In this document: positions 1 to 64,000 of the stretch, piece after piece
How positions within the stretch are numbered: position 1 is the first letter of the stretch
Layout: each line of letters begins with the position of its first letter
NCBI RefSeq assembly: GCF_002930615.1
Contig: NZ_PSNX01000011.1
Location: 62,001 to 126,000 of the forward strand
Direction: 5' to 3'
Source: Caldimonas caldifontis
GTDB taxonomy: Bacteria > Pseudomonadota > Gammaproteobacteria > Burkholderiales > Burkholderiaceae_C
Length of the DNA stretch: 64,000 bases
Translations under genes and position numbers: made by a program
The notes under the pieces: generated by a model
Database searches by the model: none
The model's input: only the letters and a program-made list of their open reading frames with translations
What the model was told of the DNA's origin: nothing

Positions 1-659
1 CTGCCTGGGGCCTGGTGACCGGCGTGGCCATGGTGAAGACAGGCCTGTCGGTGCCGCTGGCACTGTTCATGACCTTCTTCGTGTTCGCCGGCAGCGCGCA
101 GCTGGCCGCCCTGCCCCTGATGGCTGCGGGGGCGCCCATGTGGGTGGTGTGGGCGGCCGCCACCTGCGTGAACCTGCGCTTCGTGATCTTCAGCGCGATG
201 TGGCGGCCCTATTTCGCACGCTTCCCGCTGCGCCAGCGCTGCGTGCTGGGCTACTTCAGCGGCGACCTGAACTACGTGATGTTCATGAAGCGCTTTCCCG
301 ACCCCGGGCATCGCGTGCCCGACCAGATGCCCTACTACTGGGGCGGGGTGGTCACCAATTGGGTCGCCTGGCAAAGCGCTTCGGTGCTGGGCATCCTGCT
401 GGCCAACGTCATCCCGACCGCGTGGGGGCTGGGCTTCGCCGGTGTGCTGGCCCTGCTGGGGGTGATGTGTTCGCTGCTGGGAGAGCGCGCCACCTGGGTG
501 GCTGCCGGCGTGGCCGGCGCTGCCGCGGTGGCGGCCTATGCCCTGCCCCTCAAGCTCAACATCGTGGTGGCCATTGCCGCCGCAGTGGCCGCCGGACTCG
601 TGATGGAAACTGCCGAGCGGGCATGGAAGCGGGCACATCGGACCGGAGCGGGCACATGA
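1..659 (+). CDS. azlC: AzlC-family branched-chain amino acid exporter, large subunit (5' partial)
   Basis: This is the multi-spanning subunit of an AzlCD-type exporter of branched-chain amino acids in the inner membrane. The frame (first complete codon at position 3) is open to the left edge, so the true start and first membrane segment lie outside the window; about 219 residues remain. Visible family marks are the GVAMVKTGLS stretch at the edge and the N-L-R-F-V-I-F-S segment followed by W-R-P-Y, separated by hydrophobic segments. The stop overlaps the next start as ATGA, indicating translational coupling with azlD. The amino acid exported cannot be read from the sequence. Confidence 0.9.
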   Translation, partial: AWGLVTGVAMVKTGLSVPLALFMTFFVFAGSAQLAALPLMAAGAPMWVVWAAATCVNLRFVIFSAMWRPYFARFPLRQRCVLGYFSGDLNYVMFMKRFPDPGHRVPDQMPYYWGGVVTNWVAWQSASVLGILLANVIPTAWGLGFAGVLALLGVMCSLLGERATWVAAGVAGAAAVAAYALPLKLNIVVAIAAAVAAGLVMETAERAWKRAHRTGAGT

Positions 660-985
660 GCACCTGGGAGGCCATCCTCACGATCGCCGGACTGGCCGTG
701 ATCACCGTCCTCACGCGCAGCTTCTTCCTGCTGCCCGAGCGTGAGCTGCACATGCCCGGCCTCGTCAAGCGTGGCCTGAAGTACGCGCCGCTGGCCGCAC
801 TGGCCGCCGTCATCGCCCCTGAGGTGCTGATGACGCAGGGAACGCTCATCACCACCTGGCAAGATGCAAGGATCTTCGGCCTGGCGGCGGCCACGGCCTA
901 CTACTTCTGGCGGCGCGACATCCTGGGCACCATCCTCACCGGCATGGCCATCTACCTGCCGCTGCGCCTGGCGCTGGGCTGGTAA
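656..985 (+). CDS. azlD: AzlD-family small exporter subunit
   Basis: A 109-residue, strongly hydrophobic protein of the AzlD family, the small partner of AzlC in branched-chain amino acid export. It has about four membrane segments, an early T-R-S-F-F-L-L-P stretch followed by a K-R-G-L-K-Y-A-P-L-A-A-L-A motif, and a C-terminal G-M-A-I-Y-L-P-L-R segment, all usual for the family. The start codon at 656 overlaps the azlC stop (ATGA), which fixes the start and shows an operon. It ends about 70 bases before pgk; a -10-like TACAAT in that gap suggests pgk is transcribed separately. Confidence 0.9.
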   Translation: MSTWEAILTIAGLAVITVLTRSFFLLPERELHMPGLVKRGLKYAPLAALAAVIAPEVLMTQGTLITTWQDARIFGLAAATAYYFWRRDILGTILTGMAIYLPLRLALGW

Positions 986-1000
986 CGCACACCGGGCTCC

Positions 1001-1030
1001 TACAATCGGCAGTTTTCCTAGCCACTGCCG
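1001..1030 (+). promoter_or_regulatory. pgk -10-like element and adjoining inverted repeat
   Basis: A TACAAT hexamer at 1001-1006 is immediately followed by the inverted repeat CGGCAGT (1007-1013) and ACTGCCG (1024-1030) with a 10-base spacer. No good -35 is visible. The repeat spans the expected transcription start, so it could be an operator or the first hairpin of the pgk leader. Confidence 0.35.
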
Positions 1031-1057
1031 CGGCGCCCCGGCCGCCATCGTCCGACC

Positions 1058-2251
1058 ATGAACGTGCTCCGCTTTTCCGATCTGATCGCCCAAGGCCAGG
1101 TGGCTGGGCGTCGTGTCTTCATCCGTGCCGATCTCAACGTCCCGCAGGACGACGCGGGCCGCATCACCGAGGACACCCGCATCCGCGCGTCGGTGCCCTG
1201 CATCGAGATGGCCCTGAAGGCCGGTGCCGCCGTGATGGTGACCTCCCACCTGGGCCGCCCGACCGAAGGGGAGTTCAAGCCCGCGGATTCGCTGGCGCCG
1301 GTGGCGCAGCGCCTGGGTGAGCTGCTGGGCCGCGAGGTGCCGCTGCGCTCGAACTGGGTGGATGGCGTGGAGGTGCAGCCCGGCCAGGTCGTGCTGCTCG
1401 AGAACTGCCGCGTCAACAAGGGCGAGAAAAAGAACGACGAGGCCCTGGCACGCAAGATGGCCGCGCTGTGCGACATCTTCGTGCACGACGCCTTCGGCAC
1501 CGCCCACCGCGCCGAAGCCTCCACCTATGGCATCGCGCAGTTCGCCAAGGTGGCCTGCGCCGGCCCGCTGCTGGCCGCCGAGATCGACGCCATCACCAAG
1601 GCCCTGGCCAACCCCAGGCGTCCGCTGGCGGCCATCGTGGCCGGCTCCAAGGTCAGCACCAAGCTCACCATCCTGCAAAGCCTCGCCAGGAACGTCGACC
1701 AGCTCATCGTGGGCGGTGGCATTGCCAACACCTTCATGCTGGCCGCGGGCCTGCCCATCGGCAAGTCGCTGGCCGAGCCCGACCTGCTGGACGAGGCCCG
1801 TGCCGTGATGAATGCGATGAAGGCGCGCGGCGCGGCGGTGCCCATCCCGGTGGACGTGGTCGTGGCCAAGGCATTCGCGGCTGATGCTGCCGCCACCGTC
1901 AAGGCGGCCACGGACGTGGCCGGGGACGACCTGATCCTGGACATCGGCCCGAAGACGGCCGCAATGCTGGCCGACCAGCTCAAGGCCGCCGGCACCATCG
2001 TGTGGAACGGCCCGGTGGGCGTGTTCGAGTTCGAGGCCTTCTCCAAGGGCACCGAAACCCTGGCCCGAGCGATTGCCGAATCCAGCGCCTTCTCGATCGC
2101 CGGCGGCGGCGACACCCTGGCGGCCATCGCCAAGTACGGCATCGAGAAAGACGTGGGCTACATCTCCACCGGCGGCGGCGCCTTCCTGGAGGTGCTGGAA
2201 GGCAAGACCCTGCCGGCCTTCGAGATCCTGTCGCGCCGCGCGGCCGGCTGA
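1058..2251 (+). CDS. pgk: phosphoglycerate kinase
   Basis: Cytoplasmic glycolytic enzyme transferring a phosphate from 1,3-bisphosphoglycerate to ADP. The 397-residue length is normal. Near the N terminus the substrate loop F-I-R-A-D-L-N-V-P is present, then [16 protein letters not shown] and H-D-A-F-G-T-A-H-R. The C-terminal nucleotide domain carries the W-N-G-P-V-G-V-F-E motif and the S-T-G-G-G-A-F-L-E signature. It starts at ATG 1058 and precedes pyk by 91 bases on the same strand, so the two lower-glycolysis steps may be co-expressed, although the gap holds regulatory-looking sequence. Confidence 0.97.
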
Positions 2252-2268
2252 ACCTCACCCGGTGTGGC

Positions 2269-2321
2269 GCTGTAACTCCAGAGGCCTTCTGCAGGGCCGT
2301 GAAATGGAATAAAGTTACAGC
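2269..2321 (+). promoter_or_regulatory. inverted repeat and HexR-like site before pyk
   Basis: The arms GCTGTAACT (2269-2277) and AGTTACAGC (2313-2321) are perfect complements around a 35-base centre. The right arm overlaps a 15-base stretch at 2305-2319, beginning TGGAAT and ending GTTACA, that matches the HexR consensus TGTAATTAAATTACA at 12 of 15 positions. HexR controls pyk and central carbon genes in several proteobacteria; its use here is inferred. Confidence 0.4.
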
Positions 2322-2342
2322 CTCACCGGAGACAAAGCTGAC

Positions 2343-3776
2343 ATGAACCGCGCCACCAAGATCGTTGCCACCCTGGGCCCCGCCTCGTCGACGCCCGAGA
2401 TCCTGGAGCGCATGATCCGCACCGGCGTCGATGTGGTGCGGCTGAACTTCTCGCACGGCACGGCCCAGGACCACATCGACCGGGCCACGCTGGTGCGCGA
2501 GGCCGCCCAGCGTGCCGGCAAGGAAGTGGCCATCATGGCCGACCTGCAGGGCCCGAAGATCCGCGTCGGCAAGTTCGAAGGTGGCAAGACCTTTCTCGAA
2601 CAGGGCCAGTCCTTCATTCTGGACGCGGGATGGACGCAACTCGGAAACAACGAGCGCGTGGGCCTGGACTACAAGGAATTGCCGCGCGACGTGAAGCCGG
2701 GCGACACCCTGCTGCTCAACGACGGTCTGATCGTCCTCACCGTCGATCGCGTGGGTGGCGATGCGGTCTTCACCCACGTGAAGGTCGGCGGCGAACTGTC
2801 CAACAACAAGGGCATCAACAAGCAGGGCGGTGGCCTCACGGCGCCGGCGCTCACCGCCAAGGACATGGAAGACATCAAGACCGCGATGAGCTTCCAGTGC
2901 GAGTACCTGGCCGTGAGCTTTCCCAAGAACGCCACCGACATGGAGATGGCGCGCCAGCTGGCCAATGTGGCCGGCGAGCCCTGGCGCCACAAACCCTCGC
3001 TGATCGCCAAGATCGAGCGCAGCGAGGCCATTCCTCACCTGGAGGCCATCCTCAAGGCGAGCGACGGCATCATGGTCGCGCGCGGCGACCTCGCCGTGGA
3101 GGTGGGCAATGCCGCCGTGCCGGCGCTGCAAAAGCGCATGATCCGCATGGCCCGCGAGATGGACAAGGTGGTGATCACCGCCACCCAGATGATGGAGTCG
3201 ATGATCGTGAACCCGGTGCCCACCCGCGCCGAGGTGAGCGACGTGGCCAATGCCGTGCTGGATGGCACCGATGCCGTGATGCTCAGCGCCGAAACGGCGG
3301 CCGGCAAGTACCCCATCGAGACCGTCGAGCAGATGGCCCACATCGCCCTGGCCGCCGAGGGAGCCGAAGACGTCGAGCTGGACTCCGACTTCGTCAACAA
3401 GCGGTTCGGCCGCATCGACCAGTCCATCGCCATGGGCGCCCTCTTCACCGCGCACCACCTGGGCTGCAAGGCCATCATCGCGCTCACCGAATCGGGCTCC
3501 ACCGCCCTGTGGATGAGCCGGCACAAGATCCATGTGCCGATCTTCGGCCTCACCTCGCAACTGGTGTCGCAACGCAAGATGGCCTTGTACCGTAACGTGC
3601 GCCCTTTGCTGATGCCGTCCTACCAGGACCGCGACGAAGCGCTGCACAAGGCCGAGGCCCTGCTCGTCGAGCGCGGCGTGCTCAAGCCGGGGGATACCTA
3701 CGCCATCACCTGCGGCGAACCCATGGGCTACCCCGGCGGCACCAACATGCTCAAAGTGTGCCGCGTGGGCGGCTGA
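2343..3776 (+). CDS. pyk: pyruvate kinase
   Basis: Catalyses phosphoenolpyruvate plus ADP to pyruvate plus ATP, the last step of glycolysis. The 477-residue protein has the family's N-terminal K-I-V-A-T-L-G-P-A-S, the V-R-L-N-F-S-H-G substrate segment, the active-site signature I-A-K-I-E-R-S-E-A, the metal and substrate region G-I-M-V-A-R-G-D-L-A-V-E, and T-A-T-Q-M-M-E-S-M. A C-terminal domain of about 120 residues follows. It starts at ATG 2343 after a GGAGAC ribosome-binding stretch. It lies downstream of pgk and converges with the DUF481 gene, with only 10 bases between the stops. Confidence 0.97.
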   Translation: MNRATKIVATLGPASSTPEILERMIRTGVDVVRLNFSHGTAQDHIDRATLVREAAQRAGKEVAIMADLQGPKIRVGKFEGGKTFLEQGQSFILDAGWTQLGNNERVGLDYKELPRDVKPGDTLLLNDGLIVLTVDRVGGDAVFTHVKVGGELSNNKGINKQGGGLTAPALTAKDMEDIKTAMSFQCEYLAVSFPKNATDMEMARQLANVAGEPWRHKPSLIAKIERSEAIPHLEAILKASDGIMVARGDLAVEVGNAAVPALQKRMIRMAREMDKVVITATQMMESMIVNPVPTRAEVSDVANAVLDGTDAVMLSAETAAGKYPIETVEQMAHIALAAEGAEDVELDSDFVNKRFGRIDQSIAMGALFTAHHLGCKAIIALTESGSTALWMSRHKIHVPIFGLTSQLVSQRKMALYRNVRPLLMPSYQDRDEALHKAEALLVERGVLKPGDTYAITCGEPMGYPGGTNMLKVCRVGG

Positions 3777-3786
3777 TCCGGGCTGA

Positions 3787-4578
3787 TCAGTCCAGCCGCA
3801 GCGAGATGCCCGTCACGAACAGGGTGTCGCCTTTGCTGAACCCTTCGCCCGGATCGCTGCTGTAGCGGTAGGTCAGCCCTGCGGTCAGGCTGATGCGGGC
3901 ATTGATGGCCACCGACAGGCTGGCATCGAACTCGGCCCGGTATTCGCCGGATTCCTGCAGATTGGGCAGCAGACGCAACTGCTGCTTCAGCCGCGTCGTG
4001 TCGCTCAGGTGGGTGGTCGACTCCTGAGCCAGCACCAGTTCCAGCCGCCCGTCACTGCGACGCAGTTCGCCGTCGATCACCGTGGGGGTTTCGTAGCGAT
4101 CCCGCGAATAGCCCAGGCCGGCCGAGACGTTCCAGTAGCCATCCTCGTTGCGCAGCAGGTGGTAGCCCAGGCCCGAGGCCACGGACAGGCGCGACTGGAT
4201 GTTGGCGGCCTCGTCGTGCAGGGCCGAACCGCTGCCGAAGCCGAACCACAGCGGCGAGATGTCGCGGTCGTACTGGGTCTTGAGTTCCGCACGCTGGGCC
4301 GCCGTGTTGCCTTCGGTGCGCGACTGCAGCGCCGTGCCGGTGACGCCCCACTTGTCCTCGGCGGTGGCACGCACGCTGTCAAGCGAAAGGTTGACGCTGG
4401 TCGTGCGGGTGTTGCCCGACGCCACGCTGGCCCCCACCCCGATCAGATGTCGCCACTGACCGTCCAGTCGGGTGGTCACCTGCGCCTGCACCGGCCCCGC
4501 CACCCCGAGGATCACGCAGGCCAGCAACCAGGCCGTCCAGTGAGCGATGGGGGGAAAGAGGGGCAGGTGTCGTGTCAT
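3787..4578 (-). CDS. DUF481 family outer-membrane protein
   Basis: A 263-residue protein with an N-terminal signal peptide (hydrophobic core followed by V-Q-A-Q near residue 33) and then alternating short beta-strand-like segments ending in L-R-L-D, as expected of a small outer-membrane barrel. It resembles the DUF481 (YdiY-like) family, including the G-V-G-A-S-V-A-S-G-N-T-R-T motif after the signal and the final S-L-R-L segment. Function in the family is unknown. It converges on pyk and is divergent from fba, with a 253-base gap in front of it. Confidence 0.75.
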   Translation of the reverse strand: MTRHLPLFPPIAHWTAWLLACVILGVAGPVQAQVTTRLDGQWRHLIGVGASVASGNTRTTSVNLSLDSVRATAEDKWGVTGTALQSRTEGNTAAQRAELKTQYDRDISPLWFGFGSGSALHDEAANIQSRLSVASGLGYHLLRNEDGYWNVSAGLGYSRDRYETPTVIDGELRRSDGRLELVLAQESTTHLSDTTRLKQQLRLLPNLQESGEYRAEFDASLSVAINARISLTAGLTYRYSSDPGEGFSKGDTLFVTGISLRLD

Positions 4579-4800
4579 CGGGTAAGAACTCCGGGAAATC
4601 GGCGAAATCCGACACTTTAGGCCGGGCCCGCCCCCCTGACCACCCGGCAGAGTGGTAACCCCATGTTGCGCTGCGGCATCCTCCCCGGTCCCAGGGGGTG
4701 TGGGCCGCCAGCGCGCACGGGCTCGATAGAATCCCGTGGAAGATTACAGCGCGGTTTCATGATGCGGCCGCGCGACCACCGCTTTGCTTTCCCGACTCCC

Positions 4801-4818
4801 AAGACTTCCAAGACTTCC
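4801..4818 (+). repeat. short tandem repeat in the fba leader
   Basis: The 9-base unit AAGACTTCC occurs twice in a row, with a partial copy on each side, directly before the fba ribosome-binding site (GAGG at 4821-4824). A -10-like TAGAAT lies upstream at 4727-4732. Copy-number change would alter only the leader length. Confidence 0.5.
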
Positions 4819-4831
4819 AAGAGGCCCGACC

Positions 4832-5896
4832 ATGCCACTCGTCTCGATGCGCCAGCTGCTGGACCATGCCGCCGAAAACAACTACGGCATCCCGGCCTTC
4901 AACGTCAACAACCTCGAGCAGGTGCAGGCCGTGATGGCCGCTGCCGACGAAGTCGGCGCCCCGGTGATCCTGCAAGCCAGCGCCGGCGCCCGCAAGTACG
5001 CCGGCGAGAGCTTCATCAAGCACCTCATCCAGGCCGCCGTCGAGGCCTACCCGCACATCCCGCTGGTGATGCACCAGGACCACGGCACCTCGCCCAAGGT
5101 GTGTCAGGGCGCCATCGAGCTGGGTTTCGGCTCGGTGATGATGGACGGCTCGCTCAGGGAAGACGGCAAGACCCCGGCCGACTTCGACTACAACGTCAGG
5201 GTCACGCGTGAGGTGGTCGAGATGGCCCACAAGGTGGGTGTCACCGTGGAGGGTGAACTCGGCTGCCTGGGCAACCTGGAAACCGGTGAGGCCGGCGAGG
5301 AAGACGGCATCGGCGCCGAAGGCAAGCTCGACCACAGCCAGCTGCTGACCGACCCGGAGGAAGCCGCCGTCTTCGTGAAGGCCACGCAGCTCGATGCCCT
5401 GGCCATCGCCATCGGCACCAGCCACGGCGCCTACAAGTTCAGCCGCAAGCCCACCGGCGACATCCTGGCCATCAGCCGTGTGAAGGAAATCCATAAGCGC
5501 ATCCCCAACACCCACCTGGTGATGCACGGCTCATCCTCCGTGCCTCAGGACCTGCTGGACCTCATCAACCAGTACGGCGGCAAGATGAAGCAGACCTACG
5601 GCGTACCGGTGCCCGAAATCCAGGAGGCCATCAAGCATGGCGTGCGCAAGATCAACATCGACACCGACATCCGCCTGGCGATGACGGGCGCGGTGCGCAA
5701 GTTCCAGGCCGAGAATCCCGACAAGTTCGACATGCGCGAGTGGATGAAGCCCGCGCGCGAAGCGGCCAAGCAGATCTGCAAGGCGCGCTATTTGGAGTTC
5801 GGCTGCGAAGGCCAGGCCGGTAAAATCAAGCCGATTGCCCTGTCCGAGATGGCGCGCCGCTACGCGGCCGGTGAGCTGGCCCAGGTGGTTCAGTAA
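4832..5896 (+). CDS. fba: class II fructose-bisphosphate aldolase
   Basis: Zinc-dependent aldolase that reversibly splits fructose-1,6-bisphosphate into dihydroxyacetone phosphate and glyceraldehyde-3-phosphate. The start was placed at ATG 4832, giving [10 protein letters not shown] and 354 residues, because 16 upstream in-frame codons encode a low-complexity L-P-R repeat. Zinc-site histidines are seen in [15 protein letters not shown] and V-M-H-G-S-S-S, and the phosphate-binding R-K-I-N-I-D-T-D follows. It is the subtype found with pyk and purC in Burkholderiales. A strong intrinsic terminator follows. Confidence 0.96.
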
Positions 5897-5920
5897 AGCC
5901 CCGGCCTGCCCCGCATCTGC

Positions 5921-5955
5921 CGAGCCCGCTGGACCAGCGGGCTCGTTTCTTTTCC
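5921..5955 (+). terminator. intrinsic terminator after fba
   Basis: A perfect 10-bp stem, CGAGCCCGCT at 5921-5930 and AGCGGGCTCG at 5936-5945, with a 5-base loop, is followed by TTTCTTTT. It separates fba from purC. Confidence 0.9.
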
Positions 5956-5965
5956 GGAGACCTTC

Positions 5966-6865
5966 GTGACCGCCGCCCTGCTCAACTCCTCGATCACTTC
6001 CCTGCCCCTGCTGGCGCGTGGCAAGGTGCGCGACAACTATGCGGTGGGCACCGACCGCATCCTGATGATCGCCAGCGACCGGCTGTCGGCTTTCGACGTG
6101 GTGATGGGCGAGCCCATCCCCGGCAAGGGAGCCCTGCTCACCGAAGTGGCGCTGTTCTGGTTCGACAAGCTCCGGCACGTGGTCCCCAACCACCTCACCG
6201 GCGAGGACCCTGAAAGTGTGGTGACGCAAGCCGAACGCGCCCAGGTGCGCGGCCGCGCGATGCTGGTCAAGCGCCTCAAGCCCCTGCCGGTGGAGGCTGT
6301 GGTGCGCGGCTACCTGGCCGGCAGCGGCTGGAAGGAATACCAGCAAAGCGGCGAGGTCTGCGGCGTGAAGCTGCCGGCGGGCCTGAAGAATGCCAGCAAG
6401 CTGCCCGAGCCCATCTTCACCCCGGCCACCAAGGCCGAGATGGGTGAGCACGATGAGAACATCTCCTTCGATCGCATGTGCGAGATCATCGGCCGGGATC
6501 TGGCCGAGCGCGTGCGCGCCGTGTCGATCGAGCTCTACCGCACCGCGGCCGACTATGCGCTGTCGCGCGGCATCATCATCGCCGACACCAAGTTCGAGTT
6601 CGGTCTGGACGAACACGGCACGCTCACGCTGATGGACGAGGTGCTCACGCCCGATTCCTCGCGCTTCTGGCCGGTGGAGGGCTATGTGGAAGGTGCCAAC
6701 CCGCCCAGCTACGACAAGCAGTTCGTGCGCGACTGGCTGGAGCAGGCCACCGTGGGCGGCCAGCCCTGGAACAAGCAGGCGCCGGCACCGGCGCTGCCGG
6801 CCGAGGTGATCGAGAAGACGGCCGCCAAGTACCGCGAGGCGCGCGACCGGCTGCTGGGGGCGTGA
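5966..6865 (+). CDS. purC: phosphoribosylaminoimidazole-succinocarboxamide synthase (SAICAR synthase)
   Basis: Purine-pathway ligase joining aspartate to CAIR with ATP. The protein is 299 residues, in the longer Burkholderiales/yeast-like size class. It opens with [10 protein letters not shown], followed by [20 protein letters not shown] and D-T-K-F-E-F-G, which carry ATP and substrate contacts. Translation starts at GTG 5966, supported by GGAGA at 5956-5960. It stands after the fba terminator, so it probably has its own promoter in the fba tail or the short gap. purE and purK follow after the oppositely oriented thioredoxin gene. Confidence 0.96.
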
Positions 6866-6889
6866 GGCCGCCCCCCCCCCGCTCAGCGC

Positions 6890-7831
6890 TCAGAACAGCG
6901 TCATGCTGAGCTTGCGGCGGTACTGGTCCACGACCGGATCGGCCGGGGCTACCGCAGTTTTACCGGTGACTTCCAGCGTGCCCTTGGCTTGCGTGGCGGC
7001 CGCCTTCGGCGCGGGCTTGCTCATCATCTCGAGGATGGCCACGTAGGTCTTGCGCGCCAGGCCCTCGTTCCAGGCCTTGTCGCGCATCAGGATCTCGAGC
7101 AACTCGTCCATCGCCTCGGTGAACCGGCCGGCGGCGAAATGCTGCTGGGCCAATTCATGGCGGGCCTCGAAATCACGCTTGTTCGCCGCGATGGCCGCCG
7201 CCAGAGCTTCAGGCGGGCGCGCCGATGCGGCACGCTCGCAGGCTTCCAGATAGAGCCCCAGGGCGGCGATGCGCGCATCGGCCAGGGCCTTGGAGGCCAC
7301 CGGCTCGTAGGCGGTGCGCGCCTCGGCCACCCGGCCGCGCTCGAGCAGCAGCTTCACGTAGTCGAAGCGCGCAGTGTCGTTGGCCGGGTCGATGGCCACG
7401 GCCTGTTGCAGTTTCTCCAGGGCGGCATCGGTGTCGCCCTCGGCGGCCAGTTCCTCGGCGGCCTCTGCCTCTTCCTCGGCCTCCATCTCGGCCGCGCTGG
7501 GCACGTGCTTGTCCAGGAACTCCTGGATCTGCGCCTGGGGCAGCGCGCCCACGAAACCATCCACGGGCTGTCCGTCGCGGAACATCACGCAAAACGGAAT
7601 GGAGCGCACGCCGAACATCTGCGAGAGCTGCCCGGCGATCTCGGGCTGCTCGTCGGAGTTGAGCTTGGCCAAGGTGAAGCGGCCGGCGTACTGGGTCTCC
7701 AGCTTTTCCAGCATCGGCCCCAGGGTGCGGCAGGGGCCGCACCAGGGGGCCCAGATGTCGAGCAGCACGGGGCGGGACATCGAGGCTTGCAGCACCTCGG
7801 CTTCAAAGTTCTGGAGGGTGATGTCGATCAT
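6890..7831 (-). CDS. cnoX: thioredoxin-TPR protein, CnoX/YbbN-like
   Basis: A 313-residue cytoplasmic protein with an N-terminal thioredoxin domain (residues 1-110, active site W30-C-G-P-C34 and cis-proline in R-S-I-P) and a C-terminal tetratricopeptide region (about 125-285). This architecture defines CnoX/YbbN, a chaperone-like partner of the GroEL and DnaK systems. The E. coli protein lacks a CxxC, while many others keep it, as here, so thiol-disulfide activity is plausible. An acidic low-complexity linker of Glu and Ala joins the domains. It is divergent from purE and converges on purC. Confidence 0.88.
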
Positions 7832-7938
7832 GGGAATGCAGTCCTGTGGGGGCCGGGTATCCTGGTCAAGCTGGGGGTTGCCGGCCGGTTTTCCAGCCCC
7901 GCCTAAAATCGCGCTTTCTGCCCAGCCTGGAGCCGTCC

Positions 7939-8442
7939 TTGTCGAGCGCTTCGCCCCTCATCGGTGTGGTCATGGGTTCCAACAGCGATTGGGACGTCAT
8001 GCAACACGCCGCCCAGATTCTCGCCGAGTTCGGCGTGCCCCATGAAGCCCAGGTGGTTTCGGCCCACCGCATGCCCGACGACATGTTCCGCTACGCCGAG
8101 CAGGCCGCAGCGCGCGGCCTCAAGGCCATCATCGCCGGCGCCGGCGGCGCCGCCCACCTGCCAGGCATGCTGGCAGCCAAGACGGTGGTGCCCGTGCTGG
8201 GTGTGCCGGTGCCCAGCAAGCACCTGCAGGGCGTCGATTCCCTGCACTCCATTGTGCAGATGCCCAAGGGCATCCCGGTGGCCACGTTTGCCATCGGAGC
8301 GGCGGGCGCCGCCAATGCCGCTCTCTTCGCCGTGGCCCTGCTGGCCAATGAAGACCCCGCGCTGCGCGAGAAACTGCTGGCCTACCGCACCCGCCAGACC
8401 GAGGCGGCGCGCGCCATGACGCTGCCGGGGGTGGCCGGATGA
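7939..8442 (+). CDS. purE: N5-carboxyaminoimidazole ribonucleotide mutase
   Basis: Class I PurE, which converts N5-CAIR to CAIR in purine synthesis. The start was set at TTG 7939, giving about 167 residues: it has GGAG at 7929-7932 and leaves the usual short lead before [11 protein letters not shown]. Upstream in-frame codons look non-coding. Other family motifs are V-S-A-H-R-M-P and [18 protein letters not shown] hexamer at 7904-7909 may be the -10. The stop overlaps the purK start, as expected for two enzymes that act in succession. Confidence 0.95.
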
Positions 8443-9599
8443 GCGCCGTGGTGCTGCCCGGGGCCACCCTGGGCGTGATGGGTGGCGGCCAGCTGGGCCG
8501 CATGTTCGTGCATGCCGCTCAGCAGATGGGCTATTTCACCGCCGTGCTCGACCCTGACACGGCAAGCCCGGCCGGCCTGGTGGCGCACTACCACATCCAG
8601 TCCGACTATGTGGACGAACAAGGCCTGGCGCAGCTGATGCAGCGCAGCGCTGCGATCACCACCGAATTCGAAAACGTCCCGGCCGCCGCATTGGTCACGC
8701 TGGAAGCCCATCGCCCGGTGGCCCCGGGCGCGCAAGCCGTGGCGATCTGCCAGGACCGCGCCCTGGAGAAAGCCCACTTCGGGCGCTGCGGCGTGCCTTG
8801 TGCGCCCCATGCCGTGATCGAAACCGCCGAACAGCTCGCGGCGGTCGATGCCGCCTTGCTGCCGGGCATCCTCAAGACGGCGCGCCTGGGCTACGACGGC
8901 AAGGGCCAGGTCACGGTGAAGACCCCCGAGGACCTGGCCGCCGCCTGGACGCAGCTCGGCCGCGTGCCCTGCGTGCTGGAACAACGGCTGGACCTGGCTT
9001 TCGAGGTGAGCGTGATCGTGGCGCGCAACGCCCAGGGCGAGGTCGTGCATTTCCCCGTGCAGCGCAACCTGCACCGCGACGGCATCCTTGCGGTCACCAC
9101 CGTGCCCGCGCCGGAGGTGGGCCCCGAACTGCAGGCCCAGGCCGTCGGCGCGGCCGAGAGCCTGGCCGCCTCGATGCACTACGTGGGCGTGCTGTGCGTG
9201 GAATTCTTCGTGCTGCGCGATGGCCGCCTGGTGGCCAACGAGATGGCGCCGCGGCCGCACAACTCCGGCCACTACACGCTGGACGCCTGCGACGTGTCGC
9301 AGTTCGAGCTGCAGGTGCGGGCCATGACCGGCCTGCCGCTGGTCTCGCCGCGGCTGCATTCGCCGGCGGTGATGCTCAACCTGCTGGGCGACCTCTGGTT
9401 CGACGACGCCGGCCGCACGCGCGAGCCCGCCTGGGCCGAGGTGCTGGCCCTGCCGGGCGTGCACCTGCATCTGTACGGCAAGCTCAACGCCCGCGCCGGA
9501 CGCAAGATGGGGCACCTCACGGTCACCGGCAGCACGCCCGCCCAGGTGCAAGACGTGGCGCAACGCTGCGCCGAACTGCTGGGCCTGGCGGCCTGGTGA
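8439..9599 (+). CDS. purK: 5-(carboxyamino)imidazole ribonucleotide synthase
   Basis: ATP-grasp enzyme that makes N5-CAIR from AIR, bicarbonate and ATP, supplying PurE. The 386-residue protein starts with the dinucleotide-like [11 protein letters not shown]. It continues with T-T-E-F-E-N-V-P, the ATP-grasp segment [20 protein letters not shown], and the metal-binding [13 protein letters not shown]. It overlaps purE by ATGA and is followed after 7 bases by Sua5, so the three genes appear to form one transcription unit. Confidence 0.96.
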
Positions 9600-9606
9600 G
9601 GGGGCA

Positions 9607-10593
9607 TTGCACACCGTGGCACGCATCCTCGACGGCGGCAACCCCGGCCACATCGCCCAGGCGGCCGATGCCCTCGCGGCCGGGCGGCTGGTGGCCTTTC
9701 CCACCGAAACCGTCTATGGCCTGGGCGCAGACGCCGGCCAGGATGCGGCCGTGGCCGGCATCTTTGCGGCCAAGGGCCGCCCGGCCAACCATCCACTCAT
9801 CGTGCATGTGCCCAATGCGGCGTCAGCCCTGACGCTGGCACGCGCCATCCCGCCCGCGGCCCAGCGGCTGATGGACGCCTTCTGGCCCGGGCCCCTCACG
9901 GTCATCGTCCCTCGGCGAGACGGCGTGGCCACTGCAGCGGCCGGCGGGCAGGACACCCTGGGCCTGCGCTGCCCGGCTCATCCTGTGGCGCAGGCCCTGC
10001 TGCAGGCCTGCGCCGAGCGGGGCCTGATCGGCCTGGCGGCACCGAGCGCCAACCAGTTCGGACGCGTGAGCCCCACCACGGCTGCGCACGTGGCCGGCGA
10101 ATTCGGTGACGATGTGCTGGTGCTCGACGGTGGCGCCTGCCCCGTGGGCATCGAATCGACCATCATCGATTGCTCGCGTGGGCGGGCCGTGCTGCTGCGC
10201 CCCGGCACCCACACGCGCGCACAGATCGAGGCGGCTTTGGGCGAACCGCTGCACGACCGCGACGCGCAGGCGCCGCGGGCTTCTGGCATGCTGGCAAGCC
10301 ACTACGCCCCACGCGCCAAGGTGCGCCTCATGAGCGCTGACGTGCTGCAGACCGCCCTGGAGGTGCTGGGTGCGGGCGTGGACGGCGTTGCGCTGTATTC
10401 GCGCTCGGTGCGGCCGCCCCGCGGCATGCTGCACCGGGCCATGCCCGATGATGCGGCCCGTGCCGCACAGGAACTCTTTGCCGTGCTGCGCGATCTCGAT
10501 GCGAGGGGCGTGCGGCTCATCTGGGTCGAAAGCCCTCCCCCCGGTCCCGAATGGGATGGCGTGCGCGATCGACTGACACGCGCGGCCGCCTGA
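9607..10593 (+). CDS. tsaC: L-threonylcarbamoyladenylate synthase, Sua5 type
   Basis: Makes threonylcarbamoyl-AMP from threonine, bicarbonate and ATP, the first step of the t6A37 tRNA modification. The N-terminal YrdC domain (about 1-200) has the typical F-P-T-E-T-V-Y-G-L-G-A-D, K-G-R-P and A-P-S-A-N motifs. The extra C-terminal Sua5 domain (about 230-328) begins after A-S-G-M-L-A-S-H-Y-A-P, so this is the longer two-domain form (328 residues). The start may be TTG 9607 or GTG 9616. tsaB, another t6A gene, lies 3 kb downstream. Confidence 0.93.
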   Translation: MHTVARILDGGNPGHIAQAADALAAGRLVAFPTETVYGLGADAGQDAAVAGIFAAKGRPANHPLIVHVPNAASALTLARAIPPAAQRLMDAFWPGPLTVIVPRRDGVATAAAGGQDTLGLRCPAHPVAQALLQACAERGLIGLAAPSANQFGRVSPTTAAHVAGEFGDDVLVLDGGACPVGIESTIIDCSRGRAVLLRPGTHTRAQIEAALGEPLHDRDAQAPRASGMLASHYAPRAKVRLMSADVLQTALEVLGAGVDGVALYSRSVRPPRGMLHRAMPDDAARAAQELFAVLRDLDARGVRLIWVESPPPGPEWDGVRDRLTRAAA

Positions 10594-10623
10594 CGGAGCC
10601 TTCCCTTGAATCACGGAGTCTGC

Positions 10624-11589
10624 ATGTCCTTGCGTTCCTTCGGCGGCCATCGCTGCCTGAAGTCCCTGGCCGGCCTGGTGGCCGCTTTGGCCCTTGTCGG
10701 CTGCGGCGGTGATGTCTTCAATGCCTTCGAGCCCACGCGGGTGATCTCCTTCGGTGATGGTCACAGCGCCATGGCTGGCGACGGGCGCAAGTACACCGTC
10801 AACAATCTGTCCAACTGCCGCTCGGCCCGCAGCTGGAACCAGATCGTGGTGGAGAACTACGGGTTCGCCTTCGCAGCCTGCAACCCCAGCAACCTCACTG
10901 GCAACCGTGTGGCCCAGCTGTATGCCGACGAGACCTGGACGCTGGCCGACGTGCGCGCCCAGGTGGAAGCACAGCTGCCCACGCTGGGGACGGGCGACAT
11001 GGTGCTGATCCAGGCCGGAACCCAGGATGTCTGGGCCCTGTACCAGCAGGATCCGGGCATCGACGCGCCAGCGACCTTCCCCGGCTGCGACGCTGCCAAC
11101 CTGCCGGCCACGCTGAGTTCCGCTTGCGAGCGCGGCGCGGATCTGGGTCGGCTCATCCAGCAGATCACGGACCGTGATGCCCGTGTGCTGGCGATCGATC
11201 TGGTCAACCAGGGCAAGACCCCACGTGGCCTGGCCGAGTCGGCCCAGGGTCAACGCCTCCTGAAGGCCCTGACCGACGCCTACAACTCCGGCTTCTACAA
11301 CAGCTTCGGCGGCAACAGCCGCAAGGCCGCTTACGCCCAGATCAATAATTTCGTGCGACTGGCGACCGACAACGACAGCAACACCGGCACCCGCTTCCGC
11401 AACGAGACCGATCCGGCTTGCACAGTGGCTTCTTCGCTGGACTGCAACCTGTCCACCGTGAACGCTGACTACCGCGAGAACGTCAACGACAACCGCTTCG
11501 TCTATGCCGACAGTCTCTACTTCTCGCCACAGATGCACCGCCTGATCGGCAACCTCGCCTGGAACCGCGCCGAGCGCCACCCCTATTGA
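10624..11589 (+). CDS. SGNH/GDSL-like lipoprotein lacking the usual catalytic serine
   Basis: A 321-residue predicted lipoprotein with lipobox L-V-G-C at residues 24-27. The start ATG 10624 is supported by GGAG at 10615-10618. The mature protein opens like an SGNH-hydrolase (V-I-S-F-G-D) but the nucleophile position reads Gly (G-D-G-H). Near the end, the segment corresponding to the Asp-x-x-His motif reads Y-A-D-S-L-Y-F-S-P, without the expected His. N-terminal L-x-Q-x-G-T-Q-D-V and Y-G-F-x-F segments support distant membership. It may be a non-enzymatic or altered relative. Its 3' end overlaps dacB tail to tail by 7 bases. Confidence 0.65.
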   Translation: MSLRSFGGHRCLKSLAGLVAALALVGCGGDVFNAFEPTRVISFGDGHSAMAGDGRKYTVNNLSNCRSARSWNQIVVENYGFAFAACNPSNLTGNRVAQLYADETWTLADVRAQVEAQLPTLGTGDMVLIQAGTQDVWALYQQDPGIDAPATFPGCDAANLPATLSSACERGADLGRLIQQITDRDARVLAIDLVNQGKTPRGLAESAQGQRLLKALTDAYNSGFYNSFGGNSRKAAYAQINNFVRLATDNDSNTGTRFRNETDPACTVASSLDCNLSTVNADYRENVNDNRFVYADSLYFSPQMHRLIGNLAWNRAERHPY

Positions 11590-13031
11590 GCGCGGCTGCG
11601 ATCGCGCGCGGCCCAGTCGATGAGCGCGTCCAGGGCTGGTCGGGCGGCCGAAGCGTTCGGATGGTTGACGATGGCCACGAAGGTGTAGCGCCGGCCGCTC
11701 TCGCCCAGCACGTAGCCAGCCAGACCCGCCACATCCCGCAGCGAGCCGGTTTTCAGATGGGCCTGCCCCGCCATGGCGCGCGAGCGGCGCAGCGTGCCAT
11801 CTCGGCCTGACACCGGCAGGGAGGCCATCAATTCAGGCATCACCGGGTCGGCCCAGGCACGCTGCAGCAGCCGTGTGAAGAAGGCGGCGCTGGCACGGGC
11901 CTCCCGTGACAGCCCCGCCCCGTTGTCCAGGACCAGGCTTGCGTCCACCGTGCCGAAACGCTCACGCAGCCAGTCTTCCACAGCCGCGCGCGACTGGGCC
12001 AGACTGCCCAGGCCACGACGTTCCCGCCCCAGCGTGAGAAAGAGCTGGCGGGCCATCACGTTGTTGCTGAACTTGTTGATGTCTCGCACCACTTCGGCCA
12101 GCGTGGGCGACACGCCTTGCACCAGCGGAGTGAGGCCGGCCGGCACGGCCCCTTCGCGTACCGTGCCTGCCAGTTGCCCCCCGAGAGCCCGCCACATGCC
12201 CAGCACGGCCTGCGCGTTGTAGCCCCGCGGGTCGGCATAGGCCATGGGCCATTGACCTTCTCCGCACCGCGCAGGGTAGGCCCCCCGAAAGCGCAGCCGC
12301 GCCGGATCGCCCAGCTCCGCCTTGAGGGCGCCGCGCCAGTCGCCGCAGGCGGCCGTCTGGTCCAGGGGCACCGTCTCGTCCACGAGGAACCCGTGCAGGG
12401 GTGGATCGACCGTGACACGGGCGCGCCCTCTCGCCGGTTCGGGCACAAATCCCAGCACCACCGACTTGTAGTTGATCAGCAGGGCATCGGGCAAGACGTT
12501 GTAAGGCCGCAAGGGCTCATCGTCGAACGCACCGGGGTCGGTCGCCGGCACCTCGAAGGCGCTTCGGTCGAGCACGATGTCACCCTGGATCTCACGGATG
12601 CCCAGCTGCTGCACCCGGCGCAGCAGCATCCACAGCCGCTCCATCACCAGCTTGGGATCACCGCGGCCTTGCAGGTACAGGTTGCCGCGCAGCACCCCCT
12701 CGACCACCTCGCCCTCGGCATACACAGGGGTGACCCAGGTGTAGGACGGGCCCAGCAGGTCCAGGGCCGCATAGGTGGTGATGAGCTTCATCAGCGACGC
12801 CGGGTTGACGCTGGCGTCGGCCCGGTGGCTCAGACGCGGCTGCGTCTGGCCGACCTCGACGATCTCGACCACGATCGCCTCGCGCGGCACGCGCGCCTGG
12901 GCGAGGGCGGCCTCCACGGTGGCCGGCAGGGCCGCGGGGGACTGCGCCCACGCCGGCAGGGCGGCCAGCCAGGCCAGGGCCGCGGCCGCACGCAGCCGGG
13001 CACGGAGTTTCGAAAAGACGGTGCAGAGCAT
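11583..13031 (-). CDS. dacB: D-alanyl-D-alanine carboxypeptidase/endopeptidase (PBP4)
   Basis: Periplasmic class C penicillin-binding protein that trims and cleaves peptidoglycan peptides. The 482-residue protein has a signal peptide (residues 1-30, ending A-W-A-Q) and the three active-site motifs: S79-L-M-K82, S-N-N in K-F-S-N-N-V-M, and K-T-G in L-K-T-G-S-L-R. A large insert between the first two motifs is typical of PBP4. It is divergent from tsaB with only 32 bases between the start codons, so each promoter probably reaches into the other gene. Confidence 0.94.
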   Translation of the reverse strand: MLCTVFSKLRARLRAAAALAWLAALPAWAQSPAALPATVEAALAQARVPREAIVVEIVEVGQTQPRLSHRADASVNPASLMKLITTYAALDLLGPSYTWVTPVYAEGEVVEGVLRGNLYLQGRGDPKLVMERLWMLLRRVQQLGIREIQGDIVLDRSAFEVPATDPGAFDDEPLRPYNVLPDALLINYKSVVLGFVPEPARGRARVTVDPPLHGFLVDETVPLDQTAACGDWRGALKAELGDPARLRFRGAYPARCGEGQWPMAYADPRGYNAQAVLGMWRALGGQLAGTVREGAVPAGLTPLVQGVSPTLAEVVRDINKFSNNVMARQLFLTLGRERRGLGSLAQSRAAVEDWLRERFGTVDASLVLDNGAGLSREARASAAFFTRLLQRAWADPVMPELMASLPVSGRDGTLRRSRAMAGQAHLKTGSLRDVAGLAGYVLGESGRRYTFVAIVNHPNASAARPALDALIDWAARDRSRAQ

Positions 13032-13063
13032 GCTGCGATTATCCCGGCCGCTACACTTTCAGG

Positions 13064-13780
13064 ATGCAACACGATGCACAAGCGCCCTGCCTGCTGGCCC
13101 TGGAGACGGCCACGGACACCCTGCGCCTGGGCGTGTGTTTCCAGGGCCGGGTCTACGAACACGAAGGCCCGGGCAGCGCGCAATCGTCGGCCACGCTGAT
13201 TCCCGCCCTGTGGTCGCTCATGGCCCAGGCCGGGTGCGCGATGCGCGACGTGCAAGCCATTGCCTTCGGCCGGGGACCGGGCGCCTTCACCGGCCTGCGT
13301 ACCGCCTGTTCCGTGGCCCAGGGCCTGGCCCTGGGACGCGGCTGCCCGGTCCTCCCGATCGACACCCTGATGGTGGTGGCCGAGGCCGCCCGCCAGGCCC
13401 ACGGAGACACCGACGTGTGGGCAGCCCAGGACGCACGCATGAACCAGCTCTATGCTGCGCGCTACCGCTGGCAGGCGGGGCATTGGGCCACCCTGGATGC
13501 ACCGGCCCTGTACGACCCCGCCGCCTTTGGCCGGCTCGTGGCCGGCATCGATGGCGCCGTGGTGGCCGGCAACGCCGTGACGGTGCATGCGCCGGCCCTG
13601 GCACTGGAGCATCTCACGCTGCGCCCGCAAGCAGCGCCCACGGCGAGGGCCCTGCTGGCCCTGGGCGCCGCGGCCTGGTCGCGTGGCGAAGCCGTGGATG
13701 CCGCACTGGCGCTGCCGCTTTATGTGCGCGACAAGGTGGCCCAGACCACGGCAGAACGCGAGGCGCTCAGAACGCCATGA
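13064..13780 (+). CDS. tsaB: tRNA threonylcarbamoyladenosine biosynthesis protein TsaB
   Basis: ASKHA-fold scaffold that binds TsaD in the complex transferring threonylcarbamoyl to A37 of tRNAs. The 238-residue protein has L-A-L-E-T-A-T near the start and the central signature G-R-G-P-G-A-F-T-G-L-R. The hexamer TACACT at 13052-13057 lies 7 bases before the ATG and no proper ribosome-binding site is seen, suggesting a leaderless mRNA. rimI follows with an ATGA overlap. Together with Sua5 at 9.6 kb, the window encodes two members of the t6A pathway. Confidence 0.94.
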   Translation: MQHDAQAPCLLALETATDTLRLGVCFQGRVYEHEGPGSAQSSATLIPALWSLMAQAGCAMRDVQAIAFGRGPGAFTGLRTACSVAQGLALGRGCPVLPIDTLMVVAEAARQAHGDTDVWAAQDARMNQLYAARYRWQAGHWATLDAPALYDPAAFGRLVAGIDGAVVAGNAVTVHAPALALEHLTLRPQAAPTARALLALGAAAWSRGEAVDAALALPLYVRDKVAQTTAEREALRTP

Positions 13781-14259
13781 ATGCCCAGGTCCATGCCCGT
13801 GCCCCCGCCGGCGCACGCCGGCTCGAACGCCTGCGTGTCGAAGACCTCTCGGCGCTGATGGCCATCGAGGTGCAGGCCTACGAATTCCCCTGGACACGAG
13901 GCAACTTCATCGACTCCCTGTCGGCCGGCCATGCGGCGTGGTGGCTGCACCAGGGTGACGGCACCATGCTGGGCTACTTCCTGGCCATGAGCGGCGTGGA
14001 GGAGATGCATCTGCTCAACCTCACGGTGGCACCGATGCACCAAGGCTGCGGCCACGCCGTGTGGATGCTCGACCGCCTGTGCGACATCGCGCGCGGTGAA
14101 GCGGCCCTGCAGTTGTGGCTGGAAGTGCGGCCGAGCAACGAACGCGCCCGGCGCCTGTACGAACGCTACGGCTTTGCCGAGGTCGGCCTGCGCCGGGGCT
14201 ACTACCCCGCGGCGCGCGGACAGCGTGAGGACGCCCTGGTCATGAGTCTGGCACTATGA
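13777..14259 (+). CDS. rimI: ribosomal protein alanine N-acetyltransferase RimI
   Basis: GNAT enzyme that acetylates the N-terminal alanine of ribosomal protein S18. The 160-residue protein has E-x-x-A-Y-E-F-P-W-T near the start, the L-L-N-L-T-V-A strand, an acetyl-CoA loop Q-G-C-G-H-A, and R-P-S-N-E-R-A-R-R-L-Y-E-R-Y-G-F toward the C terminus. It overlaps tsaB and the following glycosylase gene by ATGA at both ends, so the three are translationally coupled. The tsaB-rimI pairing is common in proteobacteria. Confidence 0.93.
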   Translation: MNAQVHARAPAGARRLERLRVEDLSALMAIEVQAYEFPWTRGNFIDSLSAGHAAWWLHQGDGTMLGYFLAMSGVEEMHLLNLTVAPMHQGCGHAVWMLDRLCDIARGEAALQLWLEVRPSNERARRLYERYGFAEVGLRRGYYPAARGQREDALVMSLAL

Positions 14260-15014
14260 GCCTGGACGAACGCCGCCTGGCGATGCTGCGCGAGATGGGT
14301 CTCACGGCCTGGGCACGGCGCGATGCGGTGGCCCCTTCCATCGTGGCCCCTGCCGTCGCCGCGCCTGCCGCCGCCCGCGCTGAACCCTTGGCCGACTCAC
14401 CCGCCCCGCTGGCGCGCAGCGCCCGTGCCACGGGCGTCGAGCAGATGGACTGGCCGGCCCTGCGCGAGGCTGTCGCCGCCTGCCGGGCCTGCGCGCTGTG
14501 CGAGAGCCGGCGCAACACCGTGTTCGGCGTGGGCCATGAGCAAGCGCACTGGATGGTGGTGGGCGAGGCCCCCGGCGAAAACGAGGACCGCCAGGGCGAG
14601 CCCTTCGTCGGCCAGGCTGGCCGCCTGCTGGACAGCATGCTGCGCGCCATCGGCCTCACACGGGAAGCCGCCCCGCCCGAGCAGCAGGTCTTCATCTGCA
14701 ATGTGCTCAAGTGCCGCCCGCCGGGCAACCGCAATCCCGAGCCTCAGGAAATCGCGCAGTGCGAGCCCTTCCTGAAGCGCCAGGTGGCGCTGGTGCGGCC
14801 GCGCATCATCCTGGCCATGGGTCGCTTCGCCGTGCAATCGCTGCTGCGCACCAGCGAGCCGATCGGCCGCCTGCGCGGCAAGGTGCACCACTACGAGGGG
14901 GTGCCCCTCATCGTCACTTACCACCCGGCCTACCTGCTGCGCAACCTGCCCGACAAGGCCAAGGCCTGGGAAGATCTCTGCCTCGCGCTGGACACGCTCG
15001 AAGCGCATCGCTGA
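14256..15014 (+). CDS. uracil-DNA glycosylase, family 4 (iron-sulfur)
   Basis: Removes uracil from DNA at the start of base-excision repair. The 252-residue protein has a poorly conserved Ala/Pro-rich N-terminal extension (about 70 residues). The family 4 core follows: C-R-A-C-A-L-C, the water-activating motif G-E-A-P-G-E-N-E-D, N-V-L-K-C-R-P-P-G-N-R-N-P, and the H-P-A-Y-L-L-R intercalation loop. The spaced cysteines, including the later A-Q-C-E-P-F, match the 4Fe-4S site of this family. It is the third gene of the tsaB-rimI operon. Confidence 0.92.
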   Translation: MSLDERRLAMLREMGLTAWARRDAVAPSIVAPAVAAPAAARAEPLADSPAPLARSARATGVEQMDWPALREAVAACRACALCESRRNTVFGVGHEQAHWMVVGEAPGENEDRQGEPFVGQAGRLLDSMLRAIGLTREAAPPEQQVFICNVLKCRPPGNRNPEPQEIAQCEPFLKRQVALVRPRIILAMGRFAVQSLLRTSEPIGRLRGKVHHYEGVPLIVTYHPAYLLRNLPDKAKAWEDLCLALDTLEAHR

Positions 15015-15023
15015 GCGCCAGGT

Positions 15024-16138
15024 TCAGTGCCGGGTGCCGAGGTAGCGCTTGCGCCAGAAGAACAGGCCCAGCCCCAGGCCCAGCGCGGCCATCAGGCCCA
15101 GCGTGATCCACACGCCTTTGGCCTCGTGGATGAGGGGCAGGGTGTCGAAGTTCATGCCGAAGATGCCGGTGATGAGGTTCAGCGGCAGGAAGATGGCCGT
15201 GAGCACCGTGAGCGTGCGCATGATGTCGTTGGTGCGGTTGCTCTGCGCCGAGAAGTGCATCTGCACCGCCGTCTCGGCCGACGACTCCAGCCGGCGCACA
15301 TGGCTCAGCACACGCTCGATGTGCTCAAGGACATCGCGTGAACGCACACGCAACAGCTCGCGCTCCCGCCTGGCCTGGGGAGCGCTCTCCTGAGGCCACT
15401 CCTGCAGGGCATCGATCCACTCCTGGATCGCATTGCGCTGGTCTTCGCAGATGTCCTCCAGCAGGTGCAGCGTGTTGCGCGAGTCGAGCAGCAGCTGCCA
15501 GCTGCGAAACCGCGCCCGCGGATTGAACAGCGCCTGCTGGAGCACACCGAACTGCCGCGTCAGCAATCGCCGCAGCTCCAGATAGCCGTCCACGATGTGG
15601 TTGACCATGCGCAGCATCTGGTCGGCCGGACTGGAAGGCAGCCGCACGCTCACGGGCCGCCCCTCGACGCGCGGGTCGGCCTGGCCTTGGGCGATCTGGG
15701 TGTAGCGCTGGGCGAAATGCTCGCGCACCAGACAGTCGGCCGGATGCACGGTGAGCAGCACGCGGTCGAACACCACAAAACCCACCGGGCTGGTGTCGAT
15801 GGCCTCGAGAGCCCGCCGCGCCGAGCTCAGGTCGCCATGCGCATCGTCCAGGAAGAGCGCGCTCGAGCCCGCCCCAGCCGCCAGGCGACGGAACACCAGC
15901 ACGTCATACCAGGAGGTGTCCTCGAAATGAGAAGGCAGCTGCGGGTTGAGCAGGTCCGAGACGTGCAGGTCCACCAGCTGCCCGCTCGTCCAGGCCTGCA
16001 GGCAGCCCTGGAGCCGCGCGGGGTCCGCCTCGAACTCGCCTCGCGCCACGCCCACCCAGAGATAGCCCGTCGCCGGCAATTCGGCCGGCAGGCCCGGCAG
16101 CTCCTCGAAGCCCTCGGGGCTGACGTGGAAGATGCGCA

Positions 16139-16139
<1 letters not shown>
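15024..16139 (-). CDS. corA: CorA-family magnesium/divalent cation transporter
   Basis: A 371-residue inner-membrane cation channel protein. It has a long cytoplasmic N-terminal domain rich in helices and two C-terminal membrane segments. The first ends in the diagnostic G-M-N of I-F-G-M-N-F-D-T-L-P, and the second is followed by a basic tail (F-F-W-R-K-R). The loop after G-M-N reads P-L-I-H-E. Magnesium is the usual substrate, but ZntB-like zinc transport cannot be excluded. Its ATG overlaps the hemB stop, so it is probably co-transcribed with hemB. Confidence 0.92.
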
Positions 16140-17253
<1,114 letters not shown>

Positions 17254-17255
<2 letters not shown>

Positions 17256-17368
17256 ATGATACGTCGCAAGGCGTTCATTCCCTGCTTTTCCTCCCTGAGC
17301 AGGTGCCTTACCGTGATGACAGCGTTAAGGCTTTGAAGCCCCAGTCCCCGACTGGGGCTCTTTCTTTT
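17254..17368 (+). ncRNA. candidate structured small RNA or hemJ leader
   Basis: Four hairpins follow one another in about 115 bases. The first (17254-17280) has 11 base pairs with one bulge, including one G-U pair, and a GCAA tetraloop. The second (17281-17303) has CCTGCT/AGCAGG arms around a loop with CCTCCC. The third (17305-17331) has GCCTTA/TAAGGC ends. The fourth (17337-17359) is an intrinsic terminator with CTTTCTTTT. No coding frame is convincing. It could be a stand-alone sRNA whose CU-rich loop pairs with ribosome-binding sites, or an attenuator before hemJ. Confidence 0.55.
17337..17368 (+). terminator. intrinsic terminator between hemB and hemJ
   Basis: A perfect 9-bp stem, AGCCCCAGT and ACTGGGGCT with loop CCCCG, is followed by CTTTCTTTT. 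It points in the + direction although no protein gene on that strand ends just before it, which supports a short upstream transcript. Confidence 0.8.
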
Positions 17369-17412
17369 GGGCGCTGCCATGGCACCCGGCCCGCGTCGCT
17401 ATCATGCCGCGC

Positions 17413-17850
17413 ATGCTCTACGCCGTCATCAAGTCCCTGCACATCGTCTTTGTCGTCAGCTGGTTCGCCGGGCTGTTCTACCTGCCACGCATCTTCGTGA
17501 ACCTGGCGATGGTGAGCCCCGACAGCCACGCCGAGCGCGAACGCCTGCTGCTGATGGCACGCAAGCTCTACCGCTTCATGTCGCTGCTGATGATTCCGGC
17601 ACTGGGCTTCGGGCTGTGGCTGTGGCTGGGCTATGGCGTGGGGCGAGGCCCCGGCAGCGGCTGGATGCATGCCAAGCTGGCCATTGTCGTGGGCCTGATC
17701 GGCTACCACCACCACTGTCGCCGCTTGCTGCGCGACTTCGAGCAACTGCAGGCCTCGGCCCGCTCCCACGTGTGGTATCGCTGGTTCAACGAGGTGCCCG
17801 TCATCGCCCTGCTGGTGGCCGTGCTGCTGGTGGTGCTCAAGCCGTTCTGA
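17413..17850 (+). CDS. hemJ: HemJ-like protoporphyrinogen IX oxidase (CopD/UPF0093 family)
   Basis: A 145-residue inner-membrane protein with about four membrane segments. It has the family opening M-L-x-x-x-K-x-L-H, then W-F-A-G-L-F-Y-L-P-R, a central W-M-H-A-K-L and the final W-F-N-E-V-P. His10 and Lys88 fall where conserved residues of HemJ lie. HemJ oxidises protoporphyrinogen IX, and proximity to hemB supports that role over copper transport. The second ATG (17413) was chosen to match family starts; TATCAT at 17400-17405 is 8 bases upstream, suggesting leaderless translation. ATG 17404 is the alternative. Confidence 0.8.
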   Translation: MLYAVIKSLHIVFVVSWFAGLFYLPRIFVNLAMVSPDSHAERERLLLMARKLYRFMSLLMIPALGFGLWLWLGYGVGRGPGSGWMHAKLAIVVGLIGYHHHCRRLLRDFEQLQASARSHVWYRWFNEVPVIALLVAVLLVVLKPF

Positions 17851-17866
17851 GCGGCACGGACCCCGC

Positions 17867-18982
17867 ATGGGCCGACATCGCAGCTCGCTGGTGCCACTGG
17901 CCCTGCTGTACGGGGCCCTGATCGTCTATGCGAGCCTCTACCCCTTCCGGGGCTGGACCCCGTCCGGCCAGCCCCTGTGGGCCTTCGTGCTGGAGCCCTG
18001 GCCCCGGTGGTGGACCGCCTTCGACCTGATCTCGAACCTGCTGGGCTACATGCCGCTGGGGGCCCTGGTCGCCGGTGCCGCGCTGCGCGCCGACTGGCCG
18101 CGTTCGCGGGCCTTCGGGATCGCACTGGCCGTGGGCACGGCGCTGTCCGGCACCCTGGAGACGCTGCAGAACTTTCTGCCCGCGCGGGTGCCGTCGAACC
18201 TCGACTGGGGGCTGAACGTGCTCGGCGCGGCCGGCGGGGCGCTCTTCATGCTCGGCCTGCACGCACTGGGGCTGCTGGCGCGAGCCCAGTGGCTGCGCGA
18301 GCGCTGGTTCATCGACCGCAGCGCCGTCGGCCTCACGCTGCTGCTGCTGTGGCCGGCCGCCCTGCTCTTTCCCACGCCGGCGCCCCTGGGCGTGGGCCAG
18401 GTCGCCGACCGGGTGGACGATTTCATCGAGCAGCTCCTTCAGGGCACCGCCATCGAAGGCTGGATTCAGGCCCCGGTGGCCGCCACGGTGGCCCGTTTGC
18501 CGGCGGTGACCGAACTGGTGGTGGTGGCCCTGGGGGTGCTGGCGCCCTGCCTGCTCGCGTTCGCCATCAGCCCCCCCCGCTGGCCGCGCCTGGTCCTGGT
18601 GGCGGGTGCGGCACTGCTCGGCTTTGCCACGACCACCCTGTCCACGGCGCTCAGCTACGGCCCCCAGCACGCCCTGGCCTGGATCACGCCGGCCACCCCC
18701 TTGGGCCTGGCCGTGGGGGTCATCACGGCCGTGGTGCTCGCGCCCCTGCCCATGCGTGCCGCCGCCGCGATCGGCCTGGTGGCGCTCACAGCCCTGGCCG
18801 GTTTCGTCAACGATGCCCCCGCCGACCCCTACTACGCCCAGAGCCTGGCCGCCTGGGAGCAGGGGCGCTTCATCCGCTTCCACGGCCTGGCCCAATGGGT
18901 GGGCTGGCTGTGGCCCTACGCGGTGCTCGCCTACCTCGTCGCACGCGTGGCCTCGCGCGATCGACCGCAGGGGGCGCCGTAA
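17867..18982 (+). CDS. VanZ-family membrane protein
   Basis: A 371-residue multi-spanning inner-membrane protein. The N-terminal third resembles VanZ-like proteins: Y-A-S-L-Y-P-F after the first segment, then F-D-L-I-S-N-L-L-G-Y-M-P-L-G and a later N-L-D-W-G-L-N-V-L-G-A-A-G-G. About ten hydrophobic segments follow, more than the minimal VanZ domain. VanZ gives low-level teicoplanin resistance in enterococci, but the function in Gram-negatives is unknown. It lies 16 bases after hemJ and just before the ferredoxin gene on the same strand. Confidence 0.8.
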   Translation: MGRHRSSLVPLALLYGALIVYASLYPFRGWTPSGQPLWAFVLEPWPRWWTAFDLISNLLGYMPLGALVAGAALRADWPRSRAFGIALAVGTALSGTLETLQNFLPARVPSNLDWGLNVLGAAGGALFMLGLHALGLLARAQWLRERWFIDRSAVGLTLLLLWPAALLFPTPAPLGVGQVADRVDDFIEQLLQGTAIEGWIQAPVAATVARLPAVTELVVVALGVLAPCLLAFAISPPRWPRLVLVAGAALLGFATTTLSTALSYGPQHALAWITPATPLGLAVGVITAVVLAPLPMRAAAAIGLVALTALAGFVNDAPADPYYAQSLAAWEQGRFIRFHGLAQWVGWLWPYAVLAYLVARVASRDRPQGAP

Positions 18983-18991
18983 AATCGCTCG

Positions 18992-19318
18992 ATGAGCTAT
19001 TACGAGCGCCACATCTTCTTCTGCCTGAATCAGCGCGACAACGGCGAGGCCTGCTGCGCCAGCCAGGGCGCCGAAGCGGCCTTCAACCACTGCAAGTCGC
19101 GCGTGAAGGCCGCCGGGCTGGCCGGTCCGGGCAAGGTGCGGGTCAACCGCGCCGGCTGCCTCGACCGCTGCGCTGGCGGGCCCGTGGCAGTGGTGTATCC
19201 CGAGGCGGTCTGGTACACGTTCGTGGACGAGGCCGACATCGACGAGATCGTCGACTCGCATCTGCAGCGGGGCGAAGTCGTCGATCGGCTGCTGCTGGCC
19301 CCCCATATCGGCCGATGA
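18992..19318 (+). CDS. 2Fe-2S thioredoxin-like ferredoxin
   Basis: A 108-residue cytoplasmic ferredoxin of the thioredoxin-fold type. It shows the pattern F-F-C-L-N, A-C-C-A near residues 20-23, and the C-terminal R-A-G-C-L-D-R-C-A-x-G-P motif followed by V-V-Y-P-E-A-V-W-Y. Four of these cysteines would hold the cluster; the redox partner is unknown. TAAAAT at 18980-18985 lies 7 bases before the ATG and no ribosome-binding site is visible, so a leaderless transcript is likely. Its stop overlaps the next start by ATGA. Confidence 0.88.
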   Translation: MSYYERHIFFCLNQRDNGEACCASQGAEAAFNHCKSRVKAAGLAGPGKVRVNRAGCLDRCAGGPVAVVYPEAVWYTFVDEADIDEIVDSHLQRGEVVDRLLLAPHIGR

Positions 19319-19920
19319 ACGCCCAGACCGAGAAGCTCGTGATCGCCGGCCCGGCCGGCGAGCTCGAATGCGCACTGGACGCGCCCGCCGGCGACAGCCG
19401 GGGCCTGGCCGTCATCGCCCACCCGCACCCACTGCATGGCGGGACGATGGACAACAAGGTGGTCCAGACCCTCGCGCGTGCCTTCGTGCAGCGCGGCTGG
19501 CGTGCCGTGCGCTTCAACTTCCGCGGCGTGGGTCAGTCGGCGGGCGTCTGGGATGCAGGCCGCGGCGAGGTGGACGACCTGCTCGCCGTGGTGGCCCATT
19601 TCCGCCAGGATGGGGAACCTTTGGCGCTGGCCGGATTCTCTTTTGGAGCCTTCGTGGCCTCGCACGCCGCGCAGCGACTGGGCGGCGACCTGGCGCACCT
19701 GGTGCTGGTGGGGCCGGCCACCGGCAACTTCGAGGTGGCCCGTGTGCCCGGCCACACCGTGGTGATCCATGGCGAGCACGACGACGTGGTGCCGTTGCAA
19801 TCCACACTCGACTGGGCCCGCCCTCAAGGTCTGCCTGTGGTGGTCGTGCCCGGCGTGGGGCATTTTTTCCATGGACAGCTGCCGCTGTTGAAGACCCTGG
19901 TGCTGCGCGCCCTGGCCTGA
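19315..19920 (+). CDS. alpha/beta hydrolase (dienelactone hydrolase-like)
   Basis: A 201-residue cytoplasmic hydrolase. It has the oxyanion region A-H-P-H-P-L-H-G-G, the structural segment R-F-N-F-R-G-V-G-x-S, the nucleophile elbow G-F-S-F-G-A, an acid in G-E-H-D-D-V-V-P, and the catalytic His in G-V-G-H-F-F-H-G. This is the conserved short type often annotated as alpha/beta hydrolase or CocE/NonD. It is translationally coupled to the ferredoxin gene by ATGA. The substrate is unknown. Confidence 0.87.
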   Translation: MNAQTEKLVIAGPAGELECALDAPAGDSRGLAVIAHPHPLHGGTMDNKVVQTLARAFVQRGWRAVRFNFRGVGQSAGVWDAGRGEVDDLLAVVAHFRQDGEPLALAGFSFGAFVASHAAQRLGGDLAHLVLVGPATGNFEVARVPGHTVVIHGEHDDVVPLQSTLDWARPQGLPVVVVPGVGHFFHGQLPLLKTLVLRALA

Positions 19921-19954
19921 GCCACGGCGCCTGCCCGCAACCGATTCCGCATCG

Positions 19955-21112
19955 ATGAAACGACTGTTTGCTTCCCTGCTGGCCGCCTGCGCGACGGCCT
20001 GGTCCGCCCTGCCTGCCACCGCCCAGCCGCTGCCGCCACCCGAGGTGGCCGCCAAGTCCTACGTGCTGCTGGACATGAACAGCAACCAGATCCTGGCCTC
20101 GCGCGAACCCGACGCCCCATCGGACCCGGCCTCGCTGACCAAGCTGATGACGGCCTACGTGGTCTTCGGCGCCATCCGTGACAAACGCCTGGCGATGGAG
20201 CAGGACCTGCCGGTCTCGGTGCGGGCCTGGAACGAGCGCAAGGGCGGCGCCTCGGTGATGTTCATCGAGCCTCGCATGCGTGTGAAGGTGGAAGACCTGC
20301 TCAAGGGCATGATCGTGCAGTCGGGCAACGACGCATCGGTCGCCCTGGCCGAAGGCGTGGCCGGCAGCGTGGAAGCCTTCGTCGAGCTGATGAACCGCGA
20401 GGCCCAGCGCATGGGCCTGAAGAACACCCGCTTCGCCAACGTGACCGGCATGACCGAGCCCGGCCACCACAGCACGGCGCGCGACCTCTCGGTGCTGGCC
20501 TCGCGGCTGATCACCGACTTCCCCGAGTACTACACGATGTACTCGATGCGCGAGTTCCGCTTCAACAACATCACCCAGCCCAACCGCAACCTGCTGCTGC
20601 GCCGCGATCCCAGCGTGGACGGCCTCAAGACCGGCTACACCGAGGCGGCAGGCTACTGCCTGATCGCCTCGGCGCAGCGCGATTTCCCCAATGGCAAGCG
20701 CCGCCTGCTGAGCGTGGTGCTCAACACGACCTCGATGGAGGCACGCGCCAATGAAAGCCAGCGCCTGCTCAACTGGGGCTTCCAGGCCTTCGACACCCTG
20801 CGCCTCTTCGAGGGCGGCCAGCCGGTGGTCGAACCGCAGGTGTGGAAGGGCAAGTCCGCCAAGGCCAAGCTGGGGGCGGCCGGCCCACTGTTCGTGACCG
20901 TGCCGCGCGGTGAAGGTGACAAGGTCACCACCAAGATCGAACGTGTGGACCCGCTGGTGGCGCCGCTCACCCAGGGCCAGGCCGTGGGCCGCATCAAGGT
21001 CACGCTGGGTGACACCGTGATCGCCGAGACCCCGCTCGTGGTCCAGGAGGCCGTGCCCGAGGCCGGCCTCCTCGGCCGTGCCTGGGATGCCATCCGCCTG
21101 TGGATCCAGTAA
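19955..21112 (+). CDS. dacC: D-alanyl-D-alanine carboxypeptidase, PBP5/6 family
   Basis: Periplasmic enzyme removing the terminal D-alanine from peptidoglycan pentapeptides. The 385-residue protein has a signal peptide (residues 1-23, ending A-T-A-Q), active-site motifs S60-L-T-K63, S123-G-N125 and a K-T-G in G-L-K-T-G-Y-T. A C-terminal beta-rich domain ends in a short amphipathic helix (W-D-A-I-R-L-W-I-Q) that usually anchors PBP5 to the membrane. dat follows after about 40 bases, so the released D-alanine and the next enzyme may be functionally linked. Confidence 0.94.
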   Translation: MKRLFASLLAACATAWSALPATAQPLPPPEVAAKSYVLLDMNSNQILASREPDAPSDPASLTKLMTAYVVFGAIRDKRLAMEQDLPVSVRAWNERKGGASVMFIEPRMRVKVEDLLKGMIVQSGNDASVALAEGVAGSVEAFVELMNREAQRMGLKNTRFANVTGMTEPGHHSTARDLSVLASRLITDFPEYYTMYSMREFRFNNITQPNRNLLLRRDPSVDGLKTGYTEAAGYCLIASAQRDFPNGKRRLLSVVLNTTSMEARANESQRLLNWGFQAFDTLRLFEGGQPVVEPQVWKGKSAKAKLGAAGPLFVTVPRGEGDKVTTKIERVDPLVAPLTQGQAVGRIKVTLGDTVIAETPLVVQEAVPEAGLLGRAWDAIRLWIQ

Positions 21113-21152
21113 GCTGCCCTCCTGCTTCCGCGCCTTGACGAAAGACCCGACC

Positions 21153-22040
21153 ATGCACGCCCTGCCCGACACCCCCTGCTACCTGAACGGCGAGTATCAG
21201 CGCCTGTGCGACGCCAAAGTCTCGGTGCTGGACCGTGGCTTCATCTTCGGCGATGGCTGCTACGAGGTGGTGCCGGTCTACGGCCAGCGCCTGTTCCGCT
21301 TCGAGGAGCACCTGGCGCGGCTGGAGCGCTCGCTGGCCAAGCTGCGCATCCCCAATCCGCACTCGCGCATGGAGTGGCTGGAGCGCATGCGCAAGCTGAT
21401 CGCCGACCACCATGCCCAGACGGGCGCGACCGACCAGCTCGTTTACCTGCAGCTCACGCGCGGCGTCGCCCTGCGCGACCACGTGATGCCGCCCGACATC
21501 GCACCCACCGTCTTCATGATGGTCAGCACGATGAAGCCGGCCACGCCCGAGCAACGCCATGCCGGGGTGGCGTGCACGACCGCGCGTGACTTCCGCTGGG
21601 AGCGAGGCGACATCAAGTCGATCTCGCTGCTGGGCAACGTGCTGGCCCGCCAGATGTCGGCCGACCAGGGGGCCGCCGAGACCATCATGTTCCGTGACGG
21701 CCACCTGACCGAGGCCTCGGCCAGCAACGTATGGATCGTGCACGAAGGTGCGGTGCTGGGTGCGCCCAAGAGCGAGCATGTGCTGGAAGGCATCCGCTAC
21801 GGCCTGATCGCCGAACTGTGCGAGGAACTGGGCATCGGCTTCAACCTGCGCCCCATCAGCGAGGCCGAGGTGTTCGCTGCCGACGAGATCATGCTGTCCT
21901 CGGCCACCAAGGAAGTGCTGCCGGTCACCCGCCTGGACGGCGAGCCTGTGGGCCATGGGGCTGGAAAAGGCAAACCCGGCCCCATCTATGCACGACTGTA
22001 CGAGGCCTACCAGCGGGCCAAGGTGGAGCAGTCGATATGA
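21153..22040 (+). CDS. dat: D-amino acid aminotransferase (class IV PLP)
   Basis: Fold-type IV PLP enzyme that transfers amino groups between D-alanine and D-glutamate. ATG 21153 gives 295 residues; the 25 upstream codons come from the dacC tail in another frame. Motifs are V-S-V-L-D-R-G-F-I-F-G-D-G-C-Y-E, the PLP lysine in D-I-K-S-I-S-L-L-G-N-V-L-A, and E-A-S-A-S-N-V-W-I-V. Branched-chain aminotransferase and aminodeoxychorismate lyase share the fold, but the context after PBP5 favours D-amino acids. It overlaps ybeD by ATGA. Confidence 0.86.
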   Translation: MHALPDTPCYLNGEYQRLCDAKVSVLDRGFIFGDGCYEVVPVYGQRLFRFEEHLARLERSLAKLRIPNPHSRMEWLERMRKLIADHHAQTGATDQLVYLQLTRGVALRDHVMPPDIAPTVFMMVSTMKPATPEQRHAGVACTTARDFRWERGDIKSISLLGNVLARQMSADQGAAETIMFRDGHLTEASASNVWIVHEGAVLGAPKSEHVLEGIRYGLIAELCEELGIGFNLRPISEAEVFAADEIMLSSATKEVLPVTRLDGEPVGHGAGKGKPGPIYARLYEAYQRAKVEQSI

Positions 22041-22318
22041 GTTTCCCGGACATCCCTGCCGATCAATCCCTGATCGAATACCCCAGCGCCTTCCCCATCA
22101 AGGTGATGGGCGCCAACGTCGATGGATTCGCGTCGGCGATCGCCGAACTGGCCCTGCAGTACGACCCGGGCTTCGATCCGGCCACGATGGAAATGCGCCC
22201 CAGCAAAAGCGCCAACTACCTGGGCCTGACGCTCACGGTCACGGCCACCAGCCGCGAGCAGCTCGATGCGCTCTACCTCGCGCTGACCTCGCACCCGATG
22301 GTGAAGGTGGTTCTGTGA
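22037..22318 (+). CDS. ybeD: YbeD/DUF493 family protein
   Basis: A 93-residue ACT-like small protein of the UPF0250 (YbeD) family. It shows the typical L-I-E-Y-P-S-A-F-P-I-K-V-M-G start and a C-terminal V-T-A-T-S-R-E-Q-L-D-A-L-Y segment ending V-K-V-V-L. It is widely found just before lipB, as here, and a role in lipoate metabolism is suspected only from that context. It is coupled to dat by ATGA. The Sel1 gene on the opposite strand now separates it from lipB. Confidence 0.92.
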   Translation: MSFPDIPADQSLIEYPSAFPIKVMGANVDGFASAIAELALQYDPGFDPATMEMRPSKSANYLGLTLTVTATSREQLDALYLALTSHPMVKVVL

Positions 22319-22331
22319 GCACCGCAGCGAC

Positions 22332-23069
22332 TCACAGCGCCTTCCCTTTCAGGATCTCATCCATCTCCTTCACCTTGTAGGGCGCGGCCTCGTCGCCGTT
22401 GGCGGCTGCGGCGTCGTACCAGTAGCGCGCCAGGCGAGCGTCCTTGGGCACGCCCAGGCCCTTTTCGTACATCGAGCCCAGCAGGTACTGGGCGCCCATC
22501 TCGCCCTGCAAGGCAGCGCGCCGGTACCACTCGGCCGCCAACGCCAGATCCTGCGGCACGCCGCGGCCCAGATAGTAGGCCGTGCCGGCGGCCACCTGGG
22601 CGTCCACGTGACCGTGCTCGGCCGCCTTCAGGTACCACTGCACCGAGCGCACGTGGTCGGGCCGCCCGGTCAGGCCCCGTTCATAGATCTCGCCCAGCGC
22701 ATGCTCCGAGCGCACGAAGCCCTGGGCGGCCGACGCCTCCAGCAGTTCCAGCGCCTTGTTCAGGCTGGACTGGGCCGCCTCGCGCCGCACGTGCATCATC
22801 GCCAGGTTGTAGCGGCCCACCGGGCTGCCCTGTTCGGCCAGGGCGGTGAAGCGGCGCTCGGCCTCGGGCCAGCGGCCCGCCTGGTGCTCGACCAGAGCAT
22901 GGTCGATGTCGCGCCGCTCCTGGAGGTAGCGCTGCAGTCCCTCGGGCGTGACGAAGACCCCGCCAGGCAAGGGGGCCGGCTGCGCCCAGGCACCGCCCAG
23001 CAGGCCCAGGCCCACGGCGGCCGCCAGGCCCTGTACTCGTCCGCGCATCCAACGTCGCCAGGTTCGCAT
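22332..23069 (-). CDS. exported Sel1-like repeat protein
   Basis: A 245-residue protein with a signal peptide (cleavage near G-A-W-A-Q) followed by several Sel1/TPR helical repeats. Repeat signatures such as [24 protein letters not shown] and [15 protein letters not shown] are clear from about residue 80 to 235. Sel1 proteins act as protein-interaction scaffolds, often in the periplasm. I chose ATG 23069 because GGGAG lies 7 bases upstream; ATG 23075 is too close to it. It interrupts the usual ybeD-lipB neighbourhood. No partner can be named. Confidence 0.82.
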
Positions 23070-23194
23070 GGGCATGCTCCCGAAGTCCACCTCGGCGAGG
23101 CGGCCTCGCGCTTGGAGTGGCGCCGGCCGTTCCGAGTTTCGCCGGGCCGCACGGATCGCCCTGGGGCTTTCCCTCCCCCGCTAGACTGGCGGGC

Positions 23195-23857
23195 ATGGAG
23201 ATCCGTTGGCTCGGGCGCGTCGAGTATGCGCCCACCGTCCAGGCCATGCAGGCCTACACCGAAGCCCGCACGCCCGACAGCCCCGATGAGCTGTGGCTGT
23301 GCGAGCACCCGCCCGTCTACACCCTGGGCCTGGCCGGCCGGACCGAACACCTGCTGAACCCCCGCGACATTCCCGTGGTGCCCACCAACCGGGGCGGCCA
23401 GGTCACCTACCACGGCCCCGGGCAAGTGGTCGCTTACCCACTGGTGGATCTGCGCCGGCTGGGCATCTATGTGAAGGAATATGTGCACCGTCTGGAGCAG
23501 GCGGTGATCCAGACGCTGGCGGGCTTTGGTGTGACGGGGCACCGCGTGACAGGCGCGCCGGGCATCTATGTGAACCTGGCCGACCCCTTCGGCCACGCGC
23601 GGCTCGCCCCCGACCGGGCCGACCCCTTCGCCGGCCTGGGCAAGATCGCTGCCCTGGGGATCAAGGTCAGCCAGCACCGCACCTACCACGGCGTGGCCCT
23701 GAACGTGGCGATGGACCTGAGCCCTTACGAGGGCATCAATCCTTGCGGCTACGCCGGCCTGCGCAGCATCGACTTGGCTACACTCGGGGTTTCCACCGAT
23801 TGGGACACGGTCGCAGCCCGCCTGGGCGAACGCCTGCAGGCCCACCTGAGTCCCTGA
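23195..23857 (+). CDS. lipB: octanoyl-[acyl-carrier-protein]:protein N-octanoyltransferase
   Basis: Transfers octanoate from ACP to lipoyl domains, the first step of lipoate assembly. The 220-residue protein starts at ATG 23195. It shows [12 protein letters not shown], the catalytic-lysine region [19 protein letters not shown] and the acyl-accepting Cys in N-P-C-G-Y. A short insert ([10 protein letters not shown]) follows G-I-Y-V-N-L. TAGACT at 23182-23187 is 8 bases before the start and no ribosome-binding site is visible. lipA follows after 35 bases. Confidence 0.95.
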
Positions 23858-23892
23858 CCCCCAGCCTGCCGGCTGAGATGGAGCATCCGCGC

Positions 23893-24885
23893 ATGTCCAC
23901 CCCGAACGTCGTCCACGAGGCCCAGCCCAGCGGTGCCTATGACGCCACGGCCAAGCAGAAGGCCCAGGCCAAGACCGCGCGCATCCCCATCAAGATCGTG
24001 CCGGCCGAAACCCTCAAGAAGCCGGACTGGATCCGCGTGAAGGCCGGCTCGCCCAGCACGCGCTTCTACGAGATCAAGCAGATCCTGCGCGAGCACAAGC
24101 TGCACACGGTGTGCGAGGAAGCCTCCTGCCCCAACATCGGCGAATGCTTCGGCAAGGGCACGGCCACCTTCATGATCATGGGTGACAAGTGCACCCGCCG
24201 CTGCCCCTTCTGCGACGTCGGCCACGGCCGCCCGGACCCGCTCGATGCCAACGAGCCGCTGAACCTGGCCAGGACGATTGCCGCACTCAAGCTCAAGTAC
24301 GTGGTGATCACGAGTGTCGACCGCGACGACCTGCGCGACGGTGGCGCGGCCCACTTCGTGGACTGCATCCGCCGCACGCGCGAACTCTCGCCCGAGACCA
24401 AGATCGAGATCCTCACGCCCGATTTCCGCGGCCGCATGGACCGTGCGCTCGAGATCCTCAAGGCCGCGCCGCCCGACGTGATGAACCACAACCTCGAGAC
24501 GGTGCCGCGGCTGTACAAGGAAGCCCGTCCGGGCTCCGACTACCAGTACAGCCTGAACCTGCTCAAGCGCTTCAAGGCCTTTGCCCCCCACGTGCCGACC
24601 AAGAGCGGCCTGATGGTAGGCCTGGGCGAAACCGACGAAGAGATCCTGCAGGTGATGCGCGACATGCGCGAGCACGACATTGACATGCTCACCATCGGCC
24701 AGTATCTCGCGCCCAGCGGCCACCACCTGCCGGTGCGGCGCTACGTGCACCCCGACGTCTTCAGGATGTTCGAGGAGAAGGCCTACGAGATGGGCTTCAC
24801 CCATGCCGCCGTGGGCGCACTGGTGCGCTCGAGCTACCACGCCGACCAGCAGGCGCACGAAGCGGGCGTGGCCAACGCCGTGTGA
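23893..24885 (+). CDS. lipA: lipoyl synthase
   Basis: Radical SAM enzyme that inserts two sulfurs into protein-bound octanoate. The 330-residue protein has the auxiliary-cluster motif [12 protein letters not shown] and the radical SAM motif C-T-R-R-C-P-F-C, then [12 protein letters not shown] and the C-terminal V-R-S-S-Y-H. ATG 23893 was chosen over ATG 23878 because GGAG at 23880-23883 is 9 bases upstream of it. It follows lipB on the same strand and overlaps the AraC start by four bases. Confidence 0.96.
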
Positions 24886-25577
24886 GCATGGACGCGGTCG
24901 CCCGCCTCAGCCGGCGCCGCTACGGCGAATCGAAGGGCAGCCATGCCCACGATCACTTCCAGCTCCTGTGGGGCTGGCAAGGCGCCCTGGAACTGGAGAT
25001 CGAAGGCCGTGGCACGCGGATGACCGCCGGCCGCCTGGCCGTCATCGCCCCCGGGGATCGCCATGATTTCTGGTCGGCTGGCGGCAGCACCTGTTTCGTC
25101 CTCGATGCCAGCGACACCGCCAGCCCCGTGCTCGCGGCCCTGGCCGGCCATGTGCTGGACGCCGACGGCTCGGCCCTGCACCTGCTGCGCTTCCTGGCCA
25201 GCCGCCACGATCTGGCCGACCTGCAGGGCCCGGCCACCACGCTGCTGCTGTCCACCCTGCCCGGCGAAGTCACCCTGCCGCGCAGCACGCGACGCCCCAT
25301 CGACTGGGGCCGGCTGGACGCCTGGATCGACGCCCACCTGGGCGAACCGCTCGGCGTGACCGAGCTGGCGGCGCAGGTGTGCCTGAGCCCCTCGCAGTTC
25401 GCCGCCCGATGTCTGGCCGAGACCGGCCAGACCCCGATGGCCTACGTGCGCGAGCGCCGCCTGGCCGCGGCCCGCCGGCTGCGCGCCCAGGGTCTGCAGG
25501 TGCAGCAGGTGGCGCAGCGCTGCGGCTACTGTTCGCCGTCGGCGCTGACGGCGGCGCTGCGTCGTGCCAGGGACTGA
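24882..25577 (+). CDS. AraC-family transcriptional regulator
   Basis: A 231-residue regulator with an N-terminal cupin-like sensor ([11 protein letters not shown] and A-P-G-D-R-H-D-F) and a C-terminal pair of helix-turn-helix motifs. The second reads [17 protein letters not shown], ending abruptly at A-L-R-R-A-R-D. It starts at GTG 24882 or ATG 24888, overlapping lipA. The usual job of this arrangement is control of the neighbouring exporter, here the EamA gene 72 bases downstream; the ligand is not evident. Confidence 0.87.
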
Positions 25578-25649
25578 CCCGCGTTTCGCGGCGATCGATC
25601 GAGGGCGCGCGACGATCGGGGCGTGGCTCAGCGACTATGCTCTGCGGCC

Positions 25650-26510
25650 ATGAGCTCCGTGCCCCTGGCCGCCGGCAGCGGCCACCCCTCCTCCCACCTT
25701 TACGCCCTCGGCGCGATTGCGCTGTGGGCTCTGCTGGCCACACTGGGTGTGGCCCTGTCGCATGTGCCGCCCTTCCTGCTCACGGGTGCGGCGCTGGTGA
25801 TCGGCAGCGTGCCGGCCTGGCCGCTGTGGCGGCAGTGGCGCATCCCGCTGCGCACGCTGGCGCTGGGCGTGTACGGGCTCTTCGGTTTCCACTTCCTGCT
25901 CTTCATCGCGCTGCGCCATGCGCCGGCCGTGGAAGCCAACCTGGTGAACTACCTCTGGCCGCTGCTGATCGTGGTGATGGCGCCGCTGTTCCTGCCGGGG
26001 ATGACCCTGCGCGTGGTGCATGTGGTGGCCGCGCTGGCGGGCTTTGCCGGGGCGGGTCTGGCGATCGCCGGGGGCCGCGAGCTGGCGGGCGGATGGTCCT
26101 GGGGCTACCTGGCGGCGCTGGGCTCGGCCTTCATCTGGGCGAGCTATTCGCTGGGGACGCGCCGCGTCGCCCACTTCCCCACCGCGGCCATCGGGCTCTT
26201 CGGCCTGGTGTCGGGGGGGCTGTCGCTGCTCAGCCACTGGGCGCTGGAGCCGCGCGTGGCACTCTCGGCCCAGGACTGGGGCCTGCTGGCGCTGATGGGG
26301 CTGGGGCCCCTGGGGGCCGCCTTCTTCCTGTGGGACAAGGCGCTCAAGACCGGGGACGCGCGGCGCATCGGCATCCTGAGCTACCTCACGCCCCTGGCCA
26401 GCACAGTGCTGCTGGTGCTGGCCACGGGGCGCAGCTTCTCGGGCTGGATCGTGGCGGCGGCCGCGCTCATCATCGGCGCGGCGGTGGTGGGCGTGCGCGC
26501 CCGGGCCTGA
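25650..26510 (+). CDS. EamA/DMT-family transporter
   Basis: A 286-residue inner-membrane protein with about ten membrane segments arranged as two EamA repeats. The second repeat starts near A-A-L-G-S-A-F-I-W-A-S-Y-S-L-G and continues through F-L-W-D-K-A-L-K-T-G-D-A and L-S-Y-L-T-P-L-A-S-T. DMT members export amino acids or other metabolites, and the substrate here is unknown. The start ATG 25650 has TATGCT at 25636-25641 and no ribosome-binding site. It lies behind an AraC-type regulator, a common pairing for small-molecule exporters, and converges on the TlpA gene with no gap. Confidence 0.86.
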   Translation: MSSVPLAAGSGHPSSHLYALGAIALWALLATLGVALSHVPPFLLTGAALVIGSVPAWPLWRQWRIPLRTLALGVYGLFGFHFLLFIALRHAPAVEANLVNYLWPLLIVVMAPLFLPGMTLRVVHVVAALAGFAGAGLAIAGGRELAGGWSWGYLAALGSAFIWASYSLGTRRVAHFPTAAIGLFGLVSGGLSLLSHWALEPRVALSAQDWGLLALMGLGPLGAAFFLWDKALKTGDARRIGILSYLTPLASTVLLVLATGRSFSGWIVAAAALIIGAAVVGVRARA

Positions 26511-27008
26511 TCAGGCCTCGGACAGCAGGCGCTCGATGAGCTGGTGCAGCTGGGCGAAGTCGGGTTCGCCCACGTAGCGCTTGACGATCTGGCCGCGCTT
26601 GTTGACCACGTAGGTGGTGGGCGTGAGCTTCACGTCGCCGAACTGGCGCGCCACCTCGCCGGTGTTGTCGATGGCCACCTTGAAGGGCAGCTGGCGCGTC
26701 TCGGCAAAGTTGGACACATAGGCCGGGGGGTCGTAGCTCATGGCCACGGCCACGAGGTCGAAGCCGCGCTCGTGGTACTTGCGGTAGGTGTCCACGAGGT
26801 CGGGCATTTCCTTCACGCAGGTCACGCAGCTCGTGGCCCAGAAATTCACCACCACGACCTTGCCGCGCAGGTCGGCGAAGTTCTCGCGGCTGCCGTCCAG
26901 CAGCACATACCCCACCTGCGGCGCCTCATCGCGAGAAAAGGCCAGGAAACCGGTCACGGCGATTGCCACTGCCACCACTGCAGCGGCAAGATAGGCGGGT
27001 TTTTTCAT
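26511..27008 (-). CDS. TlpA-like thiol-disulfide oxidoreductase
   Basis: A 165-residue membrane-anchored or exported thioredoxin-fold protein. The N-terminal hydrophobic segment (residues 5-25) is followed by a TlpA/ResA-type domain with active site W-A-T-S-C-V-T-C, the inserted central strand segment Y-D-P-P-A-Y-V, and a cis-proline in L-T-P-T-T-Y-V. The CVTC pair differs from the common CxPC, lacking the proline, which changes redox behaviour. It is divergent from the DUF4197 gene with 12 bases between starts. Reduction of periplasmic thiols, for example for cytochrome c assembly, is inferred from the family. Confidence 0.88.
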   Translation of the reverse strand: MKKPAYLAAAVVAVAIAVTGFLAFSRDEAPQVGYVLLDGSRENFADLRGKVVVVNFWATSCVTCVKEMPDLVDTYRKYHERGFDLVAVAMSYDPPAYVSNFAETRQLPFKVAIDNTGEVARQFGDVKLTPTTYVVNKRGQIVKRYVGEPDFAQLHQLIERLLSEA

Positions 27009-27020
27009 CGGGAGACTCCG

Positions 27021-27737
27021 TTGCGCAGACGCAAGTTTACGGGCCAGGGTCTGGCGGCCCTGTTTCTGGGGTTGTCGGCGGCCCTTGGGGCGCGTGCCCA
27101 GGGCTCGTCACAGAACTTGTTGGCCCAGCTCAGCCCCCAGGACGCCACCGCCGGGCTCAAGCTGGCCCTGGAGCGGGGCGCCACCGCCGCCGTGGCCTTG
27201 CTGGGCCGCCCGGATGGATTCCTGGGCGACCCCAAAGTTCGCATTCCCCTGCCGCCGGCGCTCGACCCCTATGCCGGCATGCTGCGCGCCCTGGGCCAGC
27301 AACGGCGTCTGGACGATCTGGTCACCTCGATGAACCGTGCCGCCGAAGCCGCCGTGCCCGAGGCCAAGGCCTTGCTGCTGAATGCCGTGAAGACGATGAG
27401 CGTGGCCGACGCCCGGCAGATCCTCACGGGTGGCGACGCCTCGGTGACGGACTTCTTTGCCGATCGCACCCGCTTGCCGCTGGGCGAGCGCTTCCTGCCC
27501 ATCGTCACCCGCGAAACGCAGCGAGTGCGACTGGCGCGCCAGTACAACGACCTGGCCGGGCGCGCCGCGAAATTCGGCCTGGTGCGGGAAGAGAACGCGC
27601 AGATCGAAGGCTACGTCACGACCAAGGCCCTTGATGGCCTTTACTTCATGATCGGCGAAGAAGAGCGCAAGATCCGCAAGGATCCCGTCGGAACCGGCAG
27701 TGATCTGCTGCGCAAGGTGTTCGGCAGCCTGCGCTGA
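27021..27737 (+). CDS. DUF4197 family exported protein
   Basis: A 238-residue exported protein. TTG 27021 is taken as start because GGGAG at 27010-27014 is suitably placed and it begins the signal peptide (L-R-R-R-K-F-T-G, hydrophobic core, A-R-A-Q). The remainder matches the DUF4197 type: G-L-K-x-A-L-E-R-G near the start, V-R-I-P-L-P, a central D-A-R-Q-I-L-T-G-G-D-A-S-V-T-D-F-F and the C-terminal L-D-G-L-Y-F-M-I-G-E-E-E. The function is unknown. It is divergent from the TlpA gene and converges on the sensor-like gene. Confidence 0.85.
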   Translation: MRRRKFTGQGLAALFLGLSAALGARAQGSSQNLLAQLSPQDATAGLKLALERGATAAVALLGRPDGFLGDPKVRIPLPPALDPYAGMLRALGQQRRLDDLVTSMNRAAEAAVPEAKALLLNAVKTMSVADARQILTGGDASVTDFFADRTRLPLGERFLPIVTRETQRVRLARQYNDLAGRAAKFGLVREENAQIEGYVTTKALDGLYFMIGEEERKIRKDPVGTGSDLLRKVFGSLR

Positions 27738-27749
27738 GGCTGCCGCCGG

Positions 27750-28928
27750 TCACATGGTCTTGGCCAGCTCGAACACCAGGGCCGATGGCAGGGAGGTCAG
27801 GATGGCGTCACGGCCGACACGCGCCATCGCGGCATGCCCGTAGCCTGACACCTCGAACATGCCGCCCTCTTCGACGATCTCGATGAACACGAAGTCCGGA
27901 ACCTCGCGGGTGACGTCTTCACGCAACTGGTTGAAGCGTTCTCCGCGCAGGATGGATTCGAAGATGATGGCATGCGGCAGGCCCTCGCGGCAGAAGGCCG
28001 ACGCCTCGTCGATGGAGCCGACGAAATCCACCACCAGGCCCATGTGGCGGATCGCCTCGCGCACCTGCACGCGCACCTCGCGCCGGGATGCCACCACCAG
28101 CACGTGACTGCCGGCCAGGGGGCGGGAATTGGCAGATGAGACCGCAAAGCCGGTGTCTTCCTCCGAGACGGTGAGTCCCTGAACCTCGTCATGGATGGTG
28201 CGGGGGAACTCGACCGTCACGGCCGTCGTGACCTCGCCGTCCTGGCGGTCCAGTTCCAGGCCCATGGCCGTCGCCGCCTGCTCGACGAGGCGCCAGCTGA
28301 CATCGTCCAGCGCATGGCCCTCCTGCGGGGCCACTGTGTTCACGAAGGCCTGCCGCCCCTCTTCGTCGGGCGGCGTGTGGTGGAAGCGGCAGACCAGTCG
28401 CGCATGGACCGGCCAGGTCTTCGTGTCCAGCCGCAGCTCGATCGAGCCGCGGGCGTGTGTCACTGCCCAGTCGAGCAAGGTGTTGAGCAGCGAGAACAGC
28501 AGCGCGGGATCGACGATCACCTCCACCGGCTTGAGCACCTGACGGATCTCGATGCCGTGGGATTGCGTCTCCCGGCTGCGGTGCGCCAGCACCCCCTGCA
28601 GCGTCTGGGTGAGGTGCAGCCGTTCGGCGCTCTGACGCACCCGGCCGGAGGCAAAGCGCACGATCTGCTGGCTGGTCATGCCCACCCGACGGGCCCGCTC
28701 CAGCTCATCGCGCAGCATGCGCAGGCTGCGGCGGTCGATCTGGCCGGTGGCAATCAGGCCATGCACACGTTCAAGGGCCGCGCTCAGCGGCGCGGCGATT
28801 TCCTCGCCGATCTGGGTGACCAGTTGATGCCAGCGTTCGGAGGACACAGCAGAGGTTTCTTGCATGGACTGGGGGTGCGGCCGCTGGCGCCCGGCAGGCG
28901 TCGGGCCGGAGAGCTCGGACAGATCCAT
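27750..28928 (-). CDS. degenerate sensor kinase-like protein with pseudo-receiver
   Basis: A 392-residue cytoplasmic protein; ATG 28928 has GGAG 7 bases upstream, whereas the longer frame is low complexity. Residues 33-125 look like a helical dimerisation region without the S-H-E-x-R phosphoacceptor motif. Residues 138-243 resemble a HATPase domain whose N-box reads L-L-N-T-L-L-D-W-A and whose D-x-G-x-G box is missing. Residues 273-392 resemble a receiver domain in which the phosphorylated Asp is replaced by Glu324 and the acidic pair is lost. It likely signals without phosphotransfer. It is divergent from a lipoprotein gene. Confidence 0.65.
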   Translation of the reverse strand: MDLSELSGPTPAGRQRPHPQSMQETSAVSSERWHQLVTQIGEEIAAPLSAALERVHGLIATGQIDRRSLRMLRDELERARRVGMTSQQIVRFASGRVRQSAERLHLTQTLQGVLAHRSRETQSHGIEIRQVLKPVEVIVDPALLFSLLNTLLDWAVTHARGSIELRLDTKTWPVHARLVCRFHHTPPDEEGRQAFVNTVAPQEGHALDDVSWRLVEQAATAMGLELDRQDGEVTTAVTVEFPRTIHDEVQGLTVSEEDTGFAVSSANSRPLAGSHVLVVASRREVRVQVREAIRHMGLVVDFVGSIDEASAFCREGLPHAIIFESILRGERFNQLREDVTREVPDFVFIEIVEEGGMFEVSGYGHAAMARVGRDAILTSLPSALVFELAKTM

Positions 28929-29058
28929 GAGGTCACTCCAGCGGCTTGAGATCGGCATGAGGGGACAGGCGTCCCAGTATTGGAAATGTGACAAATTGCG
29001 TCGATCCCCTGAACAGGGGTCGCGAACCTCCCGGAAGCCGCGGGCGGATAATCGCGGC

Positions 29059-29577
29059 ATGTTGTTCCGTTCCTCCCTGGCCGCGGCCGCCCTGCTGGCC
29101 CTGGGCGCGTGCTCACCCACCCTCGACTGGCGCCAGGTGCGCCCTGAAGGCAGCCCGCTCCAGGCGCTCTTTCCCTGCAAACCCAAGACCCATGCCCGCA
29201 CCGTGGCCCTGGCCGGCGCACAGGTGCGCATGAGTCTGTACGCATGCTCGACCGGGGGGCACACGTATGCCCTGAGTCTGGCCGACATGGGCGACCCGGC
29301 CCAGGTGACGCCGGCGCTGCGCGCCCTGCGCGAGGCCACGGCCAGCAACTTGGAAGCCCGCAACCCGGAGGTGACGTCGCTGCAGGTGCCCGGCATGACC
29401 CCGAACACCGAGGCGGCCCGCATCCGGGTGACTGGCACGCTGCCCGATGGGCAGGCCCTGGTGCAGGTGGCGGGCTACTTCGCCTACGGCACGATGGTCT
29501 ATCAGGTCAACGTGGTCGGCCCCCAACCGCCGGACGACGCAGTGCGCACCTTCTTCGGCGGCCTGCAGTTCCGATGA
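29059..29577 (+). CDS. hypothetical lipoprotein
   Basis: A 172-residue predicted lipoprotein with lipobox L-G-A-C at residues 15-18. The mature part is a single compact domain starting L-D-W-R-Q-V-R-P-E-G-S and ending T-F-F-G-G-L-Q-F-R, a form often seen before MFS genes in Burkholderiales but of unknown function. GATAAT at 29047-29052 is 7 bases before the ATG and no ribosome-binding site is seen, pointing to leaderless translation. Its stop overlaps the MFS start as ATGA, so the two are coupled. Confidence 0.78.
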   Translation: MLFRSSLAAAALLALGACSPTLDWRQVRPEGSPLQALFPCKPKTHARTVALAGAQVRMSLYACSTGGHTYALSLADMGDPAQVTPALRALREATASNLEARNPEVTSLQVPGMTPNTEAARIRVTGTLPDGQALVQVAGYFAYGTMVYQVNVVGPQPPDDAVRTFFGGLQFR

Positions 29578-30848
29578 CACATCCTGCCCCGACGGCCCCT
29601 GGGCTGATGGGAACGCGCCAGGCCCTGGTGCTTTTCCTGGTGTTCGCCTGGGCCTATTTCCTGTCGGCCCTGGTGCGCGCGGTGACCGCCACGCTGGCCC
29701 CCACCCTCACGACCGACCTGGGGCTGAGCCCCGGCGACCTGGGCCTGCTGGCCGGAGCCTACTTCTTTGGTTTTGCGGTGATGCAGTTGCCGCTGGGTCG
29801 CTGGCTCGACCGCTTCGGGCCCCGCCGCGTGCTGGTGGCCTTCCTGGCGGTGGCCGTGGCCGGCTGTGCCGCCTTTGCGCTGGCTGGTGGCTTTGCCGGG
29901 CTCACCCTGGCCCGTGCCCTGATCGGGGCGGGCGTCAGTGCCTGCCTGATGGCGCCGCTCACCGGCTTCCGGCGCTGGTTCTCACCCACCCAGCAGTTGC
30001 GTGCCAACTCCTGGATGCTGATGACCGGCTCCCTGGGGATGCTGGCCTCGACGCTGCCGGTGCAATGGCTGCTGCCGCTGACCGGCTGGCGCGGGCTGTT
30101 CTGGCTGTTGGGCCTGTGCCTGGTGCTGAGCATCGTGGCGCTGTGGTGGCTCGTTCCCCGCGACGAACCCGTGGCGGTGCCCCCACCTGGCGAAGGCACA
30201 GCCCCCCGGGAGGGGTACGCCGCGATCTGGCGCAACCCGAACTTCCGCCGCTATGCCGGGCTGGGATTCGTCAACTATGGCGGCATGATTGCCCTGCAGA
30301 CCTTGTGGATCGGCCCCTGGCTGGTGAATGTGGCCGGCTGGTCGCCCGCGGCCTCTGCCGGCGGATTGTTCATCGTCAACGCCGCGATGCTGGTGACCTT
30401 CCTGACCTGGGGCCTGGTGATGCCTCGACTCCAGGCGCGAGGCTGGAGCGCGGCACGGCTGATCACCGTGGGCGCGCCCTGGAGCCTCGCCGTACTGGGC
30501 ATGAACCTGCTGCTGGGAGTCCACGCGACCGCCTGGGCCTGGGCGCTGTACTGCGTGAGCTGCACCTTCATGGCCCTGGCCCAGCCGCTGGTGGGGCAGG
30601 CCTTTCCCACCCATCTGGCCGGGCGCGCACTGTCCGCCTACAACCTCGTCATCTTTGCGGGTGTGTTTGCGATGCAGTGGGGCATCGGCCTGGCGGTGGA
30701 CCTGGGCCATGCGCTGGGGCTGGACACGCTCAATGCCTATCGTTTGGCGCTCGGGCTCTACGGCCTGCTGGGGGTCTGGGCTTACTGGGGTCATTGGCGC
30801 TCGGCTCGCGAGGCCTGCAGCCCCCCTGCTCAGGTGTCGGCTGAATGA
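29574..30848 (+). CDS. MFS transporter
   Basis: A 424-residue inner-membrane transporter with about 12 hydrophobic segments in two halves. The loop between segments 2 and 3 has the MFS signature as G-R-W-L-D-R-F-G-P-R-R, and segment 4 carries A-R-A-L-I-G-A-G-V-S. A cytoplasmic linker (P-P-P-G-E-G-T-A-P-R-E-G) divides the halves. The substrate is not recognisable. It is coupled to the preceding lipoprotein gene. Confidence 0.88.
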   Translation: MTHPAPTAPGLMGTRQALVLFLVFAWAYFLSALVRAVTATLAPTLTTDLGLSPGDLGLLAGAYFFGFAVMQLPLGRWLDRFGPRRVLVAFLAVAVAGCAAFALAGGFAGLTLARALIGAGVSACLMAPLTGFRRWFSPTQQLRANSWMLMTGSLGMLASTLPVQWLLPLTGWRGLFWLLGLCLVLSIVALWWLVPRDEPVAVPPPGEGTAPREGYAAIWRNPNFRRYAGLGFVNYGGMIALQTLWIGPWLVNVAGWSPAASAGGLFIVNAAMLVTFLTWGLVMPRLQARGWSAARLITVGAPWSLAVLGMNLLLGVHATAWAWALYCVSCTFMALAQPLVGQAFPTHLAGRALSAYNLVIFAGVFAMQWGIGLAVDLGHALGLDTLNAYRLALGLYGLLGVWAYWGHWRSAREACSPPAQVSAE

Positions 30849-30896
30849 CACATTGGCCGGCCGGGATGGGTCGATAATGGATCATCCGTATTTCCC

Positions 30897-31343
30897 ATGC
30901 CTGGTTTTCTCATCATCGCCCATGCTCCGCTGGCCAGCGCCCTGAAGGCCTGCGCGCGGCACACCTTCCCCGACTGCGTCGCGACGCTGGAGGCGCTGGA
31001 CGTGCCAGCCCAGATGAGCGTCGACGAAGTGGAGACGCGCGCGCGCGCGCTGCTTGCGCGTGTGCGCATGCCCGAGGCACTCATCCTCACCGATGTCTTC
31101 GGGGCAACCCCCTGCAACGTGGCCCAGCGCCTGGCCGACGGCGTGCAGGTCAAGGTGGTGGCCGGCGTGAACGTGCCCATGCTGTGGCGCAGCCTGTGCT
31201 ACCAGCACGAGCCCCTGGATGTGCTCGTGGCGCGGGCCGTGGCCGGCGCCAACCAAGGCATCATGCAAGTGGGCCACACCGCCCCGCAGAACCAGGCACA
31301 AGCTCCTGCCCATGCTCACGACCCGCATCACCATCAGCAATAA
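30897..31343 (+). CDS. PTS IIA component, mannose/fructose type
   Basis: A 148-residue EIIA-Man-like phosphocarrier. The active histidine is His9 in F-L-I-I-A-H-A-P-L-A, and the typical L-T-D-V-F-G-A-T-P-C-N motif is present. The C terminus is a Gln/Ala/His-rich tail (A-H-D-P-H-H-H-Q-Q). In proteobacteria this IIA usually serves regulation and not sugar uptake, since no IIBC is present here. It overlaps ptsH by 32 bases. GATAAT at 30873-30878 may be its -10 element. The expected enzyme I gene does not follow ptsH. Confidence 0.9.
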   Translation: MPGFLIIAHAPLASALKACARHTFPDCVATLEALDVPAQMSVDEVETRARALLARVRMPEALILTDVFGATPCNVAQRLADGVQVKVVAGVNVPMLWRSLCYQHEPLDVLVARAVAGANQGIMQVGHTAPQNQAQAPAHAHDPHHHQQ

Positions 31344-31581
31344 GCTCGGCCTGCACGCCAGGGCCTCGGCCAAGCTCACCAAGCTGGCCGGCAGTTTCAA
31401 GAGCGACATCCACCTGAGCCGCAACGGACGGCGCGTGAATGCCAAGAGCATCATGGGCGTGATGATGCTGGCCGCCGGCCTGGGCGCCGAGGTCGAGATC
31501 GAGACGTCAGGCGAGGATGAGCAAGCTGCCATGGACGCGCTGCGCGCGCTCATCGACGACAAGTTCGGGGAAGGCGAGTGA
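31312..31581 (+). CDS. ptsH: phosphocarrier protein HPr
   Basis: An 89-residue HPr. His15 lies in the conserved G-L-H-A-R-A-S-A-K and Ser46 in V-N-A-K-S-I-M-G-V-M-M-L, both phosphorylation sites of the family. The start ATG 31312 lies inside the IIA gene, so translation is probably coupled. HPr passes phosphate from enzyme I to IIA, but the following gene is an unrelated acyltransferase on the other strand. A hairpin follows the stop. Confidence 0.94.
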   Translation: MLTTRITISNKLGLHARASAKLTKLAGSFKSDIHLSRNGRRVNAKSIMGVMMLAAGLGAEVEIETSGEDEQAAMDALRALIDDKFGEGE

Positions 31582-31592
31582 TGACCACCCCT

Positions 31593-31612
31593 CGCCCGTG
31601 AGTACACGGGCG
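31593..31612 (+). terminator. hairpin after ptsH
   Basis: CGCCCGTG (31593-31600) and CACGGGCG (31605-31612) form a perfect 8-bp stem with loop AGTA. A second palindrome of C and G runs follows, but there is no T-run, so termination here would be weak or Rho-assisted. Confidence 0.4.
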
Positions 31613-31685
31613 ATCCCCCGGGGGGATGCGGGCCGGCTTGGGGCGGCCCGGCGCTCGCCCCGCCCTCGTCAACGATGGTTGTTTG

Positions 31686-32528
31686 TCAGGCGCCCAGGAA
31701 ATGCCGGCGGTACTTCGCCGGCAGGTCATCGATGCGCATGAGCATCGGCAGGTCGGCGGTGTTGAAGTCGGGGTCCCAGGCCGGGGCGCCCAGGATCTTC
31801 GCGCCGCAGCGCAGATAGCCCTTGATCAGCGCCGGCGCCTCCACCGTGAGGTCGTGCTGGAGCTCCTCCACCGGCAGCGGCAGGCGCGGCTGCACCTGGT
31901 ACTCGATGGGCGCCAGGTGCGTGTGGCGCAACTGCTCCCACAGGCTGGCCGCATAGTGGCCGCCGTCGCGCATGCTCACACTGGCACAGCCCACCATGGT
32001 GTCCAGGCGGTTGCGCACCATGAATTCGGCCAGCGCCCCCCACAGCGCCAGGATGGCGCCGCCGCTGCGATGCTCCGGGTGCACGCAGGACCGCCCCAGC
32101 TCCACCATGCGCGATCGTAAGGGGCGCAGGCGGGTGAGGTCGAACTCGGTCTCGCTGTACAGCCCTCCGACGCGGCGAGCCGCCTCGGGCGTGAGCACGC
32201 GATAGGTGCCGATCACCGGTCCCGGCTCGCCATCGCGACCTGCCGCGCGCACCAGCAGGTGTTCGCAATAGGGATCGAAGACGTCGATGTCATGGCCAGC
32301 CGGGGACCCCTTGGGCACCGACAGCCGGGCTCCCATCTCTTCGGCAAAGACCTGGTACCTCAGGCGCTGGGCCTCCCGAACCTCGTCTTCATGGCGCGCC
32401 CAAACCACCTCCAGCCGCGCACGGGCAGGTGCCTCAGCGACGACGCGCCCCGGCTCGCTGCGGTGAAGCGACCTCCGCGGGGCTCGGATCTCGGCGATGG
32501 GCAGCGTCGGCAGTGGCAAGTCCCTCAT
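31686..32528 (-). CDS. OlsB-like GNAT N-acyltransferase
   Basis: A 280-residue protein resembling the OlsB/hemolysin-type acyltransferases (PF13444), which acylate ornithine with a 3-hydroxy fatty acid in ornithine lipid synthesis. Visible family features are L-R-Y-Q-V-F-A-E-E-M-G-A-R, D-x-F-D-P-Y-C-E-H-L-L-V, G-T-Y-R-V-L, V-E-L-G-R-S-C-V-H-P-E-H-R and L-I-K-G-Y-L-R-C-G-A-K-I-L-G. ATG 32528 is chosen because GGAGA lies 6 bases upstream. No olsA is adjacent. Direct repeats upstream resemble a PhoB box, which would fit phosphate-controlled lipid remodelling. The exact substrate is inferred. Confidence 0.78.
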   Translation of the reverse strand: MRDLPLPTLPIAEIRAPRRSLHRSEPGRVVAEAPARARLEVVWARHEDEVREAQRLRYQVFAEEMGARLSVPKGSPAGHDIDVFDPYCEHLLVRAAGRDGEPGPVIGTYRVLTPEAARRVGGLYSETEFDLTRLRPLRSRMVELGRSCVHPEHRSGGAILALWGALAEFMVRNRLDTMVGCASVSMRDGGHYAASLWEQLRHTHLAPIEYQVQPRLPLPVEELQHDLTVEAPALIKGYLRCGAKILGAPAWDPDFNTADLPMLMRIDDLPAKYRRHFLGA

Positions 32529-32572
32529 GGTGTTCTCCGGCATGACATGGCCGTGAAGGCTAGGCCGGGACG

Positions 32573-32610
32573 GTGACACCGCCATGACCCCGGGATGACG
32601 TCCGGATGAC
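32573..32610 (-). promoter_or_regulatory. Pho-box-like array of four 11-base repeats
   Basis: Read on the minus strand, GTCAT occurs at 32610-32606, 32599-32595 and 32588-32584, and GTCAC at 32577-32573, each exactly 11 bases from the next. The PhoB box of E. coli consists of 11-base repeats around TGTCA(T/C). The array is about 45 bases before the OlsB-like start. The same DNA also precedes the divergent sensor kinase gene. Confidence 0.55.
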
Positions 32611-32720
32611 GCCCCAACCCCGTCTTCTGGGCAATTCGCCATGCAGGCCCGGGGCTTTCCCCGGGTCCAGGTGTCGGCGGGCATGCTAGGGTTCTCAAAC
32701 ATCCTGTCACACGTTTGCGC

Positions 32721-36425
<3,705 letters not shown>

Positions 36426-36525
36426 GCCGCCGCAAGGCAATGGCCCCGCGGCACCCCGGCAAGAGCCTGGCCCGATACACTGTGACCTGGATTTCCACGA
36501 AGCGGCTGCAGCCGCCCGCCCCACC

Positions 36526-36843
36526 ATGAGCGACGTTCAGCAACGTATCGACGATCTCGTCAAATCCCACCGCGTGGTGCTCTTCATGAAGGGGACCGCC
36601 CAGTTCCCGATGTGCGGCTTCTCCGGCCGCGCCGTGCAGATCCTCAAAGCCTGCGGCGTGAACGACCTCACCACCGTCAATGTGCTGGAGGACGAAGGCA
36701 TCCGTCAGGGCGTCAAGGAATACGCCAACTGGCCCACCATCCCCCAGCTCTACGTCAACGGCGAATTCGTCGGCGGCTCGGACATCATGATGGAGATGTA
36801 CCAGTCCGGCGAACTGCAGCAGGTGCTGGGCACGGCCCAGTAA
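36526..36843 (+). CDS. grxD: monothiol glutaredoxin, Grx4 family
   Basis: A 105-residue CGFS glutaredoxin that carries and delivers 2Fe-2S clusters. Cys30 is in F-P-M-C-G-F-S, preceded by L-F-M-K-G-T. It continues with W-P-T-I-P-Q-L-Y-V-N-G-E-F-V-G-G-S-D-I, the glutathione-binding region. The start ATG 36526 follows the sensor kinase by 100 bases; TACACT at 36476-36481 is a possible -10. ubiX begins 8 bases after its stop, so the two are probably co-transcribed. Confidence 0.96.
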   Translation: MSDVQQRIDDLVKSHRVVLFMKGTAQFPMCGFSGRAVQILKACGVNDLTTVNVLEDEGIRQGVKEYANWPTIPQLYVNGEFVGGSDIMMEMYQSGELQQVLGTAQ

Positions 36844-36850
36844 GGCCGCC

Positions 36851-37417
36851 TTGGCCAGACCCCAGATCGTCGTCGGCCTCACCGGGGCCACGGGTGCCGT
36901 CTATGGCGTGCGGCTGCTGCAGCGCCTGCGTGAGTTGGGCGCGCACACCCACCTGGTCGTCTCGCCGGCCGGGGTGCTCAACGCGCACCACGAACTCGGG
37001 CTGGACCGCCGTGCACTCGAAGCCCTGGCCGACGTGTCCTACGCGCCCGGCGACGTGGGGGCGGCCATCGCCAGCGGCAGCTTCCCCACGGCCGGCATGG
37101 TGATCGCCCCCTGCTCGATGAAGACGCTGGCCGCAGTGGCGCTGGGGCTGTCGGACAACCTGCTCAGCCGCGCGGCCGACGTCACCCTCAAGGAACGACG
37201 ACGTCTCGTGCTGATGGTGCGAGAAACACCCTTCAACCTCGCCCACCTGCGCAACATGACGGCCGTCACCGAGATGGGTGGCATCGTCTTCCCACCGCTG
37301 CCCGCCTTCTACCACCGCCCTGAAAGCATCGACGCCCTGGTCAACGACAGCGTCGAGCGCGTGCTCGCGCTGCTGGGCTTCGGCGGCGCCGCGCCGCGCA
37401 CCTGGCAAGGGCTCTAG
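36851..37417 (+). CDS. ubiX: flavin prenyltransferase UbiX
   Basis: Makes prenylated FMN, the cofactor of the UbiD decarboxylase in ubiquinone synthesis. The 188-residue protein starts at TTG 36851. It has the typical G-L-T-G-A-T-G-A-V-Y-G nucleotide loop, V-V-S-P-A-G, a P-C-S-M-K-T-L-A-A-V segment, D-V-T-L-K-E-R-R-R-L-V-L, V-R-E-T-P and the C-terminal P-A-F-Y-H-R-P. It lies 8 bases behind grxD and converges on the transglycosylase gene. Confidence 0.94.
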   Translation: MARPQIVVGLTGATGAVYGVRLLQRLRELGAHTHLVVSPAGVLNAHHELGLDRRALEALADVSYAPGDVGAAIASGSFPTAGMVIAPCSMKTLAAVALGLSDNLLSRAADVTLKERRRLVLMVRETPFNLAHLRNMTAVTEMGGIVFPPLPAFYHRPESIDALVNDSVERVLALLGFGGAAPRTWQGL

Positions 37418-37421
37418 CGGC

Positions 37422-38093
37422 TCAGCCGCTCGTGGCCTGCGGACTGCCCGAGGGCCCTGGCGCCGGGTCGTACACCCACAGCTTGCGCGCGGCGAATACC
37501 GCGTCCGGGTACTCGGAGCGCCCACGGCTGCCGTTGTAGCGGCCCAGGGCCATGAAAAGGTTGCCCTTTTCCATGTCCAGGTAGTGGCGCAGGATCACGC
37601 AGCCGAAGCGCAGGTTGGTCTGCATATGGAAGAGCTTGGCCGGGTCGCCGTCGCCGATCAGGCGGCTCCAGAAGGGCATCACCTGCATGTAGCCCCGCGC
37701 ACCCACCCGGCTCACCGCGTGCTTGCGGAACGCGCTTTCCACCTGGATGAGGCCCAGCACCAGCGCCTTCTCCAGGCCGGCGCGGGTGGTCTCGTACCAC
37801 AAGGTCTCCAGGAACTCCAGCCGCGTGGTCAGATCCGGCTTGCGCCGCCGCAGACGGTCGCTCATCTCGCCCAGCCAGCGCAGGTAGACCAGGCGATCCT
37901 CGATGCGGGGGAAACTGGGCTTGGGCGGGGCGCTGTTGGCGATCACGGCCGACAGCGCCGAGCGCACCGAATCCGCCAGAGGCTCCTCCACCTGCCCCCC
38001 GGCTCGCGCCGCCTTCGCAGGCACCAGCAGACCCGCCGCGCCGGCCAGCATCAGCCGGCGCCGCCCCGGATGGACACCGCAGCCTGAGGTCAT
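37422..38093 (-). CDS. exported lytic transglycosylase (SLT domain)
   Basis: A 223-residue exported peptidoglycan lytic transglycosylase. The N terminus has [13 protein letters not shown], compatible with a Tat or Sec signal. The catalytic Glu119 is in G-L-I-Q-V-E-S-A-F, followed by [11 protein letters not shown] and A-L-G-R-Y-N-G, the usual SLT motifs. The C terminus is a proline-rich tail. Its ATG overlaps the proS stop, so it is co-transcribed with the tRNA synthetase gene, a pairing common in Burkholderiales. Confidence 0.9.
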
Positions 38094-39835
38094 GCCCCCA
38101 GACGCTGGCGCAGGAAGGCCAGCGCCTCGGACGCCGCCACTGCCGTGGCCTGGGGATCCCGGCGCCCCTGGTATTCCACCTTGCCGTCCTTGAGGCCACG
38201 ATCCGACAGCACCACGCGATGAGGCACCCCGATGAGCTCCCAGTCGGCGAACATCGCGCCGGGACGTTCGCCGCGATCGTCGAGCATCACGTCCACACCC
38301 AGCGCAAGCAACTCGTCATGCAAGCGGTCGGCCGCGGCCTTCACCTCGGCCGAGCGGTCGTAGCCGATGGGACACAGCACCACCGTGAAGGGTGCGATCG
38401 CATCCGGCCACACGATGCCGCGCTCGTCGTGGTTCTGCTCGATCGCCGCGCCGAGGATGCGGGTCACACCGATACCGTAGCAGCCCATCACCATCAGCTG
38501 GGGCTTGCCGTTCTCATCGAGATAGGTCGCGTTCATCGCAGCGCTGTACTTGGTGCCGAGCAGGAACACATGACCCACCTCGATACCGCGCTGGATGGCA
38601 AGCGGTCCTTTCCCATCAGGGGACGGATCGCCTTCAACCACGTTGCGGATGTCGGCCACCAGGTCGGGTTCAGGCAGGTCGCGGCCCCAGTTGACACCGG
38701 TGTAGTGGAAATCGGCCTCGTTGGCGCCGCAGACGAAGTCACTCATGTTTGCCACGGTGCGATCGGCCACCACCTTGACCGGCTGCTTCAGCCCGATGGG
38801 GCCGAGGTAGCCTGGCTTGCAGCCGAAGTGCGCCTCGATCTCGGCGACCGTGGCGAAGCGGAAGCCCGCCTTGAGACCTTCGACCTTGCTCGCCTTGACC
38901 TCGTTCAGGTCGTGGTCGCCGCGCACCAGCAGCAGCCACACCTGGCTGCGCACCACCTCGCCGGCTTCGTTCTTCTCGTCAGTGGCCAGCACCAGCGACT
39001 TCACGGTGCGCGACAGCGCCAGGCCCAGCAGTTCGGCCACGTCGGGGCAGGTGCTCTTGCCCGGCGTGGGCGTCTTCGCCAGCGCCTGCGTGGGAGCGGC
39101 GCGCTCAGCCGTCAGGGCCACCGCCTCGGCCAGCTCGATGTTGGCGGCGTAGTCGGATTGCGGGCAATAGACGATCGCGTCCTCGCCCGTGTCGGCGATC
39201 ACCTGGAACTCGTGTGACGCATCGCCGCCGATCGCACCGGTGTCGGCAGCCACGGCCCGGAACTGCAGGCCCAGCCGCTCGAAGATGCGCACATAGGCGT
39301 CGTACATCTGCTGATAGCTCAGACGCGCCGAGGCCAGGTCGCGGTCGAAAGAATAAGCATCCTTCATCGTGAACTCGCGACCGCGCATGATGCCGAAACG
39401 AGGCCGCCGCTCGTCGCGGAACTTGGTCTGGATGTGATAGAAGTTCTTCGGCAGCTGACGGTAGCTGCGCAGTTCCTGGCGCGCGATGTCGGTGATGACC
39501 TCCTCCGAGGTGGGCTGGATGATGAAGTCACGCTCGTGCCGGTCCTTCACGCGCAGCAACTCCGGGCCCATCTTGTCCCAGCGCCCGGTCTCCTGCCACA
39601 GCTCGGCCGGCTGCACCACCGGCATCAGGAGCTCGATGGCCCCGGCGCGGTTCATCTCGTCACGGATGATGCCCTCCACCTTGCGGATGGTGCGCAGACC
39701 CATGGGCATGTAGTTGTAGATGCCGGCCCCCAGACGCTTGATCAGGCCGGCCCGCATCATCAGCTTGTGGCTCACGATCTCGGCGTCGGCCGGGGCTTCC
39801 TTGAGGGTGGAGATGAAAAACTGGGAGGCTTTCAT
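38090..39835 (-). CDS. proS: prolyl-tRNA synthetase (bacterial type)
   Basis: Class II aminoacyl-tRNA synthetase charging tRNA-Pro. The 581-residue bacterial form includes the long editing insertion (about residues 225-405, with [10 protein letters not shown]). Motif 2 includes [19 protein letters not shown], and motif 3 is G-C-Y-G-I-G-V-T-R. The protein opens [15 protein letters not shown]. It is divergent from rppH over a 123-base gap. The window also encodes a tRNA-Pro at 44.8 kb. Confidence 0.97.
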
Positions 39836-39958
39836 GAGGCGGGATGGAGGCCGGCAGGCGTGATGAAGATCACACCGGACCTGTCAGGGAGCGGCCGGAT
39901 GGTCAGCCGCGCAGGCCGGTGCAATAATGGATTCAACTGAAAAATTCGAGGTCTGATT

Positions 39959-40546
39959 ATGCTCGACCGTGAAGGCTTCCGGCCCAACGTCGGCATCATC
40001 CTGCTCAACCACAAGAACCAGGTCTTCTGGGGCAAACGCATCCGAACCCATTCGTGGCAGTTTCCCCAAGGCGGCATCAAACACGGCGAGAACCCCGAGC
40101 AGGCGATGTACCGCGAGCTCCACGAGGAAGTGGGGCTGAGGCCTGAGCACGTGCGCATCGTCGCACGCACGCGCGACTGGCTGCGCTACGAAGTGCCCGA
40201 GCACTACATCCGGCGCGACGCCCGCGGCCACTACAAGGGGCAGAAGCAGATCTGGTTCCTGCTGCAGCTCACCGGCCGCGACAGCGACATGAATCTGCGC
40301 GCCACCGACCACCCGGAGTTCGATGCCTGGCGCTGGAACGACTACTGGGTGCCGCTGGAGGCGGTGATCGAGTTCAAGCGTGGCGTCTACCAGATGGCGC
40401 TGACGGAACTGGCCCGCTTCCTGCCGCGGCTGCCGCATCACCACAACCGCTACCTGCGCGCCGGGCTGCGTCCGCATGGCCGCGATGAAGCGCGCGATGG
40501 CGCGGTCGCACCTGCGGTCGCGCGGCAGGAGCCGGGCGAAGACTAA
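39959..40546 (+). CDS. rppH: RNA pyrophosphohydrolase
   Basis: Nudix hydrolase that removes pyrophosphate from mRNA 5' ends and starts decay. The 195-residue protein opens [13 protein letters not shown] and has the Nudix box [22 protein letters not shown]. The tail after residue 160 is basic. GAGG before ATG 39959 serves as ribosome-binding site, and AATAAT at 39923-39928 may be a -10. It converges on proB, which ends 9 bases away. Confidence 0.95.
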
Positions 40547-40555
40547 GGGGCCGGC

Positions 40556-41674
40556 TTACACGAGGACCAGATTGTCCCGGTGGATCAACTCGGATTCGCC
40601 GGGGCAGCCCAGCAGCCGCTCGATCTCGCTGGAGGGCTTGCGGGCGATGAGCCGGGTCTGGGTGCTGTCGTAGTTGGACAAACCCCGCGCGATCTCGCGC
40701 CCCTGCGCGTCGCGCACCGCGATCACGTCGCCCCGGTCGAAGTCGCCGGTCACCTGCACCACCCCGATGGGCAGCAGGCTCTTGCCCGCCTCGCGCAGCT
40801 TGGCCACGGCGCCATCGTCCACCACCACCGCGCCGCGCAGCTGCAGATGATCGGCCATCCACTGCTTGCGCGCGGCCTGTTTGGCCGTGCCGGCCACCAG
40901 CAGCGTGCCGATGGCTTCACCTTGCGCCAGCCGGATCAGCACATCGGCCTCGCGGCCCCAGGCGATCACGGTGGAAGCCCCGCTGCCGGCGGCCCGCTTG
41001 GCCGCCAGGATCTTGGTGATCATCCCGCCCTTGCCGATGCTCGAGCCGGCGCCGCCGGCCATGCGCTCCAGTTCAGGGTCTCCCGCCTTCGCCTCATCGA
41101 TGAAGCGGGCGTTCGGGTCCTTGCGCGGATCGGCCGAGTACAGGCCCCGCTGGTCGGTCAGGATCACCAGCACGTCGGCCTCGACCAGATTGGCCACCAG
41201 CGCCCCCAGGGTATCGTTGTCGCCGAACTTGATCTCGTCGGTGACGACCGTGTCGTTCTCGTTGATGACCGGGATCACCTTCAACGACAGCAGGGTCAGC
41301 AGGGTGGAACGGGCATTGAGATAGCGCTCGCGGTCGGCCAGGTCGGCGTGCGTGAGCAGCACCTGCGCGCTGCCCAGTCCCTGGGCGCGCAGCTGCGTCT
41401 CGTAGATGTGGGCCAGGCCCATCTGGCCCACGGCCGCGGCCGCCTGCAGTTCGTGCAGTTCGGTCGGCCGGCTCGCCCAGCCCAGGCGCTTCATGCCCTC
41501 GGCGATGGCCCCACTGGAGACCATGATCACCTCACGGCCCTCACGGGCCAGCGCAGCCATCTGGCGACACCAGTTGCCGATGGCCTGGGCATCCAGGCCG
41601 CGGCCCTCGTTGGTCACCAGGCTGGAACCCACCTTCACGACGATACGGCGAGCATTGCGGAGCACGTCACTCAT
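40556..41674 (-). CDS. proB: glutamate 5-kinase
   Basis: Phosphorylates glutamate in the first step of proline synthesis. The 372-residue protein has the amino acid kinase domain (about 1-265) with K-V-G-S-S-L-V near the start, [20 protein letters not shown] and G-T-G-G-M-like [10 protein letters not shown]-terminal PUA domain is present at about 285-365. It lies downstream of obgE on the same strand with a gap of 38 bases, matching the rplU-rpmA-obgE-proB order of many betaproteobacteria. Confidence 0.96.
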
Positions 41675-41712
41675 GGATGCAAGCGAGCGGAGGAACAGGG
41701 GCGACGACGGAC

Positions 41713-42816
41713 TCAGCGAAAGCGCGGATCGTCCGGGTCATGGCTGGGTGCAGGCGCAGCGGCTTCGGGCACGAACCGCACGTCGGGCACTTCCACGTCG
41801 GGCTCGCGCAAGGCCGCCACATGGTCGTAGATCGCCCGCACCAGCGGCTCACAGCCCTCTCGCGTGAGCGCCGAGATCTCGAAGACAGGCCCCTTCCAGC
41901 GCATGCGCTTGACGAAATCCTTCACGCGCGCCGCGCGCTCGTCCTCGGGCACCATGTCCAGCTTGTTCAGCACCAGCCAGCGCGGCTTCTCGTACAGGGT
42001 CTTGTCGTACTTCTTCAGCTCGGCCACGATGGCCTTGGCCTGGGCGACCGGGTCGGTCCCGTCGTCGAAGGGCGCCAGGTCCACCAGATGCAGCAGCAAG
42101 CGGGTGCGTTGCAGGTGGCGCAGGAACTGGTGGCCCAGGCCCGCGCCCTCGGCCGCACCTTCGATCAGCCCCGGCACATCGGCCACGACGAAGCTCTGCT
42201 CGGGCCCGACGCGCACCACACCCAGGTTGGGGTGCAGGGTGGTGAAGGGATAGTCGGCGATCTTCGGGCGGGCGTTGGAGATGGCTGCGATCAGTGTGGA
42301 CTTGCCTGCATTGGGCATGCCCAGCAGGCCCACGTCGGCCAGCACGCGCAGCTCGAGTTTCAACTTGCGCTGCTCGCCGGGCCAGCCCATGGTGCGCTGG
42401 CGCGGGGCGCGGTTGGTGCTCGACTTGAAGTGCAGGTTGCCGAACCCACCGTCGCCGCCCTTGGCCAGCAACACCTTCTCACCTGGCACGAGCAACTCGG
42501 CCACCACCTCGCCGGTGTCAACATCGGTGATGATGGTGCCCACGGGCATGCGCAGCACGATGTCGTCTGCGGCAGCGCCGAACTGGTCCGACCCCCGGCC
42601 ATGTTCGCCGTTGCGGGCCTCATGGCGGCGCGCATAACGGAAATCCACCAGGGTGTTGAGGTTGCGGTCGCCCACGGCATAGACACTGCCGCCGCGCCCG
42701 CCGTCGCCCCCATTGGGGCCGCCGAAGGGGATGAACTTCTCGCGGCGGAAGCTCACGCAGCCGTTGCCGCCATTGCCGGCGGCCACGTCGATGTAGGCTT
42801 CGTCAACGAATTTCAT
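41713..42816 (-). CDS. obgE: GTPase ObgE/CgtA
   Basis: Ribosome-associated GTPase needed for 50S assembly and stress control. The start at ATG 42816 gives M-K-F-V-D-E-A-Y-I and 367 residues; 32 upstream codons are low complexity. The glycine-rich Obg domain occupies residues 1-160 (A-G-N-G-G-N-G-C and G-G-D-G-G-R-G-G). The G domain follows with [18 protein letters not shown] and N-K-L-D. The short C-terminal tail is acidic and Pro-rich. A terminator after rpmA separates the genes transcriptionally. Confidence 0.97.
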
Positions 42817-42910
42817 GATGTCCTGTCCCGCCAAGGCCACAGCCCCCGAGGGGCCGGCAACCGTTGGCGATGGTACTGCAGCGGCCGCCCGAGGGCGGTG
42901 CCGTGCAAAC

Positions 42911-42937
42911 AACGAAGCCCCGGCAGGCCGGGGCTTC
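42911..42937 (-). terminator. intrinsic terminator after rpmA
   Basis: GAAGCCCCGGC (42914-42924) and GCCGGGGCTTC (42927-42937) form a perfect 11-bp stem with a two-base gap. On the minus strand the hairpin is followed by GTTGTTT, serving rplU-rpmA transcription and placing obgE in its own unit. Confidence 0.75.
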
Positions 42938-42958
42938 GCTTCGGGGGAACGGCGCCGG

Positions 42959-43216
42959 TCAGAGCGGCGTGACGTTCACCACCTTGCGGTTCAGCGGGCC
43001 CTTCACATCGAAGGACACCTGGCCATCGACCAGGGAGAACAGCGTGTGGTCACGGCCCGTGCCGACGTTCACGCCGGCGTGGAAACGGGTGCCGCGCTGG
43101 CGCACGATGATCGAGCCGGCCGGCACGACCTGGCCGCCGAACACCTTCACGCCGAGCATCTTCGGTTGGGAGTCACGGCCGTTCCGGGTGGAACCGCCGC
43201 CTTTTTTCTGTGCCAT
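42959..43216 (-). CDS. rpmA: 50S ribosomal protein L27
   Basis: An 85-residue L27, component of the large ribosomal subunit near the peptidyl transferase centre. It opens [16 protein letters not shown] and contains the [14 protein letters not shown] motif, then V-G-x-G-R-D-H-T-L-F. It lies 23 bases behind rplU, in the usual order, and is followed by a strong terminator. Confidence 0.98.
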
Positions 43217-43239
43217 GGTTGCTTACTCCTGGAGGGGGA

Positions 43240-43551
43240 TCAGGCGGCCACCGCGCTGATCTGCAGCTCGGTGTAGGTCTGGCGATGACCCTGGCTCTTC
43301 TTGTAGTGCTTGCGACGACGCAGCTTGAAGATGCGCACTTTGTCGTGCTTGCCATGTGCCACCACCGTGGCCTTGACGCTTGCGCCGGCAACCAAGGGCG
43401 TGCCCACCTTCAGCTCTGCGCCGTCACCCACGGCGAGAACCTGGTCGATCACGATCTCTTGGCCGACTTCCGCAGCAATCTGTTCTACCTTGATCTTTTC
43501 GCCGGCAGCCACCTTGTATTGCTTGCCACCGGTTTTTATGACCGCGTACAT
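43240..43551 (-). CDS. rplU: 50S ribosomal protein L21
   Basis: A 103-residue L21 with the typical start [14 protein letters not shown] and the end segment [15 protein letters not shown]. The start codon at 43551 was chosen by homology; upstream in-frame codons belong to the leader. The leader is about 100 bases and has two strong hairpins. TATACT on the minus strand (43661-43656) is a likely -10 element. rpmA follows in the same operon. Confidence 0.97.
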
Positions 43552-43569
43552 ATCAGCCCTTTCACAAAC

Positions 43570-43622
43570 GCGAGCCTCACCCGCGAGGCTCGCACCGATC
43601 GTCATGGATGCAAGCTCCATGA
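43570..43622 (-). promoter_or_regulatory. structured 5' leader of rplU-rpmA
   Basis: Two perfect hairpins lie between the presumed -10 and the rplU start. The first in transcription order (43622-43602) pairs TCATGGA with TCCATGA. The second (43593-43570) pairs GCGAGCCTC with GAGGCTCGC over a six-base loop, about 20 bases before the start codon. Ribosomal protein operons are often autoregulated through such leaders. Confidence 0.45.
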
Positions 43623-43725
43623 CCCATACCCGGCCTGAAATTGACCGAGCCCAAAAGTATAGCACGTCGCGGCGTCCCGGCCTGCGAGCCCGCCTGGCCC
43701 CACGCGGGAGGTCAGCACGCCTCCC

Positions 43726-43731
43726 TATAAT
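43726..43731 (+). promoter_or_regulatory. -10 element of ispB
   Basis: A perfect TATAAT lies 29 bases before the GTG start of ispB. No convincing -35 is visible at the proper distance. Confidence 0.5.
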
Positions 43732-43760
43732 CCCCGGATTCACGTCCCTGGGCCTCTCGC

Positions 43761-44741
43761 GTGTCCGCCGCTCCCTCCTCTGCCGCCCTCCCCCAGCTGC
43801 TGGCCGCCGAAATGGCCGAGGTCGATGCCGTCATCCGGCGACGCCTGGCCTCTGAGGTGGCGCTGATCAACCAGATCTCGCACTACATCGTCAGCGCAGG
43901 CGGCAAGCGCATCCGCCCCCAGCTCGTGATCCTCTTTGCCCGGGCCCTGGGCTTCGAGGGCCCGCAGCGGCACGAACTGGCCGCGGTGGTCGAGTTCATC
44001 CACACGGCCACGCTGCTGCACGACGATGTCGTCGATGAATCGCAGTTGCGCCGCGGCCGCGACACGGCCAATGCGGTGTTCGGCAACGCTGCCAGCGTGC
44101 TGGTGGGCGACTTCCTCTACTCGCGCGCCTTCCAGATGATGGTCTCCATCGACCGCATGCGCGTGCTCGATGTGCTCGCGGAAGCGACGAACATCATTGC
44201 CGAAGGGGAGGTCCTGCAGCTCATGAACATGCACGACCCCGACACGGACATCGAGGCCTATCTGCGTGTCATCCGCTACAAGACCGCCAAACTCTTCGAA
44301 GCCAGTGCCCGACTGGGTGCCGTGCTGGCCAACGCACCCGCAACGGTCGAGCAGGCTAGCGCCGACTATGGCCGCCACCTGGGCACGGCCTTCCAGCTGA
44401 TCGATGACCTGCTCGACTACGAAGGCTCCACCGACGCGCTGGGCAAGAACGTCGGCGACGACCTGCGCGAAGGCAAGCCCACGATGCCGCTGCTCATCGC
44501 CATGGAACGCGCCAGCACCGACGAGCGGCAGCTCATCCGCCACGCCATCGAGCACGGCGAACAGGAACGACTGGACGAGATCATCGCCATCGTGCGTCGC
44601 ACCGGCGCGCTGGAAGCCACCCGCGAGGCCGCCCGTGCCGAGGCCGGCATTGCCCGCCAATGCCTGGAACACCTGCCTGCTTCCCCGTACCGCGAAGCTC
44701 TGCTAGAATTTTGCGTTCGCTCGGTGGACCGGTCGGCTTGA
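43761..44741 (+). CDS. ispB: octaprenyl/polyprenyl diphosphate synthase
   Basis: Trans-prenyl transferase that makes the ubiquinone side chain. The 326-residue protein starts at GTG 43761. It has G-G-K-R-I-R-P near residue 45, the first aspartate motif L-L-H-D-D-V-V-D (D-D-x-x-D) and the second [10 protein letters not shown], with [12 protein letters not shown] in between the last helices. Its end carries a variable tail. It is divergent from rplU and followed by two hairpins and a tRNA gene. Chain length cannot be read from the sequence with certainty. Confidence 0.95.
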
Positions 44742-44760
44742 CCGGATCATCCATCAGGCG

Positions 44761-44799
44761 GTCATGATGGCAGCCATCATGACAGTCACTTTCTGTGAC
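44761..44799 (+). terminator. two adjacent hairpins between ispB and tRNA-Pro
   Basis: GTCATGATGG (44761-44770) and CCATCATGAC (44774-44783) form a perfect 10-bp stem with a three-base loop. GTCAC (44785-44789) and GTGAC (44795-44799) form a second. Neither has a T-run, so they may end ispB weakly or protect or process the tRNA precursor. Confidence 0.4.
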
Positions 44800-44802
44800 C
44801 CT

Positions 44803-44879
44803 CGGGGTGTAGCTTAGCCTGGTAGAGCGCTACGTTCGGGACGTAGAGGCCGGAGGTTCGAATCCTCTCACCCCGACCA
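44803..44879 (+). tRNA. tRNA-Pro (anticodon CGG)
   Basis: The 77-base sequence folds as a tRNA: acceptor stem CGGGGTG/CACCCCG, D-loop with AGCTTAGCCTGGTAGAGC, anticodon stem CTACG/CGTAG around loop TTCGGGA (anticodon CGG), and T-arm with GGTTCGAATCC. The 3' CCA is encoded. No integrase or duplicated tRNA end is seen nearby. Confidence 0.97.
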
Positions 44880-44916
44880 GGTTTCCTTCCTTCTTCTCCA
44901 CCACGCCTTGCCGCTG

Positions 44917-45831
44917 TCAGCGGGTCTGCATTTGCGTCCCGAGGCTGTCGCGCGCCATGTCGCACAAGGCCAGGGCCGCTGGCGAGAGCTCGCCGCCGCG
45001 CGGGCGCACCAGCCCCAGCGATCGCCGGATGGTGGGAGGTCTCAGTTCGCGCACGGCCAGGCCATGGTGGGCGATGAGTTCGGCCGCCATCGACGGCAAG
45101 GCCGTGACACCCAGACCGCAGGCCACCATGGCCCCGATCGTGGCGATGTGGTCCACCTCATAGCGCGGCAGGAAGCTCACCCCCTTTTCGAGCGCAGCCG
45201 CGTCCAGATACTGACGCACGCTGGCCGTGCGAGGCATCGACACATGCGGCCACACCAGGGTGTCGGTGAAGCCCAGGCGAGAGCGGCGGCGTGCGAGCGG
45301 GTGGGAGGTCGGACACAGCAGCACGAAGGCGTCGGCCGTGAGCGGTTCATAGAGCAGGTCCTCGTGGGCCGGGTCGGCCGCCGTGAGGGCGAAGTCCACA
45401 CGTCCTTGTCGCACCAGATCGAAGGCCGGCCCCGACAGCGTGTCGATGAGGTGCAGGCGGATCGCCGGGTATCGCGCCTGAAAGGCCTGGAAGAGCCGCG
45501 GCACCACCCCTGCCGCCAGTGACGGCAGTGCCGCCACGGCGACCTGGCCCCGGCGCAGACTGACGACATCGCGCACGTCGGCCAGGGTGTGTTCGATCTC
45601 GCCGAGCAGCCGCTGCGCCCGCTCGGCAAAGGCCTCGCCGGCCGCCGTGAGCCCCACGGATCGCGTCGTGCGCTCGAACAGCCGCGCGCCCACCCCATCC
45701 TCCAGCCGCTGGATCAGCGTCGATAACGCCGATTGGGACAGGTGCACCTGCTGAGCGGCCTGGCTGAAGCTGCAGGTGCGTGCCACGGCCAGGAAGGCCC
45801 GCAGGTCTTTGGCGGAGAGATTGAAGTCCAC
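44917..45831 (-). CDS. LysR-family transcriptional regulator
   Basis: A 304-residue regulator. The N-terminal winged helix-turn-helix (residues 4-63) reads L-R-A-F-L-A-V-A-R-T-C-S-F-S-Q-A-A and L-S-Q-S-A-L-S-T-L-I-Q-R-L-E. The C-terminal periplasmic-binding-like effector domain extends from about 90 and includes G-L-G-V-T-A-L-P. GTG 45831 was chosen as start to match family length; GTG 45876 is the alternative. It is divergent from the DUF5666 cassette, so it may control that cassette, or it may act elsewhere. Neither option can be settled from sequence. Confidence 0.88.
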   Translation of the reverse strand: MDFNLSAKDLRAFLAVARTCSFSQAAQQVHLSQSALSTLIQRLEDGVGARLFERTTRSVGLTAAGEAFAERAQRLLGEIEHTLADVRDVVSLRRGQVAVAALPSLAAGVVPRLFQAFQARYPAIRLHLIDTLSGPAFDLVRQGRVDFALTAADPAHEDLLYEPLTADAFVLLCPTSHPLARRRSRLGFTDTLVWPHVSMPRTASVRQYLDAAALEKGVSFLPRYEVDHIATIGAMVACGLGVTALPSMAAELIAHHGLAVRELRPPTIRRSLGLVRPRGGELSPAALALCDMARDSLGTQMQTR

Positions 45832-45886
45832 GGCGCCAGTGTAGACAGCCCTCGCGCGCGTTTGCCCGGCCGTCACAAAAAATCAC

Positions 45887-45915
45887 TTGAAATGTGCTTG
45901 TAGCACATTTATTAT
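45887..45915 (+). promoter_or_regulatory. sigma70-type promoter with internal operator before the DUF5666 cassette
   Basis: TTGAAA (45887-45892) and TATTAT (45910-45915) stand 17 bases apart. The spacer is occupied by the perfect inverted repeat AAATGTGCT (45890-45898) and AGCACATTT (45902-45910) with a three-base centre. A repressor bound there would cover both promoter elements. The transcript would start near 45922, 50 bases before the first gene. Confidence 0.65.
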
Positions 45916-45971
45916 GGAATTACCGCGGCATCCCGTGAGCCGCTTCTTCATGTCACGGCCAGGAGACTTCC

Positions 45972-47159
45972 ATGCTGAAAGCCCTTTCCCAGCGCCTTGC
46001 GCGCCTGCGTTACGGCATCCCGATCGCTGCTTCGGTCCTGCTGGCGGCCTGCGGCGGAGGCGGTGGCGCCCCTTCGGAGACGCCCACCTCTTACACCCAG
46101 GGCCAGATCACCGGGTACGGGTCGATCATCGTCAATGGGGTGCGCTTCGACGATCGCCATGCCGTCGTCGTCGACGATGACGACCGTGAAGGCCTGCGCG
46201 ACGACTTGAAGATCGGCATGTGGGTCGAGGTGGAGGCCAGCGAGGTCGACCGCGATCGTGGCGTGGGCCGTGCGCTGCGCGTGCGCTGGGCGAATGAATT
46301 CGTCGGCCCGGTGAGCTCGGTCGATGCGGGCGCCAGCACCTTCGTGCTGTTCGGCCAGACCATCGAAGTGCGCCCTGCCACCCAGTTCGAGGACCTGCCG
46401 GCCGGGCTGGCCAGCCTGGCCCCGGGAGACGTGGTGGAGGTGCACGGCTACTTCAACGCGGCCACCAGCCGCTATGTCGCCACCCGGGTGGAAGCCGAGG
46501 ACGATGCCGATCACTACAAGCTGCGTGGCATCGTCAGCGAACTGGACACCACGGCACGCACCTTCCGGCTGGGGACGGAAACGATCGACTACAGCGGCGT
46601 GACCGATCTGCCCGCCAACCTCGCCGACGGCTTGCGGGTCCGCGTGCGCCTGCTCACCGAGCAGAATGCGTCCGGCCAGTGGGTGGCGGTGCGCGTGAAG
46701 CATGGCGTGCGCCGCCCCGCGCCGGATCGGGTGGAGTCCGAGATCGAGGGCGTGGTGGACACCTGCACCTCGAACACGTCGTTCAGCGTCAACGGCATTC
46801 CCGTGGACGCCAGCACGGCCGTCTTCCGCGACGGCTTCGTCACCTGCGGCGACGAGGTGGAGGTCGAGGGCCAGATCGAAGCTGGCGTGATGAGGGCCGC
46901 GGTGGTCGAGCGCGAAGACGATGACGACAGCCTGGAGCGCAACGAGCTGCACGGCACGATCGTGTCGGTCGACACCAGCGCAGAGACCTTCGTGCTGCGT
47001 CACGAGGTGCATGGCGAGATCTCGGTCTCCTACCGCAACGTCCTGCGCTACGAGGACGGCACCCGGGCCGACCTGGTCCCGGGTGCCGAGGTCGAAGTGC
47101 GCGGACGGTTCGTGCTCGGCGGCGTGCTGCAGGCGGCCCGGGTGGAATTCGAAGACTGA
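45972..47159 (+). CDS. DUF5666-repeat lipoprotein 1
   Basis: A 395-residue predicted lipoprotein with lipobox L-A-A-C ending at Cys27 and a Gly-rich linker. The mature part is built of about five DUF5666-type beta units of 60-70 residues. They begin at G-Q-I-T-G-Y-G-S-I-I-V-N-G, G-P-V-S-S-V-D-A, G-I-V-S-E-L-D-T, E-G-V-V-D-T-C-T and G-T-I-V-S-V-D-T, often with V-E-V-x-G motifs at their ends. It is strongly acidic. Function is unknown; small-ligand or metal binding at the cell surface is only a guess. A paralog is encoded two genes downstream. Confidence 0.75.
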   Translation: MLKALSQRLARLRYGIPIAASVLLAACGGGGGAPSETPTSYTQGQITGYGSIIVNGVRFDDRHAVVVDDDDREGLRDDLKIGMWVEVEASEVDRDRGVGRALRVRWANEFVGPVSSVDAGASTFVLFGQTIEVRPATQFEDLPAGLASLAPGDVVEVHGYFNAATSRYVATRVEAEDDADHYKLRGIVSELDTTARTFRLGTETIDYSGVTDLPANLADGLRVRVRLLTEQNASGQWVAVRVKHGVRRPAPDRVESEIEGVVDTCTSNTSFSVNGIPVDASTAVFRDGFVTCGDEVEVEGQIEAGVMRAAVVEREDDDDSLERNELHGTIVSVDTSAETFVLRHEVHGEISVSYRNVLRYEDGTRADLVPGAEVEVRGRFVLGGVLQAARVEFED

Positions 47160-47174
47160 GCAACGGGGCCCCCG

Positions 47175-47204
47175 GGGCGGGATGCCGAAAAGGGCATCCC
47201 GCCC
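47175..47204 (+). terminator. strong hairpin inside the DUF5666-DUF6502 cassette
   Basis: GGGCGGGATGCC (47175-47186) and GGCATCCCGCCC (47193-47204) form a perfect 12-bp stem with a six-base loop, followed by ATTTGC. The T-run is short, so it may partly terminate transcription or stabilise the upstream mRNA. Confidence 0.55.
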
Positions 47205-47238
47205 ATTTGCATCAGAATCGAGGCAGCCCCGTGCCGCC

Positions 47239-48147
47239 ATGACCCACGACCCGTCCACCCCCGCCGACATCACGCCCGAGCAGCAAGCCCTGCTGGACGC
47301 GCTGTCTTCGGTGCTGGAGCCCCTCGCGCGGCTCGCTGTGGCGCGTGGTGTCCCCTACGCGGCCTTCGAGGACCTGGCCAAGTCGGCCTTCGTGCGGGCC
47401 GCCCACGCCGCCCACCCGGACCTGCCCGACCACCGTCGGGTCAGCCGCATCAGCACGACCACCGGGCTGTCGCGCCGCGAGGTGACGCGCATCGTGCAGG
47501 CGCCCGAGCGTCCGGGGCCGCCCCGTTCGCCGGCCAGCGAGGTGTTTGCGCGCTGGATGACGGCCCCCGAATACCGCGATGCATCGGGCCGCCCGCGGGT
47601 GCTGCCGCGCCTGGGGCCTCAGCCCAGTTTCGAGTCGCTGGCCCATTCGGTCACGCGGGACGTGCACCCGCGCAGCCTGCTGGAGGAACTGGTGCGCCTG
47701 GACATGGCCCGTGTGGATGACGCCGAGGACACCGTCACCCTGGCGCGTGAGGCTTTCGTGCCGCGCGGCGACGCCGTGCGGATGGCCCGCTTCCTCGCCG
47801 ACAACGTGGGCGACCATCTCTCGGGTGCAGTGGCCAACCTGCTGGGCGACGGCACCCAGCATTTCGAGCAGGCCCTCTTTGCCGACGGGCTGTCCGACGC
47901 ATCGATGCCCGCCTTCCAGGCCCTGGTGAAGACGCAGTGGCAGGCCCTGCGCCAGGCACTGGTGCCGGCGCTGCACGACCTGATCGAGGCCGACCGTGCG
48001 GCTGGCCAGGCCCAGGCGCACCGCGTTCGCATCGGCCTGTACACCTATGACCTGGTCGAGACCCCGGCCCCCTCGCCGGCGCCCGAGCCAGCCAAACGTC
48101 CGCGAGGGCGTCCGCGCAAGGACGCCAACGGGAGAAACTCGTCATGA
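47239..48147 (+). CDS. DUF6502 family protein with helix-turn-helix and AT-hook
   Basis: A 302-residue cytoplasmic protein of the uncharacterised DUF6502 type. Residues 62-87 form a likely helix-turn-helix (R-R-V-S-R-I-S-T-T-T-G-L-S-R-R-E-V-T-R-I-V). A mid region follows with L-A-H-S-V-T-R-D-V-H-P-R-S-L-L-E-E-L, and the tail has an AT-hook, K-R-P-R-G-R-P-R-K at residues 286-294. These features point to DNA binding, so it may regulate the two flanking DUF5666 genes. Its stop overlaps the start of the second DUF5666 gene by ATGA. A biochemical role is not established. Confidence 0.75.
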   Translation: MTHDPSTPADITPEQQALLDALSSVLEPLARLAVARGVPYAAFEDLAKSAFVRAAHAAHPDLPDHRRVSRISTTTGLSRREVTRIVQAPERPGPPRSPASEVFARWMTAPEYRDASGRPRVLPRLGPQPSFESLAHSVTRDVHPRSLLEELVRLDMARVDDAEDTVTLAREAFVPRGDAVRMARFLADNVGDHLSGAVANLLGDGTQHFEQALFADGLSDASMPAFQALVKTQWQALRQALVPALHDLIEADRAAGQAQAHRVRIGLYTYDLVETPAPSPAPEPAKRPRGRPRKDANGRNSS

Positions 48148-49337
48148 ACTCCAAGATGCGCGCCCCCGGGCCGAGCCTGTGGCGCACCCTGCTCTCGGCC
48201 CTCGCGCTGGCGGCCTTCCTTGTCTCCTGCGGGGGTGGCGGCGGTGTGGGCGAAGGTGGCACCGGGTCCTTTGCCTCGGGCCCCATCTCCGGCTTCGGCT
48301 CGGTGCACGTTTCCGGGATCCGCTTCGACACCCGCGGTGTCGCCTCGGTGCAGTGGGAGGACGGCGAGGACCCACCGCTGCTGAGCGCACTGCAACCGGG
48401 CATGGTGATCGCCGTGGAAGCCGGACCGATCCGGACCGATGCGGCCGGCGTGCGACGGGCGGTGGCCGAGCGCCTCGTGCTGGCGGGCTCGCTGCGCGGC
48501 CCGGTGACCGACGTGCAGTGGCTGCAGCGCCGGCTGCGCGTGCTGGGCCTGCCGGTGCGCTTCAACGGCGCCACGGTGTTCGACGAGGTCCTGCGCGAAC
48601 AGATCCGCGAGTCCGGCCAGTTGCGCGAGCAGGAGGTGGAAATCTGGGGCTACGTGGACCGCTCCAGCGTCGTGCCGGAATTCGTCGCCACCTTCGTGGC
48701 CTCAGCCGACGGCGCCGCCTTCTACAAGGCGCGCGGTTTCGTGCGGGGCGTCGAAGGCGACGTGGTGCAACTCGGCGACGAACTCTTCGATTTCAGCGCG
48801 GTGGCCGGGCGTCCGGCGGTCGGCGACTTCGTGCGCCTGCGGGTGGCGACGGCCGAACCCGACCCCGCCTGGGAGGTGGTTGCCTGGGCACGCATCGAGC
48901 GCCAGGGCTTCGAGGAAGGGCGCGAGCTGGAGATCGAGGGCCGGGTGACGGCCGTGGTCGACGCCAACCGCTTCAGCGTGGACGGCCTTCCCGTCGTGGC
49001 CGCCGCGACGGTACCCGGTCTGGTCGAGGGCAGCTATGTCGAAGTGGAAGGGCGTTGGCGCGACGGCGCCTTGCAGGCCAGCGAGGTGGAGCTCAAGAGC
49101 GACGACGAGCTGGAGGAGCGCCGCAGCGAGTGGGAAGGCGCGGTGTCCGGCTTCGATGCGGGCTTGCGCCGCTTCACGCTCACCACCGATGCCGGCCAGC
49201 GTGTGGGCGTCGTCTACGACGACCAGACCGAGTTCGATGGCGGGTCGGCCGGCGAGCTCGGCAATGGCCTGCGGCTGGAGGTCAAGGGAACGCTGCGCAA
49301 CGGCGTCCTGCAGGCCGAGGAGATCGAGTTCGAATGA
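48144..49337 (+). CDS. DUF5666-repeat lipoprotein 2
   Basis: A 397-residue predicted lipoprotein with lipobox L-V-S-C ending at Cys29 and a Gly-rich linker, then about five DUF5666-type units. The first starts G-P-I-S-G-F-G-S-V-H-V-S-G-I-R-F-D, clearly parallel to the first unit of the other lipoprotein; later ones start G-P-V-T-D-V, G-F-V-R-G-V, E-G-R-V-T-A-V-V-D and E-G-A-V-S-G-F-D. It is translationally coupled to the DUF6502 gene. The two lipoproteins look like diverged paralogs that may act together. Function is unknown. Confidence 0.75.
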   Translation: MNSKMRAPGPSLWRTLLSALALAAFLVSCGGGGGVGEGGTGSFASGPISGFGSVHVSGIRFDTRGVASVQWEDGEDPPLLSALQPGMVIAVEAGPIRTDAAGVRRAVAERLVLAGSLRGPVTDVQWLQRRLRVLGLPVRFNGATVFDEVLREQIRESGQLREQEVEIWGYVDRSSVVPEFVATFVASADGAAFYKARGFVRGVEGDVVQLGDELFDFSAVAGRPAVGDFVRLRVATAEPDPAWEVVAWARIERQGFEEGRELEIEGRVTAVVDANRFSVDGLPVVAAATVPGLVEGSYVEVEGRWRDGALQASEVELKSDDELEERRSEWEGAVSGFDAGLRRFTLTTDAGQRVGVVYDDQTEFDGGSAGELGNGLRLEVKGTLRNGVLQAEEIEFE

Positions 49338-49363
49338 AAAAGGGGCGCCGTGTCGGCGCCCCT
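49336..49363 (-). terminator. intrinsic terminator after the tctC gene
   Basis: AGGGGCGCCG (49341-49350) and CGGCGCCCCT (49354-49363) form a perfect 10-bp stem with loop TGT. Read on the minus strand it is followed by TTTTT. It also lies just behind the + strand DUF5666 gene. Confidence 0.85.
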
Positions 49364-49380
49364 TCAAGAGCCGATCCGGC

Positions 49381-50394
49381 TCACTCGACGACGATGTTGC
49401 CGTCCTTGATCACCTTGGCCCACTTCGCGAACTCGGCCGAGACCGCCTTGGCGGCATCCGCAGGCGAGGTGTGGGTGGCGATGGCGCCCTGGGCCAGCAA
49501 CTGATCCTTCACGTCCGCACGGGCCAGGATGTCCTTCAGCGCGGCGTTGAGCTTGTTGACGATGTCGGCCGGCGTGCCCGCGGGCGCGGCGATGCCGAAC
49601 ATCGAGCTCACGGTGAAGCCGGGCAGCCCGGCCGAGGCCGCCGTGGGCACGCCTGGCAGGGATGCCACGGCCTCAGTCGTGGTCGTGGCCAGCGCACGCA
49701 GCTTGCCGGCCTTCACATGCCCCTGGGCCGCCGGTGCGGTCTCGATCATCGCCTGCACCTGGCCCCCGATCAGGTCGGTCATGGCCGGGCCACTGCCCTT
49801 GTAGGGCACGTGCAGCACGTCCACGCCCGCCATGCGCTTGAACATCTCGGTGGACAGGTGCTGGGGCGAGCCATTGCCGGCCGAGGCGAACGCCAGCGAG
49901 CCGGGCTTGGCCTTGGCCAGGGCAATCAGTTCGCCCAGGGTGTTGGCCTTCACCTCGGGGTTCACGACAAAGACCAGCGGCACGGTGCCGACGATGGACA
50001 CCATCGAGAAGCTCTTCTCGATGTCGAAGGGCACCGTGCGGGGCTGCAGGGCCGCATTGATGGAGTGGCTCGTGAAGGCCCCCATCAGCAGCGTGTAGCC
50101 GTCGGCCGGCGACTTGCCCACCTGCCCGGCACCGAGGCTGCCGCCGGCGCCAGCACGGTTGTCGACGATGAACTGCTGGCCGAGCTTCTCGCTGAGCTGC
50201 TGGGCGAGCACGCGGCCGATCACGTCGGTGGCACCTCCGGGCGGATAGGGCACGACCAGGCGCACCGGCTTGTCCGGGTAGCCCTGGGCCTGGGCCTGGG
50301 CCCAGGCCGCGGGCGCCAGCACAAGGGCGCCACACAGGCCGAGGCTGGTCAACAAGGCGCGGCGCGCACGGGTGGGGGTACTTCCTTGGGTCAC
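49381..50394 (-). CDS. TctC-type tripartite tricarboxylate transporter substrate-binding protein
   Basis: A 337-residue periplasmic binding protein of the Bug/TctC family. GTG 50394 is the start because AGGAG lies 6 bases upstream and the signal peptide (T-R-A-R-R-A-L-L-T, ending A-W-A-Q) then has normal length. Mature motifs are Y-P-D-K-P-V-R-L-V-V-P-Y-P-P-G-G, D-N-R-A-G-A-G-G, V-P-Y-K-G-S-G-P-A and the M-F-G-I-A-A-P-A-G-T-P segment. No tctA or tctB membrane genes are nearby, as is common for Burkholderiales orphans. It is divergent from the IlvD/Edd gene and probably binds the substrate of that pathway. Confidence 0.9.
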   Translation of the reverse strand: MTQGSTPTRARRALLTSLGLCGALVLAPAAWAQAQAQGYPDKPVRLVVPYPPGGATDVIGRVLAQQLSEKLGQQFIVDNRAGAGGSLGAGQVGKSPADGYTLLMGAFTSHSINAALQPRTVPFDIEKSFSMVSIVGTVPLVFVVNPEVKANTLGELIALAKAKPGSLAFASAGNGSPQHLSTEMFKRMAGVDVLHVPYKGSGPAMTDLIGGQVQAMIETAPAAQGHVKAGKLRALATTTTEAVASLPGVPTAASAGLPGFTVSSMFGIAAPAGTPADIVNKLNAALKDILARADVKDQLLAQGAIATHTSPADAAKAVSAEFAKWAKVIKDGNIVVE

Positions 50395-50472
50395 AGATGT
50401 CTCCTGGGTTGGCAGTGGATCCGGGATGGATCCACTGTGTTTCGGGGCCATTCACGGGCCGGTTGAAGGGTC

Positions 50473-50501
50473 AGTCTAGGCAAGCGTCGGCATATCGTCA
50501 A
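50473..50501 (-). promoter_or_regulatory. sigma70-type promoter of the tctC gene
   Basis: On the minus strand TTGACG (50501-50496) and TAGACT (50478-50473) are separated by exactly 17 bases. Transcription would start near 50466, about 70 bases before the GTG start. Confidence 0.6.
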
Positions 50502-50520
50502 TAATATTATTGATAATCAA
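50498..50520. promoter_or_regulatory. palindromic operator between tctC and ilvD-like genes
   Basis: TCAATAATATTATTGA (50498-50513) is a perfect 16-base palindrome, and TTGATAATCAA (50510-50520) is a second overlapping one. The first overlaps the tctC -35 element, and both lie close to the ilvD-like start. The local GntR/FCD regulator is the likeliest binder. Confidence 0.55.
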
Positions 50521-50531
50521 ACGGAGTCCGC

Positions 50532-52289
50532 ATGTCCTCGCCATCCAAGCCGAAGCCCGAATCCGCCACACAATCTCCCCAGGGGCTGTCCAAGGGGCTG
50601 ACCAATTACGGGGACCGGGGCTTTTCGCTCTTCCTGCGCAAGGCCTTCATCAAGGGCGCGGGCTACACCGACGCGACGCTGGCGCGCCCGGTGATCGGCA
50701 TCGTGAACACCGGCAGCGCCTTCAACCCCTGCCACGGCAACATGCCTCAGCTCATCGAGGCCGTGAAGCGCGGTGTGATGCTGGCCGGTGGGCTGCCCAT
50801 GGACTTCCCGACCATCTCGCTGCACGAGAGCTTCTCGCAGCCCACCAGCATGTACCTGCGCAACCTGATGTCGATGGACACCGAGGAGATGATCCGTGCG
50901 CAGCCGATGGACGCGGTGGTGCTGATCGGCGGCTGCGACAAGACCGTGCCGGCACAACTGATGGGCGCGGCCTCGGTGAACCTGCCGGCCCTCCAGCTGG
51001 TGACCGGCTCGATGCTGACCGGCTCGCACCGCAGCGAACGTGTGGGCGCCTGCACCGACTGCCGCCGCTACTGGGGCAAGTTCCGCGCGCAGGAGATCGA
51101 CGCCGACGAGGTGGCCGAGGTCAACGACCACCTGGTGCCCAGCGTGGGCACCTGCTCGGTGGCCGGCACGGCCAGCACCATGGCGTGCCTGACCGAAGCG
51201 CTGGGGATGTCCGTGCCGGGGGCCGCCTCGCCGCCGGCCGTCACCGCCGACCGCATCCGCGTGGCCGAGCACAGCGGCGTGGTGGCGGTCGAGATGGCGC
51301 GCGCTGGCCGGCGCATCGACCAGATCCTCACGCCCGAGGCCTTCGAGAACGCGATGCGCGTGCTGCTGGCCATGGGGGGCTCGACCAATGCCATCGTGCA
51401 CCTCACGGCCATAGCCGGCCGCATGGGCTACGAGATCGACCTGCAGGCCCTGGACCGCATGAGCCGCGAGACACCGGTGCTGCTCGACCTCAAGCCCTCG
51501 GGCGACCACTACATGGAAGACTTCCACCGCGCCGGCGGCATGGCCACGCTGCTGCGCGAGCTCAAGCCCCTGCTGCACCTGGGCGCGATGACCGTGACCG
51601 GCCGCACCCTGGGCGAAGAGATCGAGGCCGCCGGCCCGGGCTTTGCGCAGGACGTGGTGCGCCCGCTGAGCCAGCCCCTGTATCCGCAAGGCGGCATCGC
51701 CGTGCTGTGGGGCAACCTGGCGCCGGGCGGAGCCATCATCAAGCAGTCGGCCGCCAACCCGCAACTGATGGAACATGAGGGCCGCGCCGTGGTGTTCGAG
51801 AACGCCGCCGACCTGGCCGCGCGCATCGACGACCCGGCGCTGGATGTGAACGCGAACGACATCCTGGTGCTCAAGCACATCGGCCCCAAGGGCGCGGCCA
51901 TGCCCGAGGCGGGCTACCTGCCCATCCCCGCCAAGCTGGCGCGCGCGGGCGTGAAGGACATGGTGCGCATCTCCGACGGACGCATGAGCGGCACGGCCTT
52001 CGGTACCATCGTGCTCCATGTGACGCCGGAGGCCGCCGTCGGTGGGCCGCTGGCCTGGGTTCGCAGCGGCGACCGCATCCGCCTGTCGGTGGCCGAGCGC
52101 CGCATCGATTGGCAGGTGTCGGACGACGAGCTCGCACGCCGCCGCACCGAGCAGCCGGTGGTGGAACCCCAGGCCGAGCGAGGCTACCGCCAGCTCTTCC
52201 TGCGCACGGTGACCCAGGCCGACCAGGGCGCCGACTTCGATTTCCTGCGCGCCACCGAGACCCGGGGACGTGTGCCCCGACCCCGCTGA
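50532..52289 (+). CDS. IlvD/Edd family dehydratase
   Basis: A 585-residue iron-sulfur dehydratase of the IlvD/Edd family, which removes water from 2,3-dihydroxy acids or sugar acids to give 2-keto-3-deoxy products. Cluster cysteines are in N-P-C-H-G-N, G-G-C-D-K-T-V-P-A and V-G-T-C-S-V-A-G-T-A-S-T-M. Later motifs are S-T-N-A-I-V-H-L and I-S-D-G-R-M-S-G-T. The catabolic neighbours favour a sugar acid or hydroxyacid dehydratase over biosynthetic IlvD. GGAG at 50524-50527 precedes ATG 50532. The gene is followed closely by a GntR-type regulator. Confidence 0.88.
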   Translation: MSSPSKPKPESATQSPQGLSKGLTNYGDRGFSLFLRKAFIKGAGYTDATLARPVIGIVNTGSAFNPCHGNMPQLIEAVKRGVMLAGGLPMDFPTISLHESFSQPTSMYLRNLMSMDTEEMIRAQPMDAVVLIGGCDKTVPAQLMGAASVNLPALQLVTGSMLTGSHRSERVGACTDCRRYWGKFRAQEIDADEVAEVNDHLVPSVGTCSVAGTASTMACLTEALGMSVPGAASPPAVTADRIRVAEHSGVVAVEMARAGRRIDQILTPEAFENAMRVLLAMGGSTNAIVHLTAIAGRMGYEIDLQALDRMSRETPVLLDLKPSGDHYMEDFHRAGGMATLLRELKPLLHLGAMTVTGRTLGEEIEAAGPGFAQDVVRPLSQPLYPQGGIAVLWGNLAPGGAIIKQSAANPQLMEHEGRAVVFENAADLAARIDDPALDVNANDILVLKHIGPKGAAMPEAGYLPIPAKLARAGVKDMVRISDGRMSGTAFGTIVLHVTPEAAVGGPLAWVRSGDRIRLSVAERRIDWQVSDDELARRRTEQPVVEPQAERGYRQLFLRTVTQADQGADFDFLRATETRGRVPRPR

Positions 52290-52298
52290 ACCACCGCC

Positions 52299-52991
52299 AT
52301 GTCCGTCCACATCGCAGTTCTGCCCCACGACGGCCTCGCCGCACGGCCGGAGCCCACGCTCGCGACCTTGGTTGCGGTGCTGGAGGAGGACATCGTGATG
52401 GCCCGCCTGCTGCCGCGCGAGCGCCTGGTGGAAGACGACCTGATCGAGCGGTTCGGCGCCAAGCGCCATGTGGTGCGCGACGCGCTGGCCCGGCTGGAGC
52501 AGATGGGACTGGTGGAGCGGCGGCGCAACATCGGCGCCTTCGTGCGCGCCTTCAGCCGTCGCGGGGTGATCGAGCTGTACGAGATGCGAGAGCTCCTCGA
52601 GACCGAGGCCGCACGCCGCATCCCGCTGCCACTGGACGCGCTGGCGCTGCAGCCCCTCATCGACATCCAGGAACGCCACGACGCCGCCGTGAGAGCGGGT
52701 GATCCGCGCGCCGTGTTCCGCGCCAACCTCGACTTCCACCAGCGGCTTTTCTCGCTGGCCGGCAACGAGGTGCTGACCCAGGCCATCGAAGAGTACGCGC
52801 GGCGCACGCACGCCATCCGCTTCAGCACCCTGGTCTCGCCCGATTACCGCGAACGCGCGCGGGGCGAGCACTGGCAGATGATCCACGCCCTGCGTGATGG
52901 CGACCGTGACACCCTCGTTAGCCTGTGCCGTCGCCATCTCCTGCCTTCGCGCGACGCCTACCTGCAGGCCCATCCGGACACCCTGGGCTGA
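52299..52991 (+). CDS. GntR/FCD-family transcriptional regulator
   Basis: A 230-residue regulator with an N-terminal winged helix-turn-helix (about 20-90, including E-D-D-L-I-E-R-F-G and H-V-V-R-D-A-L-A-R-L-E-Q-M-G-L-V) and a C-terminal FCD helical domain. The FCD metal or ligand residues appear in E-M-R-E-L-L-E-T-E, N-L-D-F-H-Q-R-L-F and G-E-H-W-Q-M-I-H-A-L. It sits 9 bases after the dehydratase and most likely represses the island, with its operators in the divergent spacers. It converges on the BKACE gene. Confidence 0.9.
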   Translation: MSVHIAVLPHDGLAARPEPTLATLVAVLEEDIVMARLLPRERLVEDDLIERFGAKRHVVRDALARLEQMGLVERRRNIGAFVRAFSRRGVIELYEMRELLETEAARRIPLPLDALALQPLIDIQERHDAAVRAGDPRAVFRANLDFHQRLFSLAGNEVLTQAIEEYARRTHAIRFSTLVSPDYRERARGEHWQMIHALRDGDRDTLVSLCRRHLLPSRDAYLQAHPDTLG

Positions 52992-53000
52992 ACCGGCCCG

Positions 53001-53834
53001 TCAGCCGCGCCCGAAGCGCGCGCGGACCTGATCGGCCGTGGCGAGCGGGCGACCCAGCACGTGGGCGCCCTGCGCCACCTGGGCGACGAGTGCCGCGTTG
53101 TCGGGTGCGACCCGGCCGTCGCGCAGCAGCAGGTTGTTCTCGAAGCCCACCCGCACATGCCCACCCAGCGCGGCAGCTGCCAGCGCGCAGGCGTGCTCCT
53201 GGGCGCCGAAGGCGCACATGGCCCAGGGGTGCACCCCGTCGTGGGCCTGCAGGAAAGGCAGGAGGTCGCTGGGCGAGGAGGTCTGGCCGGCGCTGTAGCG
53301 TCCCAGCACGAAGAGCAGGAACCACGGCCCCTCGGGGATGACGCCGCGTCGGCGCAGGTCCTGCCAGTCGCGCACATCGGCCTCGTCATAGAGGATCACC
53401 TGCGTCATCACGTGCTGTTCGACCAGCCACTGGAAGAAGCGGCCCAGCTCGACCTCGCTCACGCCCGGCACATGCAGTTCGCGCAGGCCCACCGACACGG
53501 CCTCGGGCACCACCTCCCGCACCACGGCCATCTGGGCAGCCGGCTCATAGATCTTGGCGGCCTCGGTGGTGATCTGCACCACCAGCTGCGAGCCCACCGC
53601 TTTGCGCACCGCCTCGGTGGCGTCCCGGTAGGCCTGGGCATCCAGGAGGTGACGCCCGTCCGGGCGGCGCACATGCATGTGCAGCATCGCGGCACCCGCC
53701 TGCAGGCAGGCCTTGGCCGTGTCGGCGAGGGACGCCGCGGTCAGTGGCACCGCGGGGTGCTGTTCGTGGGTCTTGTAGGCCCCATTCGGGGCCACGGTGA
53801 CGATGAGGGGCTCGGTTGCGATCGAGGGGGTCAT
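53001..53834 (-). CDS. BKACE-family beta-keto acid cleavage enzyme (DUF849)
   Basis: A 277-residue TIM-barrel enzyme of the BKACE family, which condenses a beta-keto acid with acetyl-CoA to give acetoacetate and a new CoA ester. The opening I-V-T-V-A-P-N-G-A-Y, the metal-binding M-L-H-M-H-V-R-R-P-D-G, Q-I-T-T-E-A and a late G-G-H-V-R-V-G-F-E-N-N motif are characteristic. Its specific keto acid is unknown. A 3-hydroxyacyl-CoA dehydrogenase-like gene lies just upstream on the same strand and could supply it, as in carnitine breakdown. Confidence 0.88.
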   Translation of the reverse strand: MTPSIATEPLIVTVAPNGAYKTHEQHPAVPLTAASLADTAKACLQAGAAMLHMHVRRPDGRHLLDAQAYRDATEAVRKAVGSQLVVQITTEAAKIYEPAAQMAVVREVVPEAVSVGLRELHVPGVSEVELGRFFQWLVEQHVMTQVILYDEADVRDWQDLRRRGVIPEGPWFLLFVLGRYSAGQTSSPSDLLPFLQAHDGVHPWAMCAFGAQEHACALAAAALGGHVRVGFENNLLLRDGRVAPDNAALVAQVAQGAHVLGRPLATADQVRARFGRG

Positions 53835-53845
53835 GGCAAAGTCCT

Positions 53846-54826
53846 TCAGGAGGGTGGTGCACCGGCATCCAGGGGCGGCAGTTCGTCCGCCAGCAGCCGC
53901 AGGCCGGCCAGCAGCAGGCGGTCGTAGCGCTCGCGCTCGGCGGCGATGGCCTCGGGCGTCCAGGGGAAAAAGCCCTGGCCGGTCTTCATGCCCAGCTGAC
54001 CGGCGGCCACGCGCTCGGACAGGGCGCGTGCCGGCTCGGTGTTCGCTGCCAGCGAGGGATACATCGTGGCCGCCGCGGCACAGTGCACGTCCAGGCCCGC
54101 GTGGTCGCGCTGCAGCACCGGGCCGGCCGCCAGGAAGCGGAAGCCGAAGCCGAAGCGCACAGCAGCATCCACGTCCTCGGGACTGGCGATGCCCGCGTCG
54201 ATGAGCGCGAAGGCCTCGCGGGCCAGCGCATGCTGCAGCCGGTTGGCCAGGAAGCCTGGCAGGTCCTTGCGCACCAGCACCGGCACCATCGCGCAGGCAC
54301 GCATGAAGGTCTGGAGGGCCTCGGCCTGGGCCAGGCCGCTGCGTTCGGCCATCACCACCTCGACCAGAGGCACCAGGTGCGCGGGCATGAAGAAGTGCAG
54401 GCCCAGCAGCCGCTCAGGGGTGGGCAGGCCCTCGCCGATGGCCGAGATCGGAAAGCTCGAACTGTTGCTCGTCAACAACGCGTCGGGGCGCGCACGCGCC
54501 ACCAGGTCGGCAAAGAGCGCCTGTTTGGGCGCGAGCTCCTCGGGGATGCATTCGATGACGAGATCGACACCGGGCCAGTGAATGTCATCAAGAGAGGCCA
54601 CCACGCGCAAGCGATCGATGTGGGCCTCACGGCCGAACTGGCGCAGCCCGGCGCCGACCAGCTCCGCCAGACGCTCGCGGCGTGCCGACGAAGGCTCCAC
54701 GATCAGGGTCGCACACCCCCCTCGCAACAGGACGACGGCCACGTCGGCACCCATGGTGCCCCCGCCCACCACCACGGCTTGCGAAGACGATGGGTGGGGA
54801 GGGCGATCTGTCTTGAAGAGCGTCAT
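53846..54826 (-). CDS. 3-hydroxyacyl-CoA dehydrogenase-like enzyme
   Basis: A 326-residue NAD-dependent beta-hydroxyacid or acyl-CoA dehydrogenase. The nucleotide fold has V-V-V-G-G-G-T-M-G-A-D-V-A, followed by V-I-E-C-I-P-E, S-N-S-S-S-F-P-I-S and G-L-H-F-F-M-P-A-H-L-V-P-L-V-E-V-V. In classical enzymes the latter reads H-F-F-N-P, so the Asn is replaced by Met. A C-terminal helical domain contains L-A-N-R-L-Q-H-A-L and a late G-M-K-T-G-Q-G-F-F. ATG 54826 is taken over ATG 54844, without strong support. It is the first gene of the BKACE operon. Confidence 0.82.
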   Translation of the reverse strand: MTLFKTDRPPHPSSSQAVVVGGGTMGADVAVVLLRGGCATLIVEPSSARRERLAELVGAGLRQFGREAHIDRLRVVASLDDIHWPGVDLVIECIPEELAPKQALFADLVARARPDALLTSNSSSFPISAIGEGLPTPERLLGLHFFMPAHLVPLVEVVMAERSGLAQAEALQTFMRACAMVPVLVRKDLPGFLANRLQHALAREAFALIDAGIASPEDVDAAVRFGFGFRFLAAGPVLQRDHAGLDVHCAAAATMYPSLAANTEPARALSERVAAGQLGMKTGQGFFPWTPEAIAAERERYDRLLLAGLRLLADELPPLDAGAPPS

Positions 54827-54887
54827 CTGAGGGATTCCGTGCATGCCAAGTGAAACGACCCACAGTCTGGGCTGGCCATCGCTATCT

Positions 54888-54921
54888 GTGAATCTGAAAT
54901 TTTCGATTCACTATCCGATAG
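54888..54921. promoter_or_regulatory. inverted repeats in the 54827-55147 spacer
   Basis: The 321-base gap between the dehydrogenase and pilB holds no convincing gene. It has GTGAATC (54888-54894) and GATTCAC (54905-54911) around a centre that itself is nearly symmetric (GAAA and TTTC), then CTATC and GATAG (54911-54921) with one base between. The AT content is clearly higher than in the surroundings. This is a likely operator and promoter zone for the dehydrogenase-BKACE pair. Nothing else is evident in the rest of the gap. Confidence 0.45.
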
Positions 54922-55147
54922 GATTGATAAATCGGCGCCCTTGCCCCGCCTGCCTCCGGGCTGCGGCAACGCGCATGTTTCGAGCCGGCACGTGCATTTG
55001 TTCACCATGAACCCGGGACGGCGAGCCTAGGTGCACGGGCTTGCAAGGTTTACAGTGTGAATCGGATCAGCGATCATTCGCCGGCCTTGCGCAACGCCTC
55101 AAGCGCTGTGCAACCACTCACTTTCCCGAACGATCTGCCCCACTTGC

Positions 55148-56866
55148 ATGGATACCCTGGCTGAGGCCCCGAATACCACGCTGTCCGGCGTGGCGCGCGT
55201 GCTGGTCAATGCCGGCAAGCTCAACGCCAAAACCGCCGAGGATCTGGCCAAGCAGGCCAAGGAAAAGCGCAGCAGCTTCATCTCCGCGGTGATTGCCGCC
55301 GGCGCTGTGTCTCCCTCGGATCTGGCCCACACCCTGTGCACCGCCTTTTCGCTGCCGCTGCTCGATCTGTCGGCGGTGGATGCCCAGCGCCTGCCCAAAG
55401 GCGTGATCGACGCCAAGCTGTCGGCGCAGTACCAGGTCGTCCCGCTGGGCAAGCGGGGCAGCCGCCTTTTCATTGCCGGCGCCGATCCGACCGACCAGGA
55501 AGCGCTGGAGCGCATCAAGTTCGCCACCCAGCTCACCCCGGAATGGGTGCTGGTCGAGCACGACAAACTGCTCAAAGTGCTCGAGGGCATTGGCGCCTCC
55601 GCGAGCGAAGCCCTCGAGAACATCGTCGGGGGCGACTTTGAGTTCGACGTCTCCGAGGAAGACACCGCCGCCCAGGAAAGCGCCGACGTCACCGCCGACG
55701 TCGAAGACGCCCCGGTCGTGCGCTTCTTGCAGAAGATGCTGATCGACGCCATCAACATGCGCGCGTCCGACCTGCACTTCGAACCCTACGAACTGAACTA
55801 CCGGGTGCGCTTCCGCGTGGATGGCGAGTTGCGCGAGATCACCCAGCCGCCCATCGCCATCAAGGACAAGCTCGCCTCGCGCATCAAGGTGATCTCGCGC
55901 CTGGACATCGCCGAAAAGCGTGTGCCCCAGGACGGGCGCATGAAGCTGAAGTTCGGCAACAAGGCCATTGACTTCCGGGTCAGCACCCTGCCCACGCTCT
56001 TCGGCGAGAAGATCGTGATCCGTATCCTCGACCCGTCCAGCGCCAAACTGGGCATCGAGGCCCTGGGCTACGAGAAAGCCGAGAAAGACCGCCTGATGGC
56101 CGCGATCCAGCGGCCTTACGGCATGGTGCTCGTCACCGGCCCGACCGGCAGCGGCAAGACCGTGTCGCTCTACACCTGCCTGAACATCCTGAACCAGCCC
56201 GGGGTGAACATTTCGACGGTGGAAGATCCGGCGGAAATCAACCTGCCGGGCATCAACCAGGTCAACGTCAACGACAAGGCCGGGCTGACCTTCGCCTCGG
56301 CCTTGAAGGCCTTCCTGCGCCAGGATCCGGATGTGATCATGGTCGGTGAGATCCGCGACCTGGAAACCGCCGACATCGCGATCAAGGCCGCCCAGACCGG
56401 CCACATGGTGATGTCCACGCTGCACACCAACGACGCCCCCACCACACTGACGCGCCTGCGCAACATGGGGGTGGCGCCTTTCAACATCGCCTCCAGCGTG
56501 ATTTTGATCACAGCCCAGCGTCTGGCGCGGCGCCTGTGCGAAAACTGCAAGCAACCCGCCACCTATCCGCGTGAAGCCATGCTCAAGGCGGGCTTCAAGG
56601 AGACGGAGCTCGACAACAGCTGGAAGCCTTACCGGGCCGTGGGGTGCTCAAGTTGTAACAACGGCTACAAAGGGCGTGTCGGCATTTACCAAGTGATGCC
56701 CATCACGGAAGAGATTCAGCGCATCATCCTGGCTGACGGGTCGGCGATGGACATCGCGGCACAGGCGCAGAAGGAAGGCGTGCGGGATCTGCGTCAGGCC
56801 GGCCTGCACAAAGTGAAGCTCGGGGTGACCACGCTGGACGAGGTCATTTCGGTTACGAACGAATAA
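55148..56866 (+). CDS. pilB: type IV pilus assembly ATPase PilB
   Basis: Cytoplasmic hexameric ATPase powering pilus extension. The 572-residue protein has an N-terminal MshEN-type domain (about 10-170), then the T2SSE ATPase core with R-A-S-D-L-H-F-E-P, Walker A G-P-T-G-S-G-K-T, D-P-A-E-I-N, Walker B G-E-I-R-D and the His box T-G-H-M-V-M-S-T-L-H-T-N-D-A. A four-cysteine zinc site is formed by C-E-N-C and C-S-S-C. pilC and pilD follow on the same strand; no pilin gene is in the window. Confidence 0.96.
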   Translation: MDTLAEAPNTTLSGVARVLVNAGKLNAKTAEDLAKQAKEKRSSFISAVIAAGAVSPSDLAHTLCTAFSLPLLDLSAVDAQRLPKGVIDAKLSAQYQVVPLGKRGSRLFIAGADPTDQEALERIKFATQLTPEWVLVEHDKLLKVLEGIGASASEALENIVGGDFEFDVSEEDTAAQESADVTADVEDAPVVRFLQKMLIDAINMRASDLHFEPYELNYRVRFRVDGELREITQPPIAIKDKLASRIKVISRLDIAEKRVPQDGRMKLKFGNKAIDFRVSTLPTLFGEKIVIRILDPSSAKLGIEALGYEKAEKDRLMAAIQRPYGMVLVTGPTGSGKTVSLYTCLNILNQPGVNISTVEDPAEINLPGINQVNVNDKAGLTFASALKAFLRQDPDVIMVGEIRDLETADIAIKAAQTGHMVMSTLHTNDAPTTLTRLRNMGVAPFNIASSVILITAQRLARRLCENCKQPATYPREAMLKAGFKETELDNSWKPYRAVGCSSCNNGYKGRVGIYQVMPITEEIQRIILADGSAMDIAAQAQKEGVRDLRQAGLHKVKLGVTTLDEVISVTNE

Positions 56867-56899
56867 GTTTTGGAACAGGGTTCAGGCCCTGGAGGGACT

Positions 56900-58120
56900 A
56901 TGGCAGTCGCAGCAGCAGCAAAAAAGGGCCAGGAATTTGTCTTCGAATGGGAAGGCAAGGACCGCAACGGCAAGGCCGTGCGCGGCGAGATGCGCGCCGG
57001 CGGCGAAGCCATGGTCAGCGCCAGCCTGCGCCGCCAGGGGGTGCTGGTCACGAAGGTGAAGAAGCGCCGCATGAGCGGCGGCAAGGCCATCAAGCCCAAG
57101 GACATCGCCATCTTCACGCGCCAGCTGGCCACGATGATGCGTGCCGGCGTGCCCTTGCTGCAGTCCTTCGACATCGTGGGCCGCGGCAGCACCAACCCAC
57201 GCCTGACCAAGCTGCTGAACGAAATCCGCATGGATGTCGAAACCGGCACCAGCCTGTCGGCGGCCCTGCGCAAGCATCCCTTGTACTTCGATGCGCTCTA
57301 CTGCAACCTGGTCGAAGCCGGCGAGGCCGGCGGTATCCTCGAAACCCTGCTGGAGCGGCTGGCGACCTACAAGGAGAAGACCGAGGCCATCAAAGCCAAG
57401 ATCAAGTCGGCCCTGATCTATCCGGTGGCCGTGCTGGTGGTGGCCTTCGTGGTGGTGGCCATCATCATGATCTTCGTGATCCCGGCCTTCAAGGACATCT
57501 TCACGTCCTTTGGCGCCGATCTGCCAGCGCCCACGCTGCTGGTGATGGCCATATCCGATGTGTTCGTGTCCTATTGGTACATCATCTTCGGTGTGGTCAT
57601 CGGCGGGACCTACTTCTTCTTCGAATCGTGGAAGCGATCGGAGAAGATGCAAAAGACCATGGACCGCCTGCTGCTCAAGGTACCCGTGTTTGGGCAGTTG
57701 GTCTACAAATCGGCGGTGGCCCGCTGGACACGCACCCTGGCAACCATGTTCGCCGCGGGCGTGCCGCTGGTGGAAGCGCTCGATTCCGTCGGCGGGGCCT
57801 CGGGCAATGCCGTCTTCGCCGAAGCCACCGAGAAGATCCAGAAGGATGTCTCCACCGGCACGAGCCTCACGGCCTCCATGCAGTCCACCGGCATCTTTCC
57901 GGTGATGGTGCTGCAGATGTGCGCGATCGGCGAGGAGTCGGGCTCGCTCGACCACATGCTGAACAAGGCCGCCGAGTTCTTCGAGGACGAGGTGGACGAA
58001 GCCGTCAAGGGGCTGTCCAGCCTGATGGAGCCGGTGATCATCGTCGTGCTGGGCACCCTGATCGGCGGCATCGTGGTGTCGATGTACCTGCCGATCTTCA
58101 AACTGGGTCAGGTGGTCTGA
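56900..58120 (+). CDS. pilC: type IV pilus inner-membrane platform protein PilC
   Basis: Inner-membrane platform of the pilus machine, interacting with PilB. ATG 56900 follows an ideal GGAGGG (56891-56896), giving 406 residues and rejecting the ten upstream codons. Two GspF-type repeats are visible, with F-T-R-Q-L-A-T-M-M-R-A-G-V-P-L and a second W-T-R-T-L-A-T-M-F-A-A-G-V-P-L, plus three membrane segments (near 180-210, 225-250 and 375-400). The G-E-A-G-G-I-L and G-E-E-S-G-S-L motifs mark the ends of the repeats. It lies between pilB and pilD. Confidence 0.96.
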   Translation: MAVAAAAKKGQEFVFEWEGKDRNGKAVRGEMRAGGEAMVSASLRRQGVLVTKVKKRRMSGGKAIKPKDIAIFTRQLATMMRAGVPLLQSFDIVGRGSTNPRLTKLLNEIRMDVETGTSLSAALRKHPLYFDALYCNLVEAGEAGGILETLLERLATYKEKTEAIKAKIKSALIYPVAVLVVAFVVVAIIMIFVIPAFKDIFTSFGADLPAPTLLVMAISDVFVSYWYIIFGVVIGGTYFFFESWKRSEKMQKTMDRLLLKVPVFGQLVYKSAVARWTRTLATMFAAGVPLVEALDSVGGASGNAVFAEATEKIQKDVSTGTSLTASMQSTGIFPVMVLQMCAIGEESGSLDHMLNKAAEFFEDEVDEAVKGLSSLMEPVIIVVLGTLIGGIVVSMYLPIFKLGQVV

Positions 58121-58141
58121 CGCACAACAGCCGTCGTCTCG

Positions 58142-58996
58142 ATGTCTCCTGACGTGCTTGCCTGGTGGCTCTCGCCGGCCGCCCTGGGAATTCTCGGCCT
58201 GTGTGTGGGCAGTTTTCTCAATGTGGTCATCCACCGCCTGCCGCTCATGCTCGAGCGGCAGTGGCGGCGCGACAGTGCTGAACTGCTCGAAGTGGCCCTG
58301 CCCGACGAGGGGTCACCACTGTCTCTGGTCCGCCCACGGTCGCGCTGCCCCCAGTGCGGGCACTTGATCCGCTGGTACGAGAACATCCCGGTGATCAGCT
58401 GGATCGCGCTGCGCGCCCGCTGCTCAGCGTGCAAGACCCCCATTTCGGCACGCTATCCCGGCGTGGAGGTTCTGACCGCCGCGCTCTTTGCGGGCGTGGG
58501 CTGGAAGGTCGGCCCCGAGCCCGTGGCTCTGGCCTGGTGTGCCGTGATGGCCACGCTGGTCGCCCTGACCTTCATCGACTGGGACACGACCCTGCTGCCC
58601 GACCAGCTCACGCAGCCTTTGCTGTGGGGCGGGCTGATCGCCGCGGCGCTGGGCTGGACGATTCCCCTGCCCACCGCCCTGTGGGGCGCCGTGGGCGGCT
58701 ACCTGTCGTTGTGGTCGGTCTACTGGCTCTTCAAGCTCACCACGGGCAAGGAAGGCATGGGCTTCGGAGACTTCAAGTTGCTGGCCGCCCTGGGCGCCTG
58801 GCTGGGCTGGAACACCCTGCTGCCCATTGCCCTCATCGCCTCGGTGATCGGAGCCATCGTGGGCATCGGCATGAAGATGGTCAGCAGCCTGCGCGAAGGC
58901 CGCTATGTGCCCTTCGGCCCCTTCCTGGCCGGTGCCGGCGTCTTCGTCTACTTCGTGGGCGTGGACACCGTGCTGGGCTGGATCGGCTGGTATTGA
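58142..58996 (+). CDS. pilD: type IV prepilin peptidase and N-methyltransferase PilD
   Basis: Bifunctional inner-membrane enzyme that cleaves prepilin leaders and methylates the new N terminus. The 284-residue protein has the zinc site as R-C-P-Q-C-G-H-L-I-R-W-Y and C-S-A-C-K-T in the methylase loop. The catalytic aspartates are in F-I-D-W-D-T-T-L-L-P-D and G-M-G-F-G-D-F-K-L, with about eight hydrophobic segments. It lies 21 bases after pilC and 4 bases before coaE in a conserved operon. Confidence 0.96.
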   Translation: MSPDVLAWWLSPAALGILGLCVGSFLNVVIHRLPLMLERQWRRDSAELLEVALPDEGSPLSLVRPRSRCPQCGHLIRWYENIPVISWIALRARCSACKTPISARYPGVEVLTAALFAGVGWKVGPEPVALAWCAVMATLVALTFIDWDTTLLPDQLTQPLLWGGLIAAALGWTIPLPTALWGAVGGYLSLWSVYWLFKLTTGKEGMGFGDFKLLAALGAWLGWNTLLPIALIASVIGAIVGIGMKMVSSLREGRYVPFGPFLAGAGVFVYFVGVDTVLGWIGWY

Positions 58997-59000
58997 CGAC

Positions 59001-59621
59001 ATGCGCGGCAGGACCCTGCCTCGCCCAGGCCGACTCGGCCTGACCGGCGGCATTGGCAGCGGCAAGAGCACGGTGTCAGCCTGGCTGGCGGCGCAGGGCG
59101 CTCACCTGGTCGACACCGATGCCATCTCGCGCGAACTCACCCAGGCCGGTGGCGGGGCCATCGAACCGCTGCGTCGAGCCTTCGGCGACCAGGCCATCGG
59201 CCCAGACGGGGCCTTGGACCGCCAGAAGATGCGTGAACTCGTCTTCGGCGACCCCGACGCCAAACGTCGGCTCGAAGCCCTCCTCCATCCCCTGATCGGC
59301 CAGGAAGCCGCTCGACGTGCGGCGCAGGCGACGCCGGGGCAGATGGTGGTGTTCGACGTGCCGCTGCTCGTGGAATCGCGCCTGTGGCGCACACGGGTGG
59401 ACCAGGTCCTCGTCGTCGATTGCACCCCTGAACGGCAGGTGGCCCGCGTGATGCAGCGTTCAGGGCTGAGTGACGAGGCGGTGCGGGCCATCATGGCCCA
59501 GCAGGCGCCCCGCAGCCTGCGCCTGGCGGCGGCCGACGTGGTGATCTCCAACGACAAGGACACCCTCGCACCGCTGCACGAGGCTCTGGCGGCTTTGTGG
59601 GCGCAGTGGCACCCGGTCTGA
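59001..59621 (+). CDS. coaE: dephospho-CoA kinase
   Basis: Phosphorylates dephospho-CoA in the last step of coenzyme A synthesis. The 206-residue protein starts at ATG 59001 just after pilD. It has the P-loop G-L-T-G-G-I-G-S-G-K-S-T, D-T-D-A-I-S-R, V-F-D-V-P-L-L-V-E-S, and the C-terminal A-D-V-V-I-S-N-D segment. The pilD-coaE-zapD-yacG order is conserved in proteobacteria, and this copy follows it exactly. No regulation is evident beyond operon transcription. Confidence 0.96.
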   Translation: MRGRTLPRPGRLGLTGGIGSGKSTVSAWLAAQGAHLVDTDAISRELTQAGGGAIEPLRRAFGDQAIGPDGALDRQKMRELVFGDPDAKRRLEALLHPLIGQEAARRAAQATPGQMVVFDVPLLVESRLWRTRVDQVLVVDCTPERQVARVMQRSGLSDEAVRAIMAQQAPRSLRLAAADVVISNDKDTLAPLHEALAALWAQWHPV

Positions 59622-59730
59622 GCACCGGCAGACACATTCGCTGACACGGGAATGTCCCCGGGGGCGGTGGCCCCCCTTGCCGGGCTGTGGAACAATGCCC
59701 GGCATCCACCTTCTGCATCGCGCCCCAGTC

Positions 59731-60489
59731 TTGATCCTCTACGAGTACCCCTTCAACGAGAGCATTCGCACCATGCTGCGGCTCGAACAGCTGTTCGACC
59801 GGCTGGGGCAGCTGATGCCGCGTGAGGAGGCGGTCGATCACCACTTCGCGTTGGCCACCATCTTCGAGATCATCGATGTGGCCTCGCGAGCGGATCTCAA
59901 GTCCGACCTGCTCAAGGACCTGGAGCGCCAGCGCTCCATCCTCAATGGCTACCGTGGCAACCCGTCGATCTCCGAGGACGCGCTGAACGAGGTGATCGGG
60001 CGGATCGACCACGCCTTCCAGCGCCTCAATCAACTGCCCGGCAAGGCGGGCCAGACCCTGACCAACAACGAATGGCTGATGAGCGTGCGCAGCCGCATCA
60101 GCATCCCGGGCGGCACCTGCGAGTTCGACCTCCCAGCCTATTACGCCTGGCAGAACCAGCCCGCGGCCCGTCGCCAGGCCGACCTGCAGCGCTGGGTGGG
60201 CACCCTGATGCCGCTCGCCGAGGCCTTGCGCGTGCTGCTGGGCCTGCTGCGCGAGTCGGGCGTGCCTCACAAGGTGATGGCCACCGCAGGCCAGTACCAG
60301 CAGAGCCTGCCGGCCGGGCGCAGCTACCAGCTCCTGCGTGTACGGCTCGATCCTGCTCTCGGCCTCGTGCCCGAGATCAGCGGCCATCGGCTCATGGTGT
60401 CCATCCGCTTCATGCGCCAGGAAGAAGAAGGGCGCCTGCGCCCCGCCACCGAAGAGCTGGGGTTCGAGCTGACCCTGTGCACGGGATGA
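59731..60489 (+). CDS. zapD: cell division protein ZapD
   Basis: Crosslinks FtsZ filaments at the division ring. The start was placed at TTG 59731, giving [18 protein letters not shown] at the N terminus and 252 residues, near the usual size; ATG 59695 would add 12 unconserved residues and is possible. A helical N-terminal half with [20 protein letters not shown] is followed by a beta-rich half (W[15 protein letters not shown]). It overlaps yacG by ATGA. coaE lies upstream in the same unit. Confidence 0.92.
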
Positions 60490-60695
60490 ACTCCACCGCC
60501 TCCAAGCCCCGCACCGTACGCTGCCCGGCCTGTGGCGGCCCGAGCCTCTATGCGGCGCAGAATCCCTATCGCCCCTTCTGCAGCGAACGCTGCAAGAACC
60601 TGGACTTCGGGGCCTGGGCCAGCGAGAGCTACCGCGTGCCAGCGCGACCCGACAGCGCCGGCGCCGAGGACCCGGACACGCCGCCCGTGCATTGA
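60486..60695 (+). CDS. yacG: DNA gyrase inhibitor YacG
   Basis: A 69-residue zinc protein that binds GyrB and inhibits gyrase in E. coli. The four zinc cysteines are in C-P-A-C-G and F-C-S-E-R-C-K, followed by the family's D-L-G-like [13 protein letters not shown]. It overlaps zapD by ATGA and converges on the Nudix gene with 7 bases between stops. The C-terminal tail is acidic and disordered-looking. Confidence 0.95.
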
Positions 60696-60702
60696 GGCTG
60701 GC

Positions 60703-61134
60703 TCAGCCGCGGTGGGTCGCTCCGTCGAAGCGACGCTCGGCCGCAAACCATTGAAGCACCGGGACTGTTCCCGGCAGCACCGGGTGCACTTGCACCGGCA
60801 GATCCTGCCAAGCCATGGACTGCCCCTCGCGCATCTCGAATTCGCCGACCCAGTCATAAACCTTGCAGAAATGCAGCCGCACCAGGGCATGCGGATAGTC
60901 CACCAGCTCCACCTTCCACGGGTGCACGGCCCCGATGGTGATGCCCAGCTCCTCGTGCAGTTCCCGGCGCAGGGCCTCTTCCACCGACTCGCCCGCCTCC
61001 AGTTTGCCGCCCGGGAACTCCCAGTAGCCCGCATAGACCTTGCCGTCTGGGCGCGAGGTCAACAGGAAGCGGCCCTCACCTGCCGGCGTGCGCTCGACCA
61101 GCACGCCCACGGCCACGTCCACCGGCGTTCTCAT
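60703..61134 (-). CDS. mutT: Nudix hydrolase, MutT-like (8-oxo-dGTP diphosphatase type)
   Basis: A 143-residue Nudix enzyme. The Nudix box reads G-G-K-L-E-A-G-E-S-V-E-E-A-L-R-R-E-L-H-E-E-L, matching the consensus fully. The upstream segment L-L-T-S-R-P-D-G-K and G-Y-W-E-F-P-G-G are typical of MutT, which hydrolyses 8-oxo-dGTP to prevent mutation. Its start overlaps the stop of the DUF815 gene by four bases, so the two are coupled. Activity on other nucleotides is possible. Confidence 0.88.
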   Translation of the reverse strand: MRTPVDVAVGVLVERTPAGEGRFLLTSRPDGKVYAGYWEFPGGKLEAGESVEEALRRELHEELGITIGAVHPWKVELVDYPHALVRLHFCKVYDWVGEFEMREGQSMAWQDLPVQVHPVLPGTVPVLQWFAAERRFDGATHRG

Positions 61135-62009
61135 GCGTGATGCAGGCCGTGGCGGCCGGCATAGTCACGGGCAAACTGGTAGGCCACCCGGCCGGAGCGC
61201 GAGCCGCGCTCCAGCGCCCACACCAGCGACTCCTGCCGCGCCGCCTCGATGGCCGACTCGTCCACGCCAAAGCTGCGCAGCCACTGGGCCACGATGGCCA
61301 GGTACTCGGCCTGGCTGAAGGGGTAGAAGCTGATCCACAGGCCGAAGCGCTCGGACAGCGAGATCTTCTCCTCCACCACCTCGCCGGGGTGCACCTCGCC
61401 ATCCTCCGTGTGGGTGTAGGTGAGGTTCTCCTTCATGTACTCGGGCAGCAGGTGGCGGCGATTGGACGTGGCGTAGATCAGCACGTTGGGGGTGGCCGCG
61501 GCCACCGAGCCGTCGAGGATGGACTTCAGTTCCTTGTAGCCCAGTTCCCCCTCGTCGAAGCTCAGGTCGTCGCAGAAGACGATGAAGCGCTCGGGACGCT
61601 CGGCCACCAGATCGATGAGGTCCGGCAAATCCACCAGATCGGCTTTGTCCACCTCGATGAGCCGCAGGCCACGGTCGGCGAACTCGTTCAGGCAGGCCTT
61701 CACCAGCGAGGACTTGCCGGTGCCCCGTGCACCCGTGAGCAGCACGTTGTTGGCCTCCTGGCCCGCCACGAACTGCGCCGTGTTGCGCAGCAGGCGCTCC
61801 TTCTGGCCGTCCACCTCCTGCAGGTCCGACAGCCGGATGGTGGACACATGGCGCACCGGCTCCAGCCGGCCGGCCTGGCCCCGGCGACGGTAGCGGAAGG
61901 CGATGGAGGCCGACCAGTCGGGCTCGCTGAGCGACTGGGGCAGCACCTTCTCCAGCCGGGCCAGCAGGGCTTCGGCGCGGAGCAGCAGGGCTTCGAGGGC
62001 AGCAGACAT
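61131..62009 (-). CDS. DUF815 AAA-type ATPase
   Basis: A 292-residue P-loop ATPase of the DUF815 type. Walker A is G-A-R-G-T-G-K-S-S, preceded by V-L-L-T, and Walker B is F-I-V-F-C-D-D-L-S-F. A later A-T-S-N-R-R-H-L-L-P-E sensor segment and R-F-G-L-W-I-S-F-Y-P complete the family pattern. The physiological role is unknown. It precedes the Nudix gene in the same unit, in an order common next to yacG in betaproteobacteria. Confidence 0.9.
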   Translation of the reverse strand: MSAALEALLLRAEALLARLEKVLPQSLSEPDWSASIAFRYRRRGQAGRLEPVRHVSTIRLSDLQEVDGQKERLLRNTAQFVAGQEANNVLLTGARGTGKSSLVKACLNEFADRGLRLIEVDKADLVDLPDLIDLVAERPERFIVFCDDLSFDEGELGYKELKSILDGSVAAATPNVLIYATSNRRHLLPEYMKENLTYTHTEDGEVHPGEVVEEKISLSERFGLWISFYPFSQAEYLAIVAQWLRSFGVDESAIEAARQESLVWALERGSRSGRVAYQFARDYAGRHGLHHA

Positions 62010-62061
62010 GGAAGAAGACGGCAGGAACAGGACGTCGGAGCGCAGCAGTGTAGCGGCGGCC

Positions 62062-62718
62062 TCAGCCCGGCGTGGGCACGGCCACGACTTCGCCGGCGGC
62101 CACGGCGTAGATCCGGTCTGCCGCTGCCGGCTCGATGGGGTGCATGCCGGTGAAATGCCCGTAGGCGGGCAGCACTCCCACCTGGGCCGAGAACCAGAAG
62201 CAGGGCAGGCGCAGGCGGTCGCGTGCTCGGCCCTGCAGGCTCACACAAGGGTGCCAGTGTCCGGCCAGCACATAGGCTTCGCCCTGCGGGGTCGGGTGAT
62301 GGCACAGGGCCAAGGCCCCCAGCGGCCAGGGCTCGTCCACGCACTGCACCTGCAGGTCGGCCGGCGGGTCGCCCGCGCGGTCGTCGTGGTTGCCGCGCAC
62401 CAGCACCAGGTCCAGCCCGGGGTGCCGATCCCGCCAGCGGGACAACGCCTCAAGCGTGGCCGGGTTGTGGGCCTCGGCGGCATGCAGGAAGTCCCCCAGG
62501 AACACGAGCCGGTGGGGTGCCAGCCGCTCGATCAGGCCGCTCAGCCCCTGCAGCGCCGCACTGCTGCTGCCGCGAGGCACCGGCACGCCCCGCTTGCGGA
62601 AGCTCGCCGCCTTGCCCAGGTGCACGTCGGCCACCAGCAGGCAGCCATGTTCGGGCAGCCACAGGGCTTTTTCGGGCAGGAGCACGGCTTGCTCGCCGGC
62701 CAGGGTGATGCTCAGCAT
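62062..62718 (-). CDS. pdeM: PdeM-like metallophosphoesterase
   Basis: A 218-residue calcineurin-like phosphoesterase. The metal motifs are clear: A-D-V-H-L-G-K, G-D-F-L-H, G-N-H-D and G-H-W-H-P. The type corresponds to PdeM, named the ligase-associated DNA damage response endonuclease because it is often encoded with a DNA ligase, an exonuclease and an Lhr-type helicase. None of these is adjacent here, so the gene is isolated from the usual repair cluster. Nuclease activity is inferred from the family. Confidence 0.82.
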   Translation of the reverse strand: MLSITLAGEQAVLLPEKALWLPEHGCLLVADVHLGKAASFRKRGVPVPRGSSSAALQGLSGLIERLAPHRLVFLGDFLHAAEAHNPATLEALSRWRDRHPGLDLVLVRGNHDDRAGDPPADLQVQCVDEPWPLGALALCHHPTPQGEAYVLAGHWHPCVSLQGRARDRLRLPCFWFSAQVGVLPAYGHFTGMHPIEPAAADRIYAVAAGEVVAVPTPG

Positions 62719-62733
62719 GGCCGAGCCAAGCGA

Positions 62734-63384
62734 TCAGGCCGACAGCAGGCGCAGGCTCGTGTCGAGGAACTCGGTGGGCGTGCGCTTGAAGCCCGAGCGG
62801 GCGTAGCGATGCAGACGCCCCACCACGAAGGCTGTCAGCACCGAGGCCTGGGCCTGGGCATCGACCGTGGGGGTGATCGAGCCGTTGGCGTCGGCCGCCT
62901 GGCGCAGACTCTGGCGCAACTGGGCCTCGACGCGGTCGAAGAACTGGTTCATGCGCACCAGCAGGCGCTCGTTCTCGAACACCAGCGCATCGCCCACCAT
63001 CACGCGGGTCATGCCGGGGTTCTTCTCGGCGAACTGCAGCACCACGGCGACGATCTTGTGCGCCTGGGCCTGACCGGCGGGCTCGCGCTCGGTGATCTGG
63101 TTGACCAGGGTGAAAATGCTCTGTTCGATGAAGTCGATCAGGCCCTCGAACATCTGGGCCTTGCTCGCGAAGTGGCGGTAGAGCGCCGCCTCGCTCACTT
63201 CCAGCCGGCCGGCCAGGGCCGCGGTGGTGACCCGTTCGGCGCCGGGCTGCTCGAGCATGGACGCCAGGGTCTGAAGGATCTGGATGCGCCGCTCCCCCGG
63301 CTTGGGCCGCTTGCGCCCGGTCGGCTCGCCCGCGGCCTCGGCAGGAGTGGAAGACGGCGTGGCAGGAACGGGCAGATCGGCCAT
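62734..63384 (-). CDS. slmA: nucleoid occlusion factor SlmA (TetR fold)
   Basis: A 216-residue TetR-fold DNA-binding protein that blocks FtsZ ring formation over the nucleoid. ATG 63384 is taken as start; upstream in-frame codons lie in the nucleotidase gene. A low-complexity Pro/Ala lead of 25 residues is followed by the helix-turn-helix with I-L-Q-T-L-A-S-M-L-E, V-T-T-A-A-L-A-G-R-L-E-V-S-E-A-A-L-Y-R-H-F-A-S-K. F-E-G-L-I-D-F-I-E-Q-S-I-F supports SlmA over other TetR members. It follows the nucleotidase gene by 7 bases. Confidence 0.88.
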   Translation of the reverse strand: MADLPVPATPSSTPAEAAGEPTGRKRPKPGERRIQILQTLASMLEQPGAERVTTAALAGRLEVSEAALYRHFASKAQMFEGLIDFIEQSIFTLVNQITEREPAGQAQAHKIVAVVLQFAEKNPGMTRVMVGDALVFENERLLVRMNQFFDRVEAQLRQSLRQAADANGSITPTVDAQAQASVLTAFVVGRLHRYARSGFKRTPTEFLDTSLRLLSA

Positions 63385-63391
63385 CGTGTGC

Positions 63392-64000
63392 TCAGCAAAA
63401 ATGTAACTTTTGTAGCGAGCAGATTCTCGCACACACGTAGACGGGCTTGCGGTGCAGGTAAACACCAACTTCCGGCCCGTGTGCATTGCGTCTCAGATAT
63501 CGTTGCATCCACACCGTGTGCATGCCCAGCGAACGGGCCGCCTTCTGATGGGCGAGCGTGTCCTCGACCAGCGTGCAACGGTGGGGCGGCACCTTGAGCC
63601 GGGCGGCGACGTGTCGCAGCATGCGCCGGTCGGGCTTGGGTCGCCACTGGCCGAACATGCGCATGCCCTCGATGGGGATGATGCCGTCGAACACCGACTC
63701 CAGGCCCAGCGCGCCCAGCACCCGCCGGGTGTAGCCCCGGGGGGCGTTGGTCAGCACGTACTTCCGCCCTCGCAAGCGCTTGACGGCCGCCTTGTCATGG
63801 GCATGGGCGAAGAGCCTGTCCTCCAGCCCGGGCAGTCCGTGGGTGTGTTCCAGGAAGTGCGCGGGCCGGATGCCATGGTGATGGATCAGCCCCAGCAGGG
63901 TCGCACCGTAACGCCGCCAGTAGTCACGACGCAGGAAGTCCGCCTGCTCATGCGGCACGTCCAGCGCACGGACGATGTAGTCGGTCATCGACCCGTCGAT
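63392..64000 (-). CDS. pyrimidine 5'-nucleotidase, HAD family (5' partial)
   Basis: A HAD-fold phosphatase of the pyrimidine 5'-nucleotidase (SDT1-like) type. The reading frame runs off the right edge, so the N-terminal D-x-D nucleophile motif is missing from the window. The 202 visible residues include D-Y-W-R-R-Y-G-A-T-L-L-G-L, L-P-G-L-E-D-R-L, V-L-T-N-A-P-R-G-Y (motif II), K-P-D-R-R-M-L (motif III) and L-V-E-D-T-L-A-H-Q-K (motif IV). The C terminus is a longer than usual tail ending L-Q-K-L-H-F-C. slmA follows on the same strand. Confidence 0.88.
   Translation of the reverse strand: MDGSMTDYIVRALDVPHEQADFLRRDYWRRYGATLLGLIHHHGIRPAHFLEHTHGLPGLEDRLFAHAHDKAAVKRLRGRKYVLTNAPRGYTRRVLGALGLESVFDGIIPIEGMRMFGQWRPKPDRRMLRHVAARLKVPPHRCTLVEDTLAHQKAARSLGMHTVWMQRYLRRNAHGPEVGVYLHRKPVYVCARICSLQKLHFC

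Follow-up and report, generated by a model that had tools for sequence, protein, structure and literature searches.

A three-gene DUF5666-DUF6502-DUF5666 cassette in the Caldimonas caldifontis DNA analyzed here (64,000 nucleotides, hereafter the window) is real and conserved, and we propose that its middle gene encodes an autoregulator resembling HetR, with the signal it senses borne by its exported partner. We give this reading a probability of roughly 0.5; binding, ligand and direction of control are inferred. What was computed is the gene pair, a glycine-rich motif in the downstream product, an operator-like repeat with its genomic specificity, and the ranking of predicted folds. The regulator role of DUF6502 and the role of its exported partner are inferences newly proposed here. 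In the literature searched, neither the name DUF6502 nor the accession PF20112 occurred, and DUF5666 was a gene-list entry where its mention was examined. The features of the cassette are as follows (window coordinates).

45887..45915, + strand: sigma-70-like promoter of the cassette, TTGAAA-N17-TATTAT (consensus scan)
45890..45910, no strand: candidate operator AAATGTGC-N5-GCACATTT, filling the space from the -35 to the -10 hexamer and touching both (palindrome search; kept in locus L229, tandem in locus L230; a single copy of the 17-bp core in the own genome)
45972..47159, + strand: gene 1, exported lipoprotein with five DUF5666 units and without the GGxGGTG motif (PF18914, 122.7 bits)
47175..47204, + strand: 12-bp-stem hairpin in the gap after gene 1, which could be an attenuator, a terminator or a processing site (palindrome search, folding)
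47239..48147, + strand: gene 2, putative DUF6502 regulator, 302 aa, ATG at 47239; its AlphaFold model ranks HetR first (PF20112, 77.3 bits)
47428..47499, + strand: predicted helix-turn-helix of DUF6502, helices 64-75 and 79-87 (S69, R70, G76, L77 and R79 invariant in alignment A4)
48094..48129, + strand: AT-hook-like tail of the gene 2 product, residues 286-297, marginal and outside the Pfam match (7.0 bits, cut-off 17.4)
48144..49337, + strand: gene 3, exported lipoprotein with three to four DUF5666 units and a 4-nt overlap with gene 2 (PF18914, 87.9 bits)
48249..48266, + strand: GEGGTG motif in the gene 3 product past its lipobox Cys, counted among the looser variants of GGIGGTG (sequence)

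An earlier note, made from the sequence alone, had described this architecture, and it held: all three products score above the curated Pfam cut-off of 27 bits, the gene 2 product over residues 17-274. The note's count of about five DUF5666 repeats in each lipoprotein was right for gene 1 (395 aa; five stretches by Pfam and five copies by a custom HMM) and slightly overstated for gene 3 (397 aa; three and four, respectively). Judged by eye, both lipoproteins are rich in Gly just past a Cys that resembles that of a lipobox. The claimed ATGA coupling of genes 2 and 3 was confirmed at 48144-48147, while the AT-hook claimed for DUF6502 is weak. The one clean promoter it had named was confirmed as a site, being the only sigma-70-like site listed by the consensus scan in 4.6 kb (0.2 expected). 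Between genes 1 and 2 there is no overlap but a 79-nt gap that holds a strong hairpin, and the intergenic stretch 47168-47215 folded at -31.2 kcal/mol (z -4.7). Because this gap and hairpin part genes 1 and 2, a single transcript across all three genes was not shown. In the orthologous cassette of genome G573, a hairpin of other sequence was seen by eye at the equivalent position.

The pairing of the two families is conserved well outside the window. A DUF5666 gene lies immediately after DUF6502 in 124 of the 145 collected loci with a readable downstream ORF (147 collected; two end too early), which rules out the possibility, named by the earlier note as refuting, that the two families are rarely neighbors elsewhere. 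The downstream start lies no more than 10 nt past the DUF6502 stop in 129/145 loci, with an ATGA-type overlap in 64/145, and the three-gene form was found repeatedly among the other loci. Three loci (L031, L093 and L146) have DUF6502 without an exported partner on the same strand. The collected loci are a non-random sample, comprising the best 30 from each of two draws, the best 80 of 303 from a pattern search with a closely related alignment, four plasmids and chosen stretches. Counts over 274 genomes of the class are less biased; here both families were present in 64 genomes and only one of them in 12 and 8. DUF6502 occurs in Proteobacteria, Nitrospirota and deltaproteobacterial genomes. When ORFs of the long loci were compared, no other family was about as common as DUF6502 (104 loci) or DUF5666 (82 loci). 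The next most frequent real-looking ORFs were response-regulator-like (13 loci) and sensor-like (12 loci), and several further clusters were antisense shadows.

An inverted repeat accompanies DUF6502. In a wider search, TGGGA-N5/6-TCCCA was found upstream of DUF6502 in 85 of 135 loci and this canonical operator was absent from the other 50 (12 of the 147 loci had no helix-pattern match and were left out). A narrower search gave 68/142 loci versus a mean of 5.5 in shuffles, leaving out five loci with too little upstream sequence. Over the 274 genomes, the strict repeat was present in 30/76 genomes with DUF6502 versus 8/198 without (p 1e-12), and a reversed-pattern control in 3/76 versus 7/198. 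Six other three-gene loci (L017, L111, L155, L162, L167 and L170) have TGGGA-N6-TCCCA before the first DUF5666 gene. Spacing varied with recognition-helix type, being N5 in 8/8 loci of H-type and N6 in 75/77 loci of other types; neither spacing nor helix type can be separated from ancestry. In the clade of the window, the 17-bp core of the repeat reads ATGTGC-N5-GCACAT. The whole genome to which the window belongs has a single copy of this core, and its second DUF6502 locus has no canonical operator. The window repeat is common to the orthologous G573 cassette and stands in two copies directly before DUF6502 in G571. The conserved repeat overlies the cassette promoter, as would be expected of an operon autoregulator if DUF6502 binds it, and this overlap suggests repression. 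The earlier note's proposal that DUF6502 controls its own flanking lipoproteins is supported by the neighborhood and by the promoter repeat, with DNA binding, co-transcription and surface exposure remaining inferred.

These repeats might instead be bound by another regulator, in the window the divergent LysR, with DUF6502 a mere passenger. In favor of this, the window repeat sits in the gap shared with the divergent LysR gene. Against it, the 8-kb stretches of G573 and G571 that keep the repeat did not yield this LysR gene (nor did the G571 stretch yield an upstream DUF5666 gene), the repeat core is missing from six genus members without a close DUF6502, and the TGGGA repeat tracks DUF6502 over the 274 genomes. 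The window repeat follows DUF6502, not LysR, and we consider this alternative unlikely.

The protein made from the gene behind DUF6502 is marked by a glycine-rich motif that the earlier note had overlooked, along with the HetR resemblance and the possible targets elsewhere in the genome. A GGIGGTG-like motif follows the lipobox or signal peptide of the downstream product in 105 canonical plus 30 looser cases of 145. Among other lipoprotein-like ORFs of the same loci, the motif was found in one canonical plus four looser cases of 41, and among upstream DUF5666 ORFs with a readable N-terminus in no canonical and one looser case of 13 (17 counted, four of them cut before the motif region). The motif is kept whatever domain follows, being present with FecR partners (5/10 scanned non-DUF5666 partners) or with partners lacking a Pfam match. 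The exact GGIGGTG gave 53 matches in the 274 genomes, of which 25 lie directly behind DUF6502; none of the remaining 28 has DUF5666. A cause at the nucleic-acid level was rejected because the codons vary: every one of the four bases occurs at the third position of Gly codons in the 105 motifs, and the Ile and Thr codons vary as well. Some of the looser calls may be chance, such as that in L072, 125 residues in. The orthologous upstream lipoprotein of G573 has GGTG inside its Gly run, which counts against the reading we prefer.

A second alternative is that DUF6502 is a cytoplasmic escort or maturation factor that reads the motif of the nascent partner before export, with DNA binding secondary or absent. 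Translational coupling (the ATGA overlaps) and conservation of the motif at the peptide level would fit this. Across genomes, the operator-like repeat goes with DUF6502 and is also found before unlinked DUF5666 genes, and the structural matches of DUF6502 are DNA-binding regulators; both argue against an escort role, which we hold to be improbable.

For two AlphaFold models of DUF6502, which have most relatives in common, HetR was the top PDB match, holding ranks 1-3 in Foldseek and 1-5 in VIA-align with both models. The scores are modest: the best Foldseek E values were 0.010 and 0.0046, none passing 0.001, and the third HetR match of the first model reached only 0.27; the best VIA-align Z scores were 8.2 and 8.4 with rmsd of 9-11 Å, and Z near 8 can be background. 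The middle domain matched the winged helices of IclR and MarR in part (~60-70 residues). Hhalign of two DUF6502 alignments against a two-sequence HetR alignment found no sequence similarity (probability 0.2%), a PDB sequence search with the alignment A4 profile gave no match at E 10, and HetR was not among 25 of the 37 families matched at E up to 10 in a Pfam scan of 77 DUF6502 members. HetR sequences for a deeper profile were sought on plasmids and viral contigs and none was found; a HetR family search had no match in the own genome or in control genomes and is uninformative. A resemblance of the DUF6502 fold to HetR (DNA-binding, flap and hood) is a possibility that rests on predicted models.

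HetR has been called a new kind of transcription factor, the folds of its flap and hood being novel as well, and its target is gggN5ccc (PMC4649674). It is inhibited by RGSGR/RGTGR peptides (PMC4649674, PMC12756182), and PatX is Sec-exported and yields HRGTGR (PMC12756182). Besides being the top-ranked fold for the two models, HetR of the HetR-PatX/PatS/HetN system, which controls heterocysts in filamentous cyanobacteria, resembles DUF6502 in length (299 versus 275-302 aa), in the GGG...CCC core of the inverted repeat in many DUF6502 clades, and in apparent self-regulation; like PatX, the DUF6502 partner is exported, with a signal peptide or lipobox, and has a G-(S/T)-G motif. The differences are also clear. 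DUF6502 has no sequence-level match to HetR, its half-sites are 7-8 bp apart (GGG-N7-CCC or GGG-N8-CCC) rather than 5 bp, and the half-site sequence of the window clade is another one. The position of its repeat points to repression, whereas HetR mainly activates. Unlike PatX, the DUF6502 partner is either a large lipoprotein or a FecR protein and in many cases coupled to DUF6502, and its GGxGG[TS]G motif is without the two arginines of RGSGR; no arginines flank the core G-[TS]-G in the partner motifs listed. Likeness to IclR/MarR-type repressors is confined to the middle domain, whereas the predicted HetR-like helix-turn-helix lies in the N-terminal domain. The bolder reading, that DUF6502 proteins are HetR relatives outside cyanobacteria and exported GGxGG[TS]G proteins are PatX counterparts, is one we are inclined to doubt, if only slightly.

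In the reading we prefer, the cassette would locally switch the expression of envelope lipoproteins and would be under its own control. DUF6502 would be a dimeric DNA-binding regulator with the domain order of HetR (N-terminal helix-turn-helix, middle domain, C-terminal hood) and would bind the inverted repeat over its own promoter, restraining its own gene, the adjacent lipoprotein genes and a few targets elsewhere. DUF6502 includes a conserved stretch, FQRKVxYDNLP. The protein made right after it, often translationally coupled, would be exported with the motif near its mature N-terminus. If the analogy to the PatX-HetR pair is right, the motif may, as unexported precursor or released peptide, bind the hood and change DNA binding; synthesis of the envelope protein would then respond to how much of that protein there is or what becomes of it. 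The dimer, repeat binding, repressive effect and the motif as ligand are inferred only.

The closest competitor is an ordinary operon autorepressor, in which DUF6502 binds the repeat and senses a small molecule or nothing, and the motif works outside the cell in sorting, spacing or processing. The operator evidence is independent of the peptide idea, the middle domain is also like the winged helices of IclR and MarR repressors, and genes at remote repeats (MtrC-like cytochromes, Fe-S flavoproteins and others) could answer to redox state or metals. An outside-only role leaves unexplained why the motif occupies the slot after DUF6502 while the similar upstream DUF5666 lipoprotein is without it, and why FecR proteins in that slot have it. 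We judge this account less probable than not.

If the bolder reading of DUF6502 proteins as HetR relatives is true, bacterial signaling through a regulator that reads a glycine-rich peptide of the exported protein paired with it would be old and widespread. Heterocyst patterning would be one specialized use of such a module, which would here govern surface lipoproteins and electron-transfer proteins of the outer membrane. The patX-hetR module was described as confined to filamentous cyanobacteria (PMC12756182); if other phyla have a regulator and motif like it, this would alter the account of its origin and indicate a circuit controlling surface lipoproteins and outer-membrane cytochromes of the MtrC-like kind. 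Two uncharacterized families gain a shared role that can be tested, for which the DNA site, the peptide and a few targets are named.

Genes that follow remote copies of the repeat encode DUF5666 proteins, Fe-S flavoproteins, three beta-propeller lipoproteins and two MtrC-like cytochromes. The class draw gave 55 strict repeats, of which at least 25 could be assigned by coordinates, 14 to DUF6502 and at least 11 to DUF5666. A wider regulon is possible at most, and is weakened by 14 of 25 further repeat stretches inspected, which showed no plausible target. The other 11 showed a plausible exported or redox target, 10 among the 17 stretches in DUF6502 genomes and one among the eight in genomes without DUF6502. 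Among these 11, L262 is not a remote target, since it lies in a DUF6502 cassette as the upstream gene.

All three genes that the earlier note had described as a DUF5666-DUF6502-DUF5666 cassette were found at its positions, its ATGA coupling of genes 2 and 3 was read in the sequence as an overlap, and for its single clean promoter a promoter-like site was found, the sole one listed in 4.6 kb. The AT-hook it had placed in gene 2 is a marginal match that scores 7.0 bits, below the cut-off of 17.4. The features are:

45887-45915, + strand: promoter-like TTGAAA-N17-TATTAT (consensus scan, 0.2 such sites expected in 4.6 kb)
45890-45910: inverted repeat AAATGTGC-TTGTA-GCACATTT, between the -35 and -10 hexamers (palindrome search)
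45972-47159, + strand: gene 1, lipoprotein of 395 aa with 5 Pfam stretches of DUF5666
47175-47204: hairpin separating genes 1 and 2, stem of 12 bp (-31.2 kcal/mol and z -4.7 for the fold of 47168-47215)
47239 (ATG) to 48147 (end of stop codon), + strand: gene 2, DUF6502 (77.3 bits, cut-off 27)
48144-49337, + strand: gene 3, lipoprotein of 397 aa with 3 Pfam stretches of DUF5666

The orthologous locus of genome G573 has a hairpin of other sequence at the same place (alignment, by eye). No T run follows the window hairpin and the scan lists no terminator; it may serve to end, attenuate or process the transcript. Right behind gene 3 (49342-49362), a GC-rich inverted repeat resembling a terminator stem was seen by eye; the scan listed none there.

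The DUF6502-DUF5666 pair recurs widely. In a draw of 274 genomes from the class, DUF6502 was found in 76 and DUF5666 in 72 (both in 64, DUF6502 alone in 12, DUF5666 alone in 8, neither in 190). All searches together yielded 147 distinct DUF6502 loci, 145 with a readable downstream ORF; this ORF was DUF5666 in 124 (own HMM), overlapped DUF6502 in the ATGA manner in 64 and started no more than 10 nt past its stop in 129. On named plasmids of Azospirillum, Methylocystis and Rhizobium the overlap is 4 nt, and on a Variovorax plasmid the two genes lie 50 nt apart. The three-gene form, with an extra DUF5666 gene upstream, occurs in other genomes (L012, L013, L016, L017, L019, L023, L024, L027, L028, L111, L125, L155, L162, L167 and L170). 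The Caldimonas caldifontis genome itself holds a second DUF6502 gene with DUF5666 behind it (G000:C2:76457-78210; loci L002, L074) and an SGGTG-type motif. Locus L098, from a metagenome bin doubtfully labeled Bordetella parapertussis, encodes a DUF6502 60% identical to the query of the related-alignment search.

Aligning upstream regions within Nitrospira and within Thiodiazotropha showed a common inverted repeat. Of 142 loci, 68 have GGGA-N4-8-TCCC in the 400 nt ahead of DUF6502 (shuffles: mean 5.5, maximum 11; downstream control: 5), and a wider search found the repeat in 85 of 135. Where the spacer is 6 nt long (57 sites), T always precedes GGGA and the spacer is A/T-rich and often resembles a -10 box. 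The commonest distance to the first in-frame start codon was 3 nt past the repeat (22 of 45 sites), and the message would therefore be leaderless. Spacing followed the type of recognition helix (N5 for 8/8 H-type proteins, N6 for 75/77 others; p = 9e-10), an association confounded with ancestry. TGGGAW6TCCCA occurred in 30 of 76 genomes with DUF6502 versus 8 of 198 without it (p = 1e-12), the reversed-pattern control in 3 of 76 and 7 of 198. Twelve chosen DUF6502 genomes contained 1 to 4 copies each, 18 sites altogether, 12 inside the fetched DUF6502 stretches and 6 elsewhere; the sites of L116 and L118 lie at least 1.5 kb behind DUF6502, so not all 12 directly precede a cassette gene. A copy stands ahead of the first DUF5666 gene in six three-gene loci (L017, L111, L155, L162, L167, L170) and likewise, by coordinates, in G034, G052, G089, G093, G126 and G137.

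The TGGGA-type sequence is absent from the window, and neither repeat form was seen at the second DUF6502 locus of the same genome. The window's own repeat recurs ahead of gene 1 in the G573 three-gene locus (DUF6502 75% identical), and two copies directly precede DUF6502 in G571 (62% identical; upstream DUF5666 gene not found). In whole genomes, its core ATGTGC-N5-GCACAT has one copy each in C. caldifontis and G573 and two in G571, always at these cassette places, and none in the six other genomes searched from the genus. In the 8-kb stretches of G573 and G571, no counterpart of the LysR gene adjoining the window cassette was found. Since the repeat is kept where no LysR gene was found nearby and its core is confined to these places, it tracks DUF6502 rather than LysR. 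We consider it likely (probability roughly 0.8) that DUF6502 binds the repeat over its own promoter and would thereby restrain the cassette; binding and repression are inferred, and this is the best supported part of the proposed mechanism.

Downstream products other than DUF5666 mostly carry GGIGGTG, or a motif close to it, behind a lipobox or signal peptide. With the canonical motif defined as [GNSDE]G[IVMLTA]G[GS][TS]G, 105 of the 145 downstream products had it and 30 a looser form, including GEGGTG of window gene 3; a few looser calls may be chance (e.g. L072, 125 residues in). The remaining 10 comprised three with GSG or EGTG variants (L027, L057, L171), one with GGIGGT-V (L109), one seemingly frameshifted (L011), two miscounted when the script took another ORF before the motif-bearing DUF5666 gene (L141 and L102, the latter with a transposase-like gene between) and three without a same-strand partner (L031, L093, L146). 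In L102, from a Nitrospirota genome, the intervening transposase-like ORFs occupy 4911-5658; in L146, a small minus-strand ORF just downstream (1631-1951) ends in GRGGIGGTGICDK. The five FecR-domain proteins behind DUF6502 (L056, L067, L068, L088, L089) each carry several NGIGGTG-like copies, recalling multi-copy peptide precursors.

Within the DUF5666 family, 90 of 125 downstream ORFs were canonical and 24 looser, versus 0 and 1 of 17 upstream ORFs (13 usable, 4 being cut short of the relevant stretch). One exception is a GGTG inside a Gly run of the G573 upstream gene. Elsewhere in the loci, 14 further DUF5666 ORFs included 4 with the canonical motif and 5 with a looser one; at least four of these nine turned out to be DUF6502 partners (L102, L141, two divergent pairs of L075). 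Among 41 other lipoprotein-like control ORFs of the same loci, 4 were looser and 1 canonical, the canonical one being a second DUF5666 protein. The motif is conserved at the peptide level, its codons being varied: every one of the four for Gly occurs, and several for Ile and Thr. Exact GGIGGTG matches in the 274 genomes numbered 53, of which 25 lie just downstream of DUF6502 by coordinates. Of the other 28, nine are in what we take to be dihydrolipoamide acetyltransferase-like proteins (judged by their sequence), two lack a motif-bearing ORF of at least 40 aa, and the others, on inspection by eye, seem to be spurious reading frames or proteins that lack a clear export signal; none has DUF5666, and the stretches fetched around them (3 kb in most cases) showed no DUF6502 gene.

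AlphaFold2 models of the window DUF6502 (pLDDT 82.2) and a Nitrospirota-type relative from L106 (82.9), built from nearly the same relatives, both gave HetR, the cyanobacterial heterocyst regulator, as the first three Foldseek matches in the PDB (E = 0.010, 0.015 and 0.27, next unrelated match 0.36; and 0.0046, 0.0064 and 0.014, next 0.22). VIA-align, a re-examination of Foldseek's own list, put five HetR entries on top for each (best Z 8.2 and 8.4), 9 of 10 alignments being near full length, end to end and in the same direction. These scores alone are not decisive: none passes 0.001, and a Z near 8 is possible without kinship. A profile comparison with only two HetR sequences showed no similarity. 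By eye only, an invariant Arg and an Arg-Lys pair of DUF6502 are spaced in the helix-turn-helix much like HetR Arg62 and Lys73, which contact bases (PMC4649674), and the helix-strand-helix-strand of the HetR hood could match the DUF6502 C-terminal part, its strands being absent from the models. Next in support comes the view of DUF6502 as a distant relative of HetR, or else a strong look-alike, a view that we favor by a modest margin.

HetR recognizes an inverted repeat whose core, gggN5ccc, is indispensable; PatS-derived peptides lie along a strand of the HetR hood and release the protein from DNA (PMC4649674). PatX is exported and cleaved outside the cytoplasm to HRGTGR, and binding of this peptide inactivates HetR; reports of the patX-hetR module come from filamentous cyanobacteria only (PMC12756182). 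The RGTGR form (PMC7761841) and the peptide consensus (PMC4192349) have been described. DUF6502 shares three features with HetR: in many clades a GGG...CCC inverted repeat, apparent self-regulation, and an exported partner bearing G-[TS]-G. It differs in half-site spacing, in having no arginines in the partner motif, and in what kind of protein the partner is. By analogy it may therefore work like HetR; we do not class it with the HetR family. The literature searched makes no mention of DUF6502 or PF20112, and none of the titles screened concerned HetR outside cyanobacteria. The motif of the protein made beside DUF6502 would act as its ligand, as precursor or released peptide. The strongest reason for such a direct connection is that the motif clusters in proteins encoded right behind DUF6502, even when their domains differ; this inference is the least secure part and remains tentative.

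Remote repeat copies precede unlinked DUF5666 lipoproteins (L240, L242, L258; by coordinates G021:C26, G045:C13, G080, G184:C23), two CxxCH-bearing proteins (L238, L243; by eye), three beta-propeller lipoproteins (L260, L271, L272) and Fe-S flavoproteins (L259, L279; DUF6502 not found in the L279 genome). As TGGGA-N6-TCCCA, they directly precede two 9-haem MtrC/MtrF-like outer-membrane cytochromes (L264, L270) and a lipoprotein with a start similar to these cytochromes (L241). No such target gene was seen in 14 of the 25 extra repeat stretches read. Because the same families recur behind remote repeats in different genomes, a small envelope and electron-transfer regulon is suggested, an exploratory inference. 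Similar-looking membrane proteins of ~290 aa, without a Pfam match, also lie behind remote repeats in two genomes (L259:976-1848 and L265:980-1849, both minus strand).
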